Shown in pieces: positions 1 through 64,000 of a stretch of 64,000 bases of DNA. How positions within the stretch are numbered: position 1 is the stretch's first letter; each line of letters starts with the position of its first letter. The stretch is from Pontibacter beigongshangensis (GTDB taxonomy: Bacteria > Bacteroidota > Bacteroidia > Cytophagales > Hymenobacteraceae): positions 124,001-188,000 of the forward strand of contig NZ_VFSD01000008.1 in assembly GCF_014332515.1 (NCBI RefSeq), in the 5' to 3' direction. Position numbers and translations under genes: made by a program. The notes under the pieces are model-generated. The model saw nothing but the letters and a program-made list of their open reading frames with translations. It was not told the DNA's origin and did no database searches.

Positions 1-1
1 A

Positions 2-274
2 GAAGCTTATGCCGTGGAGGCGCAGCAGCCCAACGGCCAGCGCACCACCAACTATTTCGACAAGGAAACTGGCTTGTTAGTAAAAACAATCAATAGTATG
101 CAGTCGCCGCAAGGCGTTATTACGCAAACCAGGAACTACAAAAACTACAAAGAAGTAAACGGCATTAAGTTCCCGCACATAGTCGAGACCAGCTTCGGAC
201 CTCAGACAATCAAAACAGAGGTGCAGTCGGTGGAGGTAAACAAGGGAATTTCGGATGATGTGTTTAAGCTGTAG
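2..274 (+). CDS. 3' end of an outer-membrane lipoprotein-sorting-like protein (5' partial)
   Basis: The reading frame is open from the first bases of the window, so the gene begins outside it; the GTG at 14 is an internal Val codon. About 90 C-terminal residues are visible. They form alternating beta strands (YFDKETGLLVKT, then NGIKFPHIVETSFGPQ, then VEVNKGISDDVFKL). This pattern is typical of the last strands of the LolA-like half-barrel found in Bacteroidota envelope proteins and in domains attached to M16 peptidases. A strong terminator follows at 333. Without the N-terminal part the exact family cannot be fixed. Confidence 0.6.
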   Translation, partial: EAYAVEAQQPNGQRTTNYFDKETGLLVKTINSMQSPQGVITQTRNYKNYKEVNGIKFPHIVETSFGPQTIKTEVQSVEVNKGISDDVFKL

Positions 275-332
275 TTTAGATACTAGATTTTAGATGCTAG
301 ATAGTAGACTTTAGCTATTTAAACTACGATTC

Positions 333-376
333 AAGAAGGGCACCAGTCGCAGCGGCTGGTGCCCTTCTTTTGTTTT
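333..376 (+). terminator. Intrinsic terminator of the first gene
   Basis: A perfect 14-bp stem (333-346 with 356-369) closes a 9-nt loop and is followed by TTTTGTTTT. It lies 60 bp after the stop codon at 274. Confidence 0.85.
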
Positions 377-400
377 GGATGAGGAGCAGAAACTGCACCA

Positions 401-445
401 GGAGCAGCAGAGCCCTCCAAAGGGCCATTTCCATTCAAATAATTT
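401..445 (+). repeat. Family A repeat, copy 1
   Basis: It has a GGAGCAGCAG arm, a GCCCTCC/AGGGCC palindrome, then ATTCAAATAATT. It continues into the optional 3' module of TTGTTAAAT-type words up to about 480. Confidence 0.75.
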
Positions 446-486
446 AGTTGCTGATTGTTAAATGGCTAAATTGTTAAAATGAATTC

Positions 487-708
487 TCCCCGCTGTTTGG
501 AGTCTTTCGCAGGGCGACTCTAAACTGACAATGAATTAGCAGGAACTTTGTTCCGGAAAAGTTGCCAGAACATTTCGAAAGGCCAAAAAACGCATGCGCT
601 CGTACATTTATAGCTAGCGTTACAGCCAATCGCCAGCAGGAAGTCAGAGACTTCCAATTTTCATTGAAAGTTTGGAGTCGCCCTGCGGAAGACTCCAAAC
701 AGCAGGGG
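487..708. repeat. Inverted doublet of REP-like hairpins (family B)
   Basis: Two arms of about 39 bp (488-526 and 669-708) are reverse complements with two or three mismatches. Each arm is itself a hairpin: TTTGGAGTC, a spacer containing CGCAGGGC, then GACTCYAAA. The layout resembles a bacterial interspersed mosaic element (two REPs in opposite orientation). Nothing between the arms looks coding. Confidence 0.7.
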
Positions 709-736
709 CAGCAGGTGCATCAGAAGCGGGGAATCG

Positions 737-766
737 CCTTGGAGGGGCATTTTGATTAGAATAATT
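737..766 (+). repeat. Family A repeat, copy 2
   Basis: The core is GGAGGGGCATTTTGATTAG followed by AATAATT. The upstream arm is weak. Confidence 0.75.
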
Positions 767-914
767 GCTTCTTCACAGGAGTAAACATGTCGCAGCCTAA
801 CCTCGTGGCAGTAGGATTTTAAATTCCAGAGAATCCTCTCCATCCTTAAATCCTGTGAATCAGGATTCAGACAAGAATTCTAACATCTAAAATCTAGTAT
901 CTACAAACTGAAAG

Positions 915-967
915 AGCAGCACCAGGAGCAGCAGAAGCTCCGGAGGGGCAAAATTATTAGAATAATT
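915..967 (+). repeat. Family A repeat, copy 3 (full length)
   Basis: This is one of the best full-length copies: AGCAGCACCAGGAGCAGCAG arm, CTCCGGAGGGGC palindrome, then ATTAGAATAATT. It lies just beyond the 3' end of the DUF72 gene. Confidence 0.8.
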
Positions 968-976
968 CCCCCCTCG

Positions 977-1891
977 CTAAAACAGTTCCCCCTGCACTGC
1001 CTGCACAAACTTTTTAGGCGGTTTTATGTGCAGCCCGCAGACCGTATTCAGCCTTTCGATCAGGTACATGGCCAGGTCCGGGGCGGCTGTATTATCCGGC
1101 TCGTGCACAAAAAAATAGAGCTGCTGCAGCCCCGCCTCCAGCCATTGCTGCAGCCGCTCCACCCAGGCATCTATGCGGCTGTAGTCGGTGGGGTGCAGGC
1201 CGTTGCCTACAAACCGGATGGTGGCGGTGGGAGTAGTCAGGCGCATGTGCAGCACATCGCGGCGGCCCGCCACATCGGTCAGCACTGTTCCTGCATGGTA
1301 CTTCTCCAGCACCTCGTACAGCTCCTGAGAGGCCGCACGGTCTTTAAACCAATCAGGGTGGCGCAACTCTACTGCCATGGGCACGGATTCCGGCACAAAC
1401 TGAACAAAAGCCTCCAGTTCGGGGAGCTGCCGTGGGCCGAATGAGGGTGGCAGCTGCAGAAACGACACGCCCAGCTTTTCTTCCAGGCCGGCAATGGCCT
1501 CACAGAAAGTGGCCGTCAGGTCCTGCGTGCTGCGCAGCTGCGCCTCGTGGCTGATGAGCTGCGGAAACTTAGGACAAAACCTGAACCCCTGCGGCACGGC
1601 ATGGCGCCAACGGTCTATAGTGTCGGGGCCGGGAATATGGTAGTGGGTGCTGTTGAGTTCTATGGTGTTGAACTGCTTGCCGTACCAGTGCAGCGACTCT
1701 TTTTCGCGCATGCCGGCCGGGTAAATAGAACCAGCCCAAGCCTTGTTTACCCACACCGGCAGCCCTATGTAAATGGCTGGTGCACCAGTGCTGCCAGCGG
1801 CATGCTGCTGCAGGGTGGCAAGCGTATCCGGGTGGTCCGGTGGTAAGGCAAAATCAACCTTGCTGATGTCAGGTAATTTTCCAAAGTCCAT
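977..1891 (-). CDS. DUF72 (YecE-family) protein
   Basis: The 304-residue product matches the DUF72/YecE TIM-barrel family along its length. An N-terminal glycine/tryptophan motif (GLPVWVNKAWAGSIYP, about residues 43-58) comes first, followed by FNTIELNSTHYHIP. Next are FRFCPKFPQLISH, LGVSFLQLPPSFGPR and MAVELRHPDWF. All are hallmarks of the family, which is about 240-300 residues long. The biochemical role of DUF72 is unknown. No signal peptide is seen, so a cytoplasmic protein is expected. The ATG at 1891 is the natural start. The gene is monocistronic and converges with the first gene of the window. Confidence 0.92.
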   Translation of the reverse strand: MDFGKLPDISKVDFALPPDHPDTLATLQQHAAGSTGAPAIYIGLPVWVNKAWAGSIYPAGMREKESLHWYGKQFNTIELNSTHYHIPGPDTIDRWRHAVPQGFRFCPKFPQLISHEAQLRSTQDLTATFCEAIAGLEEKLGVSFLQLPPSFGPRQLPELEAFVQFVPESVPMAVELRHPDWFKDRAASQELYEVLEKYHAGTVLTDVAGRRDVLHMRLTTPTATIRFVGNGLHPTDYSRIDAWVERLQQWLEAGLQQLYFFVHEPDNTAAPDLAMYLIERLNTVCGLHIKPPKKFVQAVQGELF

Positions 1892-2177
1892 AGCGTCTTA
1901 TTTTAAAAATCTATACGTAAAGAGGTCGGTTTATGGCACCATCTGCTCGTGACCTATACCCGGGAAACCATATCGCTTACCCTATAAAAAAGAAAAATCC
2001 ATAAATTAAACTAACAAATTTGAAAATTATTTTTTATAAACTTTCTAATATATATTTTAACAACAATATCGCCGAATCGCGCTCTAAATAGCCCTGACAG
2101 CAAATTTTGACTTATAGCAATTTTGTTCTTAAGCGTGTATCCCCCTACGCCTAAGGGGGCAGCAGGGCTGTAGGGAG
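1892..2177. other. AT-rich divergent intergenic region
   Basis: The sequence between the DUF72 start and the rlpA promoter is AT-rich (poly-A/T stretches near 1990-2060) and shows no coding potential or repeat. It presumably carries the DUF72 promoter, but no clear motif was found for it. Confidence 0.5.
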
Positions 2178-2206
2178 TTGCTTTAAACAATTTTTATTTA
2201 TCTTTG
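2178..2206 (+). promoter_or_regulatory. Bacteroidota-type promoter for rlpA
   Basis: TATCTTTG (2199-2206) matches the Bacteroidota -7 consensus TAnnTTTG, with a TTG at 2178-2180 about 18 nt upstream as the -33 element. It ends 24 nt before the ATG at 2231. Confidence 0.6.
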
Positions 2207-2230
2207 TGGCTTCACCAACTATTAAATGAG

Positions 2231-2896
2231 ATGATTTTTAATAGAACGAACTCTTTTTTATTCTTTATTACGCTACTTTTTATAGGCTTTAGCAGCCCCT
2301 CTTTTTCACAGAAAGTAACCAAAACCCAAACGGGAACTGCCTCCTGGTACGGCAGCAAATACCACGGTAAAAAGACCAGCAGCGGCGAGCGCTTCAACAA
2401 AAACGAATTGACAGCCGCTCATAAGAAACTTCCTTTCGGCACTAAGGTAAAAGTGACAAACCTGGACAACAACAAATCGGTGATCGTTCGGATAAACGAC
2501 CGGGGCCCTTTTGTAGGAAACCGGATAATCGATGTGTCGGAAGCAGCCGCCAGGATACTGGAGATCAGGAGCGCCGGTTTAGGCGAGGTAAAAGTAGAGA
2601 TACTGGGGCAGCCAGGTAAAGAGCTTGCCAGCCTTGAAGATACCGCCGAAGCAGCCGACGACGAAGTATACACCATTCAGGCCGGCGCTTTTTTGCAGCC
2701 TAAGTTTGCAAAGGCTTTTTCTGAAAAGCTCAAAGCCTTCGACAAGCACCTGCCAATTGAGCTAACTCAGGAGCATGTAAATGGCACCAGCGTACACCGC
2801 ATCAGTGCAGGGCGCTTCGAGAACAGGCAACAGGCCGAGGCTTTTAACGAGCTGCTTGCCGAAGAAGGCCTCCATGGAGTGGTGGCAGCAACTTAA
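2231..2896 (+). CDS. rlpA: RlpA-family septal ring protein with SPOR domain
   Basis: The 221-residue exported protein has a hydrophobic signal peptide (about residues 1-25), then an RlpA-like double-psi beta-barrel. The barrel carries the family signature [19 protein letters not shown], then [18 protein letters not shown] and [11 protein letters not shown]-terminal SPOR domain (from about residue 145, starting VYTIQAGAF) would bind denuded septal peptidoglycan. Some RlpA proteins are lytic transglycosylases; activity here is inferred. The frame extends upstream to a TTG at 2204, but the ATG at 2231 follows the promoter and starts the signal peptide. A second RlpA lies at 43000. Confidence 0.9.
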
Positions 2897-3975
2897 CAGC
2901 GACGTAACCTTACAAAGCCAGCGCGCCCGCATGCAGATCATGTCTGTCGTACGCGGGCAGGGTCAGCAGCAGCAGAACCTCCGGAGCTCCTCTTGTAGAG
3001 AAAAACAAGTCTTCTGTTTCCTGAATTTTGTGCTGGTGCGAGCTTGCCGCTCATACTTTCCTATCAAGCCTTTCCAAAAGGGGCCAAAGCAGCTTGTTAA
3101 TAGATCAATTCTATTAAGCTGTAGCCGTAAGGAACAGTTGGTACGAGCGGCAAGCGCGCACCAGCGACAGGCTTTCCCTTACTTACAAGATGAGCTCCGA
3201 AGGGCCATTTTGATTAGAATAATTCCGAAAGACAGACTTCTTTCTCTTCCTGGACTGACCCGGCTATATAAAATGCGCTTATCTGGCTAATTTGCTGCCA
3301 GATGTATTACACCTGTAGCAGCAGCACTATAGTCGCAATACAGCCGGCTTCTTCTTACTTTCTGCTTTTTGGAACAGAAGTACCTGATGGAGAAATTATT
3401 TCAATAAAAACCCCTATTCTGCTCCTCCGGCAGTTTCTGCGGTTGCTCTTCCTCTATTCTTGATCGCAAGCCTTTTCAGGCACCACCACCTCCTCCGCCT
3501 GGCACAGCAGCCCTATGACAGCAGCTGGCGCAGCCCTCCTCTATTTTGCTTCGCCTGATACTGCCGAGATTATACTTCTGGCAAGGTTCGTGTTGTAACA
3601 ACAAATCAAGGAAGCTTTGCCTACGAAAAAAACTTTACCACATGTGGGCACCATAATCGCGGCACTGGCACTTTTCAGCGCATGAATGGTACAGGCGGCG
3701 GCAGCTTCCTCAAAACAGCAGAAGCTGCAATTAGCCTAGCGATGCATTACACTGGTACCATGGCAGAAGGGGGTGCTAACGTTTTTTTTCTGTTTAAGCC
3801 AAACTTATTGCCAAAATACCGCACCCTGAACGACCACATCGCGTATTAATAAACTTTGCTGTGCAAGCTGAAGCGTATCTGGCCGTATACATGTAGAGAG
3901 GCCTGCTGCCACAGGCATTCAGCTACAGACGGCAGCGCTTGTGTAGAAATGCAAATGATCTAAAGAACTTCTAAG
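2897..3975. other. 1.1-kb non-coding region with a MITE-like repeat
   Basis: The first third is occupied by the repeat at 2978-3224. From about 3225 to 3975 no recognisable gene, RNA or repeat was found. Translations in all frames are short and compositionally odd. It could hold decayed sequence. Confidence 0.5.
2978..3224. repeat. MITE-like palindromic element, copy 1
   Basis: The ends are inverted repeats: CCTCCGGAGCTCCTCTTGTA at 2978 and, reversed, CTTACAAGATGAGCTCCGAA near 3182-3201. Inside, a second inverted pair (TGCGAGCTTGCCGCTC near 3037 and GAGCGGCAAGCGCGCA near 3145) makes most of the element foldable. The right end runs into a family A core (3192-3224). A homologous copy in reverse orientation lies at 31161-31397. 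No transposase is encoded. Confidence 0.75.
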
Positions 3976-4527
3976 GTGCAACAGTTAGAAATAGTTAAGA
4001 TATCAGAAAACCAGGCTAAAATTCTGAGGCATATACTGGGGGAGAGGATTTATTTCTTTTACTCAGACAAGCTCCAGGTGGAAGGCGAGAATGGCCATTT
4101 CCTGTTCTGGGCCAATGGCTTTGCCATTGCACTGTCTACTACCAACAACGGCCTCGATAATTTCAGGACCTACGTGAATATCAGTGCCGACTACAGACTC
4201 TCTAACAAGGAGGCTGCCACTTACTACGAGTTTGACATCAACGTAAGCAATGCGCCGCTCTGGCAGGAGGGGTCTCTGCAGTTTGGCAAGCTCTCCAGCC
4301 TGCGCATCTTCTCCGACCCCATTCTGATGATAGAGGTCTACCAGGATTTTAATGAGGGCAGCGAAAAGGTGGTGATGCACGACTGTGCGCTGGTATTTTA
4401 CTCACATTCCCGAAAGATTCTGGTGCGTGCCCGCCCCGAGGTAATAGGCGGCGTAGATGTGGTTCTGGATGAGCCTTATATTGAGGCGCTCACCCGCAAC
4501 CTGAAGTTAAGGACGACTATTGTCTGA
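3976..4527 (+). CDS. Conserved-looking protein of unknown function
   Basis: The 183-residue product belongs to no family I recognise. It begins at a GTG at 3976; no in-frame ATG lies close by. The sequence is a regular mix of strands and helices with no signal peptide or membrane segment, which suggests a soluble cytoplasmic protein. Recognisable stretches include ILGERIYFFYSDKLQVEG near the start and a C-terminal segment ending LRTTIV. Codon use resembles neighbouring core genes. It stands alone between a repeat-rich gap and a convergent hydrolase gene. Confidence 0.7.
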   Translation: MQQLEIVKISENQAKILRHILGERIYFFYSDKLQVEGENGHFLFWANGFAIALSTTNNGLDNFRTYVNISADYRLSNKEAATYYEFDINVSNAPLWQEGSLQFGKLSSLRIFSDPILMIEVYQDFNEGSEKVVMHDCALVFYSHSRKILVRARPEVIGGVDVVLDEPYIEALTRNLKLRTTIV

Positions 4528-4602
4528 TGCTGCCCCTTACGGCCCACAGACTGAACAGTATCTGCAGGAATAAAAAGCAGGCGCAGCTAGGTTGCCGCCT
4601 TA

Positions 4603-5433
4603 TCAGGATTCGCCAGTCTCCTGCTCCCGTACCTGCCTGGCAAAAGCACCTACCAGCCTGACCAGGTCCGGAATGCACTCCAGGTTGAGCGTGTGCCCGG
4701 CTTGCGGCAACACCTCCAGCCTGGCCACAGGTATTGCCTCACACATAGCCTCTCCGGCCTTTACCGGGCACAAAGGATCTTCAGCGCCATGCACCAGCAG
4801 CACCGGCACCTTTATGCTTTTCAGCTCCTGCAGATAATCATTGCTTTCGCTGATGGTAGCGATTTGCTGCAACAAGCTCTCGGAAGTAAGACTTCGGGAA
4901 GCTTTGCTGCTCTTCAGATGCTCCAGGCTCACCACATAAGGTTTTGTGAAATACCCGCGCCCCAGCACCAGCGGCAGCATCACCTCCAGCAAAAGAGGGG
5001 GGCCACCTGCCAGCAAAGCTACTTCCCAGCTTTGTAGTACAGCATCAAAATAGGCATCCTTTTGCGCGAAGGAAGAAATGAGCACCCCCGCCTGTGCCAG
5101 CTCCGGATGGTTTACCAGCAAACGCTGCGCCACGGCACCTCCCATAGATATCCCGATAATAATGGGCTGCGGCAACTCCAGGGTTTGGAGCAGATCGGCA
5201 ACATCAGCAGCATGCATAGGTATAGTATGCAGGTTTTGTGTTGTATCTGATTTGCCCTGGTTCAGCAGGTCCACCAGCAGCAGTTGGTGCGTTTTGCCCA
5301 GGCTAAACACCAGCCCCGCCCAGGCTGCTGTGGTCTGCGAAAAGCCATTCAGGAAAATCAGGGTTTGAGGGGCTTGCGGGTTGCCGTGCCGTTCGTAATG
5401 GAGCTCTGCGCCGTTAGGTAAGCGGTGTTTCAT
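4603..5433 (-). CDS. Alpha/beta hydrolase
   Basis: The 276-residue cytoplasmic protein has the alpha/beta hydrolase fold with a complete catalytic triad. Ser96 sits in the nucleophile elbow GISMGG, Asp219 in VHGAEDPLCP, and His247 in AGHTLNLE. The oxyanion-hole strand FLNGFSQTTAAW lies near residue 27. The length is typical of the AB_hydrolase_1 group, which includes esterases, lactonases and haloperoxidase-like enzymes; the substrate cannot be inferred. The ATG at 5433 is followed directly by the first beta strand. The gene is monocistronic and converges with the unknown gene ending at 4527. Confidence 0.9.
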   Translation of the reverse strand: MKHRLPNGAELHYERHGNPQAPQTLIFLNGFSQTTAAWAGLVFSLGKTHQLLLVDLLNQGKSDTTQNLHTIPMHAADVADLLQTLELPQPIIIGISMGGAVAQRLLVNHPELAQAGVLISSFAQKDAYFDAVLQSWEVALLAGGPPLLLEVMLPLVLGRGYFTKPYVVSLEHLKSSKASRSLTSESLLQQIATISESNDYLQELKSIKVPVLLVHGAEDPLCPVKAGEAMCEAIPVARLEVLPQAGHTLNLECIPDLVRLVGAFARQVREQETGES

Positions 5434-5638
5434 TTAAGGATAACTGGGGCTTAATATGAGGCAAAGGTAATTATGCTATCGTTCATTTTCTGGTGCATCC
5501 AGCGTGTTTTTTCTTTCTGTCTCTTATTTTATCAGGATTAGCAGAATGTGGCAGAAGTTATGCTTACTGCGAGTTATGGGAGCAGTAGTAACTGAACTGG
5601 GGTAGCTCTGTGCTTTGGAAGTTGTTAGCCATGTTAGC

Positions 5639-5692
5639 AGCAGCACCAGGAGGAGCAGTGCCTCCGGAGGGGCATTTTCATTAGAATAATTT
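5639..5692 (+). repeat. Family A repeat, copy 5 (full length)
   Basis: Complete form: GCAGCACCAGGAGGAGCAG arm, CCTCCGGAGGGGC palindrome, ATTAGAATAATT tail. Confidence 0.8.
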
Positions 5693-5776
5693 ATTCCTGA
5701 TTCCTAGCTGTATTTTGTTGAGAAGTAAGCTCTGCTGTTTAACATCAGCGAATAAGGAGCGAGCAGATTTTTTCTA

Positions 5777-5804
5777 AATTATTCTAATGAAAATGCCCTA
5801 TCCG
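5777..5804 (-). repeat. Family A repeat, copy 6
   Basis: Reverse orientation: AATTATTCTAATGAAAATG followed by CCCTATCCG. The palindrome is degraded on its far side, and CTGCTGCTCC follows at about 5827. Confidence 0.75.
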
Positions 5805-5877
5805 CAATATGTTACACCTGCTGACGCTGCTGCTCCAGATTAAAATTTCTGTCTTAAAATTCCTTTACAAACAGAAA

Positions 5878-5903
5878 ATGCCCCCAGTATTCGTGAGGGC
5901 ATT
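5878..5903 (-). terminator. Terminator of the OmpA/PorP operon
   Basis: A 7-bp stem (AATGCCC/GGGCATT) lies just beyond the stop codon of the OmpA-family gene on the minus strand and is followed by TTCTGTTTG in that direction. Confidence 0.6.
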
Positions 5904-5924
5904 CTCTATCGATAAAGGATGGTG

Positions 5925-7934
5925 TCAGAACCTGATATGCGGCGCGAGTATCTTGAACTCTGTGCGGCGGTTTTCCTGATGCTCTTCCTCAGAACATTTC
6001 ACCCCATCCACACATCGGTTCAGGATCATGGTTTCGCCGTACCCTTTCGCCACAATCCTGCTGCTTGGTATCCCCCTCGATACAATGTAATTCACGGCGG
6101 CCCTGGCTCTGGCATCGGACAGGATCTGGTTATAGCGTGCACTTTCGCGGCTGTCGGTGTGGGAGCTAAGCTCTATCCTGATGCTTGGGTTTTCCTCCAG
6201 TGTTCGCACCAACTTGTCGAGCTCACGGGCAGCATCCGGCCTGATTTCGGACTTATTTAGGTCGTAATAGATATTCTTAAGCAAGATCGGTTGCTCGGGT
6301 GTATCCCTGTTAAAGTCGACTTCCAGGTTAAGGGTGTCAGTTGGTGCGTTGCATTCCATCATCATGGTAACGGCATGCGTCAGGTAGCCCCCTTTGCTTC
6401 CGCGTATGGTATACTGCACGCCACCGTTCACGTTGAAGTAAAAATGGCCTTTGGCATCGGTAGCCACCTGCTCAAAGGTACCGGTCTCCTCATTCAGCAA
6501 CTGCACCAGGGCATTCTCTACCGGCACCTGTGTGGTTTGCCGGGTTCTCGGGTCTCTCACGGTTTCGGCCACCACCCCCTGTACCTTGCACGGAATAGAA
6601 ATATAGTCGAATGCGAAGAGGTTGTCGGTGGTGTTGGCCTGCAGGCGATCTGATGTAATTAGGCCGGCTTTCCCGGTGCTGTCCAGCAGCATTCCGAAAT
6701 CGTCAGTGGAGGAATTGATCGGGTATTGCAAGTTCTCGGCGCTGTGCCACCTGGTGTGCACCCCGTCTGCTTTAAATATATCCAGGCCACCCATGCCCAA
6801 ATGACCATCTGAAGAGAAATAGAGCACACCGTCTGCTCCGACAGTCGGGAAGCTTTCGCGGCCCGGGGTGTTAATGCCCTCGCCTGCATTTACAGGTTTC
6901 CCCCAGCTCCCGTTTTCCTGCCGTTCGCAATAGTAAATGTCTGTAGCGCCAGCACCACCAGGCATATCCGACACAAAATAAAGTATCCTGCCATCTGGTG
7001 TCACAGCCGGATGCCCTACCGAATAAGCATCCGGTCGGTTGTACCGGAAAGGCTTCACGTTCTCCCAGTTTCCCTTCTTCAGTTCCGCCGTATAAATCTC
7101 CAACCGGTTTGTTTCCAGGTTGGCGTTGCTGGTAAACCAGCTGGTAGGGTCAGCGTTACCCTTGCGCCTTACCCGTTTTCTGGCGGCTACCCTTGTAAAG
7201 AAAAGCAGATTCTCCCGCTCCAGAAAAGTAGCCGGCCCGTTATGGAAACCCGTGTTGACCGGTGCCGGCAAGGCTACTGGCGTTCCCCAGGTGGAGTCGG
7301 AGGTGGCAGGTGCGAAGTAAAGTTGAATGTACCCGTTTCCGGTCCAGCCAGAACGCGTAGAGGAGCTTTGTCTGGTCGAGGTGGTATCGCCGCTCAGGCG
7401 GTCTGATGCGAAGATAATTCCGTCTTTAAACTTTATGGGACTGAAGTCGGAACTGCCGGCGTTAATGCCTGCTGCTTTTTTGATGGTATAGGGCCTTGCA
7501 TTTTGCTGCCAGGCGATGGCGGAGTCGCAGGAGGCAACGAGTTTGGCGGCCAGTTCTTTTTTGCCAGCGGCCCTGCTGCCGTAGTTCTGGTATAGCTCTT
7601 TTGCTTTGTCGAAGTTGCCATTGTACTTGGCTGCATGGGCATAATGCAGCAAATTAACGGGGTCTGCATCCGGGAAGTTAACTACCTGGGCATACCAGAA
7701 CTCGGCCTCCCGGTTATTGTTCATCAGCCGGTAGCTGTCTGCGATGCGCTGCACCACCGGCAGGCTTGGCTCCCCGGCACTCAGCACGTTCTTATAAGCT
7801 GTTACCGCTGCGCTAAACTCATATTTATCGAAATGCCTGTTGGCCTGCTTTAGCGCATTCTGAGCCGCTACAGGTTGTATAACGGCTATGATAAGAGCTG
7901 GCAGCAATAGTTTCAGGAATAGTGTGATCTTCAT
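5925..7934 (-). CDS. PorE-like OmpA-family protein (TPR, PD40 propeller, CRD, OmpA)
   Basis: This 669-residue envelope protein has a signal peptide (residues 1-24, ending PVAAQ). TPR-like helices follow (about 27-140), then a beta-propeller of PD40/WD40-like blades (about 150-440; repeated phrases such as IIFASDRLSGD and LYFSSDGHLGMGG). A carboxypeptidase-regulatory-like domain comes next (about 455-540), then a C-terminal OmpA domain (about 550-669, with IELSSHTDSRES as the peptidoglycan-binding motif). The domain order is that of PorE, the T9SS component thought to anchor the machine to peptidoglycan. It is the last gene of an operon, 19 bp after PorP/SprF. It may be a paralogue dedicated to the adjacent adhesin rather than the housekeeping PorE. 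Confidence 0.88.
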   Translation of the reverse strand: MKITLFLKLLLPALIIAVIQPVAAQNALKQANRHFDKYEFSAAVTAYKNVLSAGEPSLPVVQRIADSYRLMNNNREAEFWYAQVVNFPDADPVNLLHYAHAAKYNGNFDKAKELYQNYGSRAAGKKELAAKLVASCDSAIAWQQNARPYTIKKAAGINAGSSDFSPIKFKDGIIFASDRLSGDTTSTRQSSSTRSGWTGNGYIQLYFAPATSDSTWGTPVALPAPVNTGFHNGPATFLERENLLFFTRVAARKRVRRKGNADPTSWFTSNANLETNRLEIYTAELKKGNWENVKPFRYNRPDAYSVGHPAVTPDGRILYFVSDMPGGAGATDIYYCERQENGSWGKPVNAGEGINTPGRESFPTVGADGVLYFSSDGHLGMGGLDIFKADGVHTRWHSAENLQYPINSSTDDFGMLLDSTGKAGLITSDRLQANTTDNLFAFDYISIPCKVQGVVAETVRDPRTRQTTQVPVENALVQLLNEETGTFEQVATDAKGHFYFNVNGGVQYTIRGSKGGYLTHAVTMMMECNAPTDTLNLEVDFNRDTPEQPILLKNIYYDLNKSEIRPDAARELDKLVRTLEENPSIRIELSSHTDSRESARYNQILSDARARAAVNYIVSRGIPSSRIVAKGYGETMILNRCVDGVKCSEEEHQENRRTEFKILAPHIRF

Positions 7935-7953
7935 TTTTTACGGCAAATATGAT

Positions 7954-8919
7954 CTAGAAGAAGCGTGGCGAAAGCGTACGCGTATCCTGCTTTTTAAAGA
8001 AAGTATACCCTACAGATACCTCGTGGCTAGGATATTCCCGCAGGTCATTCAGGGTGATATCATAAGAGTAGCCGAGCCTAAGACTGGGCGTCAGAAACAG
8101 CTGCGCTATTACGGCAAAGGCGTTTCTTTTCTGCAGGTTATAGTCTGAGGGCAATTTGCTGAACAGCGGCACAGCCGTTCTGTAGGAACCTCCGAACCAG
8201 AACCTGTCATACACCATCAGAAAAGCATTCAGGTCCATTTTAGATGGGCCTTTAAAATCATCCTGCAGCAGGAAGCTAGGCTTGAAGCGCAGCGCAGAAC
8301 TCAGGTCGAACACATAGCCTGACGAAAGAAAATACTGCCGGACCGGTGTGCCAATAAGTGGGTTGCTTCCTTTAAAAGGCACCAGGTTAGCAGCTGAGAA
8401 CCCGGCATAGAAGCGTTCGGTGTTAAAGAACACACCGCCTCTTATATCAGGCAGGATCTCCGACTCGCGCCCGGTCGGGACCGCCACATCAGGGATAATA
8501 GTGCTACCAGGGCGCAGCTTGGTGCCATCGAGGGTATACTGGGCAAAACCACCGGCAAAACCTACGGCAATCCTGGAGGTCTCGCTCAGGTTAAGTCGCA
8601 CCGATGCGTTACCGTAGGCATTCAGCTGCGTCTGCACCCCGATCTCATCGTTCAGGGCGCTGAAGCCGAGGCCCAACCGCCCGTTTCGGGTCAGCCCGTC
8701 TACACTAAGCACCTGCGATGTAGGCGAGCCCTCCAACCCTGACCACTGGCTACGATGAGTTGCATTAATATTCAGCAACTCCTTACTACCAGTATAGGCT
8801 GGGTTAATGACCATTTCGTTAAATATATACTGGGTATACTGGGGCGCCTGCTGGGCATATAGCACCGGAGCCAGCAGCACGCCACAAAAGGCCAGTATTT
8901 GTCTTATTATCTTTATCAT
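7954..8919 (-). CDS. PorP/SprF-family type IX secretion outer-membrane protein
   Basis: The 321-residue beta-barrel protein has a signal peptide ending YAQQ. The family N-terminus (QYTQYIFNEMVINPAYTGSKE, seen from residue 27) follows, and the C-terminus LREYPSHEVSVGYTF is also typical. PorP/SprF proteins assist secretion or surface attachment of large substrates carrying a type B sorting domain. The gene starts 15 bp after the giant adhesin, so the two are almost certainly a substrate and partner pair. A paralogue sits at 19484 beside the second adhesin. Confidence 0.93.
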   Translation of the reverse strand: MIKIIRQILAFCGVLLAPVLYAQQAPQYTQYIFNEMVINPAYTGSKELLNINATHRSQWSGLEGSPTSQVLSVDGLTRNGRLGLGFSALNDEIGVQTQLNAYGNASVRLNLSETSRIAVGFAGGFAQYTLDGTKLRPGSTIIPDVAVPTGRESEILPDIRGGVFFNTERFYAGFSAANLVPFKGSNPLIGTPVRQYFLSSGYVFDLSSALRFKPSFLLQDDFKGPSKMDLNAFLMVYDRFWFGGSYRTAVPLFSKLPSDYNLQKRNAFAVIAQLFLTPSLRLGYSYDITLNDLREYPSHEVSVGYTFFKKQDTRTLSPRFF

Positions 8920-8934
8920 TCTCTTTTACTGCTA

Positions 8935-11900
8935 TTATCTCATGATCATCACAAAGCCCTTGTACACCTGATCACTGCCATTGCACTGTTTCACTTTTGC
9001 AATGTAGTAATAGGTTCCCTCGCTCAGGTTATCACCTGTCCAGTCGTTTTTGTAGTTACTGCTCCGATACACTTCGTTGCCCCAGCGGTTTATGATCGAA
9101 ACTTCGCTGTTCGGATAATTCCCAAGGTTCTCTACCACCCAGGTATCGTTGTTACCATCGTTATTCGGCGTAAACACGTTCGGGAAAACCAACTCACTGG
9201 CAATCAGATCCAGATCAGGCGTAATAGAGACCGACTCGCTCAGACAAACACCGTTGTCCACGACTACCGCTATGGCACCTACACTATTTCCTTCCGGCGC
9301 CACCCTGATACGGGTAGTACCCTGCCCTGAAATAACCGACCAGCCTGATGGAACTGACCAATTATAAGTCCTGGCTCCTGCCACAGGCGCTACTTCATAA
9401 ATAAGGCCCTCACACATGTTGCTCAGATCATTGATCCCATTCACGCTGGCTATCTGCACTCCCCTCACCTCCATGGTAGCGCTCAGGCTGGTACCGCAAC
9501 TGTTGTGTGCCACAACAGAGATAAGCCCGGAGCTGCTGCCTGCTATTACCTCAATTCGGGTTGTGCCATGCCCTGCGGTTATGGTCCAGCCTTCAGGTAA
9601 CCTCCAGGTGTAGGAGGTGGCTCTGCTGGCAGCTACCACAGAGTAAGTCAGCTTGCGACCTGCGCATACCTCTACTTCGCCGGTAAGCATACCTGGGGCA
9701 GTCGGCTCTCCCGCCACCGGAACAACCGGCAGCGTACTGGCTGAACTAATGCCACATGGGTTACTGGCTCTTACTGATACAACACCCTGGCCACTTCCTA
9801 CCCGCACTCTGATGCTGGTTGTATGGTGGCCAGCCAGTATAGACCAACCAGTTGGCACGCTCCAGTTATAAGTCATAGCACCTGCTACAGCTGGTATAGA
9901 GTACACCACATCCGTACGGCCTACACAAGGCTCCCTATCGCCGGTTATGGCTTCCGGGGCCTGAGGCCTTGGCTGCGCATTCACGGCCAGGATGCTGGGG
10001 TCACTGGTGCCGCAGCTATTGCCGGCAGTTACCTTTATTTCGCCTGCTGTTGTTCCTGCTGTCACCTCTATATCCGCGCTTCCTTCTCCGGCCGTAATAA
10101 TCCAGCCATCAGGCAAATCCCAGATATAATCAGTAGCCCCCTCTACGGGCTCTACACTTATAATAATATTGGTATTACCTGCACAAAGTGGTCCGCTGCT
10201 GGTAATGGCTCCCGGCGTAGCTGGTGTGCCTGGCCGCAACGAAACTGCTAACGATCTGGCGTTTGTACTGGCAAAGCAGTCGTTAGCGGCCCTGACGGCT
10301 ACAGTACCCGGCATTTGCCCTGTTTGAACGGTAATAGCAGCTGTTCCTTCGCCCTCTGTAATCGTCCAGTCGTCTGGCAGGGTCCAGTTATAAGTTAAGC
10401 CTGGCACCTCCACTACCGAGTAGACGATCCCCTTAGCATCAGGGCACACTTGCGCCGGACCAGTAATAACGCCTGGCTGCGCAGGGGTAACAAGAGGTAC
10501 AACGGCTAACGTCACAGACTGGCCTGGGCAGTTGCCCACTCCCCTTGGTGTTACCGTTAGCGTTCTGGCAGTGGTGTTGGTCGGAACATTATAAGTAATG
10601 GTGTTGGTAGTTGATGCCGCTACAGCAGTCCAGCCAGGCAAGGACCAGACATAAGACGCAGCACCCTCTACCGGCTCGATGGTGAATGTGACGGTGCTTC
10701 CTGCACAATAGGGTCCGCTTGCGGTAATCGCTCCTGGCTCACCAGGCACCACCAGTGGGGTTACGGCCCGTGTTCTGGCATTGCTGGTACAACCTGCTTC
10801 ATTTGTCGCTGTCACAGAAACTGTGCCTTCTGTTGATCCTACTGTCACACTAATGGTGTTCGTGGTGGAGGCCCCTTCCCAGCCTTCAGGAAGTTGCCAG
10901 TTGTAGGTCATTCCTGCCACTGCCGTTACACTGAAAGTAACCTGGTTACCAATACAAAGCAGCGCATTCTGCAGGATGGAAATACCGGAAGGCACTCCTG
11001 GCAGCAGTGTGGGTGCAATGTTCAGTGTACTAGGTGTGCTCAGGCAGCCTCCTGCTCCCACGGCTCTTACTGAGATTGTTCTTGCGGTGGTGTTATTAGG
11101 CACATTTACTGTAATACTGGTTGTGGTGGATGCCGCTACTGCCGTCCAGCCGGTTGGCAGCGCCCAGGCGTAAGATGCTGCTCCTTCTACTGGGTCAATA
11201 CTGAAGGTTACCTGGCGCGTAGCGCAGAAAACGCCACTTGCCGAAATATCACCAGGTGCACCCGGTGTGGCAGGATTCACATTCAGGCTGCTGGCAGCAC
11301 TGGTACAGCCGCCTGTGTTAACAGACACTACTGATACAGTGCCTGCTGTTGCCCCAACAGTTACGGTAATGGTTCTGGTGGTAGAGGTACCTGTCCAGCC
11401 TTCCGGAAGTGACCATCTGAAGGTAACGCCTGTTATAGCCGGCACGCTGAGTGTAATCTGGCTTCCGACACAAAGTGAGCCACTTGCTGTAATGGCTCCT
11501 GGCGTGGCCGGAGCCGAAACAAGCGTAGCTGCTAAAGTGCGGGCAGTGCCTGTGCAGCCCTCTGCGTTTGCCGCCGTTACGGAGATAGTGCCCCCGACAG
11601 TTCCAACAGTAGCTGTAATAGAGGAAGTACCAGCGCCTGACGTAATATTCCAGGTGGCAGGAACAGACCAGTTATAATTCAATCCGGAGATGGAAGGTAC
11701 GCTCAACGTTACTTCACGGCCTGCACAGAAAGCCCCGCTGGCCGTTATGGTGCCTGGTTGTGCAGGAGCTGCCACTGGAGTAACCGGCAATGTTGCCGGA
11801 GATCCCGGGCACCCCTGGGCATTGGCCATGACAGAGACTGTTCCTGATGTTGATCCAACTGTTACGGTAATACTGTTTGTGGTTGAAGTACCGCTCCACC

Positions 11901-14900
11901 CGCCTGGTAACGTCCAGGTATAAGACGAGGCGCCAGCAACATTATCTACCCTAAAGGTTACCTGATTTCCAACGCAGAGTGAACCTGTTGCCGTGATGGC
12001 GCCAGGCATGGCAGGAGCCACAGAAGGATTTACATCTAAGGACCTTACCGGACTGGTACAACCTCCGGCGTTCACAGCTACCACAGATACGAGACCAGCT
12101 GTCTCGCCCACTGTCAGGGTGATGCTGCTGGTTGTTGAACTTCCTGTCCAGCCTTCTGGCAATAACCAGTTGTAGCTCATACCAGATACTGCTGGCACAC
12201 TTAAGGTTACCTGCTGCCCGACACAGAGAGAGCCATTGGCTGTTATATTACCCGGAATGGCCGGAGCCGCAATAAGGGTAGCTGATAAGGTACGGGCTGT
12301 GCTAAGACAACCAGATGCGTTTCTGGCTGAAACAGAAACAGTGCCACCGGTAGCGCCAACTGTAACGGTGATACTGTTGGTAGAGGACGATCCAATCCAG
12401 CCGGCAGGCAAGGTCCAGTTATAAGTCATTCCTGCCACGGCCGGCACAGAAAGCGTCACCTGGCGGCCTACGCAGAAGGCACCACTGGCGGCGATGGCTC
12501 CGGGCTGTGCCGGAAGCCCTACTGGTGTTACGGTCAGTGAGCTGGCAGGGCTGGCGCAGGCACCTACATTTCCGGTACCTGCCGTTACAGACACAGATCC
12601 TGCAGCTGTTCCCACTCTGGCTGTCATAGAGGTGCTACCCTGACCTGCTGTAATAGTCCATCCGGTAGGAACTGTCCAGGTATAGTAAGAAGCTCCTGAT
12701 ACGTTGGCTACTGTAAAAACAACCGTCTGCCCCACACACTGTGCCCCATTTGCTATAATGCCACCAGGCTGTGTAGGCGGTACAAACGGCGTTACGTTCA
12801 GAGTTCTCGGGCTGCCCGTGCAGCCCGAGCTATTGGAAGCCCGCACCGCGATCGCCCCGCCTGAGGCGCCCACCGTGACGGTGATGCTGTTGGTGGAGGA
12901 GGAGCCGGCCCAGCCGGCAGGCAGGGTCCAGCTATAGCTCATGCCTGCCACGGCTGGCACGGAAAGCGTCACCTGGCGGCCTACGCAGAAGGCTCCGCTG
13001 GCCGAGATCGTGCCCGGCTGCGCCGGCAGCGCCACCGGCGTCACCGGCAGAGTGCTGGCCGCGCTGGCGCAGGCACCGGCCGCACCAGTGGCCGCCGTCA
13101 CCGACACCTCGCCTGCGGCTGTTCCCACTCTGGCTGTGACGGTGGTAGTGCCTTGGCCAGCCGTGATCGTCCAGCCCGAAGGCACCGCCCACCTGTAGTA
13201 GGTGGCGCCGGAGACAGACGCCACGCTGAAGGTGACACTCTGCCCTACGCACTGCGCGCCGGTGGCCGTGATGGCTCCCGGCTGGACCGGGGTCACAAAC
13301 GGCGTTACGTTCAGGGTCCTGGCGGTGCCCGTGCAGCCCGAGCTATTGGAGGCCCGCACCGCGATCGCCCCGCCTGAGGCGCCCACCGTGACGGTGATGC
13401 TGTTGGAGGAGGAGGAGCCGACCCAGCCGGCAGGCAGGGTCCAGGTGTAGCTCATGCCTGCCACGGCTGGCACGAAAAGCGTCACCTGGCGGCCTACGCA
13501 GAAGGCTCCGCTGGCCGAGATCGTGCCCGGCTGCGCCGGCAGCGCCACCGGCGTCACCGGCAGAGTGCTGGCCGCGCTGGCGCAGGCACCGGCCGCACCA
13601 GTGGCCGCCGTCACCGACACCTCGCCTGCGGCTGTTCCCACTCTGGCTGTGACGGTGGTAGTGCCTTGGCCAGCCGTGATCGTCCAGCCCGAAGGCACCG
13701 CCCACCTATAAGTGGTGGCTCCGGAGACAGACGCCACGCTGAAGGTGACACTCTGCCCCACGCACTGCGCGCCGGTGGCCGTGATGGCTCCCGGCTGGAC
13801 CGGGGTCACAAACGGCGTTACGTTCAGGGTCCTGGCGGTGCCCGTGCAGCCTGAGGCGTTGGAGGCCCGCACCGCGATCGCCCCGCCTGAGGCGCCCACC
13901 GTGACGGTGATGCTGTTGGAGGAGGAGGAGCCGGCCCAGCCGGCAGGCAGGGTCCAGCTATAGCTCATGCCCGCCACGGCCGGCACAGAAAGTGTTACTT
14001 GGCGGCCTACGCAGAAGGCGCCGTTGGCTGTAATTGTGCCAGGCTGTGCTGGAAATACGGTAGGTGACACAGGCAAGGTACTGGCTCTGCTTAAACAATT
14101 TCCTGACCTGCTGCTGACGGATACTGTTCCTTCCGTTGATCCTACTGTTACGGTTATACTTCTGCCTGTAGAAGCGCCCACCCAGCCCGAAGGCAGGGAC
14201 CAACTATAAGAACTGGCCCCTGGTACAGCCTCTACGCTAAACACCACCTGCTGCCCCACACAAAGAGGTCCGTTGGCTGTAATTGTTCCTGGCTCTGCAG
14301 GAGTAGGAGCAATAGTTATAGAATTGCTTGTTGCTGTTAATCCGTTGCAGGTATTGGTAGCGGTAATGTTTATGTTTCCGGCACCAGTTATCAGTGTTAT
14401 AGAAGAGGCATCCTGCGATACAAGTGTCCAGTTGGCAGGGTAGTTCCACTTGTAAGAAATACCAGGCACAGGTGCTGCTATTCGGAATATGACCTCTTCA
14501 CCCGAGCAGGAGTTTCCTTCTCTACTAACTGTTGGTGCGGCAGGCGGTACATTATCTGAAATAGTAATAGCATTGCTAGGCTCACTTGGGCACACAATTC
14601 TACCATCCGGCATGGCAACCACTCTAATAGTACCTGTGCCCACTATGAGCTTGATAGAGGTTGCATCCTCAGAAATCAGGCTCCAGTTAGAGGGATACGT
14701 CCAGTTGTACGCAACGCCTGCCTCCGGATTAATTACTCTGAACGTAATTTCCGAACCGGCACAGAAACCTCCCTCCGTGGCAATAATTGGAGTTGTCAGC
14801 TGCCCTTCTTCCGTAGAGATGGTTAAGGTATTACTGGCAGCACTTTCTATCCCGCAGCCATTAATGGCGGTAGCTGAAATAGCACCTGCTCCAACAAGTA

Positions 14901-17900
14901 GCCTGATGGAAGAAGCGCCCTTTGATATAAGTGTCCAGCCTGGAGGGAAATTCCACTGATAGGACAGGCCTGCCTCCGGACTGCTGACCCTAAAGGTAAC
15001 TTCTGAGCCGAGGCAAAGTCCGTTTTCGTTTATAATAGCAGGGGCGGCAGGCGCTGTGTTCCCTGAAACCGTGATGGCATTGCCAATCTCACCAGGCGTA
15101 CCGCAACTATTCAACGCAGTGGCCGCAATAGCCCCCGTACCCACCACAAACCTGATGGAGGTTGCGTCTTCAGATATAACTGTCCAGTTAGAAGGATAGC
15201 TCCAGTTGTAGGTGGCTCCTGCCTCAGGCCTTTGCACCCTGAAGGTTACTTCCGACCCGATGCACAGTGTGCCTTCGCTAACGATGGATGCTATAGCAGG
15301 CTGTTCTTCTCCTGAAACAACAATAGCATTGCTTGCCGCACCCGGGGTACCACAGCTATTCAACGCATTGGCTGTAATGGCACCCGCTCTGATTATCAGC
15401 CTGATGGAGGATGCATCTTCTGACAAGCGTGTCCAGTTGGCAGGATAGTTCCATTGGTAGGTCAGGCCTGCCTCGGGGCTTATTACCCGAAACGTAACCT
15501 CTGAACCGGCGCAAAGGCCTCCTTCGTTGGCTATAGCAGGGGCAGCAGGCAATGTTTCTGTAACGGTAATGGCATTGCTGGAAACACTTTCGCATCCGCC
15601 GGCATTCTCTGCCCTGGCCGATATCTCACCCACACCTATCATTAGTCTGATAGACGAGGCACCCTGCGACACAAAGGACCAATTGGCAGGGTAGCTCCAG
15701 TTGTAAACCAGCCCGGCCACCGGATTATTTACCCGAAACTCCTGTTCTATACCTGGGCAAAACTCACCACTGCTTACGATAACAGGGGCTTCAGGCACCT
15801 CAGAAACAACTAAAGCGTTACTGGCCTCACCCGGGCCACAAATACCACCGGCGGCTCGTGCCGTAATCTCACCAGCAGCTACAGTAAGTGTAATGGAGGT
15901 GTTATCTTCTGAAATTAATGCCCAGGTGGTCGGGTAATTCCATTGGTAAGTCTGGCCTGCTTCCGGGTTGGTAATCCGGAAAGTGACCTGATTGCCTGCA
16001 CACAGATCGCCCTGATTTGCGATTGCCGGCCTGGCAGGTGCCGCTGGAACTACCAGGCTGTTGCTCGGCTCACTTTCGCAACCGGCCCCGTTCTCAGCCC
16101 TCACTGAAATCTCTCCGGCTCCTGCCACTACCGTAATAGAAGCGGCATCCTGCGATACAAAAGACCAGTTTGAGGGGTAGCTCCAGTTATAGATCATGCC
16201 ACCTGCGGGGTTCTCCACGTGAAACATTATCTCTGTGCCCGGGCAAAGCTCTCCGTTGCTGGCAATAACCGGGGTGGCAGGTATTTCCATCACGCCGATT
16301 GGTTCTCCCGCCTCTCCGGTACATCCTGCCGCATTTACTCCCCTTGCCCTTATCTCTCCGGCTGCTACTCTTATGCTAATGGAAGAAGCACTTTGCGACA
16401 CCTGTGCCCAGGTGGCAGGGTAATCCCACTGATAAGTTACGCCTGTTTCAGGGCTCACAATCCGGAAGGTCACTTCTGTGCCCGGGCAAAGGGCTCCTTC
16501 TATGGCAACAGCAGGTGCAAGCGGTCTTTCTGTAACAGTTACCGTATTGCTTGGCACACTCACGCAGCCCGATGCATTTACGGCCTGTGCCGTTACATTG
16601 CCAGCTCCTGCCACCAGCGTAATAGTTGAGGCCGCTCTCGATACAAAGGTCCAGCCTGCCGGATAATTCCATTGATAGATCATCCCGGCTTCCGGGCTGG
16701 CTACCCTGAAAGTTACCTGATCGCCTGCGCAGGGTATGCCATCGCTTTGAATAACAGGTGCTGCTGGCGGCACACCAGACACCATAATAGGCTCACCCGG
16801 TTCACTTGTGCAGCCAAGCGCCATGGAGGCGGTAACAGTAGCACGAACTTCGCCAGCACTATTGGGCAACAGCCGGATAGACGACGCACCGGTCTCGATT
16901 ACCTGCCAGCCGGCCGGGTGCACCCATCGGTATATCATGCCTGCCACTGGCTCCACAATCCGGAAGGTAATTTCGCCCCCAATACATAAGTTGCCTTCGC
17001 TTGCAATTACTGCGGCAGGTGGCACGGCAGATACGGCAATCTGTTCGCTTACACTGGTTCTGTTACAGGCGTTTGTGGCGGTTACGCTCACCGGGCCCGG
17101 GCTCGAGGTAATAAAGGATACAGAGGAAGCACTCTGCGCCACGATGGTCCAGTCGGCTGGCCGGTTCCAGCGGTAGTTGATGCCTGCCTCCGGATTAGTG
17201 ATGCGGAAGGTTATCTGGCTGCCTGTGCAAAGGCTGCCTTCGCTGGTGATGAGCGGCGTAAGGGGAATGGCGTTAGGGCTTACCGAAATAAAGCTTCTGG
17301 GCGCAGCTCTGAGGCCACTGCCACAAACGTTGCCGCCAAAAACTGTTACCTCTCCGGTTCCGGTTCCTATGGTTACTTCTATGGATGTTTGTTCGGCATT
17401 GAGCGGCACCCAGTTCCAGCCTTGTGGCACCTCCCAGGTGTATGAGGTGGCCCCAGCAATAGAGGGTATGCTGAACCTTACTTTGCTTCCCTGGCAAACG
17501 TAGGTGCCAGGCGCATTGGTGGAGATGGTGCCAGCGGCAGGAGGTGTCACACAAATATCCCGCGTGGCGCTGTTATTGGCCGGATTGTTATCAGTGCCGT
17601 CGCCAGTGGCAGCAATACTAACGGTAGAAGCGCCAGGTAAATCAAGCCTGATGTTGACTGTGAATGTGATCAGCTGTTCAGGGTTCAGCGTGCCTATATT
17701 CCAGGTGTAGTTATAGGTGGAGCTGTTGTTAATGCCGGGTATAATCAGATCGGCCGTCACGTTTGTTTCCTGGTCCGGCCCTCTGTTTTCAACCAGGTAG
17801 GTGTAGCTCAGGATGGTGCCGTAAGGAATAGCTTGCCCTGGTGTAAGGGGTGCCCCGTTCATCGTGACCTGCAACGAGACACGCAGATCAGCCGTATGGT

Positions 17901-18483
17901 TGCTGGCCTGTGCAGCAGCCTGCATAATCCTTTGCGCCAGGGGGGCAGTTACTCTGTTAAGGCCGGAAGGTTTCGTGCTGCTCCTGGCTATGATATTTGC
18001 AGGCAGCGTTGCCCGGGCTTCCGCTTTTACCTCACCATCCACTACCCAGAAAACATCAGATGCCTGAGCACCTCCGGCCAGTTGCACGCTGGCTTTTTCT
18101 GTTATAAACAAATCGCCGGCAACCTGAATAACGGTTGGGCTACCTGCCCCGGAGGTAAAAGTAAGCGGACCATCGAGGTAGGCAGGCCCTGCTACTTTGT
18201 AGGCACCCGCGGCCAGGGTTTTGTTTCCTAGACCGGAACCGGCAATAATTTTCTGACCTGGTATGCCTGTGGCCGTGTCAGCTGCCATGGCAGCAAAGCT
18301 GGCTGTGTTCAGGCCACCATCAAGCACACTTTTGTCCTGCTCTTGCTCTCTGCTTACGGCTGCTATTGGCTCATTATCGCTAAGAACACCTTCAAAGTCA
18401 GGTGCCATGTGCGCAGTACCTGCAAGAGAAACCAGACAGAAGCCAACCATGTACAAGATGGCTTTACTTGAAAAAATGTTCAT
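8935..18483 (-). CDS. Giant T9SS-exported repeat adhesin with ice-binding-like domain
   Basis: The product has 3182 residues. A signal peptide (about 1-25) precedes a region at about 80-166 that resembles the DUF3494 ice-binding fold (GNKTLAAGAYKV, then QLAGGAQASDVFWVVDG). A DUF11-like domain follows at about 198-310. Next come 33 Ig/PKD-like modules of about 80-85 residues, each opening with a C-x-G motif and containing a Y-x-W core. Modules 1-13 and 14-33 form two sequence subgroups. The tail from about residue 3088 (FPNVFTPNNDGNND, INRWGNEVY, DWTGDN) is the gliding-motility-associated type B sorting domain used by T9SS. The protein should be a cell-surface adhesin. It is the first gene of an operon with PorP/SprF and the PorE-like protein. 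Residues 1500-1900 come from very recent duplications. Confidence 0.93.
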   Translation of the reverse strand: MNIFSSKAILYMVGFCLVSLAGTAHMAPDFEGVLSDNEPIAAVSREQEQDKSVLDGGLNTASFAAMAADTATGIPGQKIIAGSGLGNKTLAAGAYKVAGPAYLDGPLTFTSGAGSPTVIQVAGDLFITEKASVQLAGGAQASDVFWVVDGEVKAEARATLPANIIARSSTKPSGLNRVTAPLAQRIMQAAAQASNHTADLRVSLQVTMNGAPLTPGQAIPYGTILSYTYLVENRGPDQETNVTADLIIPGINNSSTYNYTWNIGTLNPEQLITFTVNIRLDLPGASTVSIAATGDGTDNNPANNSATRDICVTPPAAGTISTNAPGTYVCQGSKVRFSIPSIAGATSYTWEVPQGWNWVPLNAEQTSIEVTIGTGTGEVTVFGGNVCGSGLRAAPRSFISVSPNAIPLTPLITSEGSLCTGSQITFRITNPEAGINYRWNRPADWTIVAQSASSVSFITSSPGPVSVTATNACNRTSVSEQIAVSAVPPAAVIASEGNLCIGGEITFRIVEPVAGMIYRWVHPAGWQVIETGASSIRLLPNSAGEVRATVTASMALGCTSEPGEPIMVSGVPPAAPVIQSDGIPCAGDQVTFRVASPEAGMIYQWNYPAGWTFVSRAASTITLVAGAGNVTAQAVNASGCVSVPSNTVTVTERPLAPAVAIEGALCPGTEVTFRIVSPETGVTYQWDYPATWAQVSQSASSISIRVAAGEIRARGVNAAGCTGEAGEPIGVMEIPATPVIASNGELCPGTEIMFHVENPAGGMIYNWSYPSNWSFVSQDAASITVVAGAGEISVRAENGAGCESEPSNSLVVPAAPARPAIANQGDLCAGNQVTFRITNPEAGQTYQWNYPTTWALISEDNTSITLTVAAGEITARAAGGICGPGEASNALVVSEVPEAPVIVSSGEFCPGIEQEFRVNNPVAGLVYNWSYPANWSFVSQGASSIRLMIGVGEISARAENAGGCESVSSNAITVTETLPAAPAIANEGGLCAGSEVTFRVISPEAGLTYQWNYPANWTRLSEDASSIRLIIRAGAITANALNSCGTPGAASNAIVVSGEEQPAIASIVSEGTLCIGSEVTFRVQRPEAGATYNWSYPSNWTVISEDATSIRFVVGTGAIAATALNSCGTPGEIGNAITVSGNTAPAAPAIINENGLCLGSEVTFRVSSPEAGLSYQWNFPPGWTLISKGASSIRLLVGAGAISATAINGCGIESAASNTLTISTEEGQLTTPIIATEGGFCAGSEITFRVINPEAGVAYNWTYPSNWSLISEDATSIKLIVGTGTIRVVAMPDGRIVCPSEPSNAITISDNVPPAAPTVSREGNSCSGEEVIFRIAAPVPGISYKWNYPANWTLVSQDASSITLITGAGNINITATNTCNGLTATSNSITIAPTPAEPGTITANGPLCVGQQVVFSVEAVPGASSYSWSLPSGWVGASTGRSITVTVGSTEGTVSVSSRSGNCLSRASTLPVSPTVFPAQPGTITANGAFCVGRQVTLSVPAVAGMSYSWTLPAGWAGSSSSNSITVTVGASGGAIAVRASNASGCTGTARTLNVTPFVTPVQPGAITATGAQCVGQSVTFSVASVSGATTYRWAVPSGWTITAGQGTTTVTARVGTAAGEVSVTAATGAAGACASAASTLPVTPVALPAQPGTISASGAFCVGRQVTLFVPAVAGMSYTWTLPAGWVGSSSSNSITVTVGASGGAIAVRASNSSGCTGTARTLNVTPFVTPVQPGAITATGAQCVGQSVTFSVASVSGATYYRWAVPSGWTITAGQGTTTVTARVGTAAGEVSVTAATGAAGACASAASTLPVTPVALPAQPGTISASGAFCVGRQVTLSVPAVAGMSYSWTLPAGWAGSSSTNSITVTVGASGGAIAVRASNSSGCTGSPRTLNVTPFVPPTQPGGIIANGAQCVGQTVVFTVANVSGASYYTWTVPTGWTITAGQGSTSMTARVGTAAGSVSVTAGTGNVGACASPASSLTVTPVGLPAQPGAIAASGAFCVGRQVTLSVPAVAGMTYNWTLPAGWIGSSSTNSITVTVGATGGTVSVSARNASGCLSTARTLSATLIAAPAIPGNITANGSLCVGQQVTLSVPAVSGMSYNWLLPEGWTGSSTTSSITLTVGETAGLVSVVAVNAGGCTSPVRSLDVNPSVAPAMPGAITATGSLCVGNQVTFRVDNVAGASSYTWTLPGGWSGTSTTNSITVTVGSTSGTVSVMANAQGCPGSPATLPVTPVAAPAQPGTITASGAFCAGREVTLSVPSISGLNYNWSVPATWNITSGAGTSSITATVGTVGGTISVTAANAEGCTGTARTLAATLVSAPATPGAITASGSLCVGSQITLSVPAITGVTFRWSLPEGWTGTSTTRTITVTVGATAGTVSVVSVNTGGCTSAASSLNVNPATPGAPGDISASGVFCATRQVTFSIDPVEGAASYAWALPTGWTAVAASTTTSITVNVPNNTTARTISVRAVGAGGCLSTPSTLNIAPTLLPGVPSGISILQNALLCIGNQVTFSVTAVAGMTYNWQLPEGWEGASTTNTISVTVGSTEGTVSVTATNEAGCTSNARTRAVTPLVVPGEPGAITASGPYCAGSTVTFTIEPVEGAASYVWSLPGWTAVAASTTNTITYNVPTNTTARTLTVTPRGVGNCPGQSVTLAVVPLVTPAQPGVITGPAQVCPDAKGIVYSVVEVPGLTYNWTLPDDWTITEGEGTAAITVQTGQMPGTVAVRAANDCFASTNARSLAVSLRPGTPATPGAITSSGPLCAGNTNIIISVEPVEGATDYIWDLPDGWIITAGEGSADIEVTAGTTAGEIKVTAGNSCGTSDPSILAVNAQPRPQAPEAITGDREPCVGRTDVVYSIPAVAGAMTYNWSVPTGWSILAGHHTTSIRVRVGSGQGVVSVRASNPCGISSASTLPVVPVAGEPTAPGMLTGEVEVCAGRKLTYSVVAASRATSYTWRLPEGWTITAGHGTTRIEVIAGSSSGLISVVAHNSCGTSLSATMEVRGVQIASVNGINDLSNMCEGLIYEVAPVAGARTYNWSVPSGWSVISGQGTTRIRVAPEGNSVGAIAVVVDNGVCLSESVSITPDLDLIASELVFPNVFTPNNDGNNDTWVVENLGNYPNSEVSIINRWGNEVYRSSNYKNDWTGDNLSEGTYYYIAKVKQCNGSDQVYKGFVMIMR
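12785..13985. repeat. 513-bp near-identical tandem repeat inside the adhesin gene
   Basis: About 2.3 copies of a 513-bp unit (171 codons, two Ig-like modules) lie in tandem. For example, 12961-13473 and 13474-13986 differ at only a handful of positions, while flanking modules are clearly diverged. The segment is visibly more GC-rich than the rest of the gene. The unit length keeps the reading frame. Confidence 0.9.
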
Positions 18484-19115
18484 GAATAACTGTAGAATTT
18501 TGTTATAATATCTTACTTAATGGTTGTGTCGAATTTGGCTTTAGGCAATACCCTTTTGCTGAAAGAGGATTATATAGCAAATTAAAAATATTAAATGGAG
18601 TTACAATATTATATCAAAATGGGCCAATATGAAAAAAATAATTTTTTATATGGCTATCCTTTTCCTCCGAAAAATATATTTTTCTTATAGCCGATTAAAA
18701 CAATAGCAGGCAATTATTTAGCTCTATGGGTTTAGCAGCGTACTAATCTGTTTAAAATGTTTAACTTACCTGGACAAGCCAGAGCGCTAACACTTGTTAG
18801 CAGGGGTTCGGGATTCATAGAACTTTTCTGAAAAGCGCTTTACAATAAAAAATCTATATGCTGGCTGGCAGCTGCAAATTAAGCTTAAAAGAAGCGACAA
18901 CTGCTACAACAATAAAGATAAGAAGTTCACCCAGCATTTTAGCACTTATCAAATTTCATTTTATGGCTGAAATTAGGAAAAAAGCAGGATAGCGTACCAC
19001 CCCGACGGCAAAATTGTTTTGCTGCCCTTCCTTTTGAAGTACCTGCTATAAGGTATGTTTGCTTATTGGACTGAACAAGAACCTGAAGCCGCAACGGTAT
19101 TTGCATACGGCACGG

Positions 19116-19155
19116 GGAGCAACAGCTCAGGAGGGCCGATTTTATTCTAATAATT
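19116..19155 (+). repeat. Family A repeat, copy 7 (diverged)
   Basis: GGAGCAACAGCTCAGGAGGG, then TTTTATTCTAATAATTG. It is followed by the TTGTTAAAT-type 3' module to about 19210, as at copy 1. Confidence 0.6.
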
Positions 19156-19305
19156 GATGATTGTTGAATGTTGGTTGCTGATAATGAATGGGTTAATTGT
19201 TAAATAGTTGATCTTGAAACTGCCACACCCTCAGTTGGGCGCAGTTTCTGATTACGCCCAGAAAAGTCCTGTGTCTTGGCCCTGTGTTTTGTGTCCTTCT
19301 TAAAG

Positions 19306-19347
19306 AACAGCAAAGCACTCCGGAGGGGCAAATTCATTAGAATAATT
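19306..19347 (+). repeat. Family A repeat, copy 8
   Basis: GAACAGCAAAGCACTCCGGA, then GGGGCAAATTC and ATTAGAATAATT. It is preceded by a CTGTGTCTTGG / TTTTGTGTCC module shared with copies at 31384 and 61380. Confidence 0.75.
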
Positions 19348-19483
19348 GGTGCAGAGCAGGCGTGCGTATATATTTCAGAAGGAGGGGTAACAAACAAAGC
19401 CCCTGCCACTGAATATTCAGGAGGCAGAGGCTTCGTAAAAAAGGTGCCTTATGTACTATGCGGCAGGTACTACAGGGAGCAGC

Positions 19484-20449
19484 TTACCAAACCCACTGCG
19501 GACAAATTATTCTGCGGTCGTTCAGCAGTTTAAATCCAACCACAATCTCGTGCGTACCGGCGCTTACGCGGTTGATGTTAGAAGTAGTGGCATCGTAGGA
19601 ATACGACACATCGAGCAAGGGGCTCACATAAACGCCCACCATGGCTACCAGGGCATCTCGCTGCCGATATCCGGCCCCCACCCAGAAACGCTGGTCGTAC
19701 ATTACCCGCACATTCCCATCTATAGAGACAGGACTTGGTCCGGCCATTTTAACCATAACCGACGGAATGACATCGAGGGTGCTGGTAGCGTTCCAGCGGT
19801 AACTGCCGGTGGCGAAATAATGCCGCTGGAGCCCCAGCGCTGCACGCTCTTCTTCAGGAGCCCTAAAGCCGCCAGCATCTTCGAGCAGCTGCGCACCAGC
19901 AAAACCTACCGAAAAGTTCTTCGAATACACCCACAGCCCCAGGTTCAGGTCGAGCATGTTGCGGTTAATGTTGCCACCGCCAACCAAGGGGTCGTTAGGG
20001 TTGGTAAACTCCAGTTCGTTTGCATTCAGAGAATTCCGGATCAGGCCGGCCGATGCTCCTGCCGACACGTTGATCTTGTTTGTGATTGGCAGGTGGTAAG
20101 CATAGGACCCGGTAAGGCCTGTGCGCCGCAGCGGACCGGTCTGGTCGGTGTGCAGCAGCACTCCCACGCCATGGTGCGCCAGGGCCTTGTGGTATTTGTT
20201 GCTGGCTGCCCCCTTGTTCAGGGGCATGTGCCCCGATACGTAGTAGGTGACAGGTGCTCCATCGAGCCCCATCCATTGCCTTCTGTTGCTTACTCTTATG
20301 TCTGCGTAATCTTCTATGCCGGTAATAGCGGGGTTCAGAATGTAGTTATTCACCATGTACTGGCTGTACTGGGGGCGCTGTTGTGCTACAGCCTGCACTG
20401 CAACGGCTGCCAAAGCGATCAAAAGCAGGAGCGGCTTTCTCATTTTCAT
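19484..20449 (-). CDS. PorP/SprF-family type IX secretion outer-membrane protein (second copy)
   Basis: The 321-residue protein has the same length and family N-terminus as the copy at 7954 (signal peptide ending AVAQQ, then QYSQYMVNNYILNPAITGIE). It ends in a strand pair typical of the barrel (VSAGTHEIVVGFKLL). It is translationally coupled to the upstream adhesin: the TAA stop of the adhesin and this ATG overlap as TAATG at 20447-20451. The partner substrate is therefore the 839-residue adhesin. No PorE-like gene follows it, unlike the first cluster. Confidence 0.93.
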   Translation of the reverse strand: MKMRKPLLLLIALAAVAVQAVAQQRPQYSQYMVNNYILNPAITGIEDYADIRVSNRRQWMGLDGAPVTYYVSGHMPLNKGAASNKYHKALAHHGVGVLLHTDQTGPLRRTGLTGSYAYHLPITNKINVSAGASAGLIRNSLNANELEFTNPNDPLVGGGNINRNMLDLNLGLWVYSKNFSVGFAGAQLLEDAGGFRAPEEERAALGLQRHYFATGSYRWNATSTLDVIPSVMVKMAGPSPVSIDGNVRVMYDQRFWVGAGYRQRDALVAMVGVYVSPLLDVSYSYDATTSNINRVSAGTHEIVVGFKLLNDRRIICPQWVW

Positions 20450-22968
20450 TATCTGATAATAGTCACGTTGCCAGAGATGGGCCTCTCTATGCTGTTGAGG
20501 TAAATGATGTAGTAGTAAGTAGCCACTGGCAGGTCAGAGCCATTGTAGGTGCCATCCCAGGGGATGCCATAGCCGGTAGAGGTGAATATTTTGTTACCCC
20601 AACGGTTAAAGATCTCCACGCGCGCATCAGGGTAGTTGCTGATATTCTCAATCTCCCAGACCTCGTTTACGCCATCTCTGTTCGGGGAAAAGGCGTTTGG
20701 TGCTTTAATGGCCGGGATCACGGTAACGGTTACAGTGTCGGTATCAACACAGCCCAGCTCGGTGGTAATGGTCAGGGTGTAGGTAGTAGTCTCCTGAGGC
20801 CGTGCTACCGGGTTCCGAACAGCAGGGTTGCTCAGGCCTTCGGCAGGCTCCCACAGGTAAGTGCCATTGTTGCCGGCTCCCGAGCCACGCAGTTCTGCAG
20901 GCCGCCCCTGAATGATGGTTACGTCGTCTCCGGCGCTGGCCTGGGCGTTAGTTACCGTTACGTTAATGGCGACACGTGGGCTGGCACATCCGGCGCTGTT
21001 CACGGCTTCTACATAAATAACCGAGCTGCCGATGCCCTGCACCTCATGCGAGGCTCCTTCGCCGCGCGGCGTGCCTCCCGTAGCCACATCGTACCACCGG
21101 TAGATGAGGCCCGGCTCCGGCGTTACCTGCAGCACGGCCACGCTGTCTAAACACACAAACGCATCTCTGCCCCCCTGTACAGTAGGCGTGCGGGGCGATT
21201 CCTGTACATTTACTTCTACTACATTAGAGGCCAGTTCGCAATCGCCTGAGGTAACCACTCTTCTGAACCACGACCTGCGGCTCAGGCTGGTAACTTCGTA
21301 ATCCTGCTCGGTGTTGGTGCCTGGAGCGGCGCTAAAACCAGTGGAGTCGCTGGCGATGCTTACCTGCCACAGATAGGTGTAGCCTGAATCGCCGTTGCCA
21401 AAGATAGAGAAGCTGCTCTGGCCTGTACACACATTGCCGGTGTTGTCAGTAGAGATCATATTGTCGATAGGCGGCGTTACGGTAATGTTCAGGGCAGTAT
21501 ATTCGTCGCTCAGGCAGCCGATCTGGTTAATAGAGCGCACATAATAGGTGGTGCTCGCAACGGGGGCCGGCATGGTTAGCACCAGCCCGGGAGGCGCTAC
21601 AGGCGTAGTAATATTATTTGGCGAATCGAAGGCTATGTAGCCTGGTCCGGCACCTGTTGGCCGAACCGTAATAAAGCCTCCTTCGCAGGTAGAAATATCG
21701 GGGTTGGCAATAACTGGCTTGCCCGGAATGGCATAAATGGTCACCCTTTGCGGCTGTGGGGTCTGTGGCTGATCGCTGGTTCCGCACTCGTTCGTGACCC
21801 GGGCGCTAATGGTGTAGGTGCCCGGCGTGGTGAACGGAATGGAAGGAGCTTCTTCTGTGGAAACCAGGCTCCCGTTTACATACCATTCGTAGGAAACAGT
21901 GTTGCCAAAGTTGGTGTCTATCTGCACGCCGCTCGACTGGTTGTAGGTAATGGTGGTGTCGCCGCAAGCTTCTATTTCGGCAGGCAACTGCACCGAAGGC
22001 CAGCCCACCACAAAGCTTTGCTCGGTAGTGTCTGTGCCGCAGCCATTCTCCACAATCAGCTGGATCTGGAACTGGCCGGGTATGGTGAACCTTACCTGCA
22101 GCGTATCTTCTTCCAGGCTTTCTCCCATTATATATTCCCAGCCACCTATATTTGCCTGGTCCAGCACTTCCCATTTGTAGGTCAGGTTGGCCCCGCTGGA
22201 GCTGTCGCCCACCGATACAATGACCGGGGTACAGCTTTGCGGCGTGCCTTCCGGTTGCTTATCTAGGTTAAAGTGTGCTTTTGGTTTCTGGGTGTAGCTA
22301 AACACCTGCTCCCAGGAAGCTACGCATCCACTTGGCCCAGTGGCGGTAACACGGACAGTATATTCCCCGAACTCACTGTATGTAGGGCTTTCCAGCGGGA
22401 AGTCGCCCGAAGCAATTGTTTGGGCAGGGTCGCCGTTTCCCCAGTTCACAGAGTATGTCGTGATGACATCCTGGTACTGCTGCGCTGCTGTGTTGATGAT
22501 GGTAAAGGTAGTGTCTGTGGCAGTAACCGTATCGGGCAAACAGATTACAAAATTCTGGTCAGTATTTTCATCCGCGAAAGATAATTCCGGCACCTCCCGC
22601 ACATACACCGTACGCTCAAAAGGATCCGAATCTATGTTGTTGGCTGTAGCGATAACCGAAACAATATAAGCCTGCGGATCTGGATTTAGCCCCGGCAAAT
22701 TGTACGCATGCTTTATGGTGGTACCGAACCTGATGGGAGAATCATCTCCAAAATTCCACGAATACACGGTTCCGGCCTCTGGGTTAGTGATGGCAAACTC
22801 TATCGTATCTCCGGCGCAAACCCCTTGTACAGGATCAGTAGCTCTGGGAGGATTTATAACTTGGAAGTTAGGCGGGTCGACAACTAATGTATTTGCCCCC
22901 AGCTGCACCACAGTCGCGAGCATCAGCAACACAAGTAAATAAACAGGCTTAGGTAATAATAAGCGCAT
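20449..22968 (-). CDS. PKD/Ig-repeat surface protein with T9SS type B sorting domain
   Basis: The 839-residue exported protein has a signal peptide (MRLLLPKPVYLLVLLMLATV). Several PKD-like domains follow (cores YSWNFGDDSPIRFG and YEWYVNGSLVS). Ig-like adhesion modules come next, then a C-terminal gliding-motility sorting domain (PNAFSPNRDGVNEVWEIENI, RWGNKIF). The frame extends 20 codons further to 23028, but the ATG at 22968 gives a clean signal peptide and is preferred. A surface adhesin or gliding-related role is inferred from the tail and from the coupled PorP/SprF. It is shorter than, and distinct in sequence from, the giant adhesin. Confidence 0.9.
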   Translation of the reverse strand: MRLLLPKPVYLLVLLMLATVVQLGANTLVVDPPNFQVINPPRATDPVQGVCAGDTIEFAITNPEAGTVYSWNFGDDSPIRFGTTIKHAYNLPGLNPDPQAYIVSVIATANNIDSDPFERTVYVREVPELSFADENTDQNFVICLPDTVTATDTTFTIINTAAQQYQDVITTYSVNWGNGDPAQTIASGDFPLESPTYSEFGEYTVRVTATGPSGCVASWEQVFSYTQKPKAHFNLDKQPEGTPQSCTPVIVSVGDSSSGANLTYKWEVLDQANIGGWEYIMGESLEEDTLQVRFTIPGQFQIQLIVENGCGTDTTEQSFVVGWPSVQLPAEIEACGDTTITYNQSSGVQIDTNFGNTVSYEWYVNGSLVSTEEAPSIPFTTPGTYTISARVTNECGTSDQPQTPQPQRVTIYAIPGKPVIANPDISTCEGGFITVRPTGAGPGYIAFDSPNNITTPVAPPGLVLTMPAPVASTTYYVRSINQIGCLSDEYTALNITVTPPIDNMISTDNTGNVCTGQSSFSIFGNGDSGYTYLWQVSIASDSTGFSAAPGTNTEQDYEVTSLSRRSWFRRVVTSGDCELASNVVEVNVQESPRTPTVQGGRDAFVCLDSVAVLQVTPEPGLIYRWYDVATGGTPRGEGASHEVQGIGSSVIYVEAVNSAGCASPRVAINVTVTNAQASAGDDVTIIQGRPAELRGSGAGNNGTYLWEPAEGLSNPAVRNPVARPQETTTYTLTITTELGCVDTDTVTVTVIPAIKAPNAFSPNRDGVNEVWEIENISNYPDARVEIFNRWGNKIFTSTGYGIPWDGTYNGSDLPVATYYYIIYLNSIERPISGNVTIIR

Positions 22969-23028
22969 CAGGCCAGAATTAAAGATTGATTTATAAGCTG
23001 CAACGATTCCATAACGCTGAATTGGCAA

Positions 23029-23581
23029 AATTATGATTATCCTTAAATAAAGAATGTGTTACAGGAGGCAGGCTGTTAATTTCCCTTATTTCAAATTATT
23101 ACAATTCTGCATTCGGCCGGAAACCCACGCACTGTATGTCAGCTTTTGCCATACCAGACAAATGATAAGCAGACTGTGTGCATTTTGTTCAGCACAGGCT
23201 CTACTACCAGAGGCAAAAATTATGAAATTTTGATCGTATTAACAACATCTTTAACTACAGCGGCCTTTTTAGTACCATTTTTAGTTGCTCGTTACTTGCA
23301 GCCTACAGGCTCAGTTTCAGGTTATGGGGCTAACCGCTTCAGCTACTGCCGGAGGCTGGCAGAAGTTTGTGCCTGAAATGTACAATAGTAATGCTTTGGA
23401 GCAGGCCTGCTTTCAGGAGGCGGCCCCATACGCTCCAGAAGAAATTATGCTAATGCTTTTACTCCTCCGGAGGTATTTGCTGCTGCTGCTGACAGACTTA
23501 GCTGGCTGACTTTAGCACTGGTTCTTTTACAGCAAACAAAACAGCGGCGGGCGCAGTATGTAAGCCAAACGAATTAGCACC
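23029..23581. other. Intergenic region
   Basis: AT-rich near the adhesin start. It contains one diverged family A copy at 23442-23492. Open frames here are short and not coding-like. Confidence 0.5.
23442..23492 (-). repeat. Family A repeat, copy 9 (diverged)
   Basis: Reverse orientation: AAATTATGCTAATGCTTTTA, then CTCCTCCGGAGG and a TGCTGCTGCTGCTG arm. Confidence 0.65.
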
Positions 23582-23941
23582 ATGACTTTCAGCTTTGCCT
23601 TACATCTTTTCTTCCATCTGGCAGTGCCCGCTGCTGTGGCGTGGCTATTTTATCGCGACCAATGGCAACGCGCTACGCTTCTCATGCTCGCCGGGCTGCT
23701 CATAGACCTGGATCACCTGGCCGCTACCCCGATTGTGGACCCTGACCGTTGCAGTGTGGGCTATCATTTTTTGCACAGTTACTGGCTTAGTGCCGTGTAC
23801 CTGGTGCTTGCCATTATACCAGCCACCCGGCTGGTCGGGCTAGGGCTCGTGATCCATATTGTGCTGGACACAGGGGAGTGCATAAAGCAGGGCAACCTGA
23901 TCCTGCCACAGCTATCAGAATTTGGAGCTATACACCTGTAA
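23582..23941 (+). CDS. DUF6122 family membrane protein
   Basis: The 119-residue protein has three or four hydrophobic helices. It carries a conserved acidic/His cluster LLIDLDHLAA near residues 40-49, followed by CSVGYHFLHSYWLS and IHIVLDTGECI. These match DUF6122, a small integral membrane family of Bacteroidota whose Asp/His residues resemble those of membrane metal-dependent hydrolases (YdjM/LexA-binding-related). The function is unknown. Its last 27 bp overlap the 3' end of the convergent ion-channel gene, so both reading frames share 23915-23941. Confidence 0.85.
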   Translation: MTFSFALHLFFHLAVPAAVAWLFYRDQWQRATLLMLAGLLIDLDHLAATPIVDPDRCSVGYHFLHSYWLSAVYLVLAIIPATRLVGLGLVIHIVLDTGECIKQGNLILPQLSEFGAIHL

Positions 23942-24922
23942 CCAGTTCCAGCCTGCGTTTGCAAGGAGTCTGGCATATACCCTCCGGATCGCCGGAAGGT
24001 CCTGATTGTCGGAACTGTTATGGTTACTTTGCAAGGGAATTCCAGCCTCTTTCAGCAGCGACAGGTCGGGCTGGGGCAGCGAAGCATTCTCCTTCAGTTC
24101 ATAAATTTCATTTACGGTATTTCTGTAAAACTGTAGCGACTTTTGCAGCATGTGCAGCTCCTTGTCGTTTGGCCGGGCACCCTCTGCCACGGCATGTACC
24201 ATTAAAGTAAGGGCTTCGTTAAGCATGGCTATGCTTATAACCACCGACTGCTTGGGCTCCTTGCTGTGGAAGTAATGGATGATGGGGTAGACCAGGTGAT
24301 TCTGAGTGTATTGCAGCAGCATGGTGGTAAGGTCGGCGCCATGGCTCAGGAATCTGGAAAAGTCTTTGCCATTCCAGCTGTTGATCAGGATTTGCTGCGG
24401 CGTGTCTCCGATGGCATTGATAAACACGGCCAGTGTTTTCTGGGAGTTGACAGCCGAGAGCACCGGAATAAAATAGGTAATGGATACGGTGATCAAAGCC
24501 AGGCCCAGAAACGAGAAAACGGAAGCCAGCACCAGCCAGGGCATGCCGTTAGGCTGAAAATCGCCGTTGCCCATGGTAGACAGCACATAGCCGGCGAAGT
24601 AAAATTTCTCCCAGGAGCTAGCCACCGCCCCCGAAGAACTGTGCAGCACCGAAACAGGGGAGGACTGCAGAACCAGAAACAAACCCAGCCAGATACCAGC
24701 CAGCCAGATCATAAATATCGTAATTAAGATGGTGTATCCCGCGTGCGGCAGCAGGGCTGATCTCCCGTTGCCATTTGCAAGCTTCAGGAAAACAGTCCAG
24801 ATTACTTTAGAGACAGATTTAGTTATTAATCCGCCTCCCTGCAAAGAAAGCGTTGTTTTTACAAAATCCTGCAGAATAAGCCCCAGGCAGAGCAAGCCAC
24901 CAACTAATGTTATTGCATTCAT
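23915..24922 (-). CDS. Two-TM ion channel-like protein with unusual filter
   Basis: The 335-residue protein resembles the Ion_trans_2 (two-TM potassium channel) architecture. There is an N-terminal hydrophobic segment, a TM helix at about 63-86, a pore helix WEKFYFAGYVLS, a filter-like TMGNGD at 116-121, and a second TM helix at about 129-153. The C-terminal half (about 155-335) is soluble and helical. The canonical filter is T-x-GYGD; here the Tyr is replaced by Asn, so selectivity may be altered. This group is common in Bacteroidota as potassium channel family proteins. The C-terminus overlaps the convergent DUF6122 gene by 27 bp. Confidence 0.78.
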   Translation of the reverse strand: MNAITLVGGLLCLGLILQDFVKTTLSLQGGGLITKSVSKVIWTVFLKLANGNGRSALLPHAGYTILITIFMIWLAGIWLGLFLVLQSSPVSVLHSSSGAVASSWEKFYFAGYVLSTMGNGDFQPNGMPWLVLASVFSFLGLALITVSITYFIPVLSAVNSQKTLAVFINAIGDTPQQILINSWNGKDFSRFLSHGADLTTMLLQYTQNHLVYPIIHYFHSKEPKQSVVISIAMLNEALTLMVHAVAEGARPNDKELHMLQKSLQFYRNTVNEIYELKENASLPQPDLSLLKEAGIPLQSNHNSSDNQDLPAIRRVYARLLANAGWNWLQVYSSKF

Positions 24923-25014
24923 CTTATATCATAGCCCTCCAGTCTGCCAATCATGCCCTTGTGAACATGGTTGGCAGACTTATATATATGAAATAGGCTA
25001 TTATACGAAAAAAC

Positions 25015-25722
25015 TTACTTTGCCGCTTTAGCTTTTTGTTCGGCTGCTTTTCTGGCTTTAATTTCGTCGGTATAGGCTTTGTACATTTCTCTCCAGTTGC
25101 GCCCGTTAGTGTTCAGGTAATTTTCGGCTTTGGTTTTGTAGATTTCGAAAATGGCGGATATCTGGTTCATGTTCTTATAATCTACTGCCTGCTCACGGGC
25201 CTGCTTCAGGAAACCCAGAATGGTTGCCTCCTCCTCCGGCGTCAGGTTCGGCACTATTTCACGGTAGGCTTTCATAGTGAAAGGTACTTTGCCTACGGTA
25301 TACTTGTCTAGTATGGCTTCCACCTGCTCCTCGCTTAAGTCTTTCCGGAGGCCCGCCATCAGGTTCTCATGCACAGATTGCGGCATGGCAGAATTGGCAA
25401 TTACCTGGCGGTCCAGGTCGCTAAGGCGATTGCCGGTAACCGGATTTATGCCAGCCGGTACGGTGGTATAGGGATGCTCGTTATGCCAGTCGCGTATTGT
25501 TTTCAGGTGGGTTGCCACTACCTCCTGCAGCCGCGCCTCTTTGGCAGCATTTTTCAGATCTAGCGAGCCTACCCATTCGGCAGCCTTTTTTTCCTGGTCA
25601 GTATCCGATTTTGACTTAGCAGCGGCCCTTGTGTTCGCTTTGGCCGTGCCCTGGCCTTGAGCAAACGAAGGAATCACAAGAAGGGTAAGAAGCGAGGCAC
25701 AGATAAAAATCAATTTTTTCAT
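25015..25722 (-). CDS. DUF3826 family exported protein
   Basis: The 235-residue protein has a signal peptide (residues 1-21, ending SFAQG) and a charged linker. The DUF3826 core follows: EWVGSLDLKNAAKEARLQEV, then TIRDWHNEHP, then LTPEEEATILGFLKQAREQA. The C-terminus is lysine/alanine-rich. DUF3826 proteins are periplasmic Bacteroidota proteins of unknown function, often found with polysaccharide-related genes, which is not the case here. It stands alone, about 90 bp upstream of the channel gene on the same strand. Confidence 0.88.
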   Translation of the reverse strand: MKKLIFICASLLTLLVIPSFAQGQGTAKANTRAAAKSKSDTDQEKKAAEWVGSLDLKNAAKEARLQEVVATHLKTIRDWHNEHPYTTVPAGINPVTGNRLSDLDRQVIANSAMPQSVHENLMAGLRKDLSEEQVEAILDKYTVGKVPFTMKAYREIVPNLTPEEEATILGFLKQAREQAVDYKNMNQISAIFEIYKTKAENYLNTNGRNWREMYKAYTDEIKARKAAEQKAKAAK

Positions 25723-25990
25723 GAGGAGAAGGATTTACATAGGATTAACCAGTTGAAATATAGCCATTATAAATTCCATCTCCGCACCAACATCTGCTCA
25801 ACCGGCTGCACAAGCCGCTCAAACAGGATATTTCTTATCTAAACAAGGAGTTGAACCCGCTAACGGATACACCGCAAGCAAATTGATGAAGGGCATCGCA
25901 CATCAGGTTTGCTATATATAACCATATACTTCATAAAGCTGCCATTTAATTGTTAGCCTGTTCTTCTGCAGGAGTTGGGCGCTAAACAAC
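25723..25990. other. Intergenic region with nothing recognised
   Basis: Sequence upstream of the DUF3826 gene. It presumably holds its promoter, but no confident motif or repeat was seen. Confidence 0.4.
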
Positions 25991-26018
25991 AAAGGCTATG
26001 GCACGAGCCATAGCCTTT
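25991..26018 (-). terminator. Terminator of metF
   Basis: A perfect 12-bp stem (AAAGGCTATGGC with its complement at 26007-26018) encloses the 4-nt loop ACGA, 25 bp after the metF stop. Flanking A and T runs could let it act in both directions. Confidence 0.8.
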
Positions 26019-26042
26019 ATTTAAACCTGCTTTCTATGCCTG

Positions 26043-26996
26043 CTAAAACAGGGCTTCGGCAACTTGCCTTACAGAGCCTGAACGGCCCATGGAGTAATAG
26101 TGGAGGCACGGTACGCCAAACTCCATCAAGCCTTTCGACTGCTGAATGGCCCACTCTACTCCCACCTGCGTAACTTCTTTGTTGTCTTTGCAGGCCTCTA
26201 CCGCCTCCGCCAGTTCGCACGGAATATCTATGTGGAAGAAGTTTGGTAGTGCAGAGAGTTGCGACTTGGTCGTGAGTGGCTTCAACCCCGGAATTATGGG
26301 CACGTTTATGCCTTCCTCGCGGCAGAGATTCACAAAGTTGATGTATTTCTGGTTGTCGAAAAACATCTGCGTTACGATATAGTCAGCTCCCAGTTCAATT
26401 TTCTTCTTCAGCCAGCGCAGATCGGCCTTCAGGTTGGGCGCTTCGGAATGCTTTTCGGGGTAGCCAGCCACGCCAATGCAGAAGTCGGTGCTGTTCTTGA
26501 AGGTTTGCTCATCATCTAGGTATCGGCCGTTGTTCATGTTCACCACCTGGTCTATCAGCTCGGTGGCATAGGCGTGGCCACCTGGCTCCGGCGTGAACCG
26601 CGACTCGTTTTTCACGCAGTCGCCGCGGAGCACCAGCACATTGTCGATACCCAGAAAGTGCAAATCTATAAGTGCATTTTCGGTTTCTTCTCTATTAAAG
26701 CCACCGCAGATCAGGTGAGGCACTGTGTCTACTTTGTAGTAGTTCTGGATGGCCGCACAGATTCCTACGGTGCCAGGCCGCTTGCGGGTAGTGATCTTCT
26801 CGAGCAGGCCGTTCTCCCGCTGCTTGTACACATACTCCTCGCGGTGGTAGGTCACGTCTATGAAAGGCGGCTTAAACTCCATCAGCGGATCGATGTGGTC
26901 GAACAGGGTACGCATGTTCTCTCCTTTCAGTGGAGGCAGTATTTCGAAGGTAAATAAGGTTTTCTGAGCGTTATTAAAATGTTCCGTTACTTTCAT
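26043..26996 (-). CDS. metF: Methylenetetrahydrofolate reductase
   Basis: The 317-residue flavoenzyme reduces 5,10-methylene-THF to 5-methyl-THF, the methyl donor for methionine synthase. Family motifs are in order: FEILPPLKGEN near residue 17, PPFIDVTYHREE, a THF-site segment NVLVLRGDCVKNE, GVAGYPEKHSEAPNL, LGADYIVTQMFFDNQ and IPIIPGLKPLTT. The length fits bacterial MetF, with no C-terminal regulatory domain. It lies 130 bp downstream of metH on the same strand and is probably co-transcribed from the riboswitch-controlled promoter. Confidence 0.96.
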   Translation of the reverse strand: MKVTEHFNNAQKTLFTFEILPPLKGENMRTLFDHIDPLMEFKPPFIDVTYHREEYVYKQRENGLLEKITTRKRPGTVGICAAIQNYYKVDTVPHLICGGFNREETENALIDLHFLGIDNVLVLRGDCVKNESRFTPEPGGHAYATELIDQVVNMNNGRYLDDEQTFKNSTDFCIGVAGYPEKHSEAPNLKADLRWLKKKIELGADYIVTQMFFDNQKYINFVNLCREEGINVPIIPGLKPLTTKSQLSALPNFFHIDIPCELAEAVEACKDNKEVTQVGVEWAIQQSKGLMEFGVPCLHYYSMGRSGSVRQVAEALF

Positions 26997-27024
26997 GTAT
27001 ATATTTCGGGTGATGGCGTATCAT

Positions 27025-27107
27025 GTATCACGTAGCACGATACACGACTTCTGTTCATGGAAACTGCTGCCAAAGTATATGTTGTCGCAATACGTGCTAC
27101 GTGATAC
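27025..27107. repeat. Inverted repeat between metH and metF
   Basis: A perfect 15-bp inverted repeat (GTATCACGTAGCACG at 27025-27039, reverse complement at 27093-27107) is embedded in low-complexity words on the same theme. It can fold in the metH-metF transcript and may dampen readthrough or stabilise the ends. It resembles other word-like intergenic repeats in the window. Confidence 0.6.
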
Positions 27108-27126
27108 GTGCTACGATAAAGTCAAA

Positions 27127-30100
27127 TTAAGCTGGTTGCTGCACTGTTGTTGGATCGTAGTTGAGAACGGGCGATAACCAGCGCTCCAGTTCTTCCTGTG
27201 GCATGCCTTTGCGGCGGGCAATGTCGGCTACCTGGTCTTCGCCGATTTTGCCGAGGCCGAAATAGCGCGACTCCGGATGCGAGAAGTACAGACCGCTAAC
27301 CGAAGAGGCCGGGTACATGGCCAGGTTCTCCGTCAGGATAATGCCGGTCTGCTCCTCTGCCTTCAGCAGGTTAAAGAGTGTGATCTTCTCGGTATGGTCG
27401 GGGCAGCCGGGGTAGCCTGGCGCCGGCCGTATGCCTTGGTACTGCTCCTTTATCAGTTCGTCGTTTCCGAGTTGCTCGTCAGGTGCATAACCCCACAGCT
27501 CTTTCCGCACTTTGGCGTGCATGAGTTCTGCAAAGGCTTCTGCCAGGCGGTCGGCCAGGGCTTTTACCATAATAGAGCGGTAGTCGTCGTGGTCTGCTTC
27601 GTACTTCTCTATCAGCTTCTCTATACCGAAACCTGCCGACACGGCAAAACCTCCTATATAATCCTGCACACCTGTTTCTTTGGGAGCCAGAAAATCAGAG
27701 AAAGCCATGTTTGGTACTTTAGCGCCTTTCTTGCCCTGCTGGCGCAGTGTGTGGAACTCGGTGAGCAGGTTTCCACGTGAATCGTCGGCATAGACCTCAA
27801 TGGTGTCGTCGGCCTCTACGTTGGCCGGATAGAAACCGACCACCGCACGCGCCTCCAGGAGCTGTTCATCTACAATTTGCTGCAGCATTTCCTGCGCATC
27901 GGCAAATAATTTGGTTGCCTCAGCTCCCAGTTCCGGGTCGTTCAGGATCTTAGGGTACTGGCGCTTGAGCTCCCAGGTGTGGAAAAACGGTGTCCAGTCA
28001 ATATAAGGCACGATCTCATGAAGCGGGAAATTTGTAAATACCTTGTTGCCCAATAAGTTTGGCTTCACGGGCTGCGATGCCTGCCAGTCTACCTTGAACT
28101 TGTTGGCTCTGGCCTCTGCTATCGTGGCGAAGGCGCGATCTTTGGTGCGACCGTGGTGGTCTTCGCGGAGCTTCTGGTATTCGGCGCGTATTTCAGCTTC
28201 GTAGGTTTCGTGGCTGCTGCTGAGCAGGCTGCTCACTACGGTTACGCTGCGCGAGGCGTCGTGCACGTGTACGACAGGGCCACTGTACTTCGGCGCGATT
28301 TTCACAGCGGTGTGAATACGCGAGGTGGTAGCGCCGCCGATCAGCAACGGAATTTTCAGGCCACGTCGTTCCATCTCCTGTGCCACGTAGGTCATCTCGT
28401 CCAGAGAAGGCGTAATTAAGCCGCTCAGGCCGATAATATCTACTTTCTGTGCTTCTGCCTCTGCCAGTATTTTGTCGAGGGGCACCATTACGCCCATGTC
28501 TATTACTTCGTAGTTGTTGCAGGCGAGCACCACCCCTACAATGTTTTTGCCGATGTCGTGCACGTCGCCTTTCACGGTTGCCATCAGAATGGTACCAGCC
28601 GTCGACTTCGAGGTGTCGGATGCCAGTTTCTCCTTCTCCATGAAGGGCAGCAGGTAAGCCACGGACTTCTTCATCACGCGGGCGCTCTTCACCACCTGGG
28701 GCAGGAACATCTTGCCGGCTCCGAACAAGTCGCCCACTACCGACATGCCAGCCATTAAGGGGCCTTCAATCACGTCGAGTGTTTTGATGGCTTTCTGTCG
28801 GGCTTCTTCGGTGTCTTCGTCGATAAACTCCACAATACCTTTTACCAGTGAGTGCTTCAGGCGCTCCTCTACCGGTGCATCGCGCCAGGCATTATCTGCT
28901 CCGGAGGCTGACTTGCCTTTGCCTTTCACGGTTTCGGCATAGTTTACCAGTTTTTCGGTGGCATCGGGGTGACGGTTAAAGATCACATCCTCGATCAGGT
29001 CGCGCAGCTCCAGCGGAATTTCTTCGTAAATGCCCATCATGCCGGCATTCACAATGCCCATGTCCATGCCAGCTTGTACGGCGTAGTACAGGAACACGGT
29101 GTGCATGGCCTCCCGCACCAGGTCGTTTCCTCTGAAGGAGAAGGACAGGTTACTCACCCCACCGCTTACCAGGGCATGCGGCAGGTTTTCTTTGATCCAG
29201 CGCACCGAATCGAGGTACTCCACCGCATAATTGTTATGCTCTTCTATACCAGTGGCAATGGCTAATATGTTTGGGTCGAAAATGATGTCCTGTGGCGGGA
29301 AGCCTACTTCGTCTACCAGAATGCGGTAAGAGCGGCCGCAGATTTCCTGGCGACGTGCCAGCGTGTCGGCTTGTCCCTGCTCATCAAAGGCCATCACGAC
29401 CACCGCTGCGCCGTACTGGCGCACCTTGCGGGCGAGTTTCCGGAAAGCGTCTTCGCCTTCTTTTAAGCTGATGGAGTTTACAATGGATTTGCCCTGCACG
29501 CATTTCAAACCGGCTTCTATCACACTCCATTTAGAGGAGTCGATCATGATAGGTAGCTTGGAGATGTCGGGCTCGGAGGCGATGAGGTTGAGGAAGTTGG
29601 TCATGGCCTGCTCCGAGTCGAGCATGCCTTCGTCCATGTTCACGTCGATGATCTGAGCTCCGCCCTCTACCTGCTGACGGGCAACGGCGAGCGCCTCTTC
29701 AAACTGACCTTCTACAATAAGGCGGGCAAATTTGCGGGAACCGGTTACGTTGGTGCGTTCGCCCACGTTTACAAACAGCAGTTCCGGCGTAATGGTAAGT
29801 GGCTCCAAACCGCTGTAGCGCGGTAATGGCTCTATAACAGAGGGTTTACGTGGCGTGTGTTGGGCAGCCAGTTCGGCAATGCGCCTGATGTGCGATGGCG
29901 TAGTGCCGCAACAGCCCCCGAGTATGTTCACCAGCCCTTCCTGCAGGTACTCCTCCACAATGGCTCCCATTTCGTCGGCTGTTTCGTCGTAGCCACCGAA
30001 GGCGTTTGGCAGACCGGCGTTCGGGTAGGCACTAATATAAATATCGGAGATGCGCGATAGTTCCTGGATGTGGGTTTTAAGCTGACGTGCGCCCAGGGCG

Positions 30101-30834
30101 CAATTAAAGCCAACACTCACGATAGGTGCATGTGAGATCGAGTTCCAGAAAGCCTCCACCGTCTGGCCTGACAAGGTACGGCCGCTGGCATCGGTAATGG
30201 TGCCGGAAACCATGATCGGCAGTTTCTTGCCACCATCTATCACAAACTGTTCGGCCGCAAAAAGAGCCGCCTTGCAGTTCAGGGTGTCAAACACGGTTTC
30301 GATGAGCAGCACATCGCAGCCGCCTTCTACCAGCCCTTTCACCTGCTCGTAATAAGCCTCCACCAGTTGGTCGAAGGTGATGGCGCGGTAACCGGGGTTG
30401 TTTACATCCGGAGAGAGAGACGCCGTGCGGTTGGTGGGGCCGATGGCGCCCGCCACTAAACGCGGCTTGGCCGGATTTTTGGCGGTTACTTCATCTGCTG
30501 CCTCGCGCGCAATGCGGGCCGACTCGTAGTTGAGCTCGTACACGATGTGCTCGAGGTGGTAATCGGCCATTGCGATGGTGGTGCCACTAAAGGTGTTCGT
30601 CTCTATGATGTCGGCGCCAGCCTCCAGGTAATCGAGGTGGATCTGCCTGATTATATCGGGGCGGGTAAGCGAAAGCAGGTCGTTGTTGCCTTTCAGGTCG
30701 CTGGGGTGGTCTTTAAAGCGGTCGCCCCGGAAGTCTTGCTCCTGTAGCTCGTACCGCTGAATCATGGTACCCATGGCGCCGTCGAGCACCAGTACGCGCT
30801 CCTGCAGCAGCTTGTAAATAGGATGGTTTTTCAT
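27127..30834 (-). CDS. metH: Cobalamin-dependent methionine synthase
   Basis: The 1235-residue full-length MetH transfers a methyl group from 5-methyl-THF to homocysteine. The homocysteine domain (1-330) has zinc ligands Cys245 (VGFNCALGA) and Cys308/Cys309 (GGCCGT). The pterin-binding domain follows (about 350-630; [13 protein letters not shown]). The cobalamin cap and binding domains (about 650-900) have the lower-ligand motif GDVHDIGK with His759. The C-terminal SAM-dependent activation domain is at about 910-1235. All key residues are present. The leader at 30876-31018 is a SAM riboswitch, which fits repression when SAM is plentiful. Confidence 0.97.
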
Positions 30835-30875
30835 GTGTTGGTGTCTCTCTTCTCTTGTTTCTACAGCCGTTATCG

Positions 30876-31018
30876 CTTATCAAGAAGGACACCCGAAGGA
30901 AGGATGCACAGTCTTATCTTCCCTGGCTATGGTTACCAGGAGGGAGTTAGCACCTTGGCATCACCCAAGGTTGCTAAGACGTCGACGGGCCCTGTCCCTC
31001 AGTCTTTCTTGATAAGAA
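30876..31018 (-). ncRNA. SAM-I (S-box) riboswitch leader of metH
   Basis: On the minus strand the leader reads TTCTTATCAAGAAAG, then GAGGGACAGGGCCC, then TTAGCAACC, then CCAAGGTGCTAA-TCC, closing with GATAAGA. These are the conserved blocks of SAM-I, in order. P1 pairs TCTTATC (31011-31017) with GATAAGA (30912-30918). Downstream, + strand 30876-30887 (CTTATCAAGAAG) is complementary to the 5' strand of P1 and beyond. This gives a competing helix of about 12 bp as the expression platform. Confidence 0.9.
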
Positions 31019-31160
31019 CCTGCAAGGTAAGCAGATATTTGGAAGAAATGAAATTTTCAGGCTAACAACTTATGATTTTTAGTAGCTCAAAGGGAGGTTC
31101 AGCATTTTCGCCGCAATTTGAGTGAGCGGGATAAAGGAGCAGCAGGCTGTTTGGAGGGGG

Positions 31161-31397
31161 AATTATTCGAATGAAAATGGCCCTCCAGAGCTCATCTTGC
31201 AGGGAAAGCAGGTCGCTGGTGCGCGCTTGCCGCTTGTACCAAATGTGCTAAAAAGAACTGATCTATAACAAGTTGCTTTGGCCCATTCTGGCAAGGCTTG
31301 ATAGGAAAGTACGAGCGGCAAGCGCGCACCAGCGCAAAATTCAGGAAACAGAAGCCTTATTTTCCCCTACAAGATGAGCTCTGGAGGCCTTTTTGGA
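31161..31397. repeat. MITE-like palindromic element, copy 2
   Basis: Reverse-orientation homologue of 2978-3224. Terminal inverted repeats: GGCCCTCCAGAGCTCATCTT at 31179 and its near-complement at 31368-31389 (CAAGATGAGCTCTGGAGGCC). Internal inverted pair: GCTGGTGCGCGCTTGCCGCT and AGCGGCAAGCGCGCACCAGC. The left end carries a complete family A tail (AATTATTCGAATGAAAATGG). Confidence 0.8.
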
Positions 31398-31568
31398 CAT
31401 AAGACACAAGACGCAGGACACAGGATTTTTCTTCCTCGCTGGGCGGTTTCAGACTACGCCCGGCGGTAGCTATTAATCAGTTGTGTTTCCTCATTAAGCT
31501 CCCGCTCCAAACCAATCATTTAACAATGCGGCGATTTAACAATTAACAGCCAACCAGCAGCAACCAGC

Positions 31569-31602
31569 AATTATTTGAATGAAAACAGCCCTACCGAGCC
31601 TC
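31569..31602 (-). repeat. Family A repeat, copy 11
   Basis: AATTATTTGAATGAAAACAG, then CCCTACCGAGCCTCC. The AT side continues into TTGTTAAAT-type words, as in copies 1 and 7. Confidence 0.65.
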
Positions 31603-31620
31603 CGCTGCCGCTGCACAAAC

Positions 31621-31652
31621 AAAAAAGGGATGCCAGATGGCATCCCTTTTTT
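31621..31652 (-). terminator. Terminator of the rplU-rpmA operon
   Basis: A 14-bp stem, A6GGGATGCC with its exact complement, encloses the loop AGAT and has T-runs on both sides. It lies 28 bp after the rpmA stop. Confidence 0.9.
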
Positions 31653-31680
31653 GAATTGCAACTGCCGAAGCAGTGCAAGA

Positions 31681-31950
31681 TTAGGCTTCCGCTTGTGCTT
31701 TAGGAAGTACAGACACGAAAGAACGATCTTTTCTTCCTTTTCTGAACTCAACTACGCCATCTACCAGAGCAAACAGGGTATGGTCTTTACCGATACCTAC
31801 GTTTTGGCCTGGGTGGTGCGCAGTGCCTCTTTGTCTTACAATGATGTTACCAGCGATGATATCCTGGCCACCATAAATCTTAACACCAAGTCGTTTGGAA
31901 TGCGATTCGCGACCGTTGTTAGAACTACCAGCTCCTTTTTTGTGTGCCAT
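31681..31950 (-). CDS. rpmA: 50S ribosomal protein L27
   Basis: The 89-residue protein has the invariant L27 start [16 protein letters not shown] and the core [21 protein letters not shown]27 reaches toward the peptidyl-transferase centre. There is no cleavable N-terminal extension of the Firmicutes type. It lies 76 bp downstream of rplU on the same strand, the usual pairing. Confidence 0.98.
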
Positions 31951-32026
31951 TTTCTTTAACTATTTAGTTCAGGCTGTTGCCAGACCCGAAAATTTTCAAA
32001 ACGATTAAATTCTTCTTACTGCTTGC

Positions 32027-32335
32027 TTATCCAATGCTCTCGATCAGGACCTTGGTGAAGTGCTGGCGGTGACCATTCTTCTTGCGGTATCCTTTTCTTC
32101 TCTTCTTTTTGAAAACGATAATTTTATCGCCTTTCACGTTGCCAAGGATTTTGCCGGTTACTTTAACGCCGTCTACGAAAGGAGCGCCTACAGTGATTGT
32201 GCCATTATCATCGGTAAGAAGAACATTGGTGAACTCAACGGCGTCACCATCGTTGCCGGAAAGCTTGCTAGCGTAGATAAACTTGCCGTTTTCTACTTTG
32301 GTCTGTTGACCTGCGATTTCTACAATTGCGTACAT
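32027..32335 (-). CDS. rplU: 50S ribosomal protein L21
   Basis: The protein has 102 residues when started at the ATG at 32335 (MYAIVEIAGQQTKVENG), the conserved L21 start. A TTG three codons upstream is in frame but unlikely. Family features include IVEIAGQQ at the N-terminus and the basic FKKKRRKGYRKKNGHRQ segment near the C-terminus that contacts 23S rRNA. It is first in the rplU-rpmA operon and transcribed away from the DnaA-box region. Confidence 0.97.
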   Translation of the reverse strand: MYAIVEIAGQQTKVENGKFIYASKLSGNDGDAVEFTNVLLTDDNGTITVGAPFVDGVKVTGKILGNVKGDKIIVFKKKRRKGYRKKNGHRQHFTKVLIESIG

Positions 32336-32438
32336 CAGCTTCAATGTATAATTAAAATTTTAGTCTGCAAAAGTACGGCACTATTTCGTATTATGCAAAC
32401 ACTTGTGCCTTAATTTGTTTTATAGCAGTTTTGCACTG

Positions 32439-32822
32439 TTATACACACAGATGTGGATAACGATGTTGAAATCCACGACACAAAAATTTAGACACCCAAA
32501 ACAACGGTGTAAGAACCTGAACAACAGGTGTATATCCCAAAATATCGAGTTGTGAGTTGTCCACAAATTAGCGCTGCCCCTCTGCCGACTCCCGTAACAA
32601 CACCTGCTCCGGGCTCCATAACGATTTGTATTATCGCAAGGCATGAGCCTGTTATATTATCTTACTGTTATGCTTTCATGGTATTTTCTTTAGCTGATAG
32701 AGCTGTTGCTGCCCGGCCTCAAGGTATTCACACATGAAAATATAAACAATTGCAGATGTTTATAAGGCTGTTTATTTTGATGTAATCGTCAGACAATCAA
32801 TAGATTACAAAAGTGTGGAGAA
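32439..32822. promoter_or_regulatory. DnaA-box cluster: candidate oriC or DnaA-controlled nrd promoter
   Basis: Two perfect DnaA boxes (consensus TTATNCACA) face each other: TTATACACA at 32439-32447 and TGTGGATAA at 32452-32460. One-mismatch boxes lie at 32557-32565 (TTGTCCACA), 32724-32732 (GTATTCACA) and 32814-32822 (TGTGGAGAA). The stretch is non-coding and AT-rich on its right side. Genes point away on both sides: rplU/rpmA leftward, nrdB/nrdA rightward. Confidence 0.65.
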
Positions 32823-32861
32823 ATTGAAAAACTTTAGCCCCCGATTTCAAGTTCTATTCCA

Positions 32862-32869
32862 TATATTTG
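32862..32869 (+). promoter_or_regulatory. Candidate -7 element upstream of nrdB
   Basis: TATATTTG matches TAnnTTTG. The -33 element is unclear, and it lies 115 nt before the preferred nrdB start, implying a long leader. Confidence 0.35.
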
Positions 32870-32983
32870 AAGTCCTGATATTGCAGAGTGACAGAAAATG
32901 CCGCCACTCATTCCTATAAAATCAATTGCGCCCCGAGACAGACTGTTTCACCAGGGTGCCTTAACTATAAAGCTTACGTGTTT

Positions 32984-33943
32984 ATGGAGCCAATACTAAA
33001 AGAGAACCCAAACCGTTTCGTCTTGTTCCCGATACAGCACGATGCCGTTTGGAAAATGTACAAGCTGGCAGAAGCCAGCTTCTGGACAGCAGAGGAGATC
33101 GACCTCTCGCAGGATCTCAAAGACTGGGAAAATCTGAACGATGGCGAGAGGCATTTTATCAGCCATGTGCTGGCGTTCTTTGCCGCCTCAGACGGGATTG
33201 TGAACGAGAACCTGGCGATCAACTTCATGAACGAGGTGCAGATCCCGGAAGCCCGCTGCTTCTATGGTTTCCAGATCATGATGGAGAACATCCACTCAGA
33301 AACCTACTCTTTGCTGATCGACACTTATGTGAAGAACCAGAAAGAGAAAGACCACCTTTTTAACGCACTGGAAACGGTGCCCGCCGTTGGCAAAAAAGGC
33401 GAGTGGGCGCTACGCTGGATCGAAAGCGAAAATTTTGCCGAGCGCCTTATTGCGTTTGCTGCCGTAGAGGGCATTTTCTTCTCCGGCTCCTTCTGCTCCA
33501 TTTTCTGGATGAAGAAGCGTGGCCTGATGCCGGGCCTTACCTTCTCTAACGAGCTGATCAGCCGCGACGAGGGCCTGCATTGCGACTTTGCCTGCCTGCT
33601 GTACTCGATGCTGGAGAACAAGCTGCCTGAAGAACGGGTACAGGAAATTATACGCGATGCGGTTAAAATAGAGCAGGAGTTCGTAACCGATGCCCTGCCG
33701 GTAGACCTGATCGGGATGAACGCAAAGCTGATGAGCCAGTACATTGAGTTTGTGGCCGACCGCCTGCTGGGCGAGCTGGGCTGCAGCAAGATCTACAACT
33801 CCACCAACCCATTCGACTTTATGGAGATGATCTCGCTGCAAGGCAAGACCAACTTCTTCGAGAAGCGCGTAGGCGAATACCAGAAAGCAGGTGTGGGCGG
33901 CGACAAAGACAAGAAGATGTTCTCGCTCGACGAGGATTTTTAG
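32984..33943 (+). CDS. nrdB: Class I ribonucleotide reductase, beta (radical) subunit
   Basis: The 319-residue diiron protein generates the radical for NrdA. Family residues are present: Asp70 ([10 protein letters not shown]), Glu101 and His104 (MENIHSETY), and the radical-bearing Tyr108. A second ligand set sits in [10 protein letters not shown] and in RDEGLHCDF. The sequence is of the eukaryote-like class I type common in Bacteroidota. The frame is open to a GTG at 32888, but the ATG at 32984 ([12 protein letters not shown]) is the family start. The DnaA boxes upstream suggest cell-cycle control. nrdA follows 338 bp downstream. Confidence 0.96.
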
Positions 33944-33997
33944 AAAACCACATGCAGGCGCTGCCTATGTTAAATAACACGTGGCGCCTGCAGTTTT
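33944..33997 (+). terminator. Hairpin after nrdB, possible terminator
   Basis: A 9-bp stem TGCAGGCGC/GCGCCTGCA (33953-33961 with 33984-33992) is flanked by AAAAC and GTTTT and lies 10 bp after the stop. It may be an attenuating signal before nrdA. Confidence 0.5.
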
Positions 33998-34281
33998 CAC
34001 CTTACGCTGTATAGAAAGAACCAATACGTTTTCCAAGGCAGATACAACGCTCCAAAAGTTCAGGCGGCACACCAGTGCCTGACCGATATCTGCCTCTCTG
34101 TATATAGCAAAAATATTTTTATTTATCTATAAATGTTTGTACTACAACGACTTACGCTGCTTTGCTCGTATGGCTGTGTGTGCCATGACCTGGACTCCAT
34201 CTTCTGTTTAATCAGAAGCTTAAATATACACTTGTACTAATTGATAACCCGGGCCCTTTACCCCCGCTAAATGTATACGCT
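33998..34281. other. Leader region of nrdA
   Basis: AT-rich sequence between the nrdB hairpin and the nrdA start. It probably contains a separate nrdA promoter, but no clear motif was seen and no NrdR-type box pair was recognised. Confidence 0.4.
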
Positions 34282-36663
34282 ATGTTAGTAGTTAAAAGAG
34301 ACGGCCGTCGCGAATCCGTAAAATTCGATAAAATTACCGCACGCATCGAGAAGCTGTGCTATGCCCTGAACATGGACTATGTGTCGCCGATTGAGGTGGC
34401 CAAGAAAGTGATCGATGGCATTTACGATGGTGTGACCACCGTGGAGCTGGATAACCTGGCTGCTGAAACGGCTGCCTCGCTTACCACCAAGCACCCCGAC
34501 TATGCGGTGCTGGCAGCACGAATTGCCATCTCTAACCTGCACAAGGTTACCAGCAAGTCGTTCTCCAACACCATGAAGCGCCTCTACACCTACGTAGACC
34601 CTAAGACCGGTGAGAACGCCTCGCTTATCGCAAAAGATGTGTACGAGATCATCCGGAAGCATGCCGCCACCCTCGACTCGACCATTATTTACGACCGCGA
34701 CTACAACTACGACTATTTTGGCTACAAAACGCTGGAGCGCTCCTACCTGCTGCGCCTGGACGGAAGAATAGTAGAGCGTCCGCAACACATGCTCATGCGC
34801 GTGGCTGTGGGTATCCACAAAGACGACATCGAATCTGCCATCGAGACTTATAATCTCATGTCTGAAAAGTGGTTTACGCACGCCACGCCAACGCTCTTCA
34901 ACGCCGGCACGCCCAAGCCGCAGCTTTCTTCGTGTTTCCTGCTTACTATGAAAGACGATAGCATACCGGGCATCTACGACACGTTGAAGCAATGCGCGCA
35001 GATCTCGCAGAGTGCAGGCGGTATCGGTCTGAGCATCCACAACGTACGCGCCACCGGCTCTTATATTAAAGGCACCAACGGTACGAGCAACGGCATTATA
35101 CCCATGCTGAAGGTGTTTAACGACACGGCCCGCTACGTAGACCAGGGTGGTGGCAAGCGTAAAGGTGCCTTTGCTATTTACCTGGAGCCCTGGCACGCTG
35201 ATATCTTCGAATTCCTGGACCTGAAGAAGAACCACGGGAAAGAAGAGAACCGCGCCCGCGACCTGTTCTACGCCCTCTGGACACCAGACTTGTTTATGAA
35301 GCGCGTGGAGGAGAACGGCGACTGGAGCCTGTTCTGCCCGCACGAAGCGCCTGGCCTGGCCGACTGCTGGGGTACAGAATTTGAGCGCCTCTACGAGAAA
35401 TACGAGCGTGAAGGCCGTGCCCGCAAAACCGTGAAAGCGCAGGACCTGTGGTTTGCCGTGCTGGAGTCGCAAATAGAGACGGGCACGCCGTATATGCTCT
35501 ACAAAGATGCCGCCAACAGCAAGAGCAATCAGCAGAACCTGGGCACCATTAAGAGCTCCAACCTCTGTACCGAGATCATGGAGTACACCGACGAGAATGA
35601 GGTTGCCGTGTGTAACCTAGCGTCGCTGGCGCTGCCACGCTTTGTAAAAGAGGAGAACGGCCACAAAACGTTCGACCACCAGAAGCTGTTCGATGTAACC
35701 TACCACGTAACCAAAAACCTGAACAAGGTTATTGACATAAATTATTATCCGGTGCCGGAAGCGCGCAACTCTAATATGCGCCACCGCCCTATCGGGTTGG
35801 GTGTACAAGGCCTAGCCGATACCTTTATTCACCTGCGCATGCCTTTCGAGAGCGAAGAAGCACGTGGCCTGAACAAAGACATTTTCGAGACGATCTATTT
35901 CGCTGCCATGACGGCTTCTAAGGATCTGGCCAAGAAGAATGGCGCGTACGAGTCGTTTAAAGGCTCTCCGCTGTCAGAAGGCAGGTTCCAGTTCGATATG
36001 TGGGGTGTAACGCCAGAGTCTGGCCGTTGGGATTGGGAAGAACTGCGCAAAGAGGTAATGGAGCATGGCGTGCGCAACTCGCTGTTGCTGGCGCCAATGC
36101 CAACTGCTTCTACAGCACAGATACTGGGCAACAACGAGTCGTTTGAGCCATATACCTCTAACATTTATGTGCGCCGCGTGCTGAGTGGTGAGTTTATGGT
36201 GGTGAACAAGCACCTGCTCAAAGACCTGATCGGCCTGGGCATCTGGAACGACAGAATGAAGAATGCCATTATCGCAGCCAACGGCTCGGTGCAGGACATT
36301 CCGAACATTCCGCAGAACATCAAAGACCTGTACAAAACGGTGTGGGAGATCAGCCAGCGTACAGTTATTGATATGAGTGCCGACCGTGGCGCTTACATCT
36401 GCCAGAGCCAGTCGCTGAACCTGCACGTGATGAACGTGAACTTCGGTAAGCTGACATCCATGCACTTCCACGCCTGGAAGAAAGGCCTGAAAACCGGCAT
36501 GTACTACCTGCGCACCAAAGCCGCTGTAGACGCCATCAAGTTCACAGTAGAGAAACAGGCTGCCGAAACGCTATCGCCGGTATACAGCAGCCAAGACCAG
36601 AACCGCAGCGACATGGCCTGCTCCCTAGATGATCCGGATTCCTGCGAGGCTTGCGGATCGTAG
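34282..36663 (+). CDS. nrdA: Class I ribonucleotide reductase, alpha (catalytic) subunit
   Basis: The 793-residue enzyme reduces ribonucleoside diphosphates. An N-terminal ATP-cone (about 1-95, [18 protein letters not shown]) gives overall activity control. The catalytic barrel follows with [17 protein letters not shown] (first active Cys), [24 protein letters not shown] (Asn, Cys, Glu of the active site) and [13 protein letters not shown]. The C-terminal tail ends SCEACGS, with Cys788 and Cys791 as the redox shuttle pair. All key residues are present, and ATG 34282 is unambiguous. A terminator follows at 36678. Confidence 0.97.
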
Positions 36664-36677
36664 ATAGCTAAATTAAA

Positions 36678-36710
36678 TAAGGAGGGCTAATCCTAGTCCT
36701 CCTTTTATTT
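36678..36710 (+). terminator. Terminator of nrdA
   Basis: The stem AAGGAGG/CCTCCTT (36679-36685 with 36698-36704) is followed by TTTATTTTCC, 15 bp after the stop. Confidence 0.7.
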
Positions 36711-36757
36711 TCCTCTTATTAAGTCCACCCTATGTTATTGCTGGTAAGAATCAGCAG

Positions 36758-37849
36758 ATGGAATTGTATTGTCTCAACTTTAGCCCACCAAAACACGAAA
36801 TGGATACTGTTACCATAGTCGGCAGCGGTTTTAACTATATTATTGCAGGTATAGTTAAACAATACACACAAGAAAAATCAAATTACCACCTTAGAATAGA
36901 ACTAGAACAAACATATGACGACCTTCTAAGGATAAACAACCTATGGGGAGAATTAGATGACATTCTCAATAGTCCAACTCTAGCTTTCCCATCCAAAAAT
37001 GGTGAAGAGATAATGCAATACTTCCAATCTGTCTTTGAATCTAGTTTATTTAAAAACATGATGAGTAGGGATTACGATATTGAGTACTCTGCAGCTTCAC
37101 ATCAGAACCTCCTTCAGAACGAAATTAAAAGAATTGGCTATCGCTCTACAGAATTTGAAAAGAGAGGAGGCTATAGCAACATCAAAAGGCTCCTGCCAAA
37201 CCTTGGAGAAAACTTCTTGGAGCTCCTCATAAAGAACAACATTAGCAAGATGCATATCTACACCTTAAACTATGATGGTATACTTGATACTTTGTTAACA
37301 CGGCGTGGGATAGACAATCAAGGACAAGAGTACCTATTTAAGGATAGCTTCTACTTCAGTGAGTTTCAACCTTGGAAGCTAAAAAGCTTACCATATCTCA
37401 TGGCTCATTTACATGGCTCTTACAAGTATAAAAGAGGTAAATACTCTACCTCAAAGGTAGGCAGGAAAATTGTAAATGATAATCCGGTTATGATTTATAA
37501 TAGTCCTAAGCTTAAAGAGACTTTGATTAAAGAAGACCCTGTTTTAAAAGCATACTACAGCCAACTAACACGGGACCTGCAGACTTATCAAAGATTGGTA
37601 ATATTGGGTTGTTCTTTCAAAACTGAGCCTCATCTAAAGCAGCTTATAGAAAAGTACTTTGATAGACATGGAACAGAAGTAATAGTTTGTTCAAACAAGC
37701 CAGAAGAGGTAGTATCGGTCTTAGAGCCGCATTATAGTTTCCCAATCTATACTCAATCAACAGAACATGTAAAGTCGGAGAGGCAGCTAATAGAGTTATT
37801 TGATCGGTTATTTGGTGCAGCAAGTATGGATATAAGAGCAACAGCGTAA
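36758..37849 (+). CDS. SIR2-like protein, candidate anti-phage NADase
   Basis: The 363-residue protein has SIR2-type Rossmann features: a glycine-rich strand VTIVGSGFN (about 18-26), TLNYDGILDTLL (169-180, the N-Y-D motif of SIR2-like defence proteins), MAHLHGS (215-221) and VILGCSFKTEPHLKQLI (281-297). Proteins of this kind (SIR2_2, DUF4917- and AbiH-related) are often NAD-consuming abortive-infection factors; that role is inferred. The gene is clearly AT-richer than its neighbours, which suggests recent acquisition. It is alone, with no obvious partner. ATG 36800 (MDTVTIVG) is an alternative start. Confidence 0.75.
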   Translation: MELYCLNFSPPKHEMDTVTIVGSGFNYIIAGIVKQYTQEKSNYHLRIELEQTYDDLLRINNLWGELDDILNSPTLAFPSKNGEEIMQYFQSVFESSLFKNMMSRDYDIEYSAASHQNLLQNEIKRIGYRSTEFEKRGGYSNIKRLLPNLGENFLELLIKNNISKMHIYTLNYDGILDTLLTRRGIDNQGQEYLFKDSFYFSEFQPWKLKSLPYLMAHLHGSYKYKRGKYSTSKVGRKIVNDNPVMIYNSPKLKETLIKEDPVLKAYYSQLTRDLQTYQRLVILGCSFKTEPHLKQLIEKYFDRHGTEVIVCSNKPEEVVSVLEPHYSFPIYTQSTEHVKSERQLIELFDRLFGAASMDIRATA

Positions 37850-37870
37850 TTCAACTTGACTTCATATACC

Positions 37871-37966
37871 AAAGACCTCGCAGTGTCCGAAGGTCCTGCG
37901 AGTGTCTAGCCAACTGTAACGGCTCCCCCAGACACTCGCAGGAGCTGCGCACGCTGCGAGGTCTTT
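37871..37966. repeat. Family C REP-like doublet
   Basis: Two inverted units of about 41-46 bp. Unit one starts GACCTCGCAG and ends CTGCGAGTGTCTAGCC (37871-37911); unit two is its reverse complement with changes (37921-37966). Each unit is itself a hairpin. It ends 3 bp from the transposase fragment. Confidence 0.75.
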
Positions 37967-37969
37967 GTG

Positions 37970-38161
37970 TTATAGCTCATCTTGTTCCAGAAATGGGGCA
38001 ATGGTTTTGAAGTCGGTGGCATGCTCTTCGTGCTGCTGCTGATAGGCTTCAGGGCCACCGAACCACGTTAGCACCTCTTCCCGCTGCAGGGTAGTTTTAC
38101 TTTTGGAGAGTATGCTGTGGTAAGACGAGTAGGGCCACTCTTTGAAAATACTTACCTGGCT
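37970..38161 (-). pseudogene. 3' fragment of a Y1/RAYT-like transposase
   Basis: The frame is open for 63 codons from just after a TAG at 38162-38164. It encodes VSIFKEWPYSSYHSILSKS, then TLQREEVLTWFGGPEAYQ and a helical end. W-x-YSSY, LQREEVL and WFGG are characteristic of the C-terminal part of IS200-like Y1 (REP-associated tyrosine) transposases in Bacteroidota. The catalytic HUH and Tyr region is absent, so it is a remnant. Family C palindromes lie on both sides, as REPs do around RAYT genes. Confidence 0.7.
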
Positions 38162-38216
38162 CTAACGAAACTGACTTTTGCATAACCCATATACGGTGCA
38201 AACACCGCCATAAGCA

Positions 38217-38258
38217 GAAGACCTCGCAGCGTGCGCAGCTCCAGCGAGTGTCTGGCCA
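38217..38258 (+). repeat. Family C REP-like unit
   Basis: GACCTCGCAGCGTGCGCAGC, then TCCAGCGAGTGTCTGGCC. It has the same orientation as 37871 and lies on the other side of the transposase fragment. Confidence 0.7.
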
Positions 38259-38520
38259 AACGCCATAAGCGCTTGCTTCCTCACCGGCACATAATCTACC
38301 GCAAAGTCATCTTTCAGGATATTCAGTTGCCACAGCCTCTGCCACACTGGAGCTTCGCCAGATTAAAAATTTAAAATTCGAGATTCGAAACGATGGCAGA
38401 TATGCCCACCGGCAGCTTTATAGGCATCAGACCTTTCTAAAATCAAACTGGAAGAGAACTCAGTCCGGTTAAGCAAATAATGTAGAGCCAGTTTAAGAAG
38501 CATAAAAGGCTGACATTCAG

Positions 38521-38573
38521 AATTATGATAATCAAAAAGGCCCTCCGGAGGAGAAGTACTCTGCTGCTGCTGG
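38521..38573 (-). repeat. Family A repeat, copy 13
   Basis: AATTATGATAATCAAAAAGG, then CCCTCCGGAGG, then an arm ending CTGCTGCTGCTGG. Confidence 0.75.
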
Positions 38574-38640
38574 CCATCCACAGAAAAGCTCCTTTCTGGA
38601 AACACAGCAGATAACCCGCAAGAATCAATGTTGCCCCCTG

Positions 38641-39051
38641 CTATTTCTCCAGCAGCCATCTCATCGCCTCCTGCTCATCACCAAAATCTCTCACTATCAG
38701 GTTATGGTCTATGGTGTGGCCCCGGATAATCATTTCCCGTATCCCCTCCCTGTTCGCTTCTGAATGAGACGGGAGCCGTGCCATACGCAGCAGCGAGCTA
38801 TTGACCAACATCGGAATAAAAACTTCCAAACTCCACTGCAGGTCGTCAGGGGCAATGGATTGCATCAGGCGGTCGTCGCCAAGCCAGCGCGTCAGATAAT
38901 TGCGATCTATCAAGTCTAAAGTTAACAAATAAGCTTCTCTTAGTTCCGGCCCTCTCACATGCCCCCGCCATACAGCCTTACCCAAAGAAATCTTCTTGTC
39001 GAAATAAAGGCTTACAAAATTGTTCTGAAAATAGATTTGCATTGTTTGCAC
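38641..39051 (-). CDS. Small STAS/SpoIIAA-like protein of unknown function
   Basis: The 136-residue protein alternates strands and helices without a signal peptide. Its layout parallels the 140-residue protein at 44798: an N-terminal strand pair, a central helical block, and a C-terminus of the form I-x-x-FG-x-E-x-x-A-x-x-WLL. This layout recalls SpoIIAA/STAS-like domains in Hymenobacteraceae, but sequence similarity is low and the assignment is tentative. Possible roles (anti-anti-sigma-like or light/stress signalling) are not supported by neighbours. Confidence 0.6.
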   Translation of the reverse strand: MQTMQIYFQNNFVSLYFDKKISLGKAVWRGHVRGPELREAYLLTLDLIDRNYLTRWLGDDRLMQSIAPDDLQWSLEVFIPMLVNSSLLRMARLPSHSEANREGIREMIIRGHTIDHNLIVRDFGDEQEAMRWLLEK

Positions 39052-39767
39052 TTTAAAAAGTACAAATATAGAAATAAAAGAACAAGATAGTAGACCCTGT
39101 CATTTATTTGGCTGGTGTCTGTAAAAAAATAGTGAGGAGAAGTACTGGAGTTTGAAAGTTGGTAAACACACAACCGTGGATATTACTGATTAACCCTAGC
39201 TGTAACACAGTAAAAACACGTAGAAGCACGGTTATACAACATAAAAAACTACTATTTTTTAAAAGTTACAGTAAGCTTTTACAGATACTGATACTTCTCA
39301 GTTTTTTTTCTGATACCTCTCATTGCATAAATAAAACGGCATGAAGGCCCGCCTGTAAATCCCTTACTTCCTCAAAACGGAAACTTGCGGCCTCCCACTT
39401 TTCAGGATTATGAGAGGCAAGCAAAATATATTTTAAGAACAGAACAGGAAAGCACCTGCAGCCACAAGTAGCAACAGCAAGTGCAAACGGGTGCTCTGGA
39501 GGGGGTTTTTTATTAGAATAATTTAGAACTCCAGATTCCGGGCTCTCCTCAACCAGCCCATATTCCCGCAAGTAAAAACATGCTTTCATGATGCAGGATC
39601 ATGTTAAAGTAAAACATACAACGACAAAATGGCCTTAAAAAGCATTTTGAAGCACTATTTACAAGACATTATGTCGTGCCCCTACCAGAGACTAGTTTCA
39701 GATCCGGGGTAGGTATAAGTGGCACTTATTTTGCACTAACCACATCGAATAAGAAAGAGGAGACGAC
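39052..39767. other. Intergenic region
   Basis: AT-rich with no convincing gene. It contains family A copy 14 (39491). A strong Shine-Dalgarno-like AGAGGAGA, unusual in Bacteroidota, precedes the downstream ATG at 39768. Confidence 0.5.
39491..39524 (+). repeat. Family A repeat, copy 14
   Basis: GTGCTCTGGAGGGGG, then TTTTTTATTAGAATAATTT. Confidence 0.75.
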
Positions 39768-40154
39768 ATGAAACTGATAAAAGACAAAGAGTTTTTACGA
39801 AACATTGCACAGCACATTAACCTGTTCAATACCATCGGTGGAGGTGTTAGTGAGACGTACGTAGACATTAAAAGATATAAAAGAGGTGCCGTGATACAGG
39901 TGTGGGCTGCCGGAGTAGATTCTAATTTATTTAAGATTGTGCTGCACAACAACCAGCTTACTGTGCTGTCGATGCTGCACAGCGATGGAGATTCCAAAGT
40001 GGCTATACCGCTCTTTAACAGAACCTATATGCTGCCTCCCCAGGTAGACCTTACACGCATTGAGGCGGTGCACCAGGATGGCCAACTGCAGATTAAGCTA
40101 CCGTACCACGACGCGGCTACGCATCCGAAAGAAATCAAAATTCAGCAATTATAA
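39768..40154 (+). CDS. Hsp20/alpha-crystallin-like small protein
   Basis: The 128-residue protein has a C-terminal half that fits the alpha-crystallin beta-sandwich. FNRTYMLPPQVDLTRIEAVH is followed by DGQLQIKLPY, equivalent to the F-x-R-x-x-LP-x-x-VD and DGvL-x-I-x-lP motifs of small heat-shock proteins. The classical A-x-x-x-nGvL motif is weak. A chaperone-like role is inferred only. The start is supported by AGAGGAGA 8 nt upstream of ATG. The stop codon lies inside the left arm of a 23-bp terminator stem. Confidence 0.7.
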   Translation: MKLIKDKEFLRNIAQHINLFNTIGGGVSETYVDIKRYKRGAVIQVWAAGVDSNLFKIVLHNNQLTVLSMLHSDGDSKVAIPLFNRTYMLPPQVDLTRIEAVHQDGQLQIKLPYHDAATHPKEIKIQQL

Positions 40155-40197
40155 TTAAGAAAGGCTGCCGGTAAGGCAGCCTTTCTTAATTATAATT
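40147..40197 (+). terminator. 23-bp perfect-stem terminator overlapping the stop codon
   Basis: The arms at 40147-40169 and 40175-40197 are perfectly complementary and enclose GGTAA. The GC-rich top AAGGCTGCC is followed by an AT-rich base, so it can serve both strands. Confidence 0.85.
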
Positions 40198-40265
40198 GCT
40201 CCATAAGCTATTGCTTTCCTTTAACCACCTGGGCTTGAGGCCTGAAATCAGGATGAGGCAGCTTG

Positions 40266-40523
40266 TTAAACAAATTTTGCCTTGATAATAGAGGTCAGGT
40301 AATCATATACTTCTACGCTCTCCTTGTCGAAAGAAAACGTGTTATAGCTGTCGGCTGTGGTCTTCATAACCCGGCATCCATTCTCGATCATCATAAAAAT
40401 AAGCTCCCGCAAGCGGTATGGGTGCCCCGCGATATTTAAGATACATATGGCATCGCTACTCTCTACCTGCAGAAACATGTGTTCCACATGGTTTGTATCG
40501 GTCATCATCTTTTCTTCAGACAT
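40266..40523 (-). CDS. Small hypothetical protein
   Basis: The 85-residue acidic protein has no recognised domain. It begins MSEEKMMTDTNHVEHMF and has strands around AICILNIAGHPYRLRELIFM. Methionines at codons 6 and 7 are alternative starts. No signal peptide or TM segment is seen. Codon use is consistent with coding. It converges with the Hsp20-like gene across its terminator. Confidence 0.6.
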   Translation of the reverse strand: MSEEKMMTDTNHVEHMFLQVESSDAICILNIAGHPYRLRELIFMMIENGCRVMKTTADSYNTFSFDKESVEVYDYLTSIIKAKFV

Positions 40524-40726
40524 AGGTTTCAGCTTTTTGCCCCATTATAAAAGCAATTTTCTCACCATAAAAGTGCCCTATCTCTGCAGTTTCTGCCAAT
40601 GCTTTTGCTGAAGTGGCGCCTGACGACTGCAGCAAGGCAGCTGGGACAGGTATTTTTGGTATGTATTCCAGCAGGAGCATCGGCCCCTAATTTTACAGGG
40701 GCAAGGGGATTCTGCCAACTGCGGCA

Positions 40727-40771
40727 AATTATTGGAATGAAAAAGCCCCTCAGGAGTATACGCTGCTGCTA
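40727..40771 (-). repeat. Family A repeat, copy 15
   Basis: AATTATTGGAATGAAAAAGC, then CCCTCAGGAG and CGCTGCTGCTAC. It lies 15 bp beyond the stop of the small membrane protein. Confidence 0.75.
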
Positions 40772-40785
40772 CTAATTTAGCAGTG

Positions 40786-40965
40786 TTAGCGGCGAGGATG
40801 CTCCTTGCGCCAGCCCACCACCACCAGCATAACCCAGACGGGATAGAAAGGCGTGAAAACAGCCGCAAGTGGAGGGTCTATGGCAAAGGCCACTATCAGC
40901 TGTAGCAGCAGGTTCAGGGCAGCCCCTATGAAGGCGATTTTGTAATACTTGTTTATGTTGCGCAT
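40786..40965 (-). CDS. 59-residue membrane protein of unknown function
   Basis: This short frame encodes MRNINKYYKIAFIGAALNLL, followed by a second hydrophobic stretch PFYPVWVMLVVVGW and a basic end KEHPRR. Two TM helices with positively charged tails suggest a small inner-membrane protein. The ATG at 40965 and the TAA at 40786-40788 give a clean small gene. A longer frame in another phase covers the same bases but is proline/histidine-rich and non-coding in look. The function is unknown. Confidence 0.6.
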   Translation of the reverse strand: MRNINKYYKIAFIGAALNLLLQLIVAFAIDPPLAAVFTPFYPVWVMLVVVGWRKEHPRR

Positions 40966-41085
40966 GGTTTATTGGTACAGCTGCCGGCTGGGCATAAGGT
41001 GTTGGGTTGGGATGGCTGCCAGGATCAATTGATTTTTGGTGGAACACAGCCCTGTGGCTACTTTGGCAATAAAATCAGCAAAAAA

Positions 41086-41111
41086 AATACCCGCTTCTAA
41101 GGGCGGGTATT
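41086..41111 (-). terminator. Terminator overlapping the end of the 74-residue gene
   Basis: The stem AATACCCGC/GCGGGTATT (41086-41094 with 41103-41111) continues into a T-run on the minus strand. The right arm covers the last sense codons. Confidence 0.75.
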
Positions 41112-41321
41112 CATTAACCTAAATGCCTCGGCTCGCGTTATCTTTTTTTCAAGCACGAGCGGCTTGTCATCTTCCTTGGCTATCACCAAGTAGTACTTAT
41201 TATCTTTGTCCTGGTAATAGATCAGCGTCGTCAGATCTTCGTATCCAATACTATAGATCTTTCTTGGCTCCTCCTTGCCAAACTTGAAATAATCTAAACT
41301 TATATTCTTCCTTAATTTCAT
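41097..41321 (-). CDS. Small hypothetical protein
   Basis: The 74-residue basic, strand-rich protein includes KIYSIGYEDLTTLIYYQ and KYYLVIAKEDDKPLVL. No domain is recognised. A terminator at its very end supports a real transcript. The ATG at 41321 follows AAGGAG (41327-41332), a plausible ribosome binding site. Confidence 0.6.
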   Translation of the reverse strand: MKLRKNISLDYFKFGKEEPRKIYSIGYEDLTTLIYYQDKDNKYYLVIAKEDDKPLVLEKKITRAEAFRLMNTRP

Positions 41322-41339
41322 AATCCAACTCCTTGATAC

Positions 41340-42077
41340 TGATTTAACGCTTGTTGGGGGTTGTATTGTTTCATTATATTAGTAAGATACAAAAACATTC
41401 TTCCTAAATTCACATTGCTGATTTACAGCCGTTTACATATATACTGGTTTGTATGAGTTTGAACTTTAATAATAACAGCTTTAATCCGGCCACTGCCTCA
41501 GGCAATCTGCAAGGCCATAACCAGTGTTTTAACTTCATTTTCGAAAATACAATTTTATATTACGATATACAGATATTGGGCATGAGATGCTGCTGCTGAT
41601 GGCACAAGCCGCTTTGTTTTTTGGAGGGTAACTGAAGCCCCGGTTACGGGTGCCTCTACTTTTGGGCAGGCAAAGAGACATCGGGGAAATCGCGGCGCAA
41701 GACTTACTTCTGCGCCATCCCGCATCCTGCTTGCTCAGTGCCGGCTCAGCAGCATGCCTGAGGCAACGGCTTTGCCTGTGTGGCCACCGGACACAACTTA
41801 AATTATGCACCGGAAAAATTCCGGAGGCGGCTGAGTTGGCTGCAGAGGCTCAGCAATACCCGTCGCATTGGGGCGGGCCGGTTATTATTGGTATGAGTTT
41901 TGAGCGGGCTAAGTCCTAACAAAAAGCCTCATTAGCTGGTATAATTAGGGCGTGTCTACATTTTGTGCTGCAAACTGGCCGTAAAAAAATCTGACAGGAG
42001 GACTTTTTGCCTGCAAAAGCTAAATTTATACACGCGCCTGGCATCAACATAAATTAAATAGTACTTTTATCTTTTAC
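41340..42077. other. Intergenic region with nothing recognised
   Basis: About 700 bp of mixed composition. Open frames on both strands around 41535-41919 look like out-of-phase noise, and no family A core was found. A Bacteroidota-like TATCTTTT lies at about 42068, just before the next gene. Confidence 0.4.
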
Positions 42078-42824
42078 ATGACTTACCTACAAAAGATTTT
42101 CAACCTTTGCCTCTTTTTACTGACCATGGGTCTGTCGGCCGAGGCTCAGAGTACAATGGGGCAGCCCCGCCAATATTTTTTGCAGCTGCGCACCGGGGAG
42201 ATAGTGTATGCCAACAAGGTGCAGATTAAATCGCCCATCTTTAAATCAGACTACTTCCTGCTCGACGACAGCCTGCAGTATGGCATCGAGCTAGTAGACA
42301 CTTACCAGAGCAACCAGGGCTACTTTACCCGCATAGCGCCCGGGAGCAGCACCGATGCCTTCGCCAAGCGCATCAGCGAAGGGCCACGGATCTCGAAGTT
42401 CTACTCAAGCCGCAACTACTACAACTATGGGTATGGCGCCTACGGCTACGGCATGGGCATGCCGGGGCACAGCCGGCGGCGCATTTATTATTTCTCCAAA
42501 GACCATGGGCCGCTCTATGAGTACAACTACAACAACCTGCAGCAAGCTTTAGCCGACAATGCCTCCAGCATGGCTATTCTGAAACAGTACCGGCGGAACA
42601 AGATCATTTACACCGGCATGTCTATTGCAGGGGCAGGCGTGCTGGCTTATGGCGCTATATCGTCGGCCAACAGCTCGCAAAATGGCTACTCAAGTATTTC
42701 GCCGGCCGTGTATGGCGGCGCTGCCCTTATTGCAACGCCTTTTGTTATTCAGCTCTTCCAGAAAGACAAGCTGACGCAGGCGATGGAGGTATATAATTAC
42801 GAGCTCAGAGATACATCCAGGTAG
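42078..42824 (+). CDS. Exported protein of unknown function
   Basis: The 248-residue protein has a signal peptide (residues 1-23, ending SAEAQ). A soluble region begins QYFLQLRTGEIVYANKVQIK, followed by a Tyr/Gly-rich loop (RNYYNYGYGAYGYGMGMPG at about 112-130). Two hydrophobic helices sit near the C-terminus (about 174-192 and 205-225). The pattern is common among Bacteroidota envelope proteins but no family name is recognised. It is a single gene. Confidence 0.75.
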   Translation: MTYLQKIFNLCLFLLTMGLSAEAQSTMGQPRQYFLQLRTGEIVYANKVQIKSPIFKSDYFLLDDSLQYGIELVDTYQSNQGYFTRIAPGSSTDAFAKRISEGPRISKFYSSRNYYNYGYGAYGYGMGMPGHSRRRIYYFSKDHGPLYEYNYNNLQQALADNASSMAILKQYRRNKIIYTGMSIAGAGVLAYGAISSANSSQNGYSSISPAVYGGAALIATPFVIQLFQKDKLTQAMEVYNYELRDTSR

Positions 42825-42929
42825 CAGGCAGTTGCTGGTTTGGCAGTGCTCTGCATACGATCTGTGATGCGTTGCTGCTCTTGCCTCAGGCACAGCCCCC
42901 ACACCCGGCTGCGCAAATCTCGCCCTCAG

Positions 42930-42965
42930 ATTCCGCTAATGAAAATGGCCATCCGGCGCCTGCTG
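42930..42965 (-). repeat. Family A repeat, copy 16 (degenerate)
   Basis: ATTCCGCTAATGAAAATGGC, then CATCCGGCGCCTGCTGC. Confidence 0.55.
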
Positions 42966-42999
42966 CAAAGGCCATAACTTATTAAATTGTATTTATTTT

Positions 43000-43434
43000 A
43001 TGATCACATCCTTACCGGTTTTACATGCCTCTGCAGGGCGCGCCTGCACCCGTTGGCTTATCAGTGCACTGCTATTAACAGGAATGGCCTCCTGCGCCAC
43101 CAGAACCGCCCAGTTTGGGCAGCGCGGCTACACCGAAGAGGGGCAGGCGTCTTACTACAGCAAAAAACTGCAGGGCCGCAAGATGGCTAACGGCCAGCCT
43201 TACCGGCACAACAAACTCACCGCTGCCCACCGCACGCTGCCGTTTGGTACCAGGGTAAAGGTAACCAGCCTGAAATCGAACAAAACCGTGAAGGTGACCA
43301 TAACGGACCGCGGGCCGTTTGTAAAAGGGCGGGTGATAGACTTGTCGGGGAGCGCGGCCAGCAGGCTGAATGCCGTGCAGGCGGGCGTGGTGCCGGTAAA
43401 GGTAAAGGTAATTCGGGCCGCCAGTGCCCGGTAA
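43000..43434 (+). CDS. RlpA-family lipoprotein without SPOR domain
   Basis: The 144-residue protein has a lipoprotein signal ending in the lipobox LLTGMASC. The RlpA double-psi barrel follows: GQASYYSKKLQGRKMANGQ, LTAAHRTLPFGTRVKVTS and VTITDRGPFVKGRVIDLS. It lacks the SPOR domain of the copy at 2231, so it is probably a free periplasmic or outer-membrane-anchored peptidoglycan-associated factor. The barrel sequence is about half identical to the first copy by eye. It is monocistronic. Confidence 0.88.
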   Translation: MITSLPVLHASAGRACTRWLISALLLTGMASCATRTAQFGQRGYTEEGQASYYSKKLQGRKMANGQPYRHNKLTAAHRTLPFGTRVKVTSLKSNKTVKVTITDRGPFVKGRVIDLSGSAASRLNAVQAGVVPVKVKVIRAASAR

Positions 43435-43567
43435 TGCCCACAGCAGGCTCTAAACTATAATAGATAGCCGTCACACCCCAATAGTTGCATGCTCTATAAA
43501 TTAAATATTTCACAGAAATATCCTACTTAATTCTTGTTTTATCAAAATAATGCGTGTACATTTGGGC

Positions 43568-43918
43568 ATGAATAATATATGGAGATCTTATCGTTTCGTG
43601 ATGCCGATAGTGGCAGTGCTGCTCTTGTCAGCGCTGGCATCTCCTTTGGCCGCTAACCGGTTTGAGCGCCATTCCCCGGATACCTCCAGCCTTGAAGCCT
43701 GCCAGACCAAATCGGTTAAGCCCTCTAAAGCTACTGCCAAACCCGGGCAAAAATCTGTACTGGATGCCGAAGCCCTGGAAAGCCCGATCTCTTTTTTCAA
43801 AGACATGCTGTCTTCTAACGAGGAAGAAGACAACGATAAGGCGGCAGCCTCACCAGCCGGCCCTGCCCTGATTGCCGTAAAAGGCCTGGTTGCCACACTG
43901 CTCTCTACCATTATTTAG
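43568..43918 (+). CDS. Small exported protein of unknown function
   Basis: The 116-residue protein starts at the ATG at 43568 (MNNIWRSYRFV). A GTA-containing extension to 43550 is also open. A hydrophobic signal or anchor (about 11-30) is followed by a low-complexity Ser/Lys/Glu-rich region with an acidic patch (SSNEEEDNDKAAAS) and a hydrophobic C-terminus (LIAVKGLVATLLSTII). No family is recognised. Confidence 0.6.
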   Translation: MNNIWRSYRFVMPIVAVLLLSALASPLAANRFERHSPDTSSLEACQTKSVKPSKATAKPGQKSVLDAEALESPISFFKDMLSSNEEEDNDKAAASPAGPALIAVKGLVATLLSTII

Positions 43919-43923
43919 CGCCT

Positions 43924-43975
43924 GCAGCAGCAGCAAACCGCAAGGCCCTCTAAGGGCCTTTTTAATTTAAATAAT
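43924..43975 (+). repeat. Family A repeat, copy 17, possible terminator
   Basis: GCAGCAGCAGCAAACCGCAA arm, GGCCCTCTAAGGGCC hairpin, then TTTTTAATTTAAATAAT. It sits 6 bp after the stop of the upstream gene. Confidence 0.7.
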
Positions 43976-44038
43976 CTGCCAAAGAAAATCCTGCGCCTAC
44001 TACTACTGCCGTAAACAGCATTAACCGCCTGGCCCTTA

Positions 44039-44082
44039 GCAGCAGGAATAGCCTCCGGAAGGGCATTTTGATTTGAATAATT
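44039..44082 (+). repeat. Family A repeat, copy 18
   Basis: AGCAGCAGGAATAGCCTCCG, then GAAGGGCATTTTG and ATTTGAATAATT. Confidence 0.75.
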
Positions 44083-44436
44083 GCCCTGATACCCGACAAA
44101 CAATCCTGTACAGGCTGCTATTATCATCCCGCAAAAAAAGGTTTGTTATGGCATTGGCTGACTATAAAAAACCTGCAGGAGCCACAGGGCAGATGAAGTT
44201 GCCAGATGCACCGATTGACATTTTCTTTGTTGTGGGAAGGGGCGCTCTGCAAAGAGCGTTCGGCGAGTGGGGGTGCAGGGCTACCCGATAAAAAATCGTT
44301 TTGTTTTTTTGGTTCTGTATCAAGACCATAGCCGTCAGGCTAGGCAAAACGCTTTTATACTGTTATTCCAGCAAAACTACACGACCAGCCCTTGCTCTCA
44401 CCAACGAGCACAGCTGCTGCTCGATTTGTAAAACCG

Positions 44437-44628
44437 TCAAGTGTGTCTGAGGGCCTTTTTCCTTCTTAGCCTGAGGGCTAATGGCAGCAAGACAAATAAG
44501 AACAAAAACACGGGCCATGAAACAAGTGATGACGCTGCCAAAGCATAAAGGCGGCCATGCAAAAAAAACTCCATAGCCAGTAGCCATTGCCTTAGGCTCT
44601 CGCCCAAAAGATCCTTTCTGGATAACAA
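44437..44628 (-). CDS. Possible small single-TM protein
   Basis: A 63-codon frame (MLSRKDLLGESLRQWLLAME...) has one hydrophobic stretch followed by RLRRKK. A competing frame over the same bases is equally long, and there is no promoter or ribosome-site evidence. It may be non-coding. Confidence 0.2.
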   Translation of the reverse strand: MLSRKDLLGESLRQWLLAMEFFLHGRLYALAASSLVSWPVFLFLFVLLPLALRLRRKKALRHT

Positions 44629-44738
44629 GCTGCAAGGTTCAGGGTATGGTCTGGGAAAAACTTCATACGAATTGGCATAGGCACACCCAAGTAAGCATTG
44701 CCAGGTTAGCTAGCGTAATGGCCAAAAGCCCGATTTAT

Positions 44739-44795
44739 AAATTATTTGAATGAAAAAGGCCCTCGGGAGAACACTGCTGCTGCTGCTGCTGCTGT
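44739..44795 (-). repeat. Family A repeat, copy 19 (full length)
   Basis: AATTATTTGAATGAAAAAGG, then CCCTCGGGAG and a (CTG)6-type arm. It lies 3 bp from the stop of the next gene, at its 3' side. Confidence 0.75.
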
Positions 44796-44797
44796 GC

Positions 44798-45220
44798 CTA
44801 CTGACCATTGGTTAACAGCCATTCCACGGCAGCCTTCTCCTCGCCAAAATTCTTTACCTCAAAACCGATACACCCCAAGGCCTCTGCACGCGTGATAACA
44901 GATTCCAGCGCAAGCTTGCTGAACAGGTTGCTTGGCAGCACCCTGGCAAACTTCACAACACCTAATTTCGACAGTTCATCATAAAAGCTGCTCGAGAGCC
45001 AATCTTTGGCCTTAGAACTTATAGAGCCTAACTGCTGTGCATTAGACAGCACTTTGGTAATGTTGGAGTTGCTGATGCACTCGTTCAGCCTAACACCACT
45101 GTTCATCAGCTCCTGATCGTTTACAGCCGTTTGCAGCCACTCCGTTCGTAATACGCCATACTTGTGATCAGCTTCTATTTTGAAGCAATCTGATTGATAG
45201 ACAGGTTCTAGTCGAAGCAT
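44798..45220 (-). CDS. Small STAS/SpoIIAA-like protein (paralogue of 38641)
   Basis: The 140-residue soluble protein has strands at the N-terminus (SDCFKIEADHKYGVLRTEWL), a helical middle, and FEVKNFGEEKAAVEWLLTNG at the C-terminus. The C-terminus mirrors DFGDEQEAMRWLLEK of the protein at 38641. The two probably share a fold that recalls SpoIIAA/STAS-like domains; the role is unknown. It is downstream of hemW on the same strand, about 115 bp away. Confidence 0.6.
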   Translation of the reverse strand: MLRLEPVYQSDCFKIEADHKYGVLRTEWLQTAVNDQELMNSGVRLNECISNSNITKVLSNAQQLGSISSKAKDWLSSSFYDELSKLGVVKFARVLPSNLFSKLALESVITRAEALGCIGFEVKNFGEEKAAVEWLLTNGQ

Positions 45221-45335
45221 TGGCTCAGCAGCGTTAGGTTAAAGATGGCAGTGCAAATCTATTACAGAAACCATCATCTTCAGCAGGAGGAATGTTATTT
45301 ATTTAAAAATAGTATGTCAAAGCCATCCCAACTCC

Positions 45336-46460
45336 TTACATAAACAGGTCCAGCGTAATCTGGTCGGCCAGCAGCTTGCCTTTGTCGGTAAGGTAAAGCA
45401 CGTTGTTGCTGATTTGCGCCAGCTCTTTTTGCTGCAACCCCTGCAGATAAACCCCATGGGTGGCAGCCAGATCGTAGTGCAGTTCCTGTTGTAGCTTTTG
45501 CAGGTCGCAACCCCAGCTGGTGCGGAGGCTGGTAAGGAGATAATCGTTGGCCTGGTCAGCAGGGCTGAGGTTTTCGAGCTCAAAGGCCAGCTGCCCCTGC
45601 TGCAGCGCATCGATATACTTCTTGTTATGGGCCACGTTGTGCTGCCGCGTAGGTCCGTTAAAGGAGTGGGCGCTGGGGCCGATGCCCAGGTAATGCACGC
45701 CGCGCCAGTAGTTGCTGTTGTGCCTCGACTCATAGCCGGGCTGGCAGAAGTTGGATATCTCGTACTGCACAAACCCATGCTGCTGCATCTGGGTGAGCAG
45801 CATTTCAAACTGCTGGGACGTAAACTCGTCTTCGGGGGCGGTAAAAGTACCCTTCTTGCTCCACCTGCCAAACACTGTGTCGGGTTCTATGGTGAGGGCA
45901 TAGCAGGAAACGTGCTGCACCTGCAGCGAAAACAGCAGCTCCAGGTCCTGCAGCCAGATGCTGTGGCCCGGGGCCGGAATGCCATAGATCAGGTCAACAG
46001 TGATGTTATCAAAACCGGCTTCCTGAGCGTCTTTTACAGATTGCAGGCTTTCGGTGGCGGTGTGGGCGCGGTTCATCAGGCGCAAGTGCGGCTCATGGAA
46101 CGACTGCAGCCCGATGCTCAGGCGATTCACGCCCGCCTGCCGCAGCTCCTGCAGCTTAGCCGGTGTCAGGTCGTCGGGGTTCGCTTCCAAGGTGACTTCA
46201 GCGTCTGGTCCTACTTCGAACAGCTGCTTTACCGTCTGCAGAATATCTGCGAGCTCCTGCTGGTGGAGCAGCGAGGGAGTGCCGCCGCCAAAATAGATGG
46301 TCTGCACCGGCTGCCCCTGCAGGTAGCCCTGGCGCAGGTGCAGTTCCTGCTGTATGGCCTGCACCATCTGCTCTTTCAAGCCCATGGAGGTACTGAAATG
46401 AAAGTCGCAGTAGTAGCAGGCCTGCCTGCAAAAGGGTATATGGATGTAAATGCCTGCCAA
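45336..46460 (-). CDS. hemW: Radical SAM heme chaperone HemW
   Basis: The 374-residue protein has the radical SAM motif CxxxCxxC (Cys11, Cys15, Cys18 in IPFCRQACYYCDFHF), then IYFGGGTPSLL, EANPDD, RLSIGLQSF and GIPAPG. HNSNYWRGVHYLGIGPSAHS is typical of HemW rather than coproporphyrinogen oxidase HemN, whose extra Cys and N-terminal trip-wire are absent. HemW inserts heme into respiratory enzymes. ATG 46460 is the family start. It is divergent from the BamA/TamA-like gene. Confidence 0.93.
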   Translation of the reverse strand: MAGIYIHIPFCRQACYYCDFHFSTSMGLKEQMVQAIQQELHLRQGYLQGQPVQTIYFGGGTPSLLHQQELADILQTVKQLFEVGPDAEVTLEANPDDLTPAKLQELRQAGVNRLSIGLQSFHEPHLRLMNRAHTATESLQSVKDAQEAGFDNITVDLIYGIPAPGHSIWLQDLELLFSLQVQHVSCYALTIEPDTVFGRWSKKGTFTAPEDEFTSQQFEMLLTQMQQHGFVQYEISNFCQPGYESRHNSNYWRGVHYLGIGPSAHSFNGPTRQHNVAHNKKYIDALQQGQLAFELENLSPADQANDYLLTSLRTSWGCDLQKLQQELHYDLAATHGVYLQGLQQKELAQISNNVLYLTDKGKLLADQITLDLFM

Positions 46461-46690
46461 CGTATTAGATTTAATGCTGCTGTCGTTATAGCTTAACCTG
46501 TTTCCCGGAACTATAATCCACTGCTTTTGCTTTTACTGCCATCAAGGCTACAAGTCGCAGAAGCCGATAAGATTGGGCAAAAGTTCCGGTATATTTGCCT
46601 GCGCTACGGCTGCGGATAAAGTTTCTGCAAATCGCCACAGCTGTTGCCGCTTTGCTATAACAATGCATAGCCAGAAATTATTCACTGCAA

Positions 46691-48463
46691 ATGTACAAAT
46701 TCCTGTTCTTGTTCCTGTGCTTTTCGCTGTTCCGGCCCCATGTGCAGGCGCAGGCGCCTCAGCAGATCAAGGTGCAGCCACAGCCTAAGCAATTGGCATT
46801 ACGCATCGTCGTGCCGCAGGCGGAGCGGGCAGTGCTGCGGCAATACAACTTCAAGACCTTACACACTGATTCTGCCGAGGCCCAAAATGAGGTGCGGGCA
46901 CTGGTGCACCGTATGCAGCAGGATGCTTACTTGCTAGCGTCTGCCGACAGCGCCTTTGTGCGAAACGACACGCTCCACGTGAAACTGCACCCAGGCGACC
47001 GATATGAATGGGCCGCCTTGCGCAATGGCAACCTGAGCGAAGGCATACTGGTAGAGTCTGGTTTCAGGGAGAAGTTTTACCGGAACACTCCGTTTAAGCC
47101 AGCCGAATATGTAAAGCTGCAGCAACGAATATTGGATTATGCCGAGCGCAACGGCTATCCCTTCGCCTCCGTCTGGCTCGACTCCGTAAAGATAAACGGT
47201 AATAAGGTGGAAGGGGCGTTAATGGTGGAGAAAGCCTTTCTGGTGACCTACGATTCGCTGCAGATACAAGGCAACAGCAAAACCCAACCCAAATTCCTGA
47301 CGCGTTACCTGCAGCTTTACCCAGGCCAGCCTTACAACCAAGACCAGATTGACGCCTCTCAGCGCATGCTCACGGCTTTGCCCTATATTAAAGTAACACG
47401 CCCGCCCCAAGTGCGCTTCTATAAAGACAAAGCCAAGGTATTTTACTTTCTCGACGACCGGCAGGCCAACCAGCTCGACGGCGTAGTTGGTTTCTTGCCC
47501 GACCCATCGCGCCGCGACAACAAGCTGCTCATAACCGGCGAGGCGAACCTGAACATCCGCAACATCAGGGGCAGTGGCAAGCAGCTGGGCCTGCAATGGC
47601 GCCGTGTGAACCGTGGCTCCGTGGTGCTGAACGGAGAGTACCTGCACCCTAACCTGTTCGGGACACCTTTTGAGCTGGGCGCCCGCTTTGGTCTGCTCAA
47701 GCAGGATTCCTCCTTTATTACGGTGCAGCCGCAGGTGCAGCTTTCGTACTACACTATTAAGTATGGCAAGTTCAGTGTGTTCAGTGAGTGGCGCAGTGCC
47801 AATGTGCTCTCTTCGGCTAATCCGCAGAGTCTGCAGAACCTAGATCTGGCCGATGCCCGCACCAACACCTATGGTATTAATTACCTCTGGAACAACCTCG
47901 ACGACTTTTACTTTCCGAAGCGGGGAAGGCTGGTGGAGCTGCAGTTTTCGGCGGGCAACAAGCGGCTGCTGCGCAACCCATCGCTGGAGCAGAGCTTCTA
48001 CGACACACTGCAGCAGCGCACCACGCAGCTAAGTGTGGGACTGCAACTGGAGAATTTCTTAAGAATTGGTAAAACGAGTGTACTGCTAACCAAACTTCGG
48101 GGCAAGACTTTGCTTAACGACCAGCTTTTCCTCAACGACATGTACCGATTGGGAGGCTTGGGCTCCCTGCGCGGCTTCGACGATTATTTCTTCTATGCTT
48201 CCTCTTTTGCGGTAGGCACGCTGGAGTACCGCCTGTTCACAGCCGAGGACTCGTACGTGCTCTTGTTCTACGACCAGGGCTACTACCGCTCTGATCTGGA
48301 GAAATCTTTTGTGGAAGAATTGCCACTAGGGGTAGGAGGGGGAATAAGCTTTAGTACAGGTGCAGGTATTTTTCAGTTGGTATATTCGCTGGGAAGGTCG
48401 GCACAACAGCCTTTAACGTTTAAACATTCAAAGATCCACTTTGGTATTACCAACAAATTTTAG
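46691..48463 (+). CDS. BamA/TamA-family outer-membrane protein
   Basis: The 590-residue protein has a signal peptide (residues 1-22, ending HVQAQ). POTRA-like domains cover about 75-250 (FKPAEYVKLQQRILDYAERN, GNSKTQPKFLTRYLQLYPGQ). A C-terminal 16-strand barrel of the Bac_surface_Ag/D15 type includes the substrate-recognition motif LGGLGSLRGFDDY (compare the VRGF/Y lid motif). The last strand ends IHFGITNKF, with a C-terminal aromatic. It is shorter than BamA (usually about 800-900 in Bacteroidota), which fits a TamA-like or accessory Omp85 protein. Confidence 0.88.
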   Translation: MYKFLFLFLCFSLFRPHVQAQAPQQIKVQPQPKQLALRIVVPQAERAVLRQYNFKTLHTDSAEAQNEVRALVHRMQQDAYLLASADSAFVRNDTLHVKLHPGDRYEWAALRNGNLSEGILVESGFREKFYRNTPFKPAEYVKLQQRILDYAERNGYPFASVWLDSVKINGNKVEGALMVEKAFLVTYDSLQIQGNSKTQPKFLTRYLQLYPGQPYNQDQIDASQRMLTALPYIKVTRPPQVRFYKDKAKVFYFLDDRQANQLDGVVGFLPDPSRRDNKLLITGEANLNIRNIRGSGKQLGLQWRRVNRGSVVLNGEYLHPNLFGTPFELGARFGLLKQDSSFITVQPQVQLSYYTIKYGKFSVFSEWRSANVLSSANPQSLQNLDLADARTNTYGINYLWNNLDDFYFPKRGRLVELQFSAGNKRLLRNPSLEQSFYDTLQQRTTQLSVGLQLENFLRIGKTSVLLTKLRGKTLLNDQLFLNDMYRLGGLGSLRGFDDYFFYASSFAVGTLEYRLFTAEDSYVLLFYDQGYYRSDLEKSFVEELPLGVGGGISFSTGAGIFQLVYSLGRSAQQPLTFKHSKIHFGITNKF

Positions 48464-48546
48464 CAGACCCTAATTTTTTTAGCTTTTTTGTGGCGCAGGA
48501 CTTGCATCGTAAGAATTATCGCCCTACTTTTGTAACACAATAACAG

Positions 48547-48622
<76 letters not shown>

Positions 48623-48627
48623 AATAG

Positions 48628-48666
48628 AATCGTAGATCGTTGGTAATTAACGGTCTACGATTTTTT
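48628..48666 (+). terminator. Terminator after tRNA-fMet
   Basis: A 14-bp stem starting AATCGTAGA and closing TCTACGATT is followed by T6, 5 bp after the CCA end. Confidence 0.85.
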
Positions 48667-48738
48667 GTTTTAAGTCCCGTACATATTCCGGACAAATCTG
48701 CACGTACTCTTAATTGCGTTACTGCATTATACTAAAAG

Positions 48739-49314
48739 CTATTTATTGCCTAAGACTTCAATGCCATCGCTTATCTCAAGTATTCTCTCAGCAGCATTAA
48801 CATAGTATTTTCCAGACTTAGCTTTTTTAAGAGTCATGTATTCCCTTCCTTTCTTATCTGCCCTATTCTTTCCTTCATTATAAATAATATCAGCGTGCCT
48901 GTTTAGGTACACTTTCAATAGAAGGCTTAATTCCTCAAAATTAAGATTGTTGGATTTAGCATAAGTAATAGCCCAATACAATGCATTCCTCAAAATAAAC
49001 TTTACTTTAGGTGCCACATTTAAGTTAGGCTTTCTACCTTCACAAGAGATATCAAAATTAATTTTATTAAAGCCTACAAAAGCAGATACTCCTGCCTTTA
49101 AAGCTTTTCTGCCAAATGCAGCTGAATCACAAGCAACACAAACTACTTTTTTTCCTTTTAGCAAATGCAGGTTATCCTGGTTTATAAAAAGTCCATTATT
49201 TTCTTCATAAACATATCTACTTCTATGACTACCAACTTCTGCTTTAAATGAGCAACCAAGTATTCCATTCGGTCTTCTATGGCATAAAATTAAAAGAAGA
49301 TCATCTTCTCCCAT
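48739..49314 (-). CDS. Caspase/CHAT-like fold protein, probably 5'-truncated
   Basis: 191 residues from the ATG at 49314; the open frame continues only to a TAG near 49367. DDLLLILCHRRPNG followed by LLKGKKVVCVACDSAAFGRK and GVSAFVGF resembles the strand-His and strand-Cys (A-C-x-S) halves of caspase-like/CHAT peptidases, with His near residue 12 and Cys near 62. The C-terminal half is helical and basic. The gene is strongly AT-rich compared with neighbours. The frame ends close to an IS-end-like sequence, so an N-terminal region is probably missing. The catalytic assignment is tentative. Confidence 0.5.
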   Translation of the reverse strand: MGEDDLLLILCHRRPNGILGCSFKAEVGSHRSRYVYEENNGLFINQDNLHLLKGKKVVCVACDSAAFGRKALKAGVSAFVGFNKINFDISCEGRKPNLNVAPKVKFILRNALYWAITYAKSNNLNFEELSLLLKVYLNRHADIIYNEGKNRADKKGREYMTLKKAKSGKYYVNAAERILEISDGIEVLGNK

Positions 49315-49367
49315 CGCTGAGATTGATGTTTGTGCAACAGAGTGTGACTTAAAATTATTTGTCTTGT

Positions 49368-49386
49368 CCTAATATAGCTTGACAGC
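49368..49386 (+). mobile_element. Solitary IS-end-like sequence
   Basis: TCCTAATATAGCTTGACAG differs at few positions from the left end of the IS3-type element (TCCTGATATAGGTTGACAC at 53762). No transposase follows. It may be a relic of insertion and deletion that truncated the AT-rich gene. Confidence 0.45.
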
Positions 49387-49561
49387 AACCTGTCCCGTAA
49401 AACGGCTGTATTCCGATACAGCAAAAACGGCAGTTACAAAGCGTTGCTGGACCTTGCTGACAAGTTAGTACCTGTCACTGCTTAGCAACCTTCGCTACGA
49501 GACACGGCTGTTTCTGGCCTCTGATCCGCATTTTATGCTGTGATTCTCTTGTTAATCAGTA

Positions 49562-49612
49562 AACCAGTGAAGCACGGGCTGCCTGTCTTAGGCAGCCCGT
49601 GCTTCACTGGTT
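49562..49612. terminator. 23-bp perfect hairpin, possible orphan terminator
   Basis: Arms 49562-49584 and 49590-49612 are perfectly complementary with loop GTCTT, followed by ATTTATTG. No intact gene ends here on the plus strand. It lies about 100 bp beyond the 3' end of the zf-TFIIB gene on the minus strand. Confidence 0.6.
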
Positions 49613-49714
49613 ATTTATTGCAGTACTATATGCGCAGCAGGTTCTAAAAGTATCGCACTTTAGAAAGAATCGCCTTCTGCTTAGCCTGGCATAGGGCCTG
49701 GCTCTTGGTCATAC

Positions 49715-49978
49715 TCAGTCGAAGAGTTCGCTGAAAAAGGACTTCTTCTTTTTGTGCGGATGCCTTTTGCTGTAGTCTTCGCCGTACTCGCCGTAGCCGT
49801 AGCGCTTATAGTCGGAGTCGTAGTTCTCCTTCTTGGCGTAGTGGTCGGCCGAGCGCTCAATGATCTTCTCCAGTTCCCCGCGGTCAAGCCAGACGCCGCG
49901 GCAGTTGGGGCAGTAGTCAATCTCTATTCCCTTCTTATCACTCATCAATAGGGTTTCATGGCAGGATGGACATTTCAT
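49715..49978 (-). CDS. zf-TFIIB-type zinc ribbon protein
   Basis: The 87-residue protein has an N-terminal zinc ribbon (MKCPSCHETLLMSDKKGIEI, then DYCPNCRGVWLDRGELEKII), the standard zf-TFIIB domain of bacterial proteins. A Tyr/Lys-rich tail (KRYGYGEYGEDYSKRHPHKK) follows. The four Cys are present. The function is unknown; such proteins are common in Bacteroidota. The ATG at 49978 is the first codon of the domain. Confidence 0.88.
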   Translation of the reverse strand: MKCPSCHETLLMSDKKGIEIDYCPNCRGVWLDRGELEKIIERSADHYAKKENYDSDYKRYGYGEYGEDYSKRHPHKKKKSFFSELFD

Positions 49979-50540
49979 AATGTGGGTTTGGTTAGTTTAT
50001 AAGTCAATAACGTTGTCAAAGGTGCGGCATATCTGATGATCCGTCAAGACAGCCCCTCCTTCTTCAATAAGGTAACGCCGCCAAAGGGGGCGTAGTATAC
50101 TTCTCTACCCGGAGGGTTAAAAACAAGGGCTGCGTTTGTCCCAGAAAAGGCGGAAGTTACGGAACAAAAGATGTGAGGGTATTTGGGGCTTTGTCCGCAT
50201 AGCTTCTGATTGTTAGGATCCACATCCTGAGTCCCGCAGACCAAGTACCCTGTTGGTCAAGGTCCGTCGCAGGAGCAGACAGAGCTTTATCATTGCCAAT
50301 AGCATATCCAACATGAGCTCTGGCCTGTCCCAATATACAGGCCAGATACGCCTGTGAGAGCAAATCAAGTCTTTTTATGTAGGAATGGCGGGACTTTGGA
50401 GGACAAATACACTGTCAATCCCAAAGGGTTTTTAATTATTTTTATAACTTAACCCCAGCGAAAAGAGGCCCCTGCAACCCCTTACTTCGGTCCGGGCTTT
50501 ATTACACCATACAGGTAGTTATGTCCTATTCAAAAGAAAC
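49979..50540. other. Intergenic region
   Basis: No confident gene. Minus-strand frames at 50044-50244 and 50157-50363 look partly protein-like (YLACILGQARAHVGYAIG; PGREVYYAPFGGVTLLKKEG) but lie in different phases. They may be a frameshifted relic; no family is recognised. Confidence 0.35.
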
Positions 50541-51650
50541 ATGAGAAAAACACTAGCAACCATCCTGTCTACCGTTCTTATTCTGTCTTGGGGAGCCGCT
50601 TACGGTTGCTCTGCCTTTCTGCTGAAAGGAGAGGACCACTGTGTCGTCGGGTTCAATGAGAACTGGAAGACCATGCCGGGAATCGTTGTGCTCAACAAAA
50701 GGGACATCGTCAAAGAGAGCCTGAGCTGGAAAAGGCTCACCTCTTCCCAGGCAACCGAAGAAAAGACCATCACCTGGAAATCGAAATATGGCTCAGTGAG
50801 CTTTAACCTGCTTGGCGCTGACCTCCCCTGCTACGGGGTGAACGAGAAGGGCCTGTTCCTCGTGGAGCTCTACCTGGACAAGACCTACTCCAGGCCTGAC
50901 ACGGCAAAGGCCAACATGTTCTGGGCCCAGTGGATCCAGTACCAACTGGACAACTACGCCACGGTGGAGGAGGTGATCCACAACCTGGACAATTCACCCG
51001 TCATAGACTGGTGGCCAAACTTTCCGGGAAGCCACTTCTTTGTGGCCGACAAGGAGGGCAACACCGCGGCGATCGAGCTGATTGAGGGGCGGTTCCAGGT
51101 CTCCTCCCAGGAAGGGATGCCCGTGCCGGTGCTCTGCAATGACCCGTACCGGAAGGAGCTGAAGGCCGTGAGGGAATATGACTTTATGAACGGCGGGAAA
51201 GAGTTTGACCCGCACTCCCAAAAGTGGGAGGACCGGTTCGCCAAGGCCACGCACATGCTAAAGTCTTACGCCCCGGATGTTTCCCCCATCGACTACTCCT
51301 GGCAGGTGCTGGACAGCATCAAACCGGGGCAGTGGCAGCTGGTGGCCGATCTCAGGAACGGCGTTGTTCACTTCAGGTCGGACGTAGGCAGGGAGATAAA
51401 GTCGCTGGACCTGTCAGCGTGCGGGTTTGAGCGTGGAGGCCCCTTAGCATATATTGATATCAACTCGGAGCTGAAGGGAGACGTCAGAGGCGGGCTCACC
51501 AAGCTGACGGCGGACTTGAATGACAGTTATGTGGCCAGGGGGTTTCCCATAGGGTACGTCAACAAGGAGTTTCCCGAGTCGGAGGATTACAGGAACATCA
51601 AAGCCAATCTGAGGAGGTATTATCTTCGGCTGATTGAGCATAAATACTAG
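50541..51650 (+). CDS. Choloylglycine-hydrolase/penicillin-acylase-type Ntn amidase
   Basis: The 369-residue protein has a signal peptide (residues 1-22). Cleavage would expose Cys23 (AYG-CSAF), the N-terminal nucleophile of linear amide C-N hydrolases. NENW near residue 39 and the segments LPCYGVNEKGLFLVEL and SHFFVADKEGNTAAIEL follow the family plan. Substrates range from bile salts to penicillin V and acyl-homoserine lactones and cannot be chosen from sequence. Export suggests action in the periplasm. The gene looks more GC-rich than its surroundings. Confidence 0.82.
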   Translation: MRKTLATILSTVLILSWGAAYGCSAFLLKGEDHCVVGFNENWKTMPGIVVLNKRDIVKESLSWKRLTSSQATEEKTITWKSKYGSVSFNLLGADLPCYGVNEKGLFLVELYLDKTYSRPDTAKANMFWAQWIQYQLDNYATVEEVIHNLDNSPVIDWWPNFPGSHFFVADKEGNTAAIELIEGRFQVSSQEGMPVPVLCNDPYRKELKAVREYDFMNGGKEFDPHSQKWEDRFAKATHMLKSYAPDVSPIDYSWQVLDSIKPGQWQLVADLRNGVVHFRSDVGREIKSLDLSACGFERGGPLAYIDINSELKGDVRGGLTKLTADLNDSYVARGFPIGYVNKEFPESEDYRNIKANLRRYYLRLIEHKY

Positions 51651-51958
51651 CTTAGGCGGTGGTGCAGCCCTAAGCAGGAATGGAAGTGTTTCATGATCGG
51701 TCACAGTGCCTTGATAAGTGATGGCTGCCCTTAAACAGAGCATGCTGTAATTCTTTTCAGACAGGCAACCATGTCTTGGATGGCTGCATCTATGGGATGA
51801 ACAAAGTGATCTAACCCACTCCTGGCAAACTGGCTGCATTTATCAGAGCATCTCAGAGGATAAGGAAGAACCGTATTATTTGGCTTGCCTACTCCTAAAT
51901 TCTGCCTCATGGAAATCCTCAGGCCGGACTTCCTGAATTTACGGGAGTTGCCCCCTGG
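51651..51958. other. Intergenic region with nothing recognised
   Basis: 308 bp between convergent genes. No hairpin with T-run, repeat or gene was identified. Confidence 0.4.
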
Positions 51959-53629
51959 TTAAGGCTCCTCCTTCCCTGTCTTCTCGTTTCCTTGGCTGTC
52001 TCCGCTAACGAGCAGCTGCTGGACAGGCAGGGCAAACCCTTTGCCTTTGGTGTTGACGGCTTCCATCATCTGGAGCAGCAGGGCTTCCTTTATCTCGAGC
52101 TGCTCATTGAAGTCGCTGGTAAGGATGTAGGAGAAGAGCTCCACTTTGAGGGCATCGGAGGCGATCTCGGTCAGGCGCACCCTGGCGCTGCCCTGGTCCA
52201 CCTTGGGGTGTTGGGCCAGTATCTGGCGCAGTGAGCTCAGCACGGCCTGTACCTGGGCCGGGGAGGTGTCGTAGCGCAGCCGCAGCACTGGACCGAAAAG
52301 AAAGCGGTCCCGGTGCGCGAAATTCTCGATCCTCTGGGAGGAGAAGTCTCCGTTGGGGATGGTCACCACCGTGCGCTCCGAAGTGCGCAGCCGGGTGGAG
52401 CGCATGCCGATCTGCTCCACCGTTCCGCTCGCGTCGCCTACCTTGCAGAAGTCCCCCACCCGGATGGGCTGGTCAGCGATAAGGGTAACGCTGCCGACAA
52501 AGTTCTCCACTGTTTTCTGCGCTCCCAGGGCCAGGGCGATGCCCCCTATCCCCAGCGCGGCTAGGCCGGTGGTGACATCAAAGCCCAGCGTGTCGAGAAT
52601 GAAGATAATTCCGAACACGAGCAGGGCGACCTTCACGCCCCTGCGCAGGAAGAGCACAATGGAGATGCCCGCCATGTTGTGGCGCTGGACAAGGCGCCGC
52701 TGGCTGAAGTTGGTGACGGCATCCACCAGCCGCCAGAGCAGCAGCAGCACCGCTAGCAGGCCCACAATGATGGTGAGCTCACTGAAGCGCTGGCGCAGCA
52801 CAAAGGAGATGCCCAGGCGCTGGCTCAGGATGACCAGTAGCCAGGCGGCCAGGTAAAGCCGTATGGGCAGCGAAAAAGCTCTGATAAAGCCATAGGTCGG
52901 CTCGTCCCTGGTTTTTCGCCAGACGTAGTGGACCAGGTAGGTGAGCGCGGCGATCAGCCCCCAGGCCAGCAGATAGGCCACTACGGCAACAAGCAGCATG
53001 CCCAGCCAGTGCCCTACAGGCACCCCGCCCCACCTGTTTTCCTCCAGAACGTCAGGCAACGTCTTTTCCAGCACTGTGGCGCTGGGCGCATCGGCCTGCA
53101 GGGGGACTCTGACGATGGTCTCGGCGGCGAAGAGCCAGATCGGCCCTCCCGTCGGACCTTCGGTTTTCTCGAGGAGCAGGTCGATCTCCTCCCCATTCAC
53201 CGTAGCTGTACCTACCCGCTCCAGGTTCGGTGGCAGCTCGTCCTCCAGCTCGCCGTCCGGTGAATCGCTTATCCAGGATCGGGGCAGGGTCCGGCTGTGC
53301 TGATCCAGCAGTCGCTGCAGCGCCTGCGCGGCGGCAGCGCCGTTCCCTTGGGTGCCGGAAGGGGAGGTTAGGTTAAGGTAGAAGGCGGCTTTGGTATAGT
53401 CCTCGTCCGCCACGGCGCCAATAAAACCAGTGATAGTGCCGCGGGGCGTGCGCCTTCCCAAGGAGTCCTCAGGCCAGGCAGGCAGGGCACTGGCTATGGT
53501 GTCCTGTTCCGCCTCCTGCCCAGAGGAAGCGGCAGGCAGCACGAAGAAAAGCACAGCGGCCGGCAGGAGCAGGCGGAAGACACTTCTCAGGACATGGAAG
53601 GGCAAACAGGAAGATAGAGCAGAAGACAT
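51959..53629 (-). CDS. MscS-family mechanosensitive channel
   Basis: The 556-residue inner-membrane channel has a signal peptide (about 1-37), a periplasmic domain (about 40-200) and several TM helices (VGHWLGMLLVAVVAYLLAWG onwards). The MscS pore helix has GLAALGIGGIALALGAQKTVENF, followed by the beta domain (DQPIRVGDFCKVGDASGTVE, then IPNGDFSSQRIEN) and a C-terminal alpha/beta domain. It should release osmolytes on hypo-osmotic shock. It is larger than E. coli MscS because of the N-terminal periplasmic part. It looks GC-rich, like the acylase gene next to it. Confidence 0.92.
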   Translation of the reverse strand: MSSALSSCLPFHVLRSVFRLLLPAAVLFFVLPAASSGQEAEQDTIASALPAWPEDSLGRRTPRGTITGFIGAVADEDYTKAAFYLNLTSPSGTQGNGAAAAQALQRLLDQHSRTLPRSWISDSPDGELEDELPPNLERVGTATVNGEEIDLLLEKTEGPTGGPIWLFAAETIVRVPLQADAPSATVLEKTLPDVLEENRWGGVPVGHWLGMLLVAVVAYLLAWGLIAALTYLVHYVWRKTRDEPTYGFIRAFSLPIRLYLAAWLLVILSQRLGISFVLRQRFSELTIIVGLLAVLLLLWRLVDAVTNFSQRRLVQRHNMAGISIVLFLRRGVKVALLVFGIIFILDTLGFDVTTGLAALGIGGIALALGAQKTVENFVGSVTLIADQPIRVGDFCKVGDASGTVEQIGMRSTRLRTSERTVVTIPNGDFSSQRIENFAHRDRFLFGPVLRLRYDTSPAQVQAVLSSLRQILAQHPKVDQGSARVRLTEIASDALKVELFSYILTSDFNEQLEIKEALLLQMMEAVNTKGKGFALPVQQLLVSGDSQGNEKTGKEEP

Positions 53630-53792
53630 GCGTTGAGGGTTGAATGGGTGCTACATGAGAGCCGGGCTTAGGAGGCCTACGAGAAGCCCCAGGCTGTTTT
53701 TCTGTTACATCAACAAGTAACGGTGTTGCGTTGAAGGGGTTGCAGGTGGGGATTGGTCTTCTCCTGATATAGGTTGACACAAAGTCGACAGA

Positions 53793-54133
53793 AATGAAGG
53801 AAAGACCATCAAATAAAGTATCGTTGCCGAATATCTCTGTGGCAAAACCAGCTACCGTAAATTGGGGGAGAAATATGGCATCAACTTTTACAGCATCCGC
53901 CACTGGGTACTCTCCGACACCAGGGCCGTATGAAGCAACCACCAAGAGCTAAAGCAGTAAAGACAGCACCGGATTTTCTACCCGATGAATCCCTGCCTAC
54001 GGATGTGAAGACACTGCAGGCCGAGCTGCGGAAAGCCAGGCTTGAGAAGCAGGTGCTGCTGGAGGTGATCAAAGTAGCCGAAGAGGAGCTGGGGATCCCG
54101 ATCCGGGAAAAGCATGGTGCCAAGCAATCCTGA
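53793..54133 (+). pseudogene. IS3-type OrfA, disrupted
   Basis: The frame at 53793 encodes the helix-turn-helix (AEYLCGKTSYRKLGEKYGIN, then FYSIRHWVLS). It has a TAA near its start and ends at TGA 53931-53933. The leucine-zipper half (LQAELRKARLEKQVLLEVIK) continues in another frame from ATG 53930, overlapping as ATGA. An internal stop and a frameshift therefore split an ancestral OrfA. Confidence 0.75.
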
Positions 54134-54149
54134 GCATAGAGCAAAGAGC

Positions 54150-55088
54150 GCCCTCCCGAGCTGTCGGGATGCTTTGCTGCTTGTTTGGCTACAGTAGGCG
54201 TATTACCAGCAGATCAGAATACAGGAACAGCAGGCCCTGCAGGAGGACCTGCTCGTGCAGGAAGTGCTGCGCATCCTCCAAACCCAAAAGCGGTTGAGAG
54301 CCCGCAAGCTACTGGTGGTGATGTCGGCCTACATGGCCGAGCATGGCATTGGTATAGGCCGTGACGCTTTCTTTGAGCTCCTGCGGGAGCAGGGCCTGCT
54401 GGTCCGGAAACGAAGGCACTCCAAGCCTCAGACCACCTCCTCGAGTCATTGGCTGCGCAAGTACAGCAACCTGATCATTGGTTTGGTCCCCACCGCTGCC
54501 AACCAGCTGTGGGTGAGCGACATCACCTACATTCACCTGCAGGAGGGCTTTGCCTACCTGAACCTGATCACCGATGCCTACAGCCATAAGATCGTGGGTT
54601 TTTACCTGTGCCAGGATCTCTCCTCCGCCTGGGGATGCATCCAGGCCCTGGAGATGGCCCTGGAAGGGAGTCTGGTGCACAAGGGGCTGATCCATCACTC
54701 GAACCGGGGCCTGCAGTACTGCAGTTCCGGCTATGTAAAGCTACTGCAGGACCACCACATTGTTATCTCTATGATACAGCAGAGGGATCCGCTGGAGAAT
54801 GCGATGGCAGAGCGCGTAAACGGCATCCTTAAGGAGGAATTACTGGAGGGGGTTTACCCCACTTCCGCTGCTGCACAGACAGCTATAGCCTCCGCTATCA
54901 GTGTCAATAACCACCAGCGCCCGCACTCCAGCGTGGACATGCTCACTCCGGTAGAGACACACACTAAAACAGCAGAACTGAAAAAGCGCTGGAAGAACTT
55001 TTATGCCATCAGAAAAGGAAAGGAGGTGTTGAGGGTATCGGGGAAGGAAATAGCAGCAATGGAGATGGAAGGACGTAAAAGCTTATAA
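54150..55088 (+). pseudogene. IS3-type OrfB transposase, frameshifted and with D-to-N change
   Basis: The main frame (277 codons from GTG 54255) has the rve/DDE core: WVSDITYI with Asp89, HHSNRGLQY where Asn150 replaces the usual catalytic Asp, and ENAMAERVNG with Glu186. The C-terminal region (INNHQRPH-like NNHQRPHSSVDMLTPVE) is normal. Upstream, the conserved start (LFGYSR, then AYYQQIRIQEQ) lies in two phases with a TAG between, indicating a frameshift near 54197. Transposition is not expected. Confidence 0.8.
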
Positions 55089-55236
55089 ATGTAAAGCTAT
55101 AGCCGGACAAACAACCAATGTAAAGGCTTGGCAGGATTATATTTTATGTGTAAACTTGATAAAGGATCAGTCCTAGAAAAACTGTCAACTTTTTCCAGGA
55201 CTAAGTATATCCAAGTAAATTTTGTTGAACAGAGGC

Positions 55237-55270
55237 AAAATTATTCCAATGAAAAAGGCCCTCCAGAGGC
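55237..55270 (-). repeat. Family A repeat, copy 20
   Basis: AAAATTATTCCAATGAAAAA, then GGCCCTCCAGAGG. Confidence 0.75.
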
Positions 55271-55360
55271 ATTTAGCCCTTGTCCCCTGGTCCTTCATCC
55301 GTCATAAGTTAGTTGGATGTGCTTAGTGCTTCATAAACAATTTTTTGTCGGGTTGTAAAG

Positions 55361-55415
55361 CAATTATTCTAATCAAAATGCCCCTCCGGAGCTTTCTGCT
55401 TTTGTTGCTGCTGCT
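55361..55415 (-). repeat. Family A repeat, copy 21 (full length)
   Basis: CAATTATTCTAATCAAAATG, then CCCCTCCGGAGC and an arm rich in TTGCTGCTGCTC. Confidence 0.8.
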
Positions 55416-55510
55416 CACTAACAACCCACAGTTAATACTTTATTTAGCACTACGTACATCCGGGTAAACATTGCCGGGTCTGTTGGAGAAGAGAAAGAAG
55501 TCTGCCTTTC

Positions 55511-55568
55511 GGAATTATTCTAATCAAAACAGCCCTCCGGAGACCTCTTCGGCTCCTGATGCTGCTGA
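55511..55568 (-). repeat. Family A repeat, copy 22 (full length)
   Basis: GGAATTATTCTAATCAAAAC, then AGCCCTCCGGAG and a GATGCTGCTG arm. Confidence 0.8.
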
Positions 55569-55954
55569 TCCGGCCCGCTTGCGACTGATTTTACTTGAAG
55601 GTACTTAGCAACAGCTGCTGCTGTATCAGGCCTAAGCATTAGGTAGCAATCACAGCGTAGAACACGGACCGGAAGCTATATACAGCCGTATATGCTAGCA
55701 AAGGTTACTAAGCAGGGACATGTGCTATCCTATTAACAACGATACAGCAACAACACGCAATAACGGCTGATTTGGCTGCACCAGAGTACCGCCGTTTTCC
55801 GGGATGCAGGGTATAAGCTGTATCAGGACTTACAACTCTTCCCTTCATCTTGCGAGTTAGCATGGAATGGACATGCTTGCCGGAACGACTACCAGCAGCA
55901 CAGGTGCGCACGCAACAATGCTGCTGGCAGCCCCTCAGTCAAGTACAACTAAAC

Positions 55955-56701
55955 TTACCTTAGATTTCCAGTAGAAGCTGAACGGTTCAAGGCAACCATC
56001 TCTTCGTGAGAAGGAAACGATCTTAAACTTTGAAATTTCTGCATTACTGCATCTCTTGCTACAGGACCTTTTCCCTTTTCGGTTGCCGCAAGCGCTTGTT
56101 TCAGTTCTGCCGCATTCAGTTCGGTACAATAGGCGGGAGTACCGGGTTCTTGACGCCATGATTCTGAAAGACTTCCACCATCAACGGTATCAAAACCTGT
56201 CGTGTCAACCAGTTCAGCGGCTACTTTTTTATGTGCCTCGTTATCACCGGCCACCGAAATTGCTATTCTTCCTTCCTCACCGGCTGGCTTCCCTTTATGC
56301 CTCAAAGTGTATTCCAATATATTATTGAACACCTTGATAACCGGTCTTCCCAGAGTTTCAGAAATGTATTCACTCTCCGTCTTACCTTCTAAGTCAGGAA
56401 GCTCGCCATCCCGCATGGGGTAGTAATTGGAGGTATCCATGATGGTGACCTCCTGGGGTACATCTTGAAGTAAATTCTTAGGCAGGTCCTTGTACGCTTT
56501 AAAAGGGATGGAGAAAATAATAGCCTCCACATCTTTTACAACGTCCTCGATGGTGGCCGCCTCAGCACCCAAACTGGCTGCTATTTCTTTAAGTGTGGCC
56601 ATATCTCTTGTGTTGGTAACTTTTACCTGATGACCTGCAGCAGAGAGTTTACCAGCTATCGTACTGCCGATAGCTCCCGTGCCGATTATTCCTATTTTCA
56701 T
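55955..56701 (-). CDS. NADP-dependent F420-oxidoreductase-like reductase (copy 2)
   Basis: The 248-residue Rossmann protein starts MKIGIIGTGAIGSTIAGKLS and has IIFSIPFKAYKDLP near residue 65 and IMDTSNYYPMRDGE. The layout is that of the F420_oxidored family of NADP oxidoreductases. In organisms without F420, such proteins may use other flavins or quinones. It is last in a three-gene unit, 28 bp after its paralogue, and its start codon is followed at once by the nucleotide-binding strand. Sequence identity with the paralogue looks moderate. Confidence 0.85.
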   Translation of the reverse strand: MKIGIIGTGAIGSTIAGKLSAAGHQVKVTNTRDMATLKEIAASLGAEAATIEDVVKDVEAIIFSIPFKAYKDLPKNLLQDVPQEVTIMDTSNYYPMRDGELPDLEGKTESEYISETLGRPVIKVFNNILEYTLRHKGKPAGEEGRIAISVAGDNEAHKKVAAELVDTTGFDTVDGGSLSESWRQEPGTPAYCTELNAAELKQALAATEKGKGPVARDAVMQKFQSLRSFPSHEEMVALNRSASTGNLR

Positions 56702-56729
56702 ATTGGGTATCTTTTAAACTGTTTCCTGA

Positions 56730-57533
56730 TTAACTTAACGTAGTATGCTTTCTTGCAGGCAAATTGTTGATCTCACGTACGATGTCTACGGCATGGTCCA
56801 CAAACCCTTCCGGGTAATCTCCTGATAAGATGATTTTGAAGTATTCATCGCCTATCTCTTGCATTTTACTAAACAGCAACTCCTGCTTATCTCGTAGTGT
56901 TTCTCTGTTGGCTGATGCCCGGGCCTTTATAAGCTCAGGTAGAGTCAGGTCAGTGCAATAGGCAGGGGAGCAGGCCTGCTGGCGCCAGGAGTCTTCCAGT
57001 AGTCCGGCATCCAGGGCGTCGAAACCGGCATCATCCACCAGGCCCAGCACCACCTCTTTTGATCTTTGTTCGTCACCCGACACGGCCAGCGCAATTCTGT
57101 CTTTACTTCCTTTAGGTCTGCCTTCTACCGCCAGACTATAGGCACCGATGTTGCTGAATGCTTTTACGACCGGCCGGCCGAACTGCTCCTGCACCCATAC
57201 ACTGTTCACCATGCCGTTTTCCACTGCCTCTACTTTAGCATCCCGGTTTGGCCAAAAGTTTGTTGTTTCCACGATCACTACACGATCCGCTACCTTGCCT
57301 TCCAACGTTTTGACCAAGTCCGGGATATTGCCAAACGGAATAGATACGACTATCACATCCACATCCTGCGCAACATCCACTACTTCTACTGCTTTTACAC
57401 GAGCCCAGTTGGCAAGTGCCTGAATACTTTCCACACCTCTCGCATCTGCAAGTGTAACGTTGTGCCCTGCTGCACTAAACTTCCTTGCCAGGGTCTTGCC
57501 GATTACGCCGGCTCCAATAACTCCTATTTTCAT
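56730..57533 (-). CDS. NADP-dependent F420-oxidoreductase-like reductase (copy 1)
   Basis: The 267-residue paralogue of the next gene has MKIGVIGAGVIGKTLARKFS as the Rossmann GxGxxG strand, VIVVSIPFGNIPDLV, and VETTNFWPNRD as the acidic/proline segment. SWRQQACSPAYCTDL matches SWRQEPGTPAYCTEL in copy 2. Tandem duplication is likely. It lies 18 bp after the truncated monooxygenase gene in an operon divergent from an HxlR regulator, which suggests control by that regulator. Confidence 0.85.
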   Translation of the reverse strand: MKIGVIGAGVIGKTLARKFSAAGHNVTLADARGVESIQALANWARVKAVEVVDVAQDVDVIVVSIPFGNIPDLVKTLEGKVADRVVIVETTNFWPNRDAKVEAVENGMVNSVWVQEQFGRPVVKAFSNIGAYSLAVEGRPKGSKDRIALAVSGDEQRSKEVVLGLVDDAGFDALDAGLLEDSWRQQACSPAYCTDLTLPELIKARASANRETLRDKQELLFSKMQEIGDEYFKIILSGDYPEGFVDHAVDIVREINNLPARKHTTLS

Positions 57534-57551
57534 ATTGATATACTTTAGTGA

Positions 57552-57986
57552 TTAATTTGTAGCTGATACTGTTTTTGCTACCTGTTCAGGCAATCCGTTC
57601 TGAAAGGGTAAGCCTAGATGTTCGCGTAGGGTGGTGGCCGTATGTTCTGTTCTGAGCAGGCCCCTCTTCTGCAGAATAGGCACGACCTGTTCCACAAAAT
57701 CCGTCAGGGAGCCCAGGCCGGAACCGGGGACAACGCTGAAGTCTTTTCCTACACCCGCCTCAAACCACTGCTGAAACTTATTGGCAATGCTTTCAGGCGT
57801 TCCTAAAAAGATAGGATGATAATTGATGGGCCCATGTGCCAGCACTTGCCGAATGGTGAAGCCCTTTTTGGCCAGTTGCGCTCCTTTTACATAATCTTCC
57901 TCGTTGATGAAGGCCGCATTGTCCGCGCCGGGCCAGCCTCCTTGTTCTATGCCCTGCCCGCTAGGGAGCTGGGCTATAAGGTGCAT
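57552..57986 (-). pseudogene. C-terminal fragment of an NtaA/SnaA-type flavin monooxygenase
   Basis: The 144 codons match the last third of LLM-class flavin-dependent monooxygenases of the NtaA/SnaA/DszA group (about 440 residues). Conserved pieces are HPIFLGTPESIANKFQQWFE, FVEQVVPILQKRGLLRTEH and TLREHLGLPFQNG. The flavin-binding barrel start is missing and the frame begins at an internal-looking Met. The segment is 18 bp upstream of the reductase genes. If expressed, it would not be an enzyme on its own. Confidence 0.75.
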
Positions 57987-58221
57987 TTGCTCTTTCCTAT
58001 ATTTGCTCCTAACAATACTCGATTCTGATTACTTGATAATTGAAAGCCTTGGTGTGACCCGATGCTTTCCGGCCTGTTAGCCAGCTTTTGCCTATCCGCT
58101 GTGCGATCATGCTCTCCGGCCAAAGCAAGGGGTTAAACCAGTAGGATTCTTCCGTATCGGCTCTTCCTTGAGAAATTTTTTACCTCAGTTGATTAAACTG
58201 TTGCAAAGTTACGGCTTTTCA

Positions 58222-58262
58222 CTTTCCTTTGTATAGCACTTTCCCAAAGGAAAGCACTATAC
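58222..58262. promoter_or_regulatory. Candidate HxlR operator palindromes
   Basis: A perfect 10-bp inverted repeat, CTTTCCTTTG (58222-58231) and CAAAGGAAAG (58245-58254), overlaps an imperfect one, GTATAGCACTTTCC with GGAAAGCACTATAC (58231-58244 and 58249-58262). The palindrome ends 17 nt before the regulator's ATG, a typical autoregulatory site. Confidence 0.65.
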
Positions 58263-58279
58263 CTTTATACCAAAGAGCT

Positions 58280-58630
58280 ATGGCTAATAAAATGGGATAC
58301 CTGTCCTGCCTTGACACGGTAAAGCCGGTGCGGGATGCGATCGAAGTAATCAATGGCAAATGGAAGCTGCCCATCATTATCTCGGTGATGACCGGCAATG
58401 AGCGGTTCACCGATATACAGGAGAGTATTCCTGGCATCACCCCGAAAGTGCTGGCCAAGGAGCTAAAGGACCTGGAGCAGCACCAGCTCATCAAGCGAGT
58501 GGTGGTAGATGATTACCCGGTGAAGATCTCGTATAAGCCGGAGCCCTATGCCGATACCCTGACTCCTATCATTGATGCCTTGAAGGGTTGGGGACTTAAC
58601 CACCGGAAGAAGATTTTTGAAAAAGAGTAA
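58280..58630 (+). CDS. HxlR-family winged-helix regulator
   Basis: The 116-residue regulator starts at ATG 58280 (MANKMGYLSCLDTVKPVRDA). A TTG 51 bp upstream would overlap the operator palindrome and is rejected. The HxlR core is INGKWKLPIIISVMTGNERFTD (shown in part), PGITPKVLAKELKDLE for the recognition region, and YPVKISYKPEPYADTLTPI for the wing. HxlR proteins often sense aldehydes, quinones or thiol stress through a Cys; Cys9 here is the candidate. It is divergent from the monooxygenase/reductase operon. Confidence 0.92.
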   Translation: MANKMGYLSCLDTVKPVRDAIEVINGKWKLPIIISVMTGNERFTDIQESIPGITPKVLAKELKDLEQHQLIKRVVVDDYPVKISYKPEPYADTLTPIIDALKGWGLNHRKKIFEKE

Positions 58631-58791
58631 TCCTGCCAAGGAAACAACGGTTATATGAAGGGCTGAGAATTTGAATAAGCGGAGGTAGTGATCAATAAAA
58701 CGATGGGCGGTCTCTACCCTTGATTCTGTTTATACATGTGTCAGCCACCGGCAAAAGAAAGGCTTTTTAAAGTGATTTGACAGAAAACATT

Positions 58792-59303
58792 ATGAGCGAG
58801 TTTTGGGAGTCAAGCTTTCAAGATAAAAAGACGATGTAGGGATTTGAACCTGCAGCTGCCGCGATCGCAACGGCACAGTTATTCAAGGAAAAGGGCTTGC
58901 CAAAATTTTGATACCTGGATTTGGTTACGGCCGAAACGCAAAGGCCTTTACTGATAATGTGTTCAGTGTAACTGGAATAGAGGTTTCAGAGACTGCCATT
59001 AGCCTAGCCCGAAAATATTATGGGGATGATGTAAAAGTATACCATGGATCTGTCAGCGCTATGCCGCTCGACCGGTAGTTGTACGATGGGGTCTTTTGCT
59101 CTGCTTTAATCCACCTGTTAGAGGAGCAAGAGCGGATGAAGCTTATTGTTGATTGTCACAGCCAGCTCAGGCCCGGCGCGTACATGGTTTTTGTGACCAT
59201 CTCCAAAAGCGATGCCAGGTATAGGGAGGGAGAAGCACTAAGCCAGGACAGGATTGAAACCAGGCACGCTGTCCAGCTCTTCTTCTATGATTCAGACTCT
59301 TAG
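58792..59303 (+). pseudogene. Class I SAM-dependent methyltransferase pseudogene
   Basis: Homology runs from MSEFWESSFQDKKTM through the motif I region [14 protein letters not shown] to [20 protein letters not shown] and IHLLEEQERMKLIVDCHSQL. In-frame TAG codons lie near 58837 and 59077, and a frameshift lies near 58905 (in CCAAAATTTTG). A third TAG at about 59301 ends the match before the expected C-terminus. The family resembles TehB/thiopurine-type methyltransferases of Bacteroidota. It is clearly inactive. Confidence 0.85.
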
Positions 59304-59335
59304 GAAAGAGAATTCGGCAAATAACCTGTAGAAAA

Positions 59336-59375
59336 CAGGCAGGGTAAAATAGCCGAGGCTGACTTACCCTGCCTG
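59336..59375. terminator. Hairpin after the methyltransferase pseudogene
   Basis: A perfect 12-bp stem CAGGCAGGGTAA/TTACCCTGCCTG (59336-59347 with 59364-59375). No T-run follows, so terminator function is uncertain. Confidence 0.4.
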
Positions 59376-59664
59376 AATGCACGTCTCTATAATCGCTCTA
59401 TTTAAGAGAACGCGAGTTCTGAAGCTTACTCCTTTTTGTTGACATAAATACAACTTGCTCCACCGATGGCACTTATAAAAAATCGGATTTTCGAACTATC
59501 AAAACGCTGTTTACATAACAGTAGTTGTATACCTTCTAATTAGCAAAAGGCAGGAAAGCTATAAAACTATGATCTATAGCATAGCACCAATTACCAGCCT
59601 TTACCCTGGAGAGTCGCTCTCCAAGTATATAAGTCCTACAACTGCAGGACAACAACAATTGCGC
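59376..59664. other. Intergenic region with nothing recognised
   Basis: AT-rich with no gene or repeat seen. Confidence 0.4.
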
Positions 59665-59694
59665 TAAATATATTGGCAATAACTAATATATTTA
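59665..59694. promoter_or_regulatory. AT-rich palindrome upstream of dinB-like gene
   Basis: TAAATATATT (59665-59674) and AATATATTTA (59685-59694) form a perfect 10-bp inverted repeat, 35 bp before the ATG at 59730. It is a possible operator. Confidence 0.4.
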
Positions 59695-59729
59695 GTATTA
59701 TTGCTTTCATAAACCATGAAAATAAACGT

Positions 59730-60227
59730 ATGAAAATCATCGAAAAGCTTCTGAAGGAAATCGAGGAAGAAGGGCAGAAAACCCGTAAAATGCTAGCCAT
59801 AGTGCCAGACGACAAGTACGATTGGCAGCCCCACCCCAAAAGTATGGCTGTCAAAGACCTCGCTCTGCACATTGCCGATTTGCTTACCTGGATAACTTTG
59901 GCTGTTACAACCGATGACCTTGACTTTGCTGCCAGCCCTTACAATCCAGGGAATGTACATAACACGAAGGAGCTCTTGACGCTGTTCGAGAAGAATCTGG
60001 CAAAGGCGAAAGCAGATATGGCGCAGGCAACAGCAGAGCAACTGGAAGAGTCCTGGACATTGCGTGACGGCGCTGTTATATACATGACCCTATCGAAGTA
60101 TGAAACCATCCGCCATGCGCTGGCACAAACAATCCATCACAGGGCACAGCTTGGCTTGTACCTGCGGCTGCTGAACATCCCTATTCCGGGTAGCTACGGA
60201 CCAAGTGCCGACGAGCAAGGCTTGTAG
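59730..60227 (+). CDS. DinB-family protein
   Basis: The 165-residue four-helix protein starts at ATG 59730 (MKIIEKLLKEIEEEGQKTRK); the frame is open 19 codons further upstream through the palindrome. The metal-site His pattern of DinB/YfiT-like proteins is present: LALHIADLLTW near residue 46 and TIHHRAQLGLYLRLLNIPIP near 131, with conserved SYGPSADE at the end. Members are often thiol-dependent hydrolases or transferases of unknown substrate. A strong terminator follows at 60375. Confidence 0.85.
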   Translation: MKIIEKLLKEIEEEGQKTRKMLAIVPDDKYDWQPHPKSMAVKDLALHIADLLTWITLAVTTDDLDFAASPYNPGNVHNTKELLTLFEKNLAKAKADMAQATAEQLEESWTLRDGAVIYMTLSKYETIRHALAQTIHHRAQLGLYLRLLNIPIPGSYGPSADEQGL

Positions 60228-60374
60228 ACAACAGAACAGGAGCTATAGGCAATTAAACTAAATCTCTTCTTTTGCTAATTGCTAAATCACTTATTAATCC
60301 GATAAAAATCAGCAATGGCAGCCAAATCATCGGAGAGATTATGCGATCTGTAAGGCCTGAGGTTTACTTAAATT

Positions 60375-60415
60375 AGAAAAAGCCTTGTAAACGAGAACTT
60401 TACAAGGCTTTTTCT
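60375..60415 (+). terminator. Terminator of the dinB-like gene
   Basis: A perfect 17-bp stem (60375-60391 with 60399-60415) encloses a 7-nt loop, with GGCTTTTTCTTT at the 3' side. Confidence 0.9.
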
Positions 60416-60737
60416 TTAGCCGCTTTATAAACCATATAATTGATTCTAACTCCTCTTGAACACCCTACATACCCTACGTTCTTCCGGAGCCTTCCCGCCG
60501 CCCGCTCCCCAGAAGCTTAACTTGTTTCGAATGAAGACATGAGAATATTTTCATATTATAATTCATAATAAAATGAGAGGTTCCTGTGGAGCCTTTATAG
60601 TAATAAAGCTGAGGCTGCCGAGCATCAGGAAAATTATTCAGCAGACAGAAGATTATGGCATATTTTGCCTGCCGTAAAGGTAAATTTCGTTTCGCTGCCA
60701 CTTTGCCGATGAAGCTGGCTTTGGTATTACCCAGGAC

Positions 60738-60908
60738 CTAGGCTCCTTTCAGATTAGCATGGGGTCCCTGAAGTTTCCTGTTTTCAAACTCAACCAGTAA
60801 TCTTGTTAAAATCTTTAATTCTTTGGCAGCTTCTGTTCCTGCCGCTACATTTGCCAGCTGCCCAATACGAACAGCAACGGCATGGTACTGCAATGGTGTT
60901 ACAATCAT
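60738..60908 (-). CDS. Orphan HigA-antitoxin-like N-terminal domain (56 residues)
   Basis: The short frame encodes MIVTPLQYHAVAVRIGQLAN, then GTEAAKELKILTRLLVEFEN. This resembles the helical N-terminal segment of HigA/XRE-type antitoxins (Y-x-x-A-x-x-RI-x-x-L, then E-L-x-x-L-x-x-L-V-x-x-YE). The DNA-binding half and any HigB toxin are missing nearby. It is probably a remnant or a free-standing small protein. Confidence 0.45.
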   Translation of the reverse strand: MIVTPLQYHAVAVRIGQLANVAAGTEAAKELKILTRLLVEFENRKLQGPHANLKGA

Positions 60909-61187
60909 TTTTCTTTCTTCACATTAATAATAGCTTTTACGAGAAAATCTTGCATCTATCCAGGCTGTTCGTATAAATAATAGGTACTCTTACTAAGTTT
61001 TTTTACGCTTTTATCCCAAAACTCGGTTTTTATACTTAAAGCAAACGAAAAAGCCGCCTACAAGCTAATCGCTGCTTTTATGCCTGCCACACCACCTCTC
61101 AAACTCCTCTGACCGACTCTCGTCGCCTTCCCCTTCAAAGCAGCTTGCCTCCCTTAAAGAAGTACATATCCGTAAAACCTATCGCAT

Positions 61188-61236
61188 AGCAGCAGGAGAA
61201 AAGTGCTCCGGAGGACCTTTTCTATTTGAATAATTT
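61188..61236 (+). repeat. Family A repeat, copy 23
   Basis: AGCAGCAGGAGAAAAGTGCT, then CCGGAGGACCTTTTC and ATTTGAATAATT. Confidence 0.75.
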
Positions 61237-61379
61237 GGTTTAATGTGCTGATGTGCTACTTATTCAATTTGGAAATTTGAAGATGAGAAGATTTGGAAAT
61301 GAATGACCTGAGCAGGCTCTAAATACTCCTAACTATCAAAAAAAGCCCTGTGTCTTATGTCCTTTTTAATGAGCAGTTG

Positions 61380-61411
61380 AGGCTCTGGAGGGGCATTTTT
61401 ATTAGAATAAT
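61380..61411 (+). repeat. Family A repeat, copy 24
   Basis: AGGCTCTGGAGGGGC, then ATTTTTATTAGAATAATC. It is preceded by CTGTGTCTTATGTCC (61350-61364). Confidence 0.75.
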
Positions 61412-61495
61412 CAACTGCACCAAGTGCTTCCAGCCATCGCAACCACTTGGGCGCAAAATCATGCACCAGCTGCAACAGCAAGAAGGGCAGCCTCA

Positions 61496-62263
61496 CTAAA
61501 AATGAATAAAGCTGCTTAGGATCGCCAGGCTCAGGCCCAGCAAAGTGGCAATGAGCTTGTTGCGGTTAAAATGGTGATCAGGGCTTGTCTCGAACAGAAT
61601 TGTAGTGGAGATGTGCAGAAAGTTGCCCGCCACAATACCCGTCAGGGCGGTGTAGATCGGGCTGTCGTTGGCGAGGCCGTTAAGGAACGTGTTGCTGAAC
61701 ACGACTCCCATGGGTGCGCCAACGGCAAATATCAGCAGCCACAGAAAGGCCTTCTTAAAACTTTCCAGCCGCGATAACAACACTGACATCAGGGCGAAGG
61801 CAGCCGGTATGTGATGGATGGCTACCCCAAACAGAATGGTGTAGAAACTGCTGCCCTCGTGCACATGCCCTGCATGCAGGTGTCCATGCCCGCGGTCTAC
61901 CAGTATGCTCCCTTCTAAAAAGGAGTGTACAAAAAGGGAGCCCAGCAGTAGGAACGGCAGAGAGCCGATGCGGCTATGCTCGTGCTTGTGTACGTGCATG
62001 TGCCCGTGCTCTACTCCATGCGAGAACAGCTCCAGCACCAGCTGCAAAAAGAATCCGGCCAGCACCCAGTAACCAACGGCATGTGGGTTTTCGTTGGCCA
62101 GCAGCACATCGGGCAGCAGGTGAATAATGGTAATGGTAAACAGGTAGGCACCGCTAAAGGCAAGCGCCATTTTCAGCCAACGGCTGTTGGTAGGCGGAAA
62201 GATCTTGACCAGGAAGCTGGAGAGTACTACCGTCAGGAAAAGGACAGGAATGGCTATAAACAT
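61496..62263 (-). CDS. ZIP-family metal transporter
   Basis: The 255-residue membrane protein has about eight hydrophobic helices. The His-rich cytoplasmic loop (HGVEHGHMHVHKHEH near residues 82-96) is joined by a second His run (RGHGHLHAGHVHEG). The metal-site helices contain HSFLEGS (near 113) and FGVAIHHIPAAFALM (near 145), the signature of ZIP transporters, which import Zn, Fe or Mn. The ion is not predictable. It begins 9 bp after a methyltransferase gene on the same strand, so the two form an operon. Confidence 0.93.
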   Translation of the reverse strand: MFIAIPVLFLTVVLSSFLVKIFPPTNSRWLKMALAFSGAYLFTITIIHLLPDVLLANENPHAVGYWVLAGFFLQLVLELFSHGVEHGHMHVHKHEHSRIGSLPFLLLGSLFVHSFLEGSILVDRGHGHLHAGHVHEGSSFYTILFGVAIHHIPAAFALMSVLLSRLESFKKAFLWLLIFAVGAPMGVVFSNTFLNGLANDSPIYTALTGIVAGNFLHISTTILFETSPDHHFNRNKLIATLLGLSLAILSSFIHF

Positions 62264-62272
62264 GAAGATCTA

Positions 62273-63007
62273 CTATTTCTTAAGCACATAAATCATCCGC
62301 TCGCTTTCCAGGCGGCAATAGGGGGTGAGTTTATAGTCGCCAAACAGATCGACCAACCGAAGCTTCGCCATCAGAAAATATTCCATAAAGTCTTCCTGGC
62401 GCAGGGCGCGCACCCGCTCTTCGAACTGATACTCCTGGCCCTGATCCGTAAAAGAGATCGTTTTTACGATAAAGCCGTTCTCCACACCACGGGTTATATT
62501 AAACTGAATGCCGTGCACCGTCTTCTCTTCGTGCGCTACCAGGTGCTCAATGGTCTTTTCCGTGTTCATAAAATCGATTACCAGCTTGCCCCCGTGCTTC
62601 AACGAATCAGCGGCTGCCAGCAAAGCCACCACGTTCTCTGTCTCGTTATCGAAGTAGCCAAAGCTGGTGAACAGGTTCAGTACAAAGTCGAAATGCGCCG
62701 GTTTGTAAACCTCGCGCATGTCGTGCCTGCTAAAATGGAGGCGCTCGTTCTCAAACTGCTTGGCATAAGCAATGCTCTGCTCCGAAAGGTCTATGCCTGT
62801 CACATCGTATCCTTTCCGGCTCAGATAAACAGAATGCCGGCCTTTGCCACAGGCCAGGTCCAGTATTTTATCAGCAGGCTTAGGGTGCAGGTAAGTCAGC
62901 AGGTTATCGATAAAGGAATGGGCATCCTGTTCATCACGGTTACTGTAAAGTAGATGATAATAAGGTGAGTCAAACCAAGTGCTGAACCACTCCTCGGGCT
63001 GTGTCAT
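62273..63007 (-). CDS. Class I SAM-dependent methyltransferase
   Basis: The 244-residue protein has SAM motif I as ILDLACGKGRHSVYLSRKGY (about 48-67), then DVTGIDLSEQSIAYAKQF and FDFVLNLFTSFGYF. It belongs to the large methyltransferase_25/11 group, and its substrate is unknown. The C-terminal part (RLVDLFGDYKLTPYCRLESE) is typical of the Bacteroidota members. It is first in a two-gene unit with the ZIP transporter. Confidence 0.9.
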   Translation of the reverse strand: MTQPEEWFSTWFDSPYYHLLYSNRDEQDAHSFIDNLLTYLHPKPADKILDLACGKGRHSVYLSRKGYDVTGIDLSEQSIAYAKQFENERLHFSRHDMREVYKPAHFDFVLNLFTSFGYFDNETENVVALLAAADSLKHGGKLVIDFMNTEKTIEHLVAHEEKTVHGIQFNITRGVENGFIVKTISFTDQGQEYQFEERVRALRQEDFMEYFLMAKLRLVDLFGDYKLTPYCRLESERMIYVLKK

Positions 63008-63108
63008 ATTTTCACTAAAAGCAATTATGTTGCAAATATAGAACTAATTTTGATTTCTTACCTACATAAGCTCCCAGGCAGCACCTGGAGCATCCGGAAA
63101 AATAGCAA

Positions 63109-63152
63109 AAAGCACTGCCGCTGCTGTGGATCCACAACAGCGGCAGTGCTTT
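63109..63152 (-). terminator. Terminator after the small lipoprotein gene
   Basis: A 21-bp stem with one mismatch (63109-63129 with 63132-63152) built on GCACTGCCGCTG. It lies 22 bp after the stop at 63175 on the minus strand. Confidence 0.8.
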
Positions 63153-63174
63153 AAACAACAGGTGGTAAGAGAAA

Positions 63175-63465
63175 TTAGCGGCGAATTGCGCCTGCTGCAG
63201 TGTTCGTTTCCTCTGTCTCCCTAATGCTGTCGCCTGGCTGCACGGTATTTGCGCCGGGGTCATGATTCGGCAATACCTCCTGCTGTTCGGCATCCTGGCC
63301 ATGCGACCCTTTTACCGTTTCAATATTATGAGTATTGCGGGTACCTGGAGCTACCAAATCAACAGATACTTTTGATTCAGGCCGTTGGTCTTTAGGAGTA
63401 TCACAAGAAGTGATCGTCATTACACCGCATACCGCGGCAACTACTGCTACTACGTTCTTATTCAT
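63175..63465 (-). CDS. Small lipoprotein of unknown function
   Basis: The 96-residue protein has a lipoprotein signal ending MTITSC (Cys21). A hydrophilic, low-complexity tail rich in Glu, Gln and Thr follows. No domain is recognised. Lipidation and an envelope location are inferred from the signal alone. The ATG at 63465 gives a proper n-region (MNKNVV). Confidence 0.75.
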   Translation of the reverse strand: MNKNVVAVVAAVCGVMTITSCDTPKDQRPESKVSVDLVAPGTRNTHNIETVKGSHGQDAEQQEVLPNHDPGANTVQPGDSIRETEETNTAAGAIRR

Positions 63466-63554
63466 TTTTGCTCTAGTTATACGTCAGTCTGTAACAGCCA
63501 CCGGTTGGCGGCTCAAAGTTTGCACTTACGGAAATATTTTTATGTTGGATTTAT

Positions 63555-64000
63555 TTACTGGCCCAGCAGGTTCTTGCGGCGCAGCATTGACTCCATCAGT
63601 TTAATGTCGTTGGGGCTATTGAAAATGCGGAAAGGCAAGTGAAAAAACACCGGCACCTGGAATGTTCTGGCCAGCCACCCTCTAAACCCTTTGGGCAGCT
63701 GATCAGCCCCAGGCTCCTTCAGCCACAGCAGATAGGCATCGTCTTTCAGGGTGGCCCTGTCGATCATGTCCCAGGTCAGGGCCATGCCTTCGCGGTCGTT
63801 GCGCTTCATCAGCACCTGGCGCTGGTCGATCTCATAATAGAGCTTCTCGAACAGCACTTTGCTCTGCTCCATCTGCGTTACGCCCATTACCTGGGCCGAG
63901 CGGATGAGCACAAACAGAATGGTTACCACAATGGCACTTGCCACCCACCACCACGAAAAGCTGTAGAGAGTCGGCAACAGGAACAGCGCCAGCGGAATTA
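63555..64000 (-). CDS. Membrane-associated protein of unknown function (5' partial)
   Basis: The reading frame continues past the right edge of the window: the residues upstream of LPTLYSFSWWWVAS read IPLALFL, so the TTG at 63977 is internal. The visible part has a TM helix (WWWVASAIVVTILFVLIRSA) followed by a soluble helical domain ending KLMESMLRRKNLLGQ. No family is recognised from this portion. Confidence 0.65.
   Translation of the reverse strand, partial: IPLALFLLPTLYSFSWWWVASAIVVTILFVLIRSAQVMGVTQMEQSKVLFEKLYYEIDQRQVLMKRNDREGMALTWDMIDRATLKDDAYLLWLKEPGADQLPKGFRGWLARTFQVPVFFHLPFRIFNSPNDIKLMESMLRRKNLLGQ

What the first reader, a model, noticed from the sequence alone, without database searches (positions are those of the whole stretch)
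32439..32822. Cluster of DnaA boxes where transcription direction switches: candidate origin of replication
Two perfect and three one-mismatch DnaA boxes lie in about 385 bp of non-coding DNA. Highly expressed rplU/rpmA run leftward and nrdB/nrdA rightward, as expected for leading-strand genes leaving an origin. The AT-rich right part could unwind. The alternative is DnaA control of nrdB, known for nrdAB in E. coli.
Basis: partly seen in the sequence, partly recalled or inferred. Interest (0 to 1): 0.7.

Follow-up and report, generated by a model that had tools for sequence, protein, structure and literature searches.

The report
DnaA-box control region upstream of nrdBA
The cluster of DnaA-binding sites is real and conserved in Pontibacter, but it is not where the chromosome starts to replicate; it most likely lets the replication initiator DnaA regulate the genes that make DNA building blocks, a link known from E. 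coli but apparently undescribed in this phylum.

Summary
The 648-bp gap between rplU (-) and nrdB (+) has 2 perfect and 7 one-mismatch DnaA boxes (dinucleotide shuffles: 2.4 expected, p about 0.0005). All 30 Pontibacter junctions examined keep a cluster.

The origin reading is not supported. In four relatives, GC skew turns 80-95 kb away on the nrdB side (about 340 kb away where a rearrangement separated the loci). That point has parS-mnmG and a denser DnaA-box array present in 30/30 species. In the window's own genome, skew minimum, parS and array lie together on another contig.

In Pontibacter a conserved box lies 48 bp upstream of the nrdB -7 element TATATTTG (the window's copy has one mismatch). 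In other Bacteroidota, most without rplU nearby, boxes recur at about 38, 49 and 59 bp, helically phased: 25 of 53 dissimilar promoters against 5.1 expected. The pattern replicated in held-out Sphingobacteriaceae (7/9, p about 3e-4) but not across the whole class (3/14). NrdR was absent from all 14 genomes tested. DnaA binding is not shown; titration, rplU control or another regulator remain possible.

The parts
32027..32335 (-). rplU (ribosomal protein L21), divergent neighbour; rpmA (L27) follows at 31681-31950
   Evidence: ORF and Pfam PF00829 E 3e-37, PF01016 E 3e-38
32368..32375 (-). Predicted -7 element of the rplU promoter (TACTTTTG)
   Evidence: Consensus TAnnTTTG, 40 bp before the rplU ATG; same place in relatives; not mapped experimentally
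32439..32447 (+). DnaA box TTATACACA (perfect), left arm of distal inverted pair
32452..32460 (-). DnaA box TTATCCACA (perfect), right arm of distal pair; conserved in nearly all Pontibacter at about -530 from the nrdB ATG
32557..32565 (+). DnaA box TTGTCCACA (1 mismatch); relatives mostly have TTTTCCACA at the same column, about -427
32724..32732 (+). DnaA-like box GTATTCACA (1 mismatch), not clearly conserved
32757..32765 (-). DnaA-like box TTATAAACA (1 mismatch); relatives mostly have TTATCCACA here, 104-105 bp upstream of the -7 element
32814..32822 (-). Promoter-proximal DnaA box TTCTCCACA (1 mismatch); relatives mostly have TTATGCACA or TTATACACA; starts 48 bp upstream of the -7 element (about -60 to -52)
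32862..32869 (+). Predicted -7 element of the nrdB promoter, TATATTTG; predicted start of transcription about 32874
   Evidence: Invariant in the Pontibacter alignment; consensus and -12 to -5 register from PMC6847099; start not mapped
32984..33943 (+). nrdB, ribonucleotide reductase small subunit
   Evidence: Pfam PF00268 E 7e-120; eukaryote-like R2
34282..36663 (+). nrdA, ribonucleotide reductase large subunit, probably co-transcribed with nrdB
   Evidence: 793-aa ORF downstream of nrdB; named from its sequence and position, not searched separately

Best explanation
The region is a DnaA-responsive control region of the nrdBA operon, about 90-110 kb from the chromosome origin in most Pontibacter. 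DnaA binds the conserved boxes (inferred). A promoter-proximal box centred near -56, just upstream of the -33/-7 promoter, places DnaA beside RNA polymerase (position shown; binding inferred). The upstream boxes, 104-105 bp before the -7 element and further up to the distal inverted pair, strengthen or modulate the assembly, perhaps by looping (inferred). Output would follow the amount or ATP/ADP state of DnaA, tying dNTP supply to replication in a lineage where NrdR was not found. Whether DnaA activates or represses is not known; the box position suggests activation at low occupancy.
For: Clusters in 30/30 Pontibacter junctions, boxes conserved in otherwise divergent sequence. Exact box 48 bp upstream of TATATTTG in 24 Pontibacter loci. 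In 79 dissimilar non-Pontibacter loci, boxes fall at 38-39, 49-50 and 59 bp: 25 of 53 promoter-bearing loci against 5.1 expected (maximum 13 in 2,000 randomisations), best period 11.15 bp, R 0.70 against a null maximum of 0.47; genomic background 2.8% of TAnnTTTG motifs. Most of these lack rplU, so the boxes follow nrdB. Held-out Sphingobacteriaceae at pre-set distances: 7 of 9, p about 3e-4. NrdR absent in 14/14 genomes. DnaA intact, with domain IV related to the DNA-bound E. coli structure 1j1v. DnaA control of nrdAB is established in E. coli (PMC8203912).
Against: No binding or expression data. In this strain both promoter-proximal boxes carry a mismatch, and the two perfect boxes are over 400 bp upstream and nearer the rplU promoter (72 and 85 bp from its -7 element). 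The distances were chosen after seeing the discovery set; a class-wide hold-out gave only 3 of 14 (p = 0.14), so it is limited to some lineages. Many Sphingobacteriaceae sites are TTTTnAACA, a weak match. In Hymenobacter the perfect boxes are not at the phased distances.
Confidence: 0.7

Rival explanations
1. DnaA reservoir: the cluster titrates DnaA or alters its nucleotide state, like datA or DARS, and acts on initiation rather than on nrdB.
For: High box density, about 90-110 kb from the probable origin in most Pontibacter; a high-density region near the origin is a published titration trait in E. coli (PMC12371093).
Against: Fixed phasing with the nrdB promoter across families is not needed for titration. 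The probable origin itself has more boxes. In G002 the locus is 350 kb away.
Confidence: 0.12
2. The distal perfect pair mainly controls the divergent rplU-rpmA operon.
For: The conserved pair is 69-85 bp from the rplU -7 element in Pontibacter, and boxes at 51-64 bp occur before rplU in several other Cytophagales.
Against: Phased boxes persist upstream of nrdB where rplU is not adjacent. No precedent known to me for DnaA control of rplU.
Confidence: 0.08
3. Another transcription factor, not DnaA, recognises these sites.
For: In Chitinophaga the sites form near-palindromes (TTTTCCACAccTGTTGAAAA); Sphingobacteriaceae sites drift to TTTTnAACA; an unexplained conserved element TTGAACAACTTT...AAGTTC lies between the box and the -7 element in Pontibacter.
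Against: Spacing and orientation of the pairs vary (2, 4 or 7 bp), unlike a fixed dimer operator; the same words fill the probable origin.
Confidence: 0.07
4. Chromosomal origin of replication at the rplU-nrdB junction.
For: DnaA-box cluster, divergent genes, moderately AT-rich DNA; coarse sampling first placed the skew minimum in the same 250-kb interval in G022.
Against: Fine skew minima are 79-95 kb away in three genomes and about 340 kb away in G002; parS and a denser, conserved array are at that point; own-genome contig C74 falls nearly steadily through the junction while C10 has the minimum.
Confidence: 0.02
5. Chance cluster of sites without function.
For: One-mismatch boxes are common: 112 in the window, as expected by chance.
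Against: p = 0.0005 for the gap and conservation in 30/30 junctions.
Confidence: 0.01

Closest known systems
E. coli nrdAB promoter regulated by DnaA (PMC8203912)
   Same: DnaA boxes upstream of a class I ribonucleotide reductase operon, away from oriC
   Different: Different promoter type (TAnnTTTG), gene order nrdB-nrdA, eukaryote-like NrdB, several box positions one helical turn apart among genera, NrdR not found; no binding data here
DnaA-linked ribonucleotide reductase genes proposed in B. subtilis and C. crescentus (PMC8203912)
   Same: Proposed DnaA control of dNTP supply
   Different: Other phyla; here the evidence is comparative sequence only
datA / DARS and origin-proximal DnaA-box regions of E. 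coli (PMC12371093)
   Same: Dense DnaA boxes outside oriC, fairly near the origin in most relatives
   Different: Tied in spacing to a promoter; IHF/Fis sites and effect on initiation not tested
Chromosomal origin oriC
   Same: DnaA-box cluster in non-coding DNA
   Different: Not at the GC-skew minimum and not near parS

Membership tests
Chromosomal origin (oriC) | Cluster of DnaA boxes in non-coding DNA | tested here: met
   9 boxes in 648 bp, p = 0.0005
Chromosomal origin (oriC) | At the GC-skew minimum | tested here: not met
   Minimum 79-95 kb away in three genomes, about 340 kb in G002, on another contig in the own genome
Chromosomal origin (oriC) | Close to parS | tested here: not met
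   parS is 88-101 kb away in three genomes and 343 kb in G002; own parS is on contig C10
Chromosomal origin (oriC) | AT-rich unwinding element | tested here: inconclusive
   71% AT over 80 bp, about 60% overall
Chromosomal origin (oriC) | Drives autonomous replication; peak of read depth in growing cells | not testable with these tools
   Needs experiment
DnaA-regulated nrd promoter | DnaA boxes upstream of the nrd promoter, conserved | tested here: met
DnaA-regulated nrd promoter | Fixed spacing or phase relative to the promoter | tested here: met
   not met class-wide
DnaA-regulated nrd promoter | A DnaA with an intact DNA-binding domain | tested here: met
   Own DnaA matches 1j1v over residues 378-464, E 1e-17
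DnaA-regulated nrd promoter | DnaA binds the boxes and changes nrd expression | not testable with these tools
   Needs experiment
NrdR-regulated nrd promoter | NrdR encoded in the genome | tested here: not met
   TIGR00244 absent in 14/14 genomes including the own; the control genomes ring
datA/DARS-type DnaA reservoir | Dense DnaA boxes acting on initiation | tested here: inconclusive
   Density shown; effect on initiation and IHF/Fis sites not tested

The most novel reading that the evidence does not exclude
In several families of Bacteroidota, where NrdR was not found, a ribonucleotide reductase of eukaryotic type (a type proposed in PMC3019208 to have come from eukaryotes) was independently placed under DnaA through boxes phased to a Bacteroidota-type promoter: convergent evolution of the DnaA-to-dNTP link, perhaps part of a wider DnaA regulon that includes the mraZ cell-division cluster.
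Probability: 0.4. Interest if true: 0.7.

Novelty: new member of a known kind. Interest (0 to 1): 0.48.

Why it matters
If DnaA controls nrdBA here, the coupling of replication initiation to dNTP supply is more general than the three bacteria in which it is known or proposed, and it is joined to a reductase of a different lineage where the usual regulator NrdR was not found. The work also gives a concrete, conserved origin candidate for Pontibacter, beside parS-mnmG and far from dnaA, useful for replication studies and origin plasmids.

Tried and rejected
Origin at rplU-nrdB: rejected by skew, parS and a better array. mraZ upstream boxes and the dnaA locus as origin: rejected, both far from the skew minimum in G022. 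A first pass over relatives seemed to show rplU missing beside nrdB in half of them; this was my error, because loci on the minus strand were not turned; corrected. The class-wide hold-out of the phasing failed and is reported. A family search meant for Chitinophagaceae went to a small family of mostly fragmentary genomes and was not used. Literature searches found no paper on DnaA control of nrd in Bacteroidota, nor an origin described for Pontibacter; the library is open-access only.

Full report
Setting. The window is part of contig C74 of a 5.75-Mb, 75-contig genome. The gap between rplU (-) and nrdB (+) runs from 32336 to 32983.

The observation. Two perfect boxes (32439-32447 +, 32452-32460 -) and four one-mismatch boxes lie in the stated interval, three more just left of it. 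Shuffles give p = 0.003-0.004 for the interval and 0.0005 for the whole gap. It is the densest 500 bp of the 200-kb contig. By the coordinates, rplU stands beside nrdB in the Pontibacter genomes in which both were searched, and all 30 junctions checked carry a cluster. A 14-sequence alignment shows the boxes as islands of conservation in otherwise divergent sequence.

Not the origin. In G022 (single contig, 5.46 Mb), 20 sampled stretches show skew turning from negative to positive between 1.385 and 1.638 Mb, with the maximum roughly opposite. Finer reading puts the minimum at 1,502,101, 89 kb beyond nrdB. G001 and G030 give 1,993,549 and 3,320,108, 95 and 79 kb on the nrdB side. In all three a parS (TGTTTCACGTGAAACA, at most one mismatch) lies just upstream of mnmG, within about 9 kb of the minimum; 5-7 kb further an intergenic stretch before an antiporter-like gene holds 9-11 boxes per 500 bp. 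This array is present in 30 of 30 genomes (median 12 boxes per 800 bp). G002 separates the two loci by about 350 kb; there skew turns at about 4.19 Mb, at parS (4,199,473) and the array (4,205,252), and stays negative through rplU-nrdB at 3.856 Mb. In the window's own genome the minimum, parS and array are together on contig C10, while C74 falls nearly steadily through the window. In these relatives nrdB is transcribed towards the origin, so it is head-on to the fork.

What it is. The nrdB promoter has the Bacteroidota -7 element TATATTTG (consensus TAnnTTTG at -12 to -5: PMC6847099). In Pontibacter an exact box starts 48 bp upstream in 24 loci, with a second at 104-105 bp in many. In the window the proximal site is TTCTCCACA, one mismatch. 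Across 79 dissimilar loci from other Bacteroidota, boxes with at most one mismatch concentrate at 38-39, 49-50 and 59 bp. Of 53 promoter-bearing loci, 25 have a phased box against 5.1 expected; the best period is 11.15 bp. Background in Pontibacter genomic DNA is 2.8%. Most of these loci have no rplU nearby, so the boxes follow nrdB. With the distances fixed in advance, held-out Sphingobacteriaceae gave 7 of 9; a class-wide sample gave 3 of 14. The arrangement is therefore lineage-limited: Hymenobacteraceae, Chitinophagaceae, Sphingobacteriaceae and some other Cytophagales.

Context. NrdR was not found in 14 genomes of the order. DnaA is intact, with a domain IV related to 1j1v. NrdB is eukaryote-like (mouse R2 514 bits, best bacterial-type R2 127 bits), the type for which transfer from eukaryotes to Bacteroidetes has been proposed (PMC3019208); I did not test whether this gene belongs to that transfer. 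DnaA control of nrdAB is established in E. coli and proposed in B. subtilis and C. crescentus (PMC8203912); a search of that review for 'Bacteroid' found nothing.

Mechanism and limits. DnaA at about -56 would sit beside RNA polymerase and the distal boxes would add cooperativity; binding and sign are inferred. In this strain the strongest boxes are the distal pair, 72-85 bp from the rplU -7 element, so co-control of rplU-rpmA or a titration role cannot be excluded. The phased distances were chosen after seeing the discovery set; only the Sphingobacteriaceae and class-wide tests were pre-set, and one of the two succeeded.

Noticed in passing
L178:10126-10626 (G000:C10:70126-70626); equivalents G022 1511576, G001 2005501, G030 3306051, G002 4205252: Probable oriC of Pontibacter: dense, mostly low-match DnaA-box array upstream of an antiporter-like gene, near parS and mnmG and the skew minimum, with conserved AACAAGTTAT and GTTATCAACTTGTTAACAG motifs; in G022 dnaA is about 750 kb away.
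   Followed up: partly
L032:7137-7318 (G000:C15:17137-17318); L056-L061: Three perfect TTATCCACA boxes at about -143(-), -134(-) and -105(+) upstream of mraZ, head of the dcw cell-division cluster, in 7 of 7 Pontibacter at nearly constant positions: possible DnaA control of division genes.
   Followed up: partly
32825-32856: Element conserved in Pontibacter, TTGAACAACTTT...AAGTTC (window variant TTGAAAAACTTT), between the proximal box and the -7 element of nrdB; function unknown.
   Followed up: no
G000:C10:74763-74771 and 75670-75678; G022 1505433 and 1506340: Two perfect TTATCCACA boxes, apparently inside mnmG, at matching places in the own genome and relatives beside the probable origin.
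   Followed up: no
G000:C10:63326 and 56026: Two further DnaA-box clusters (8 and 6 boxes per 500 bp) within 15 kb of the probable origin; genes around them not examined.
   Followed up: no
G000:C1:39030-39053: Inverted pair of perfect TTATCCACA boxes 6 bp apart; neighbouring genes not examined.
   Followed up: no
G004, G007, G018, G022, G033: These Pontibacter genomes carry a second nrdB copy (88-89% identical to the window's protein); its upstream region was not studied.
   Followed up: no
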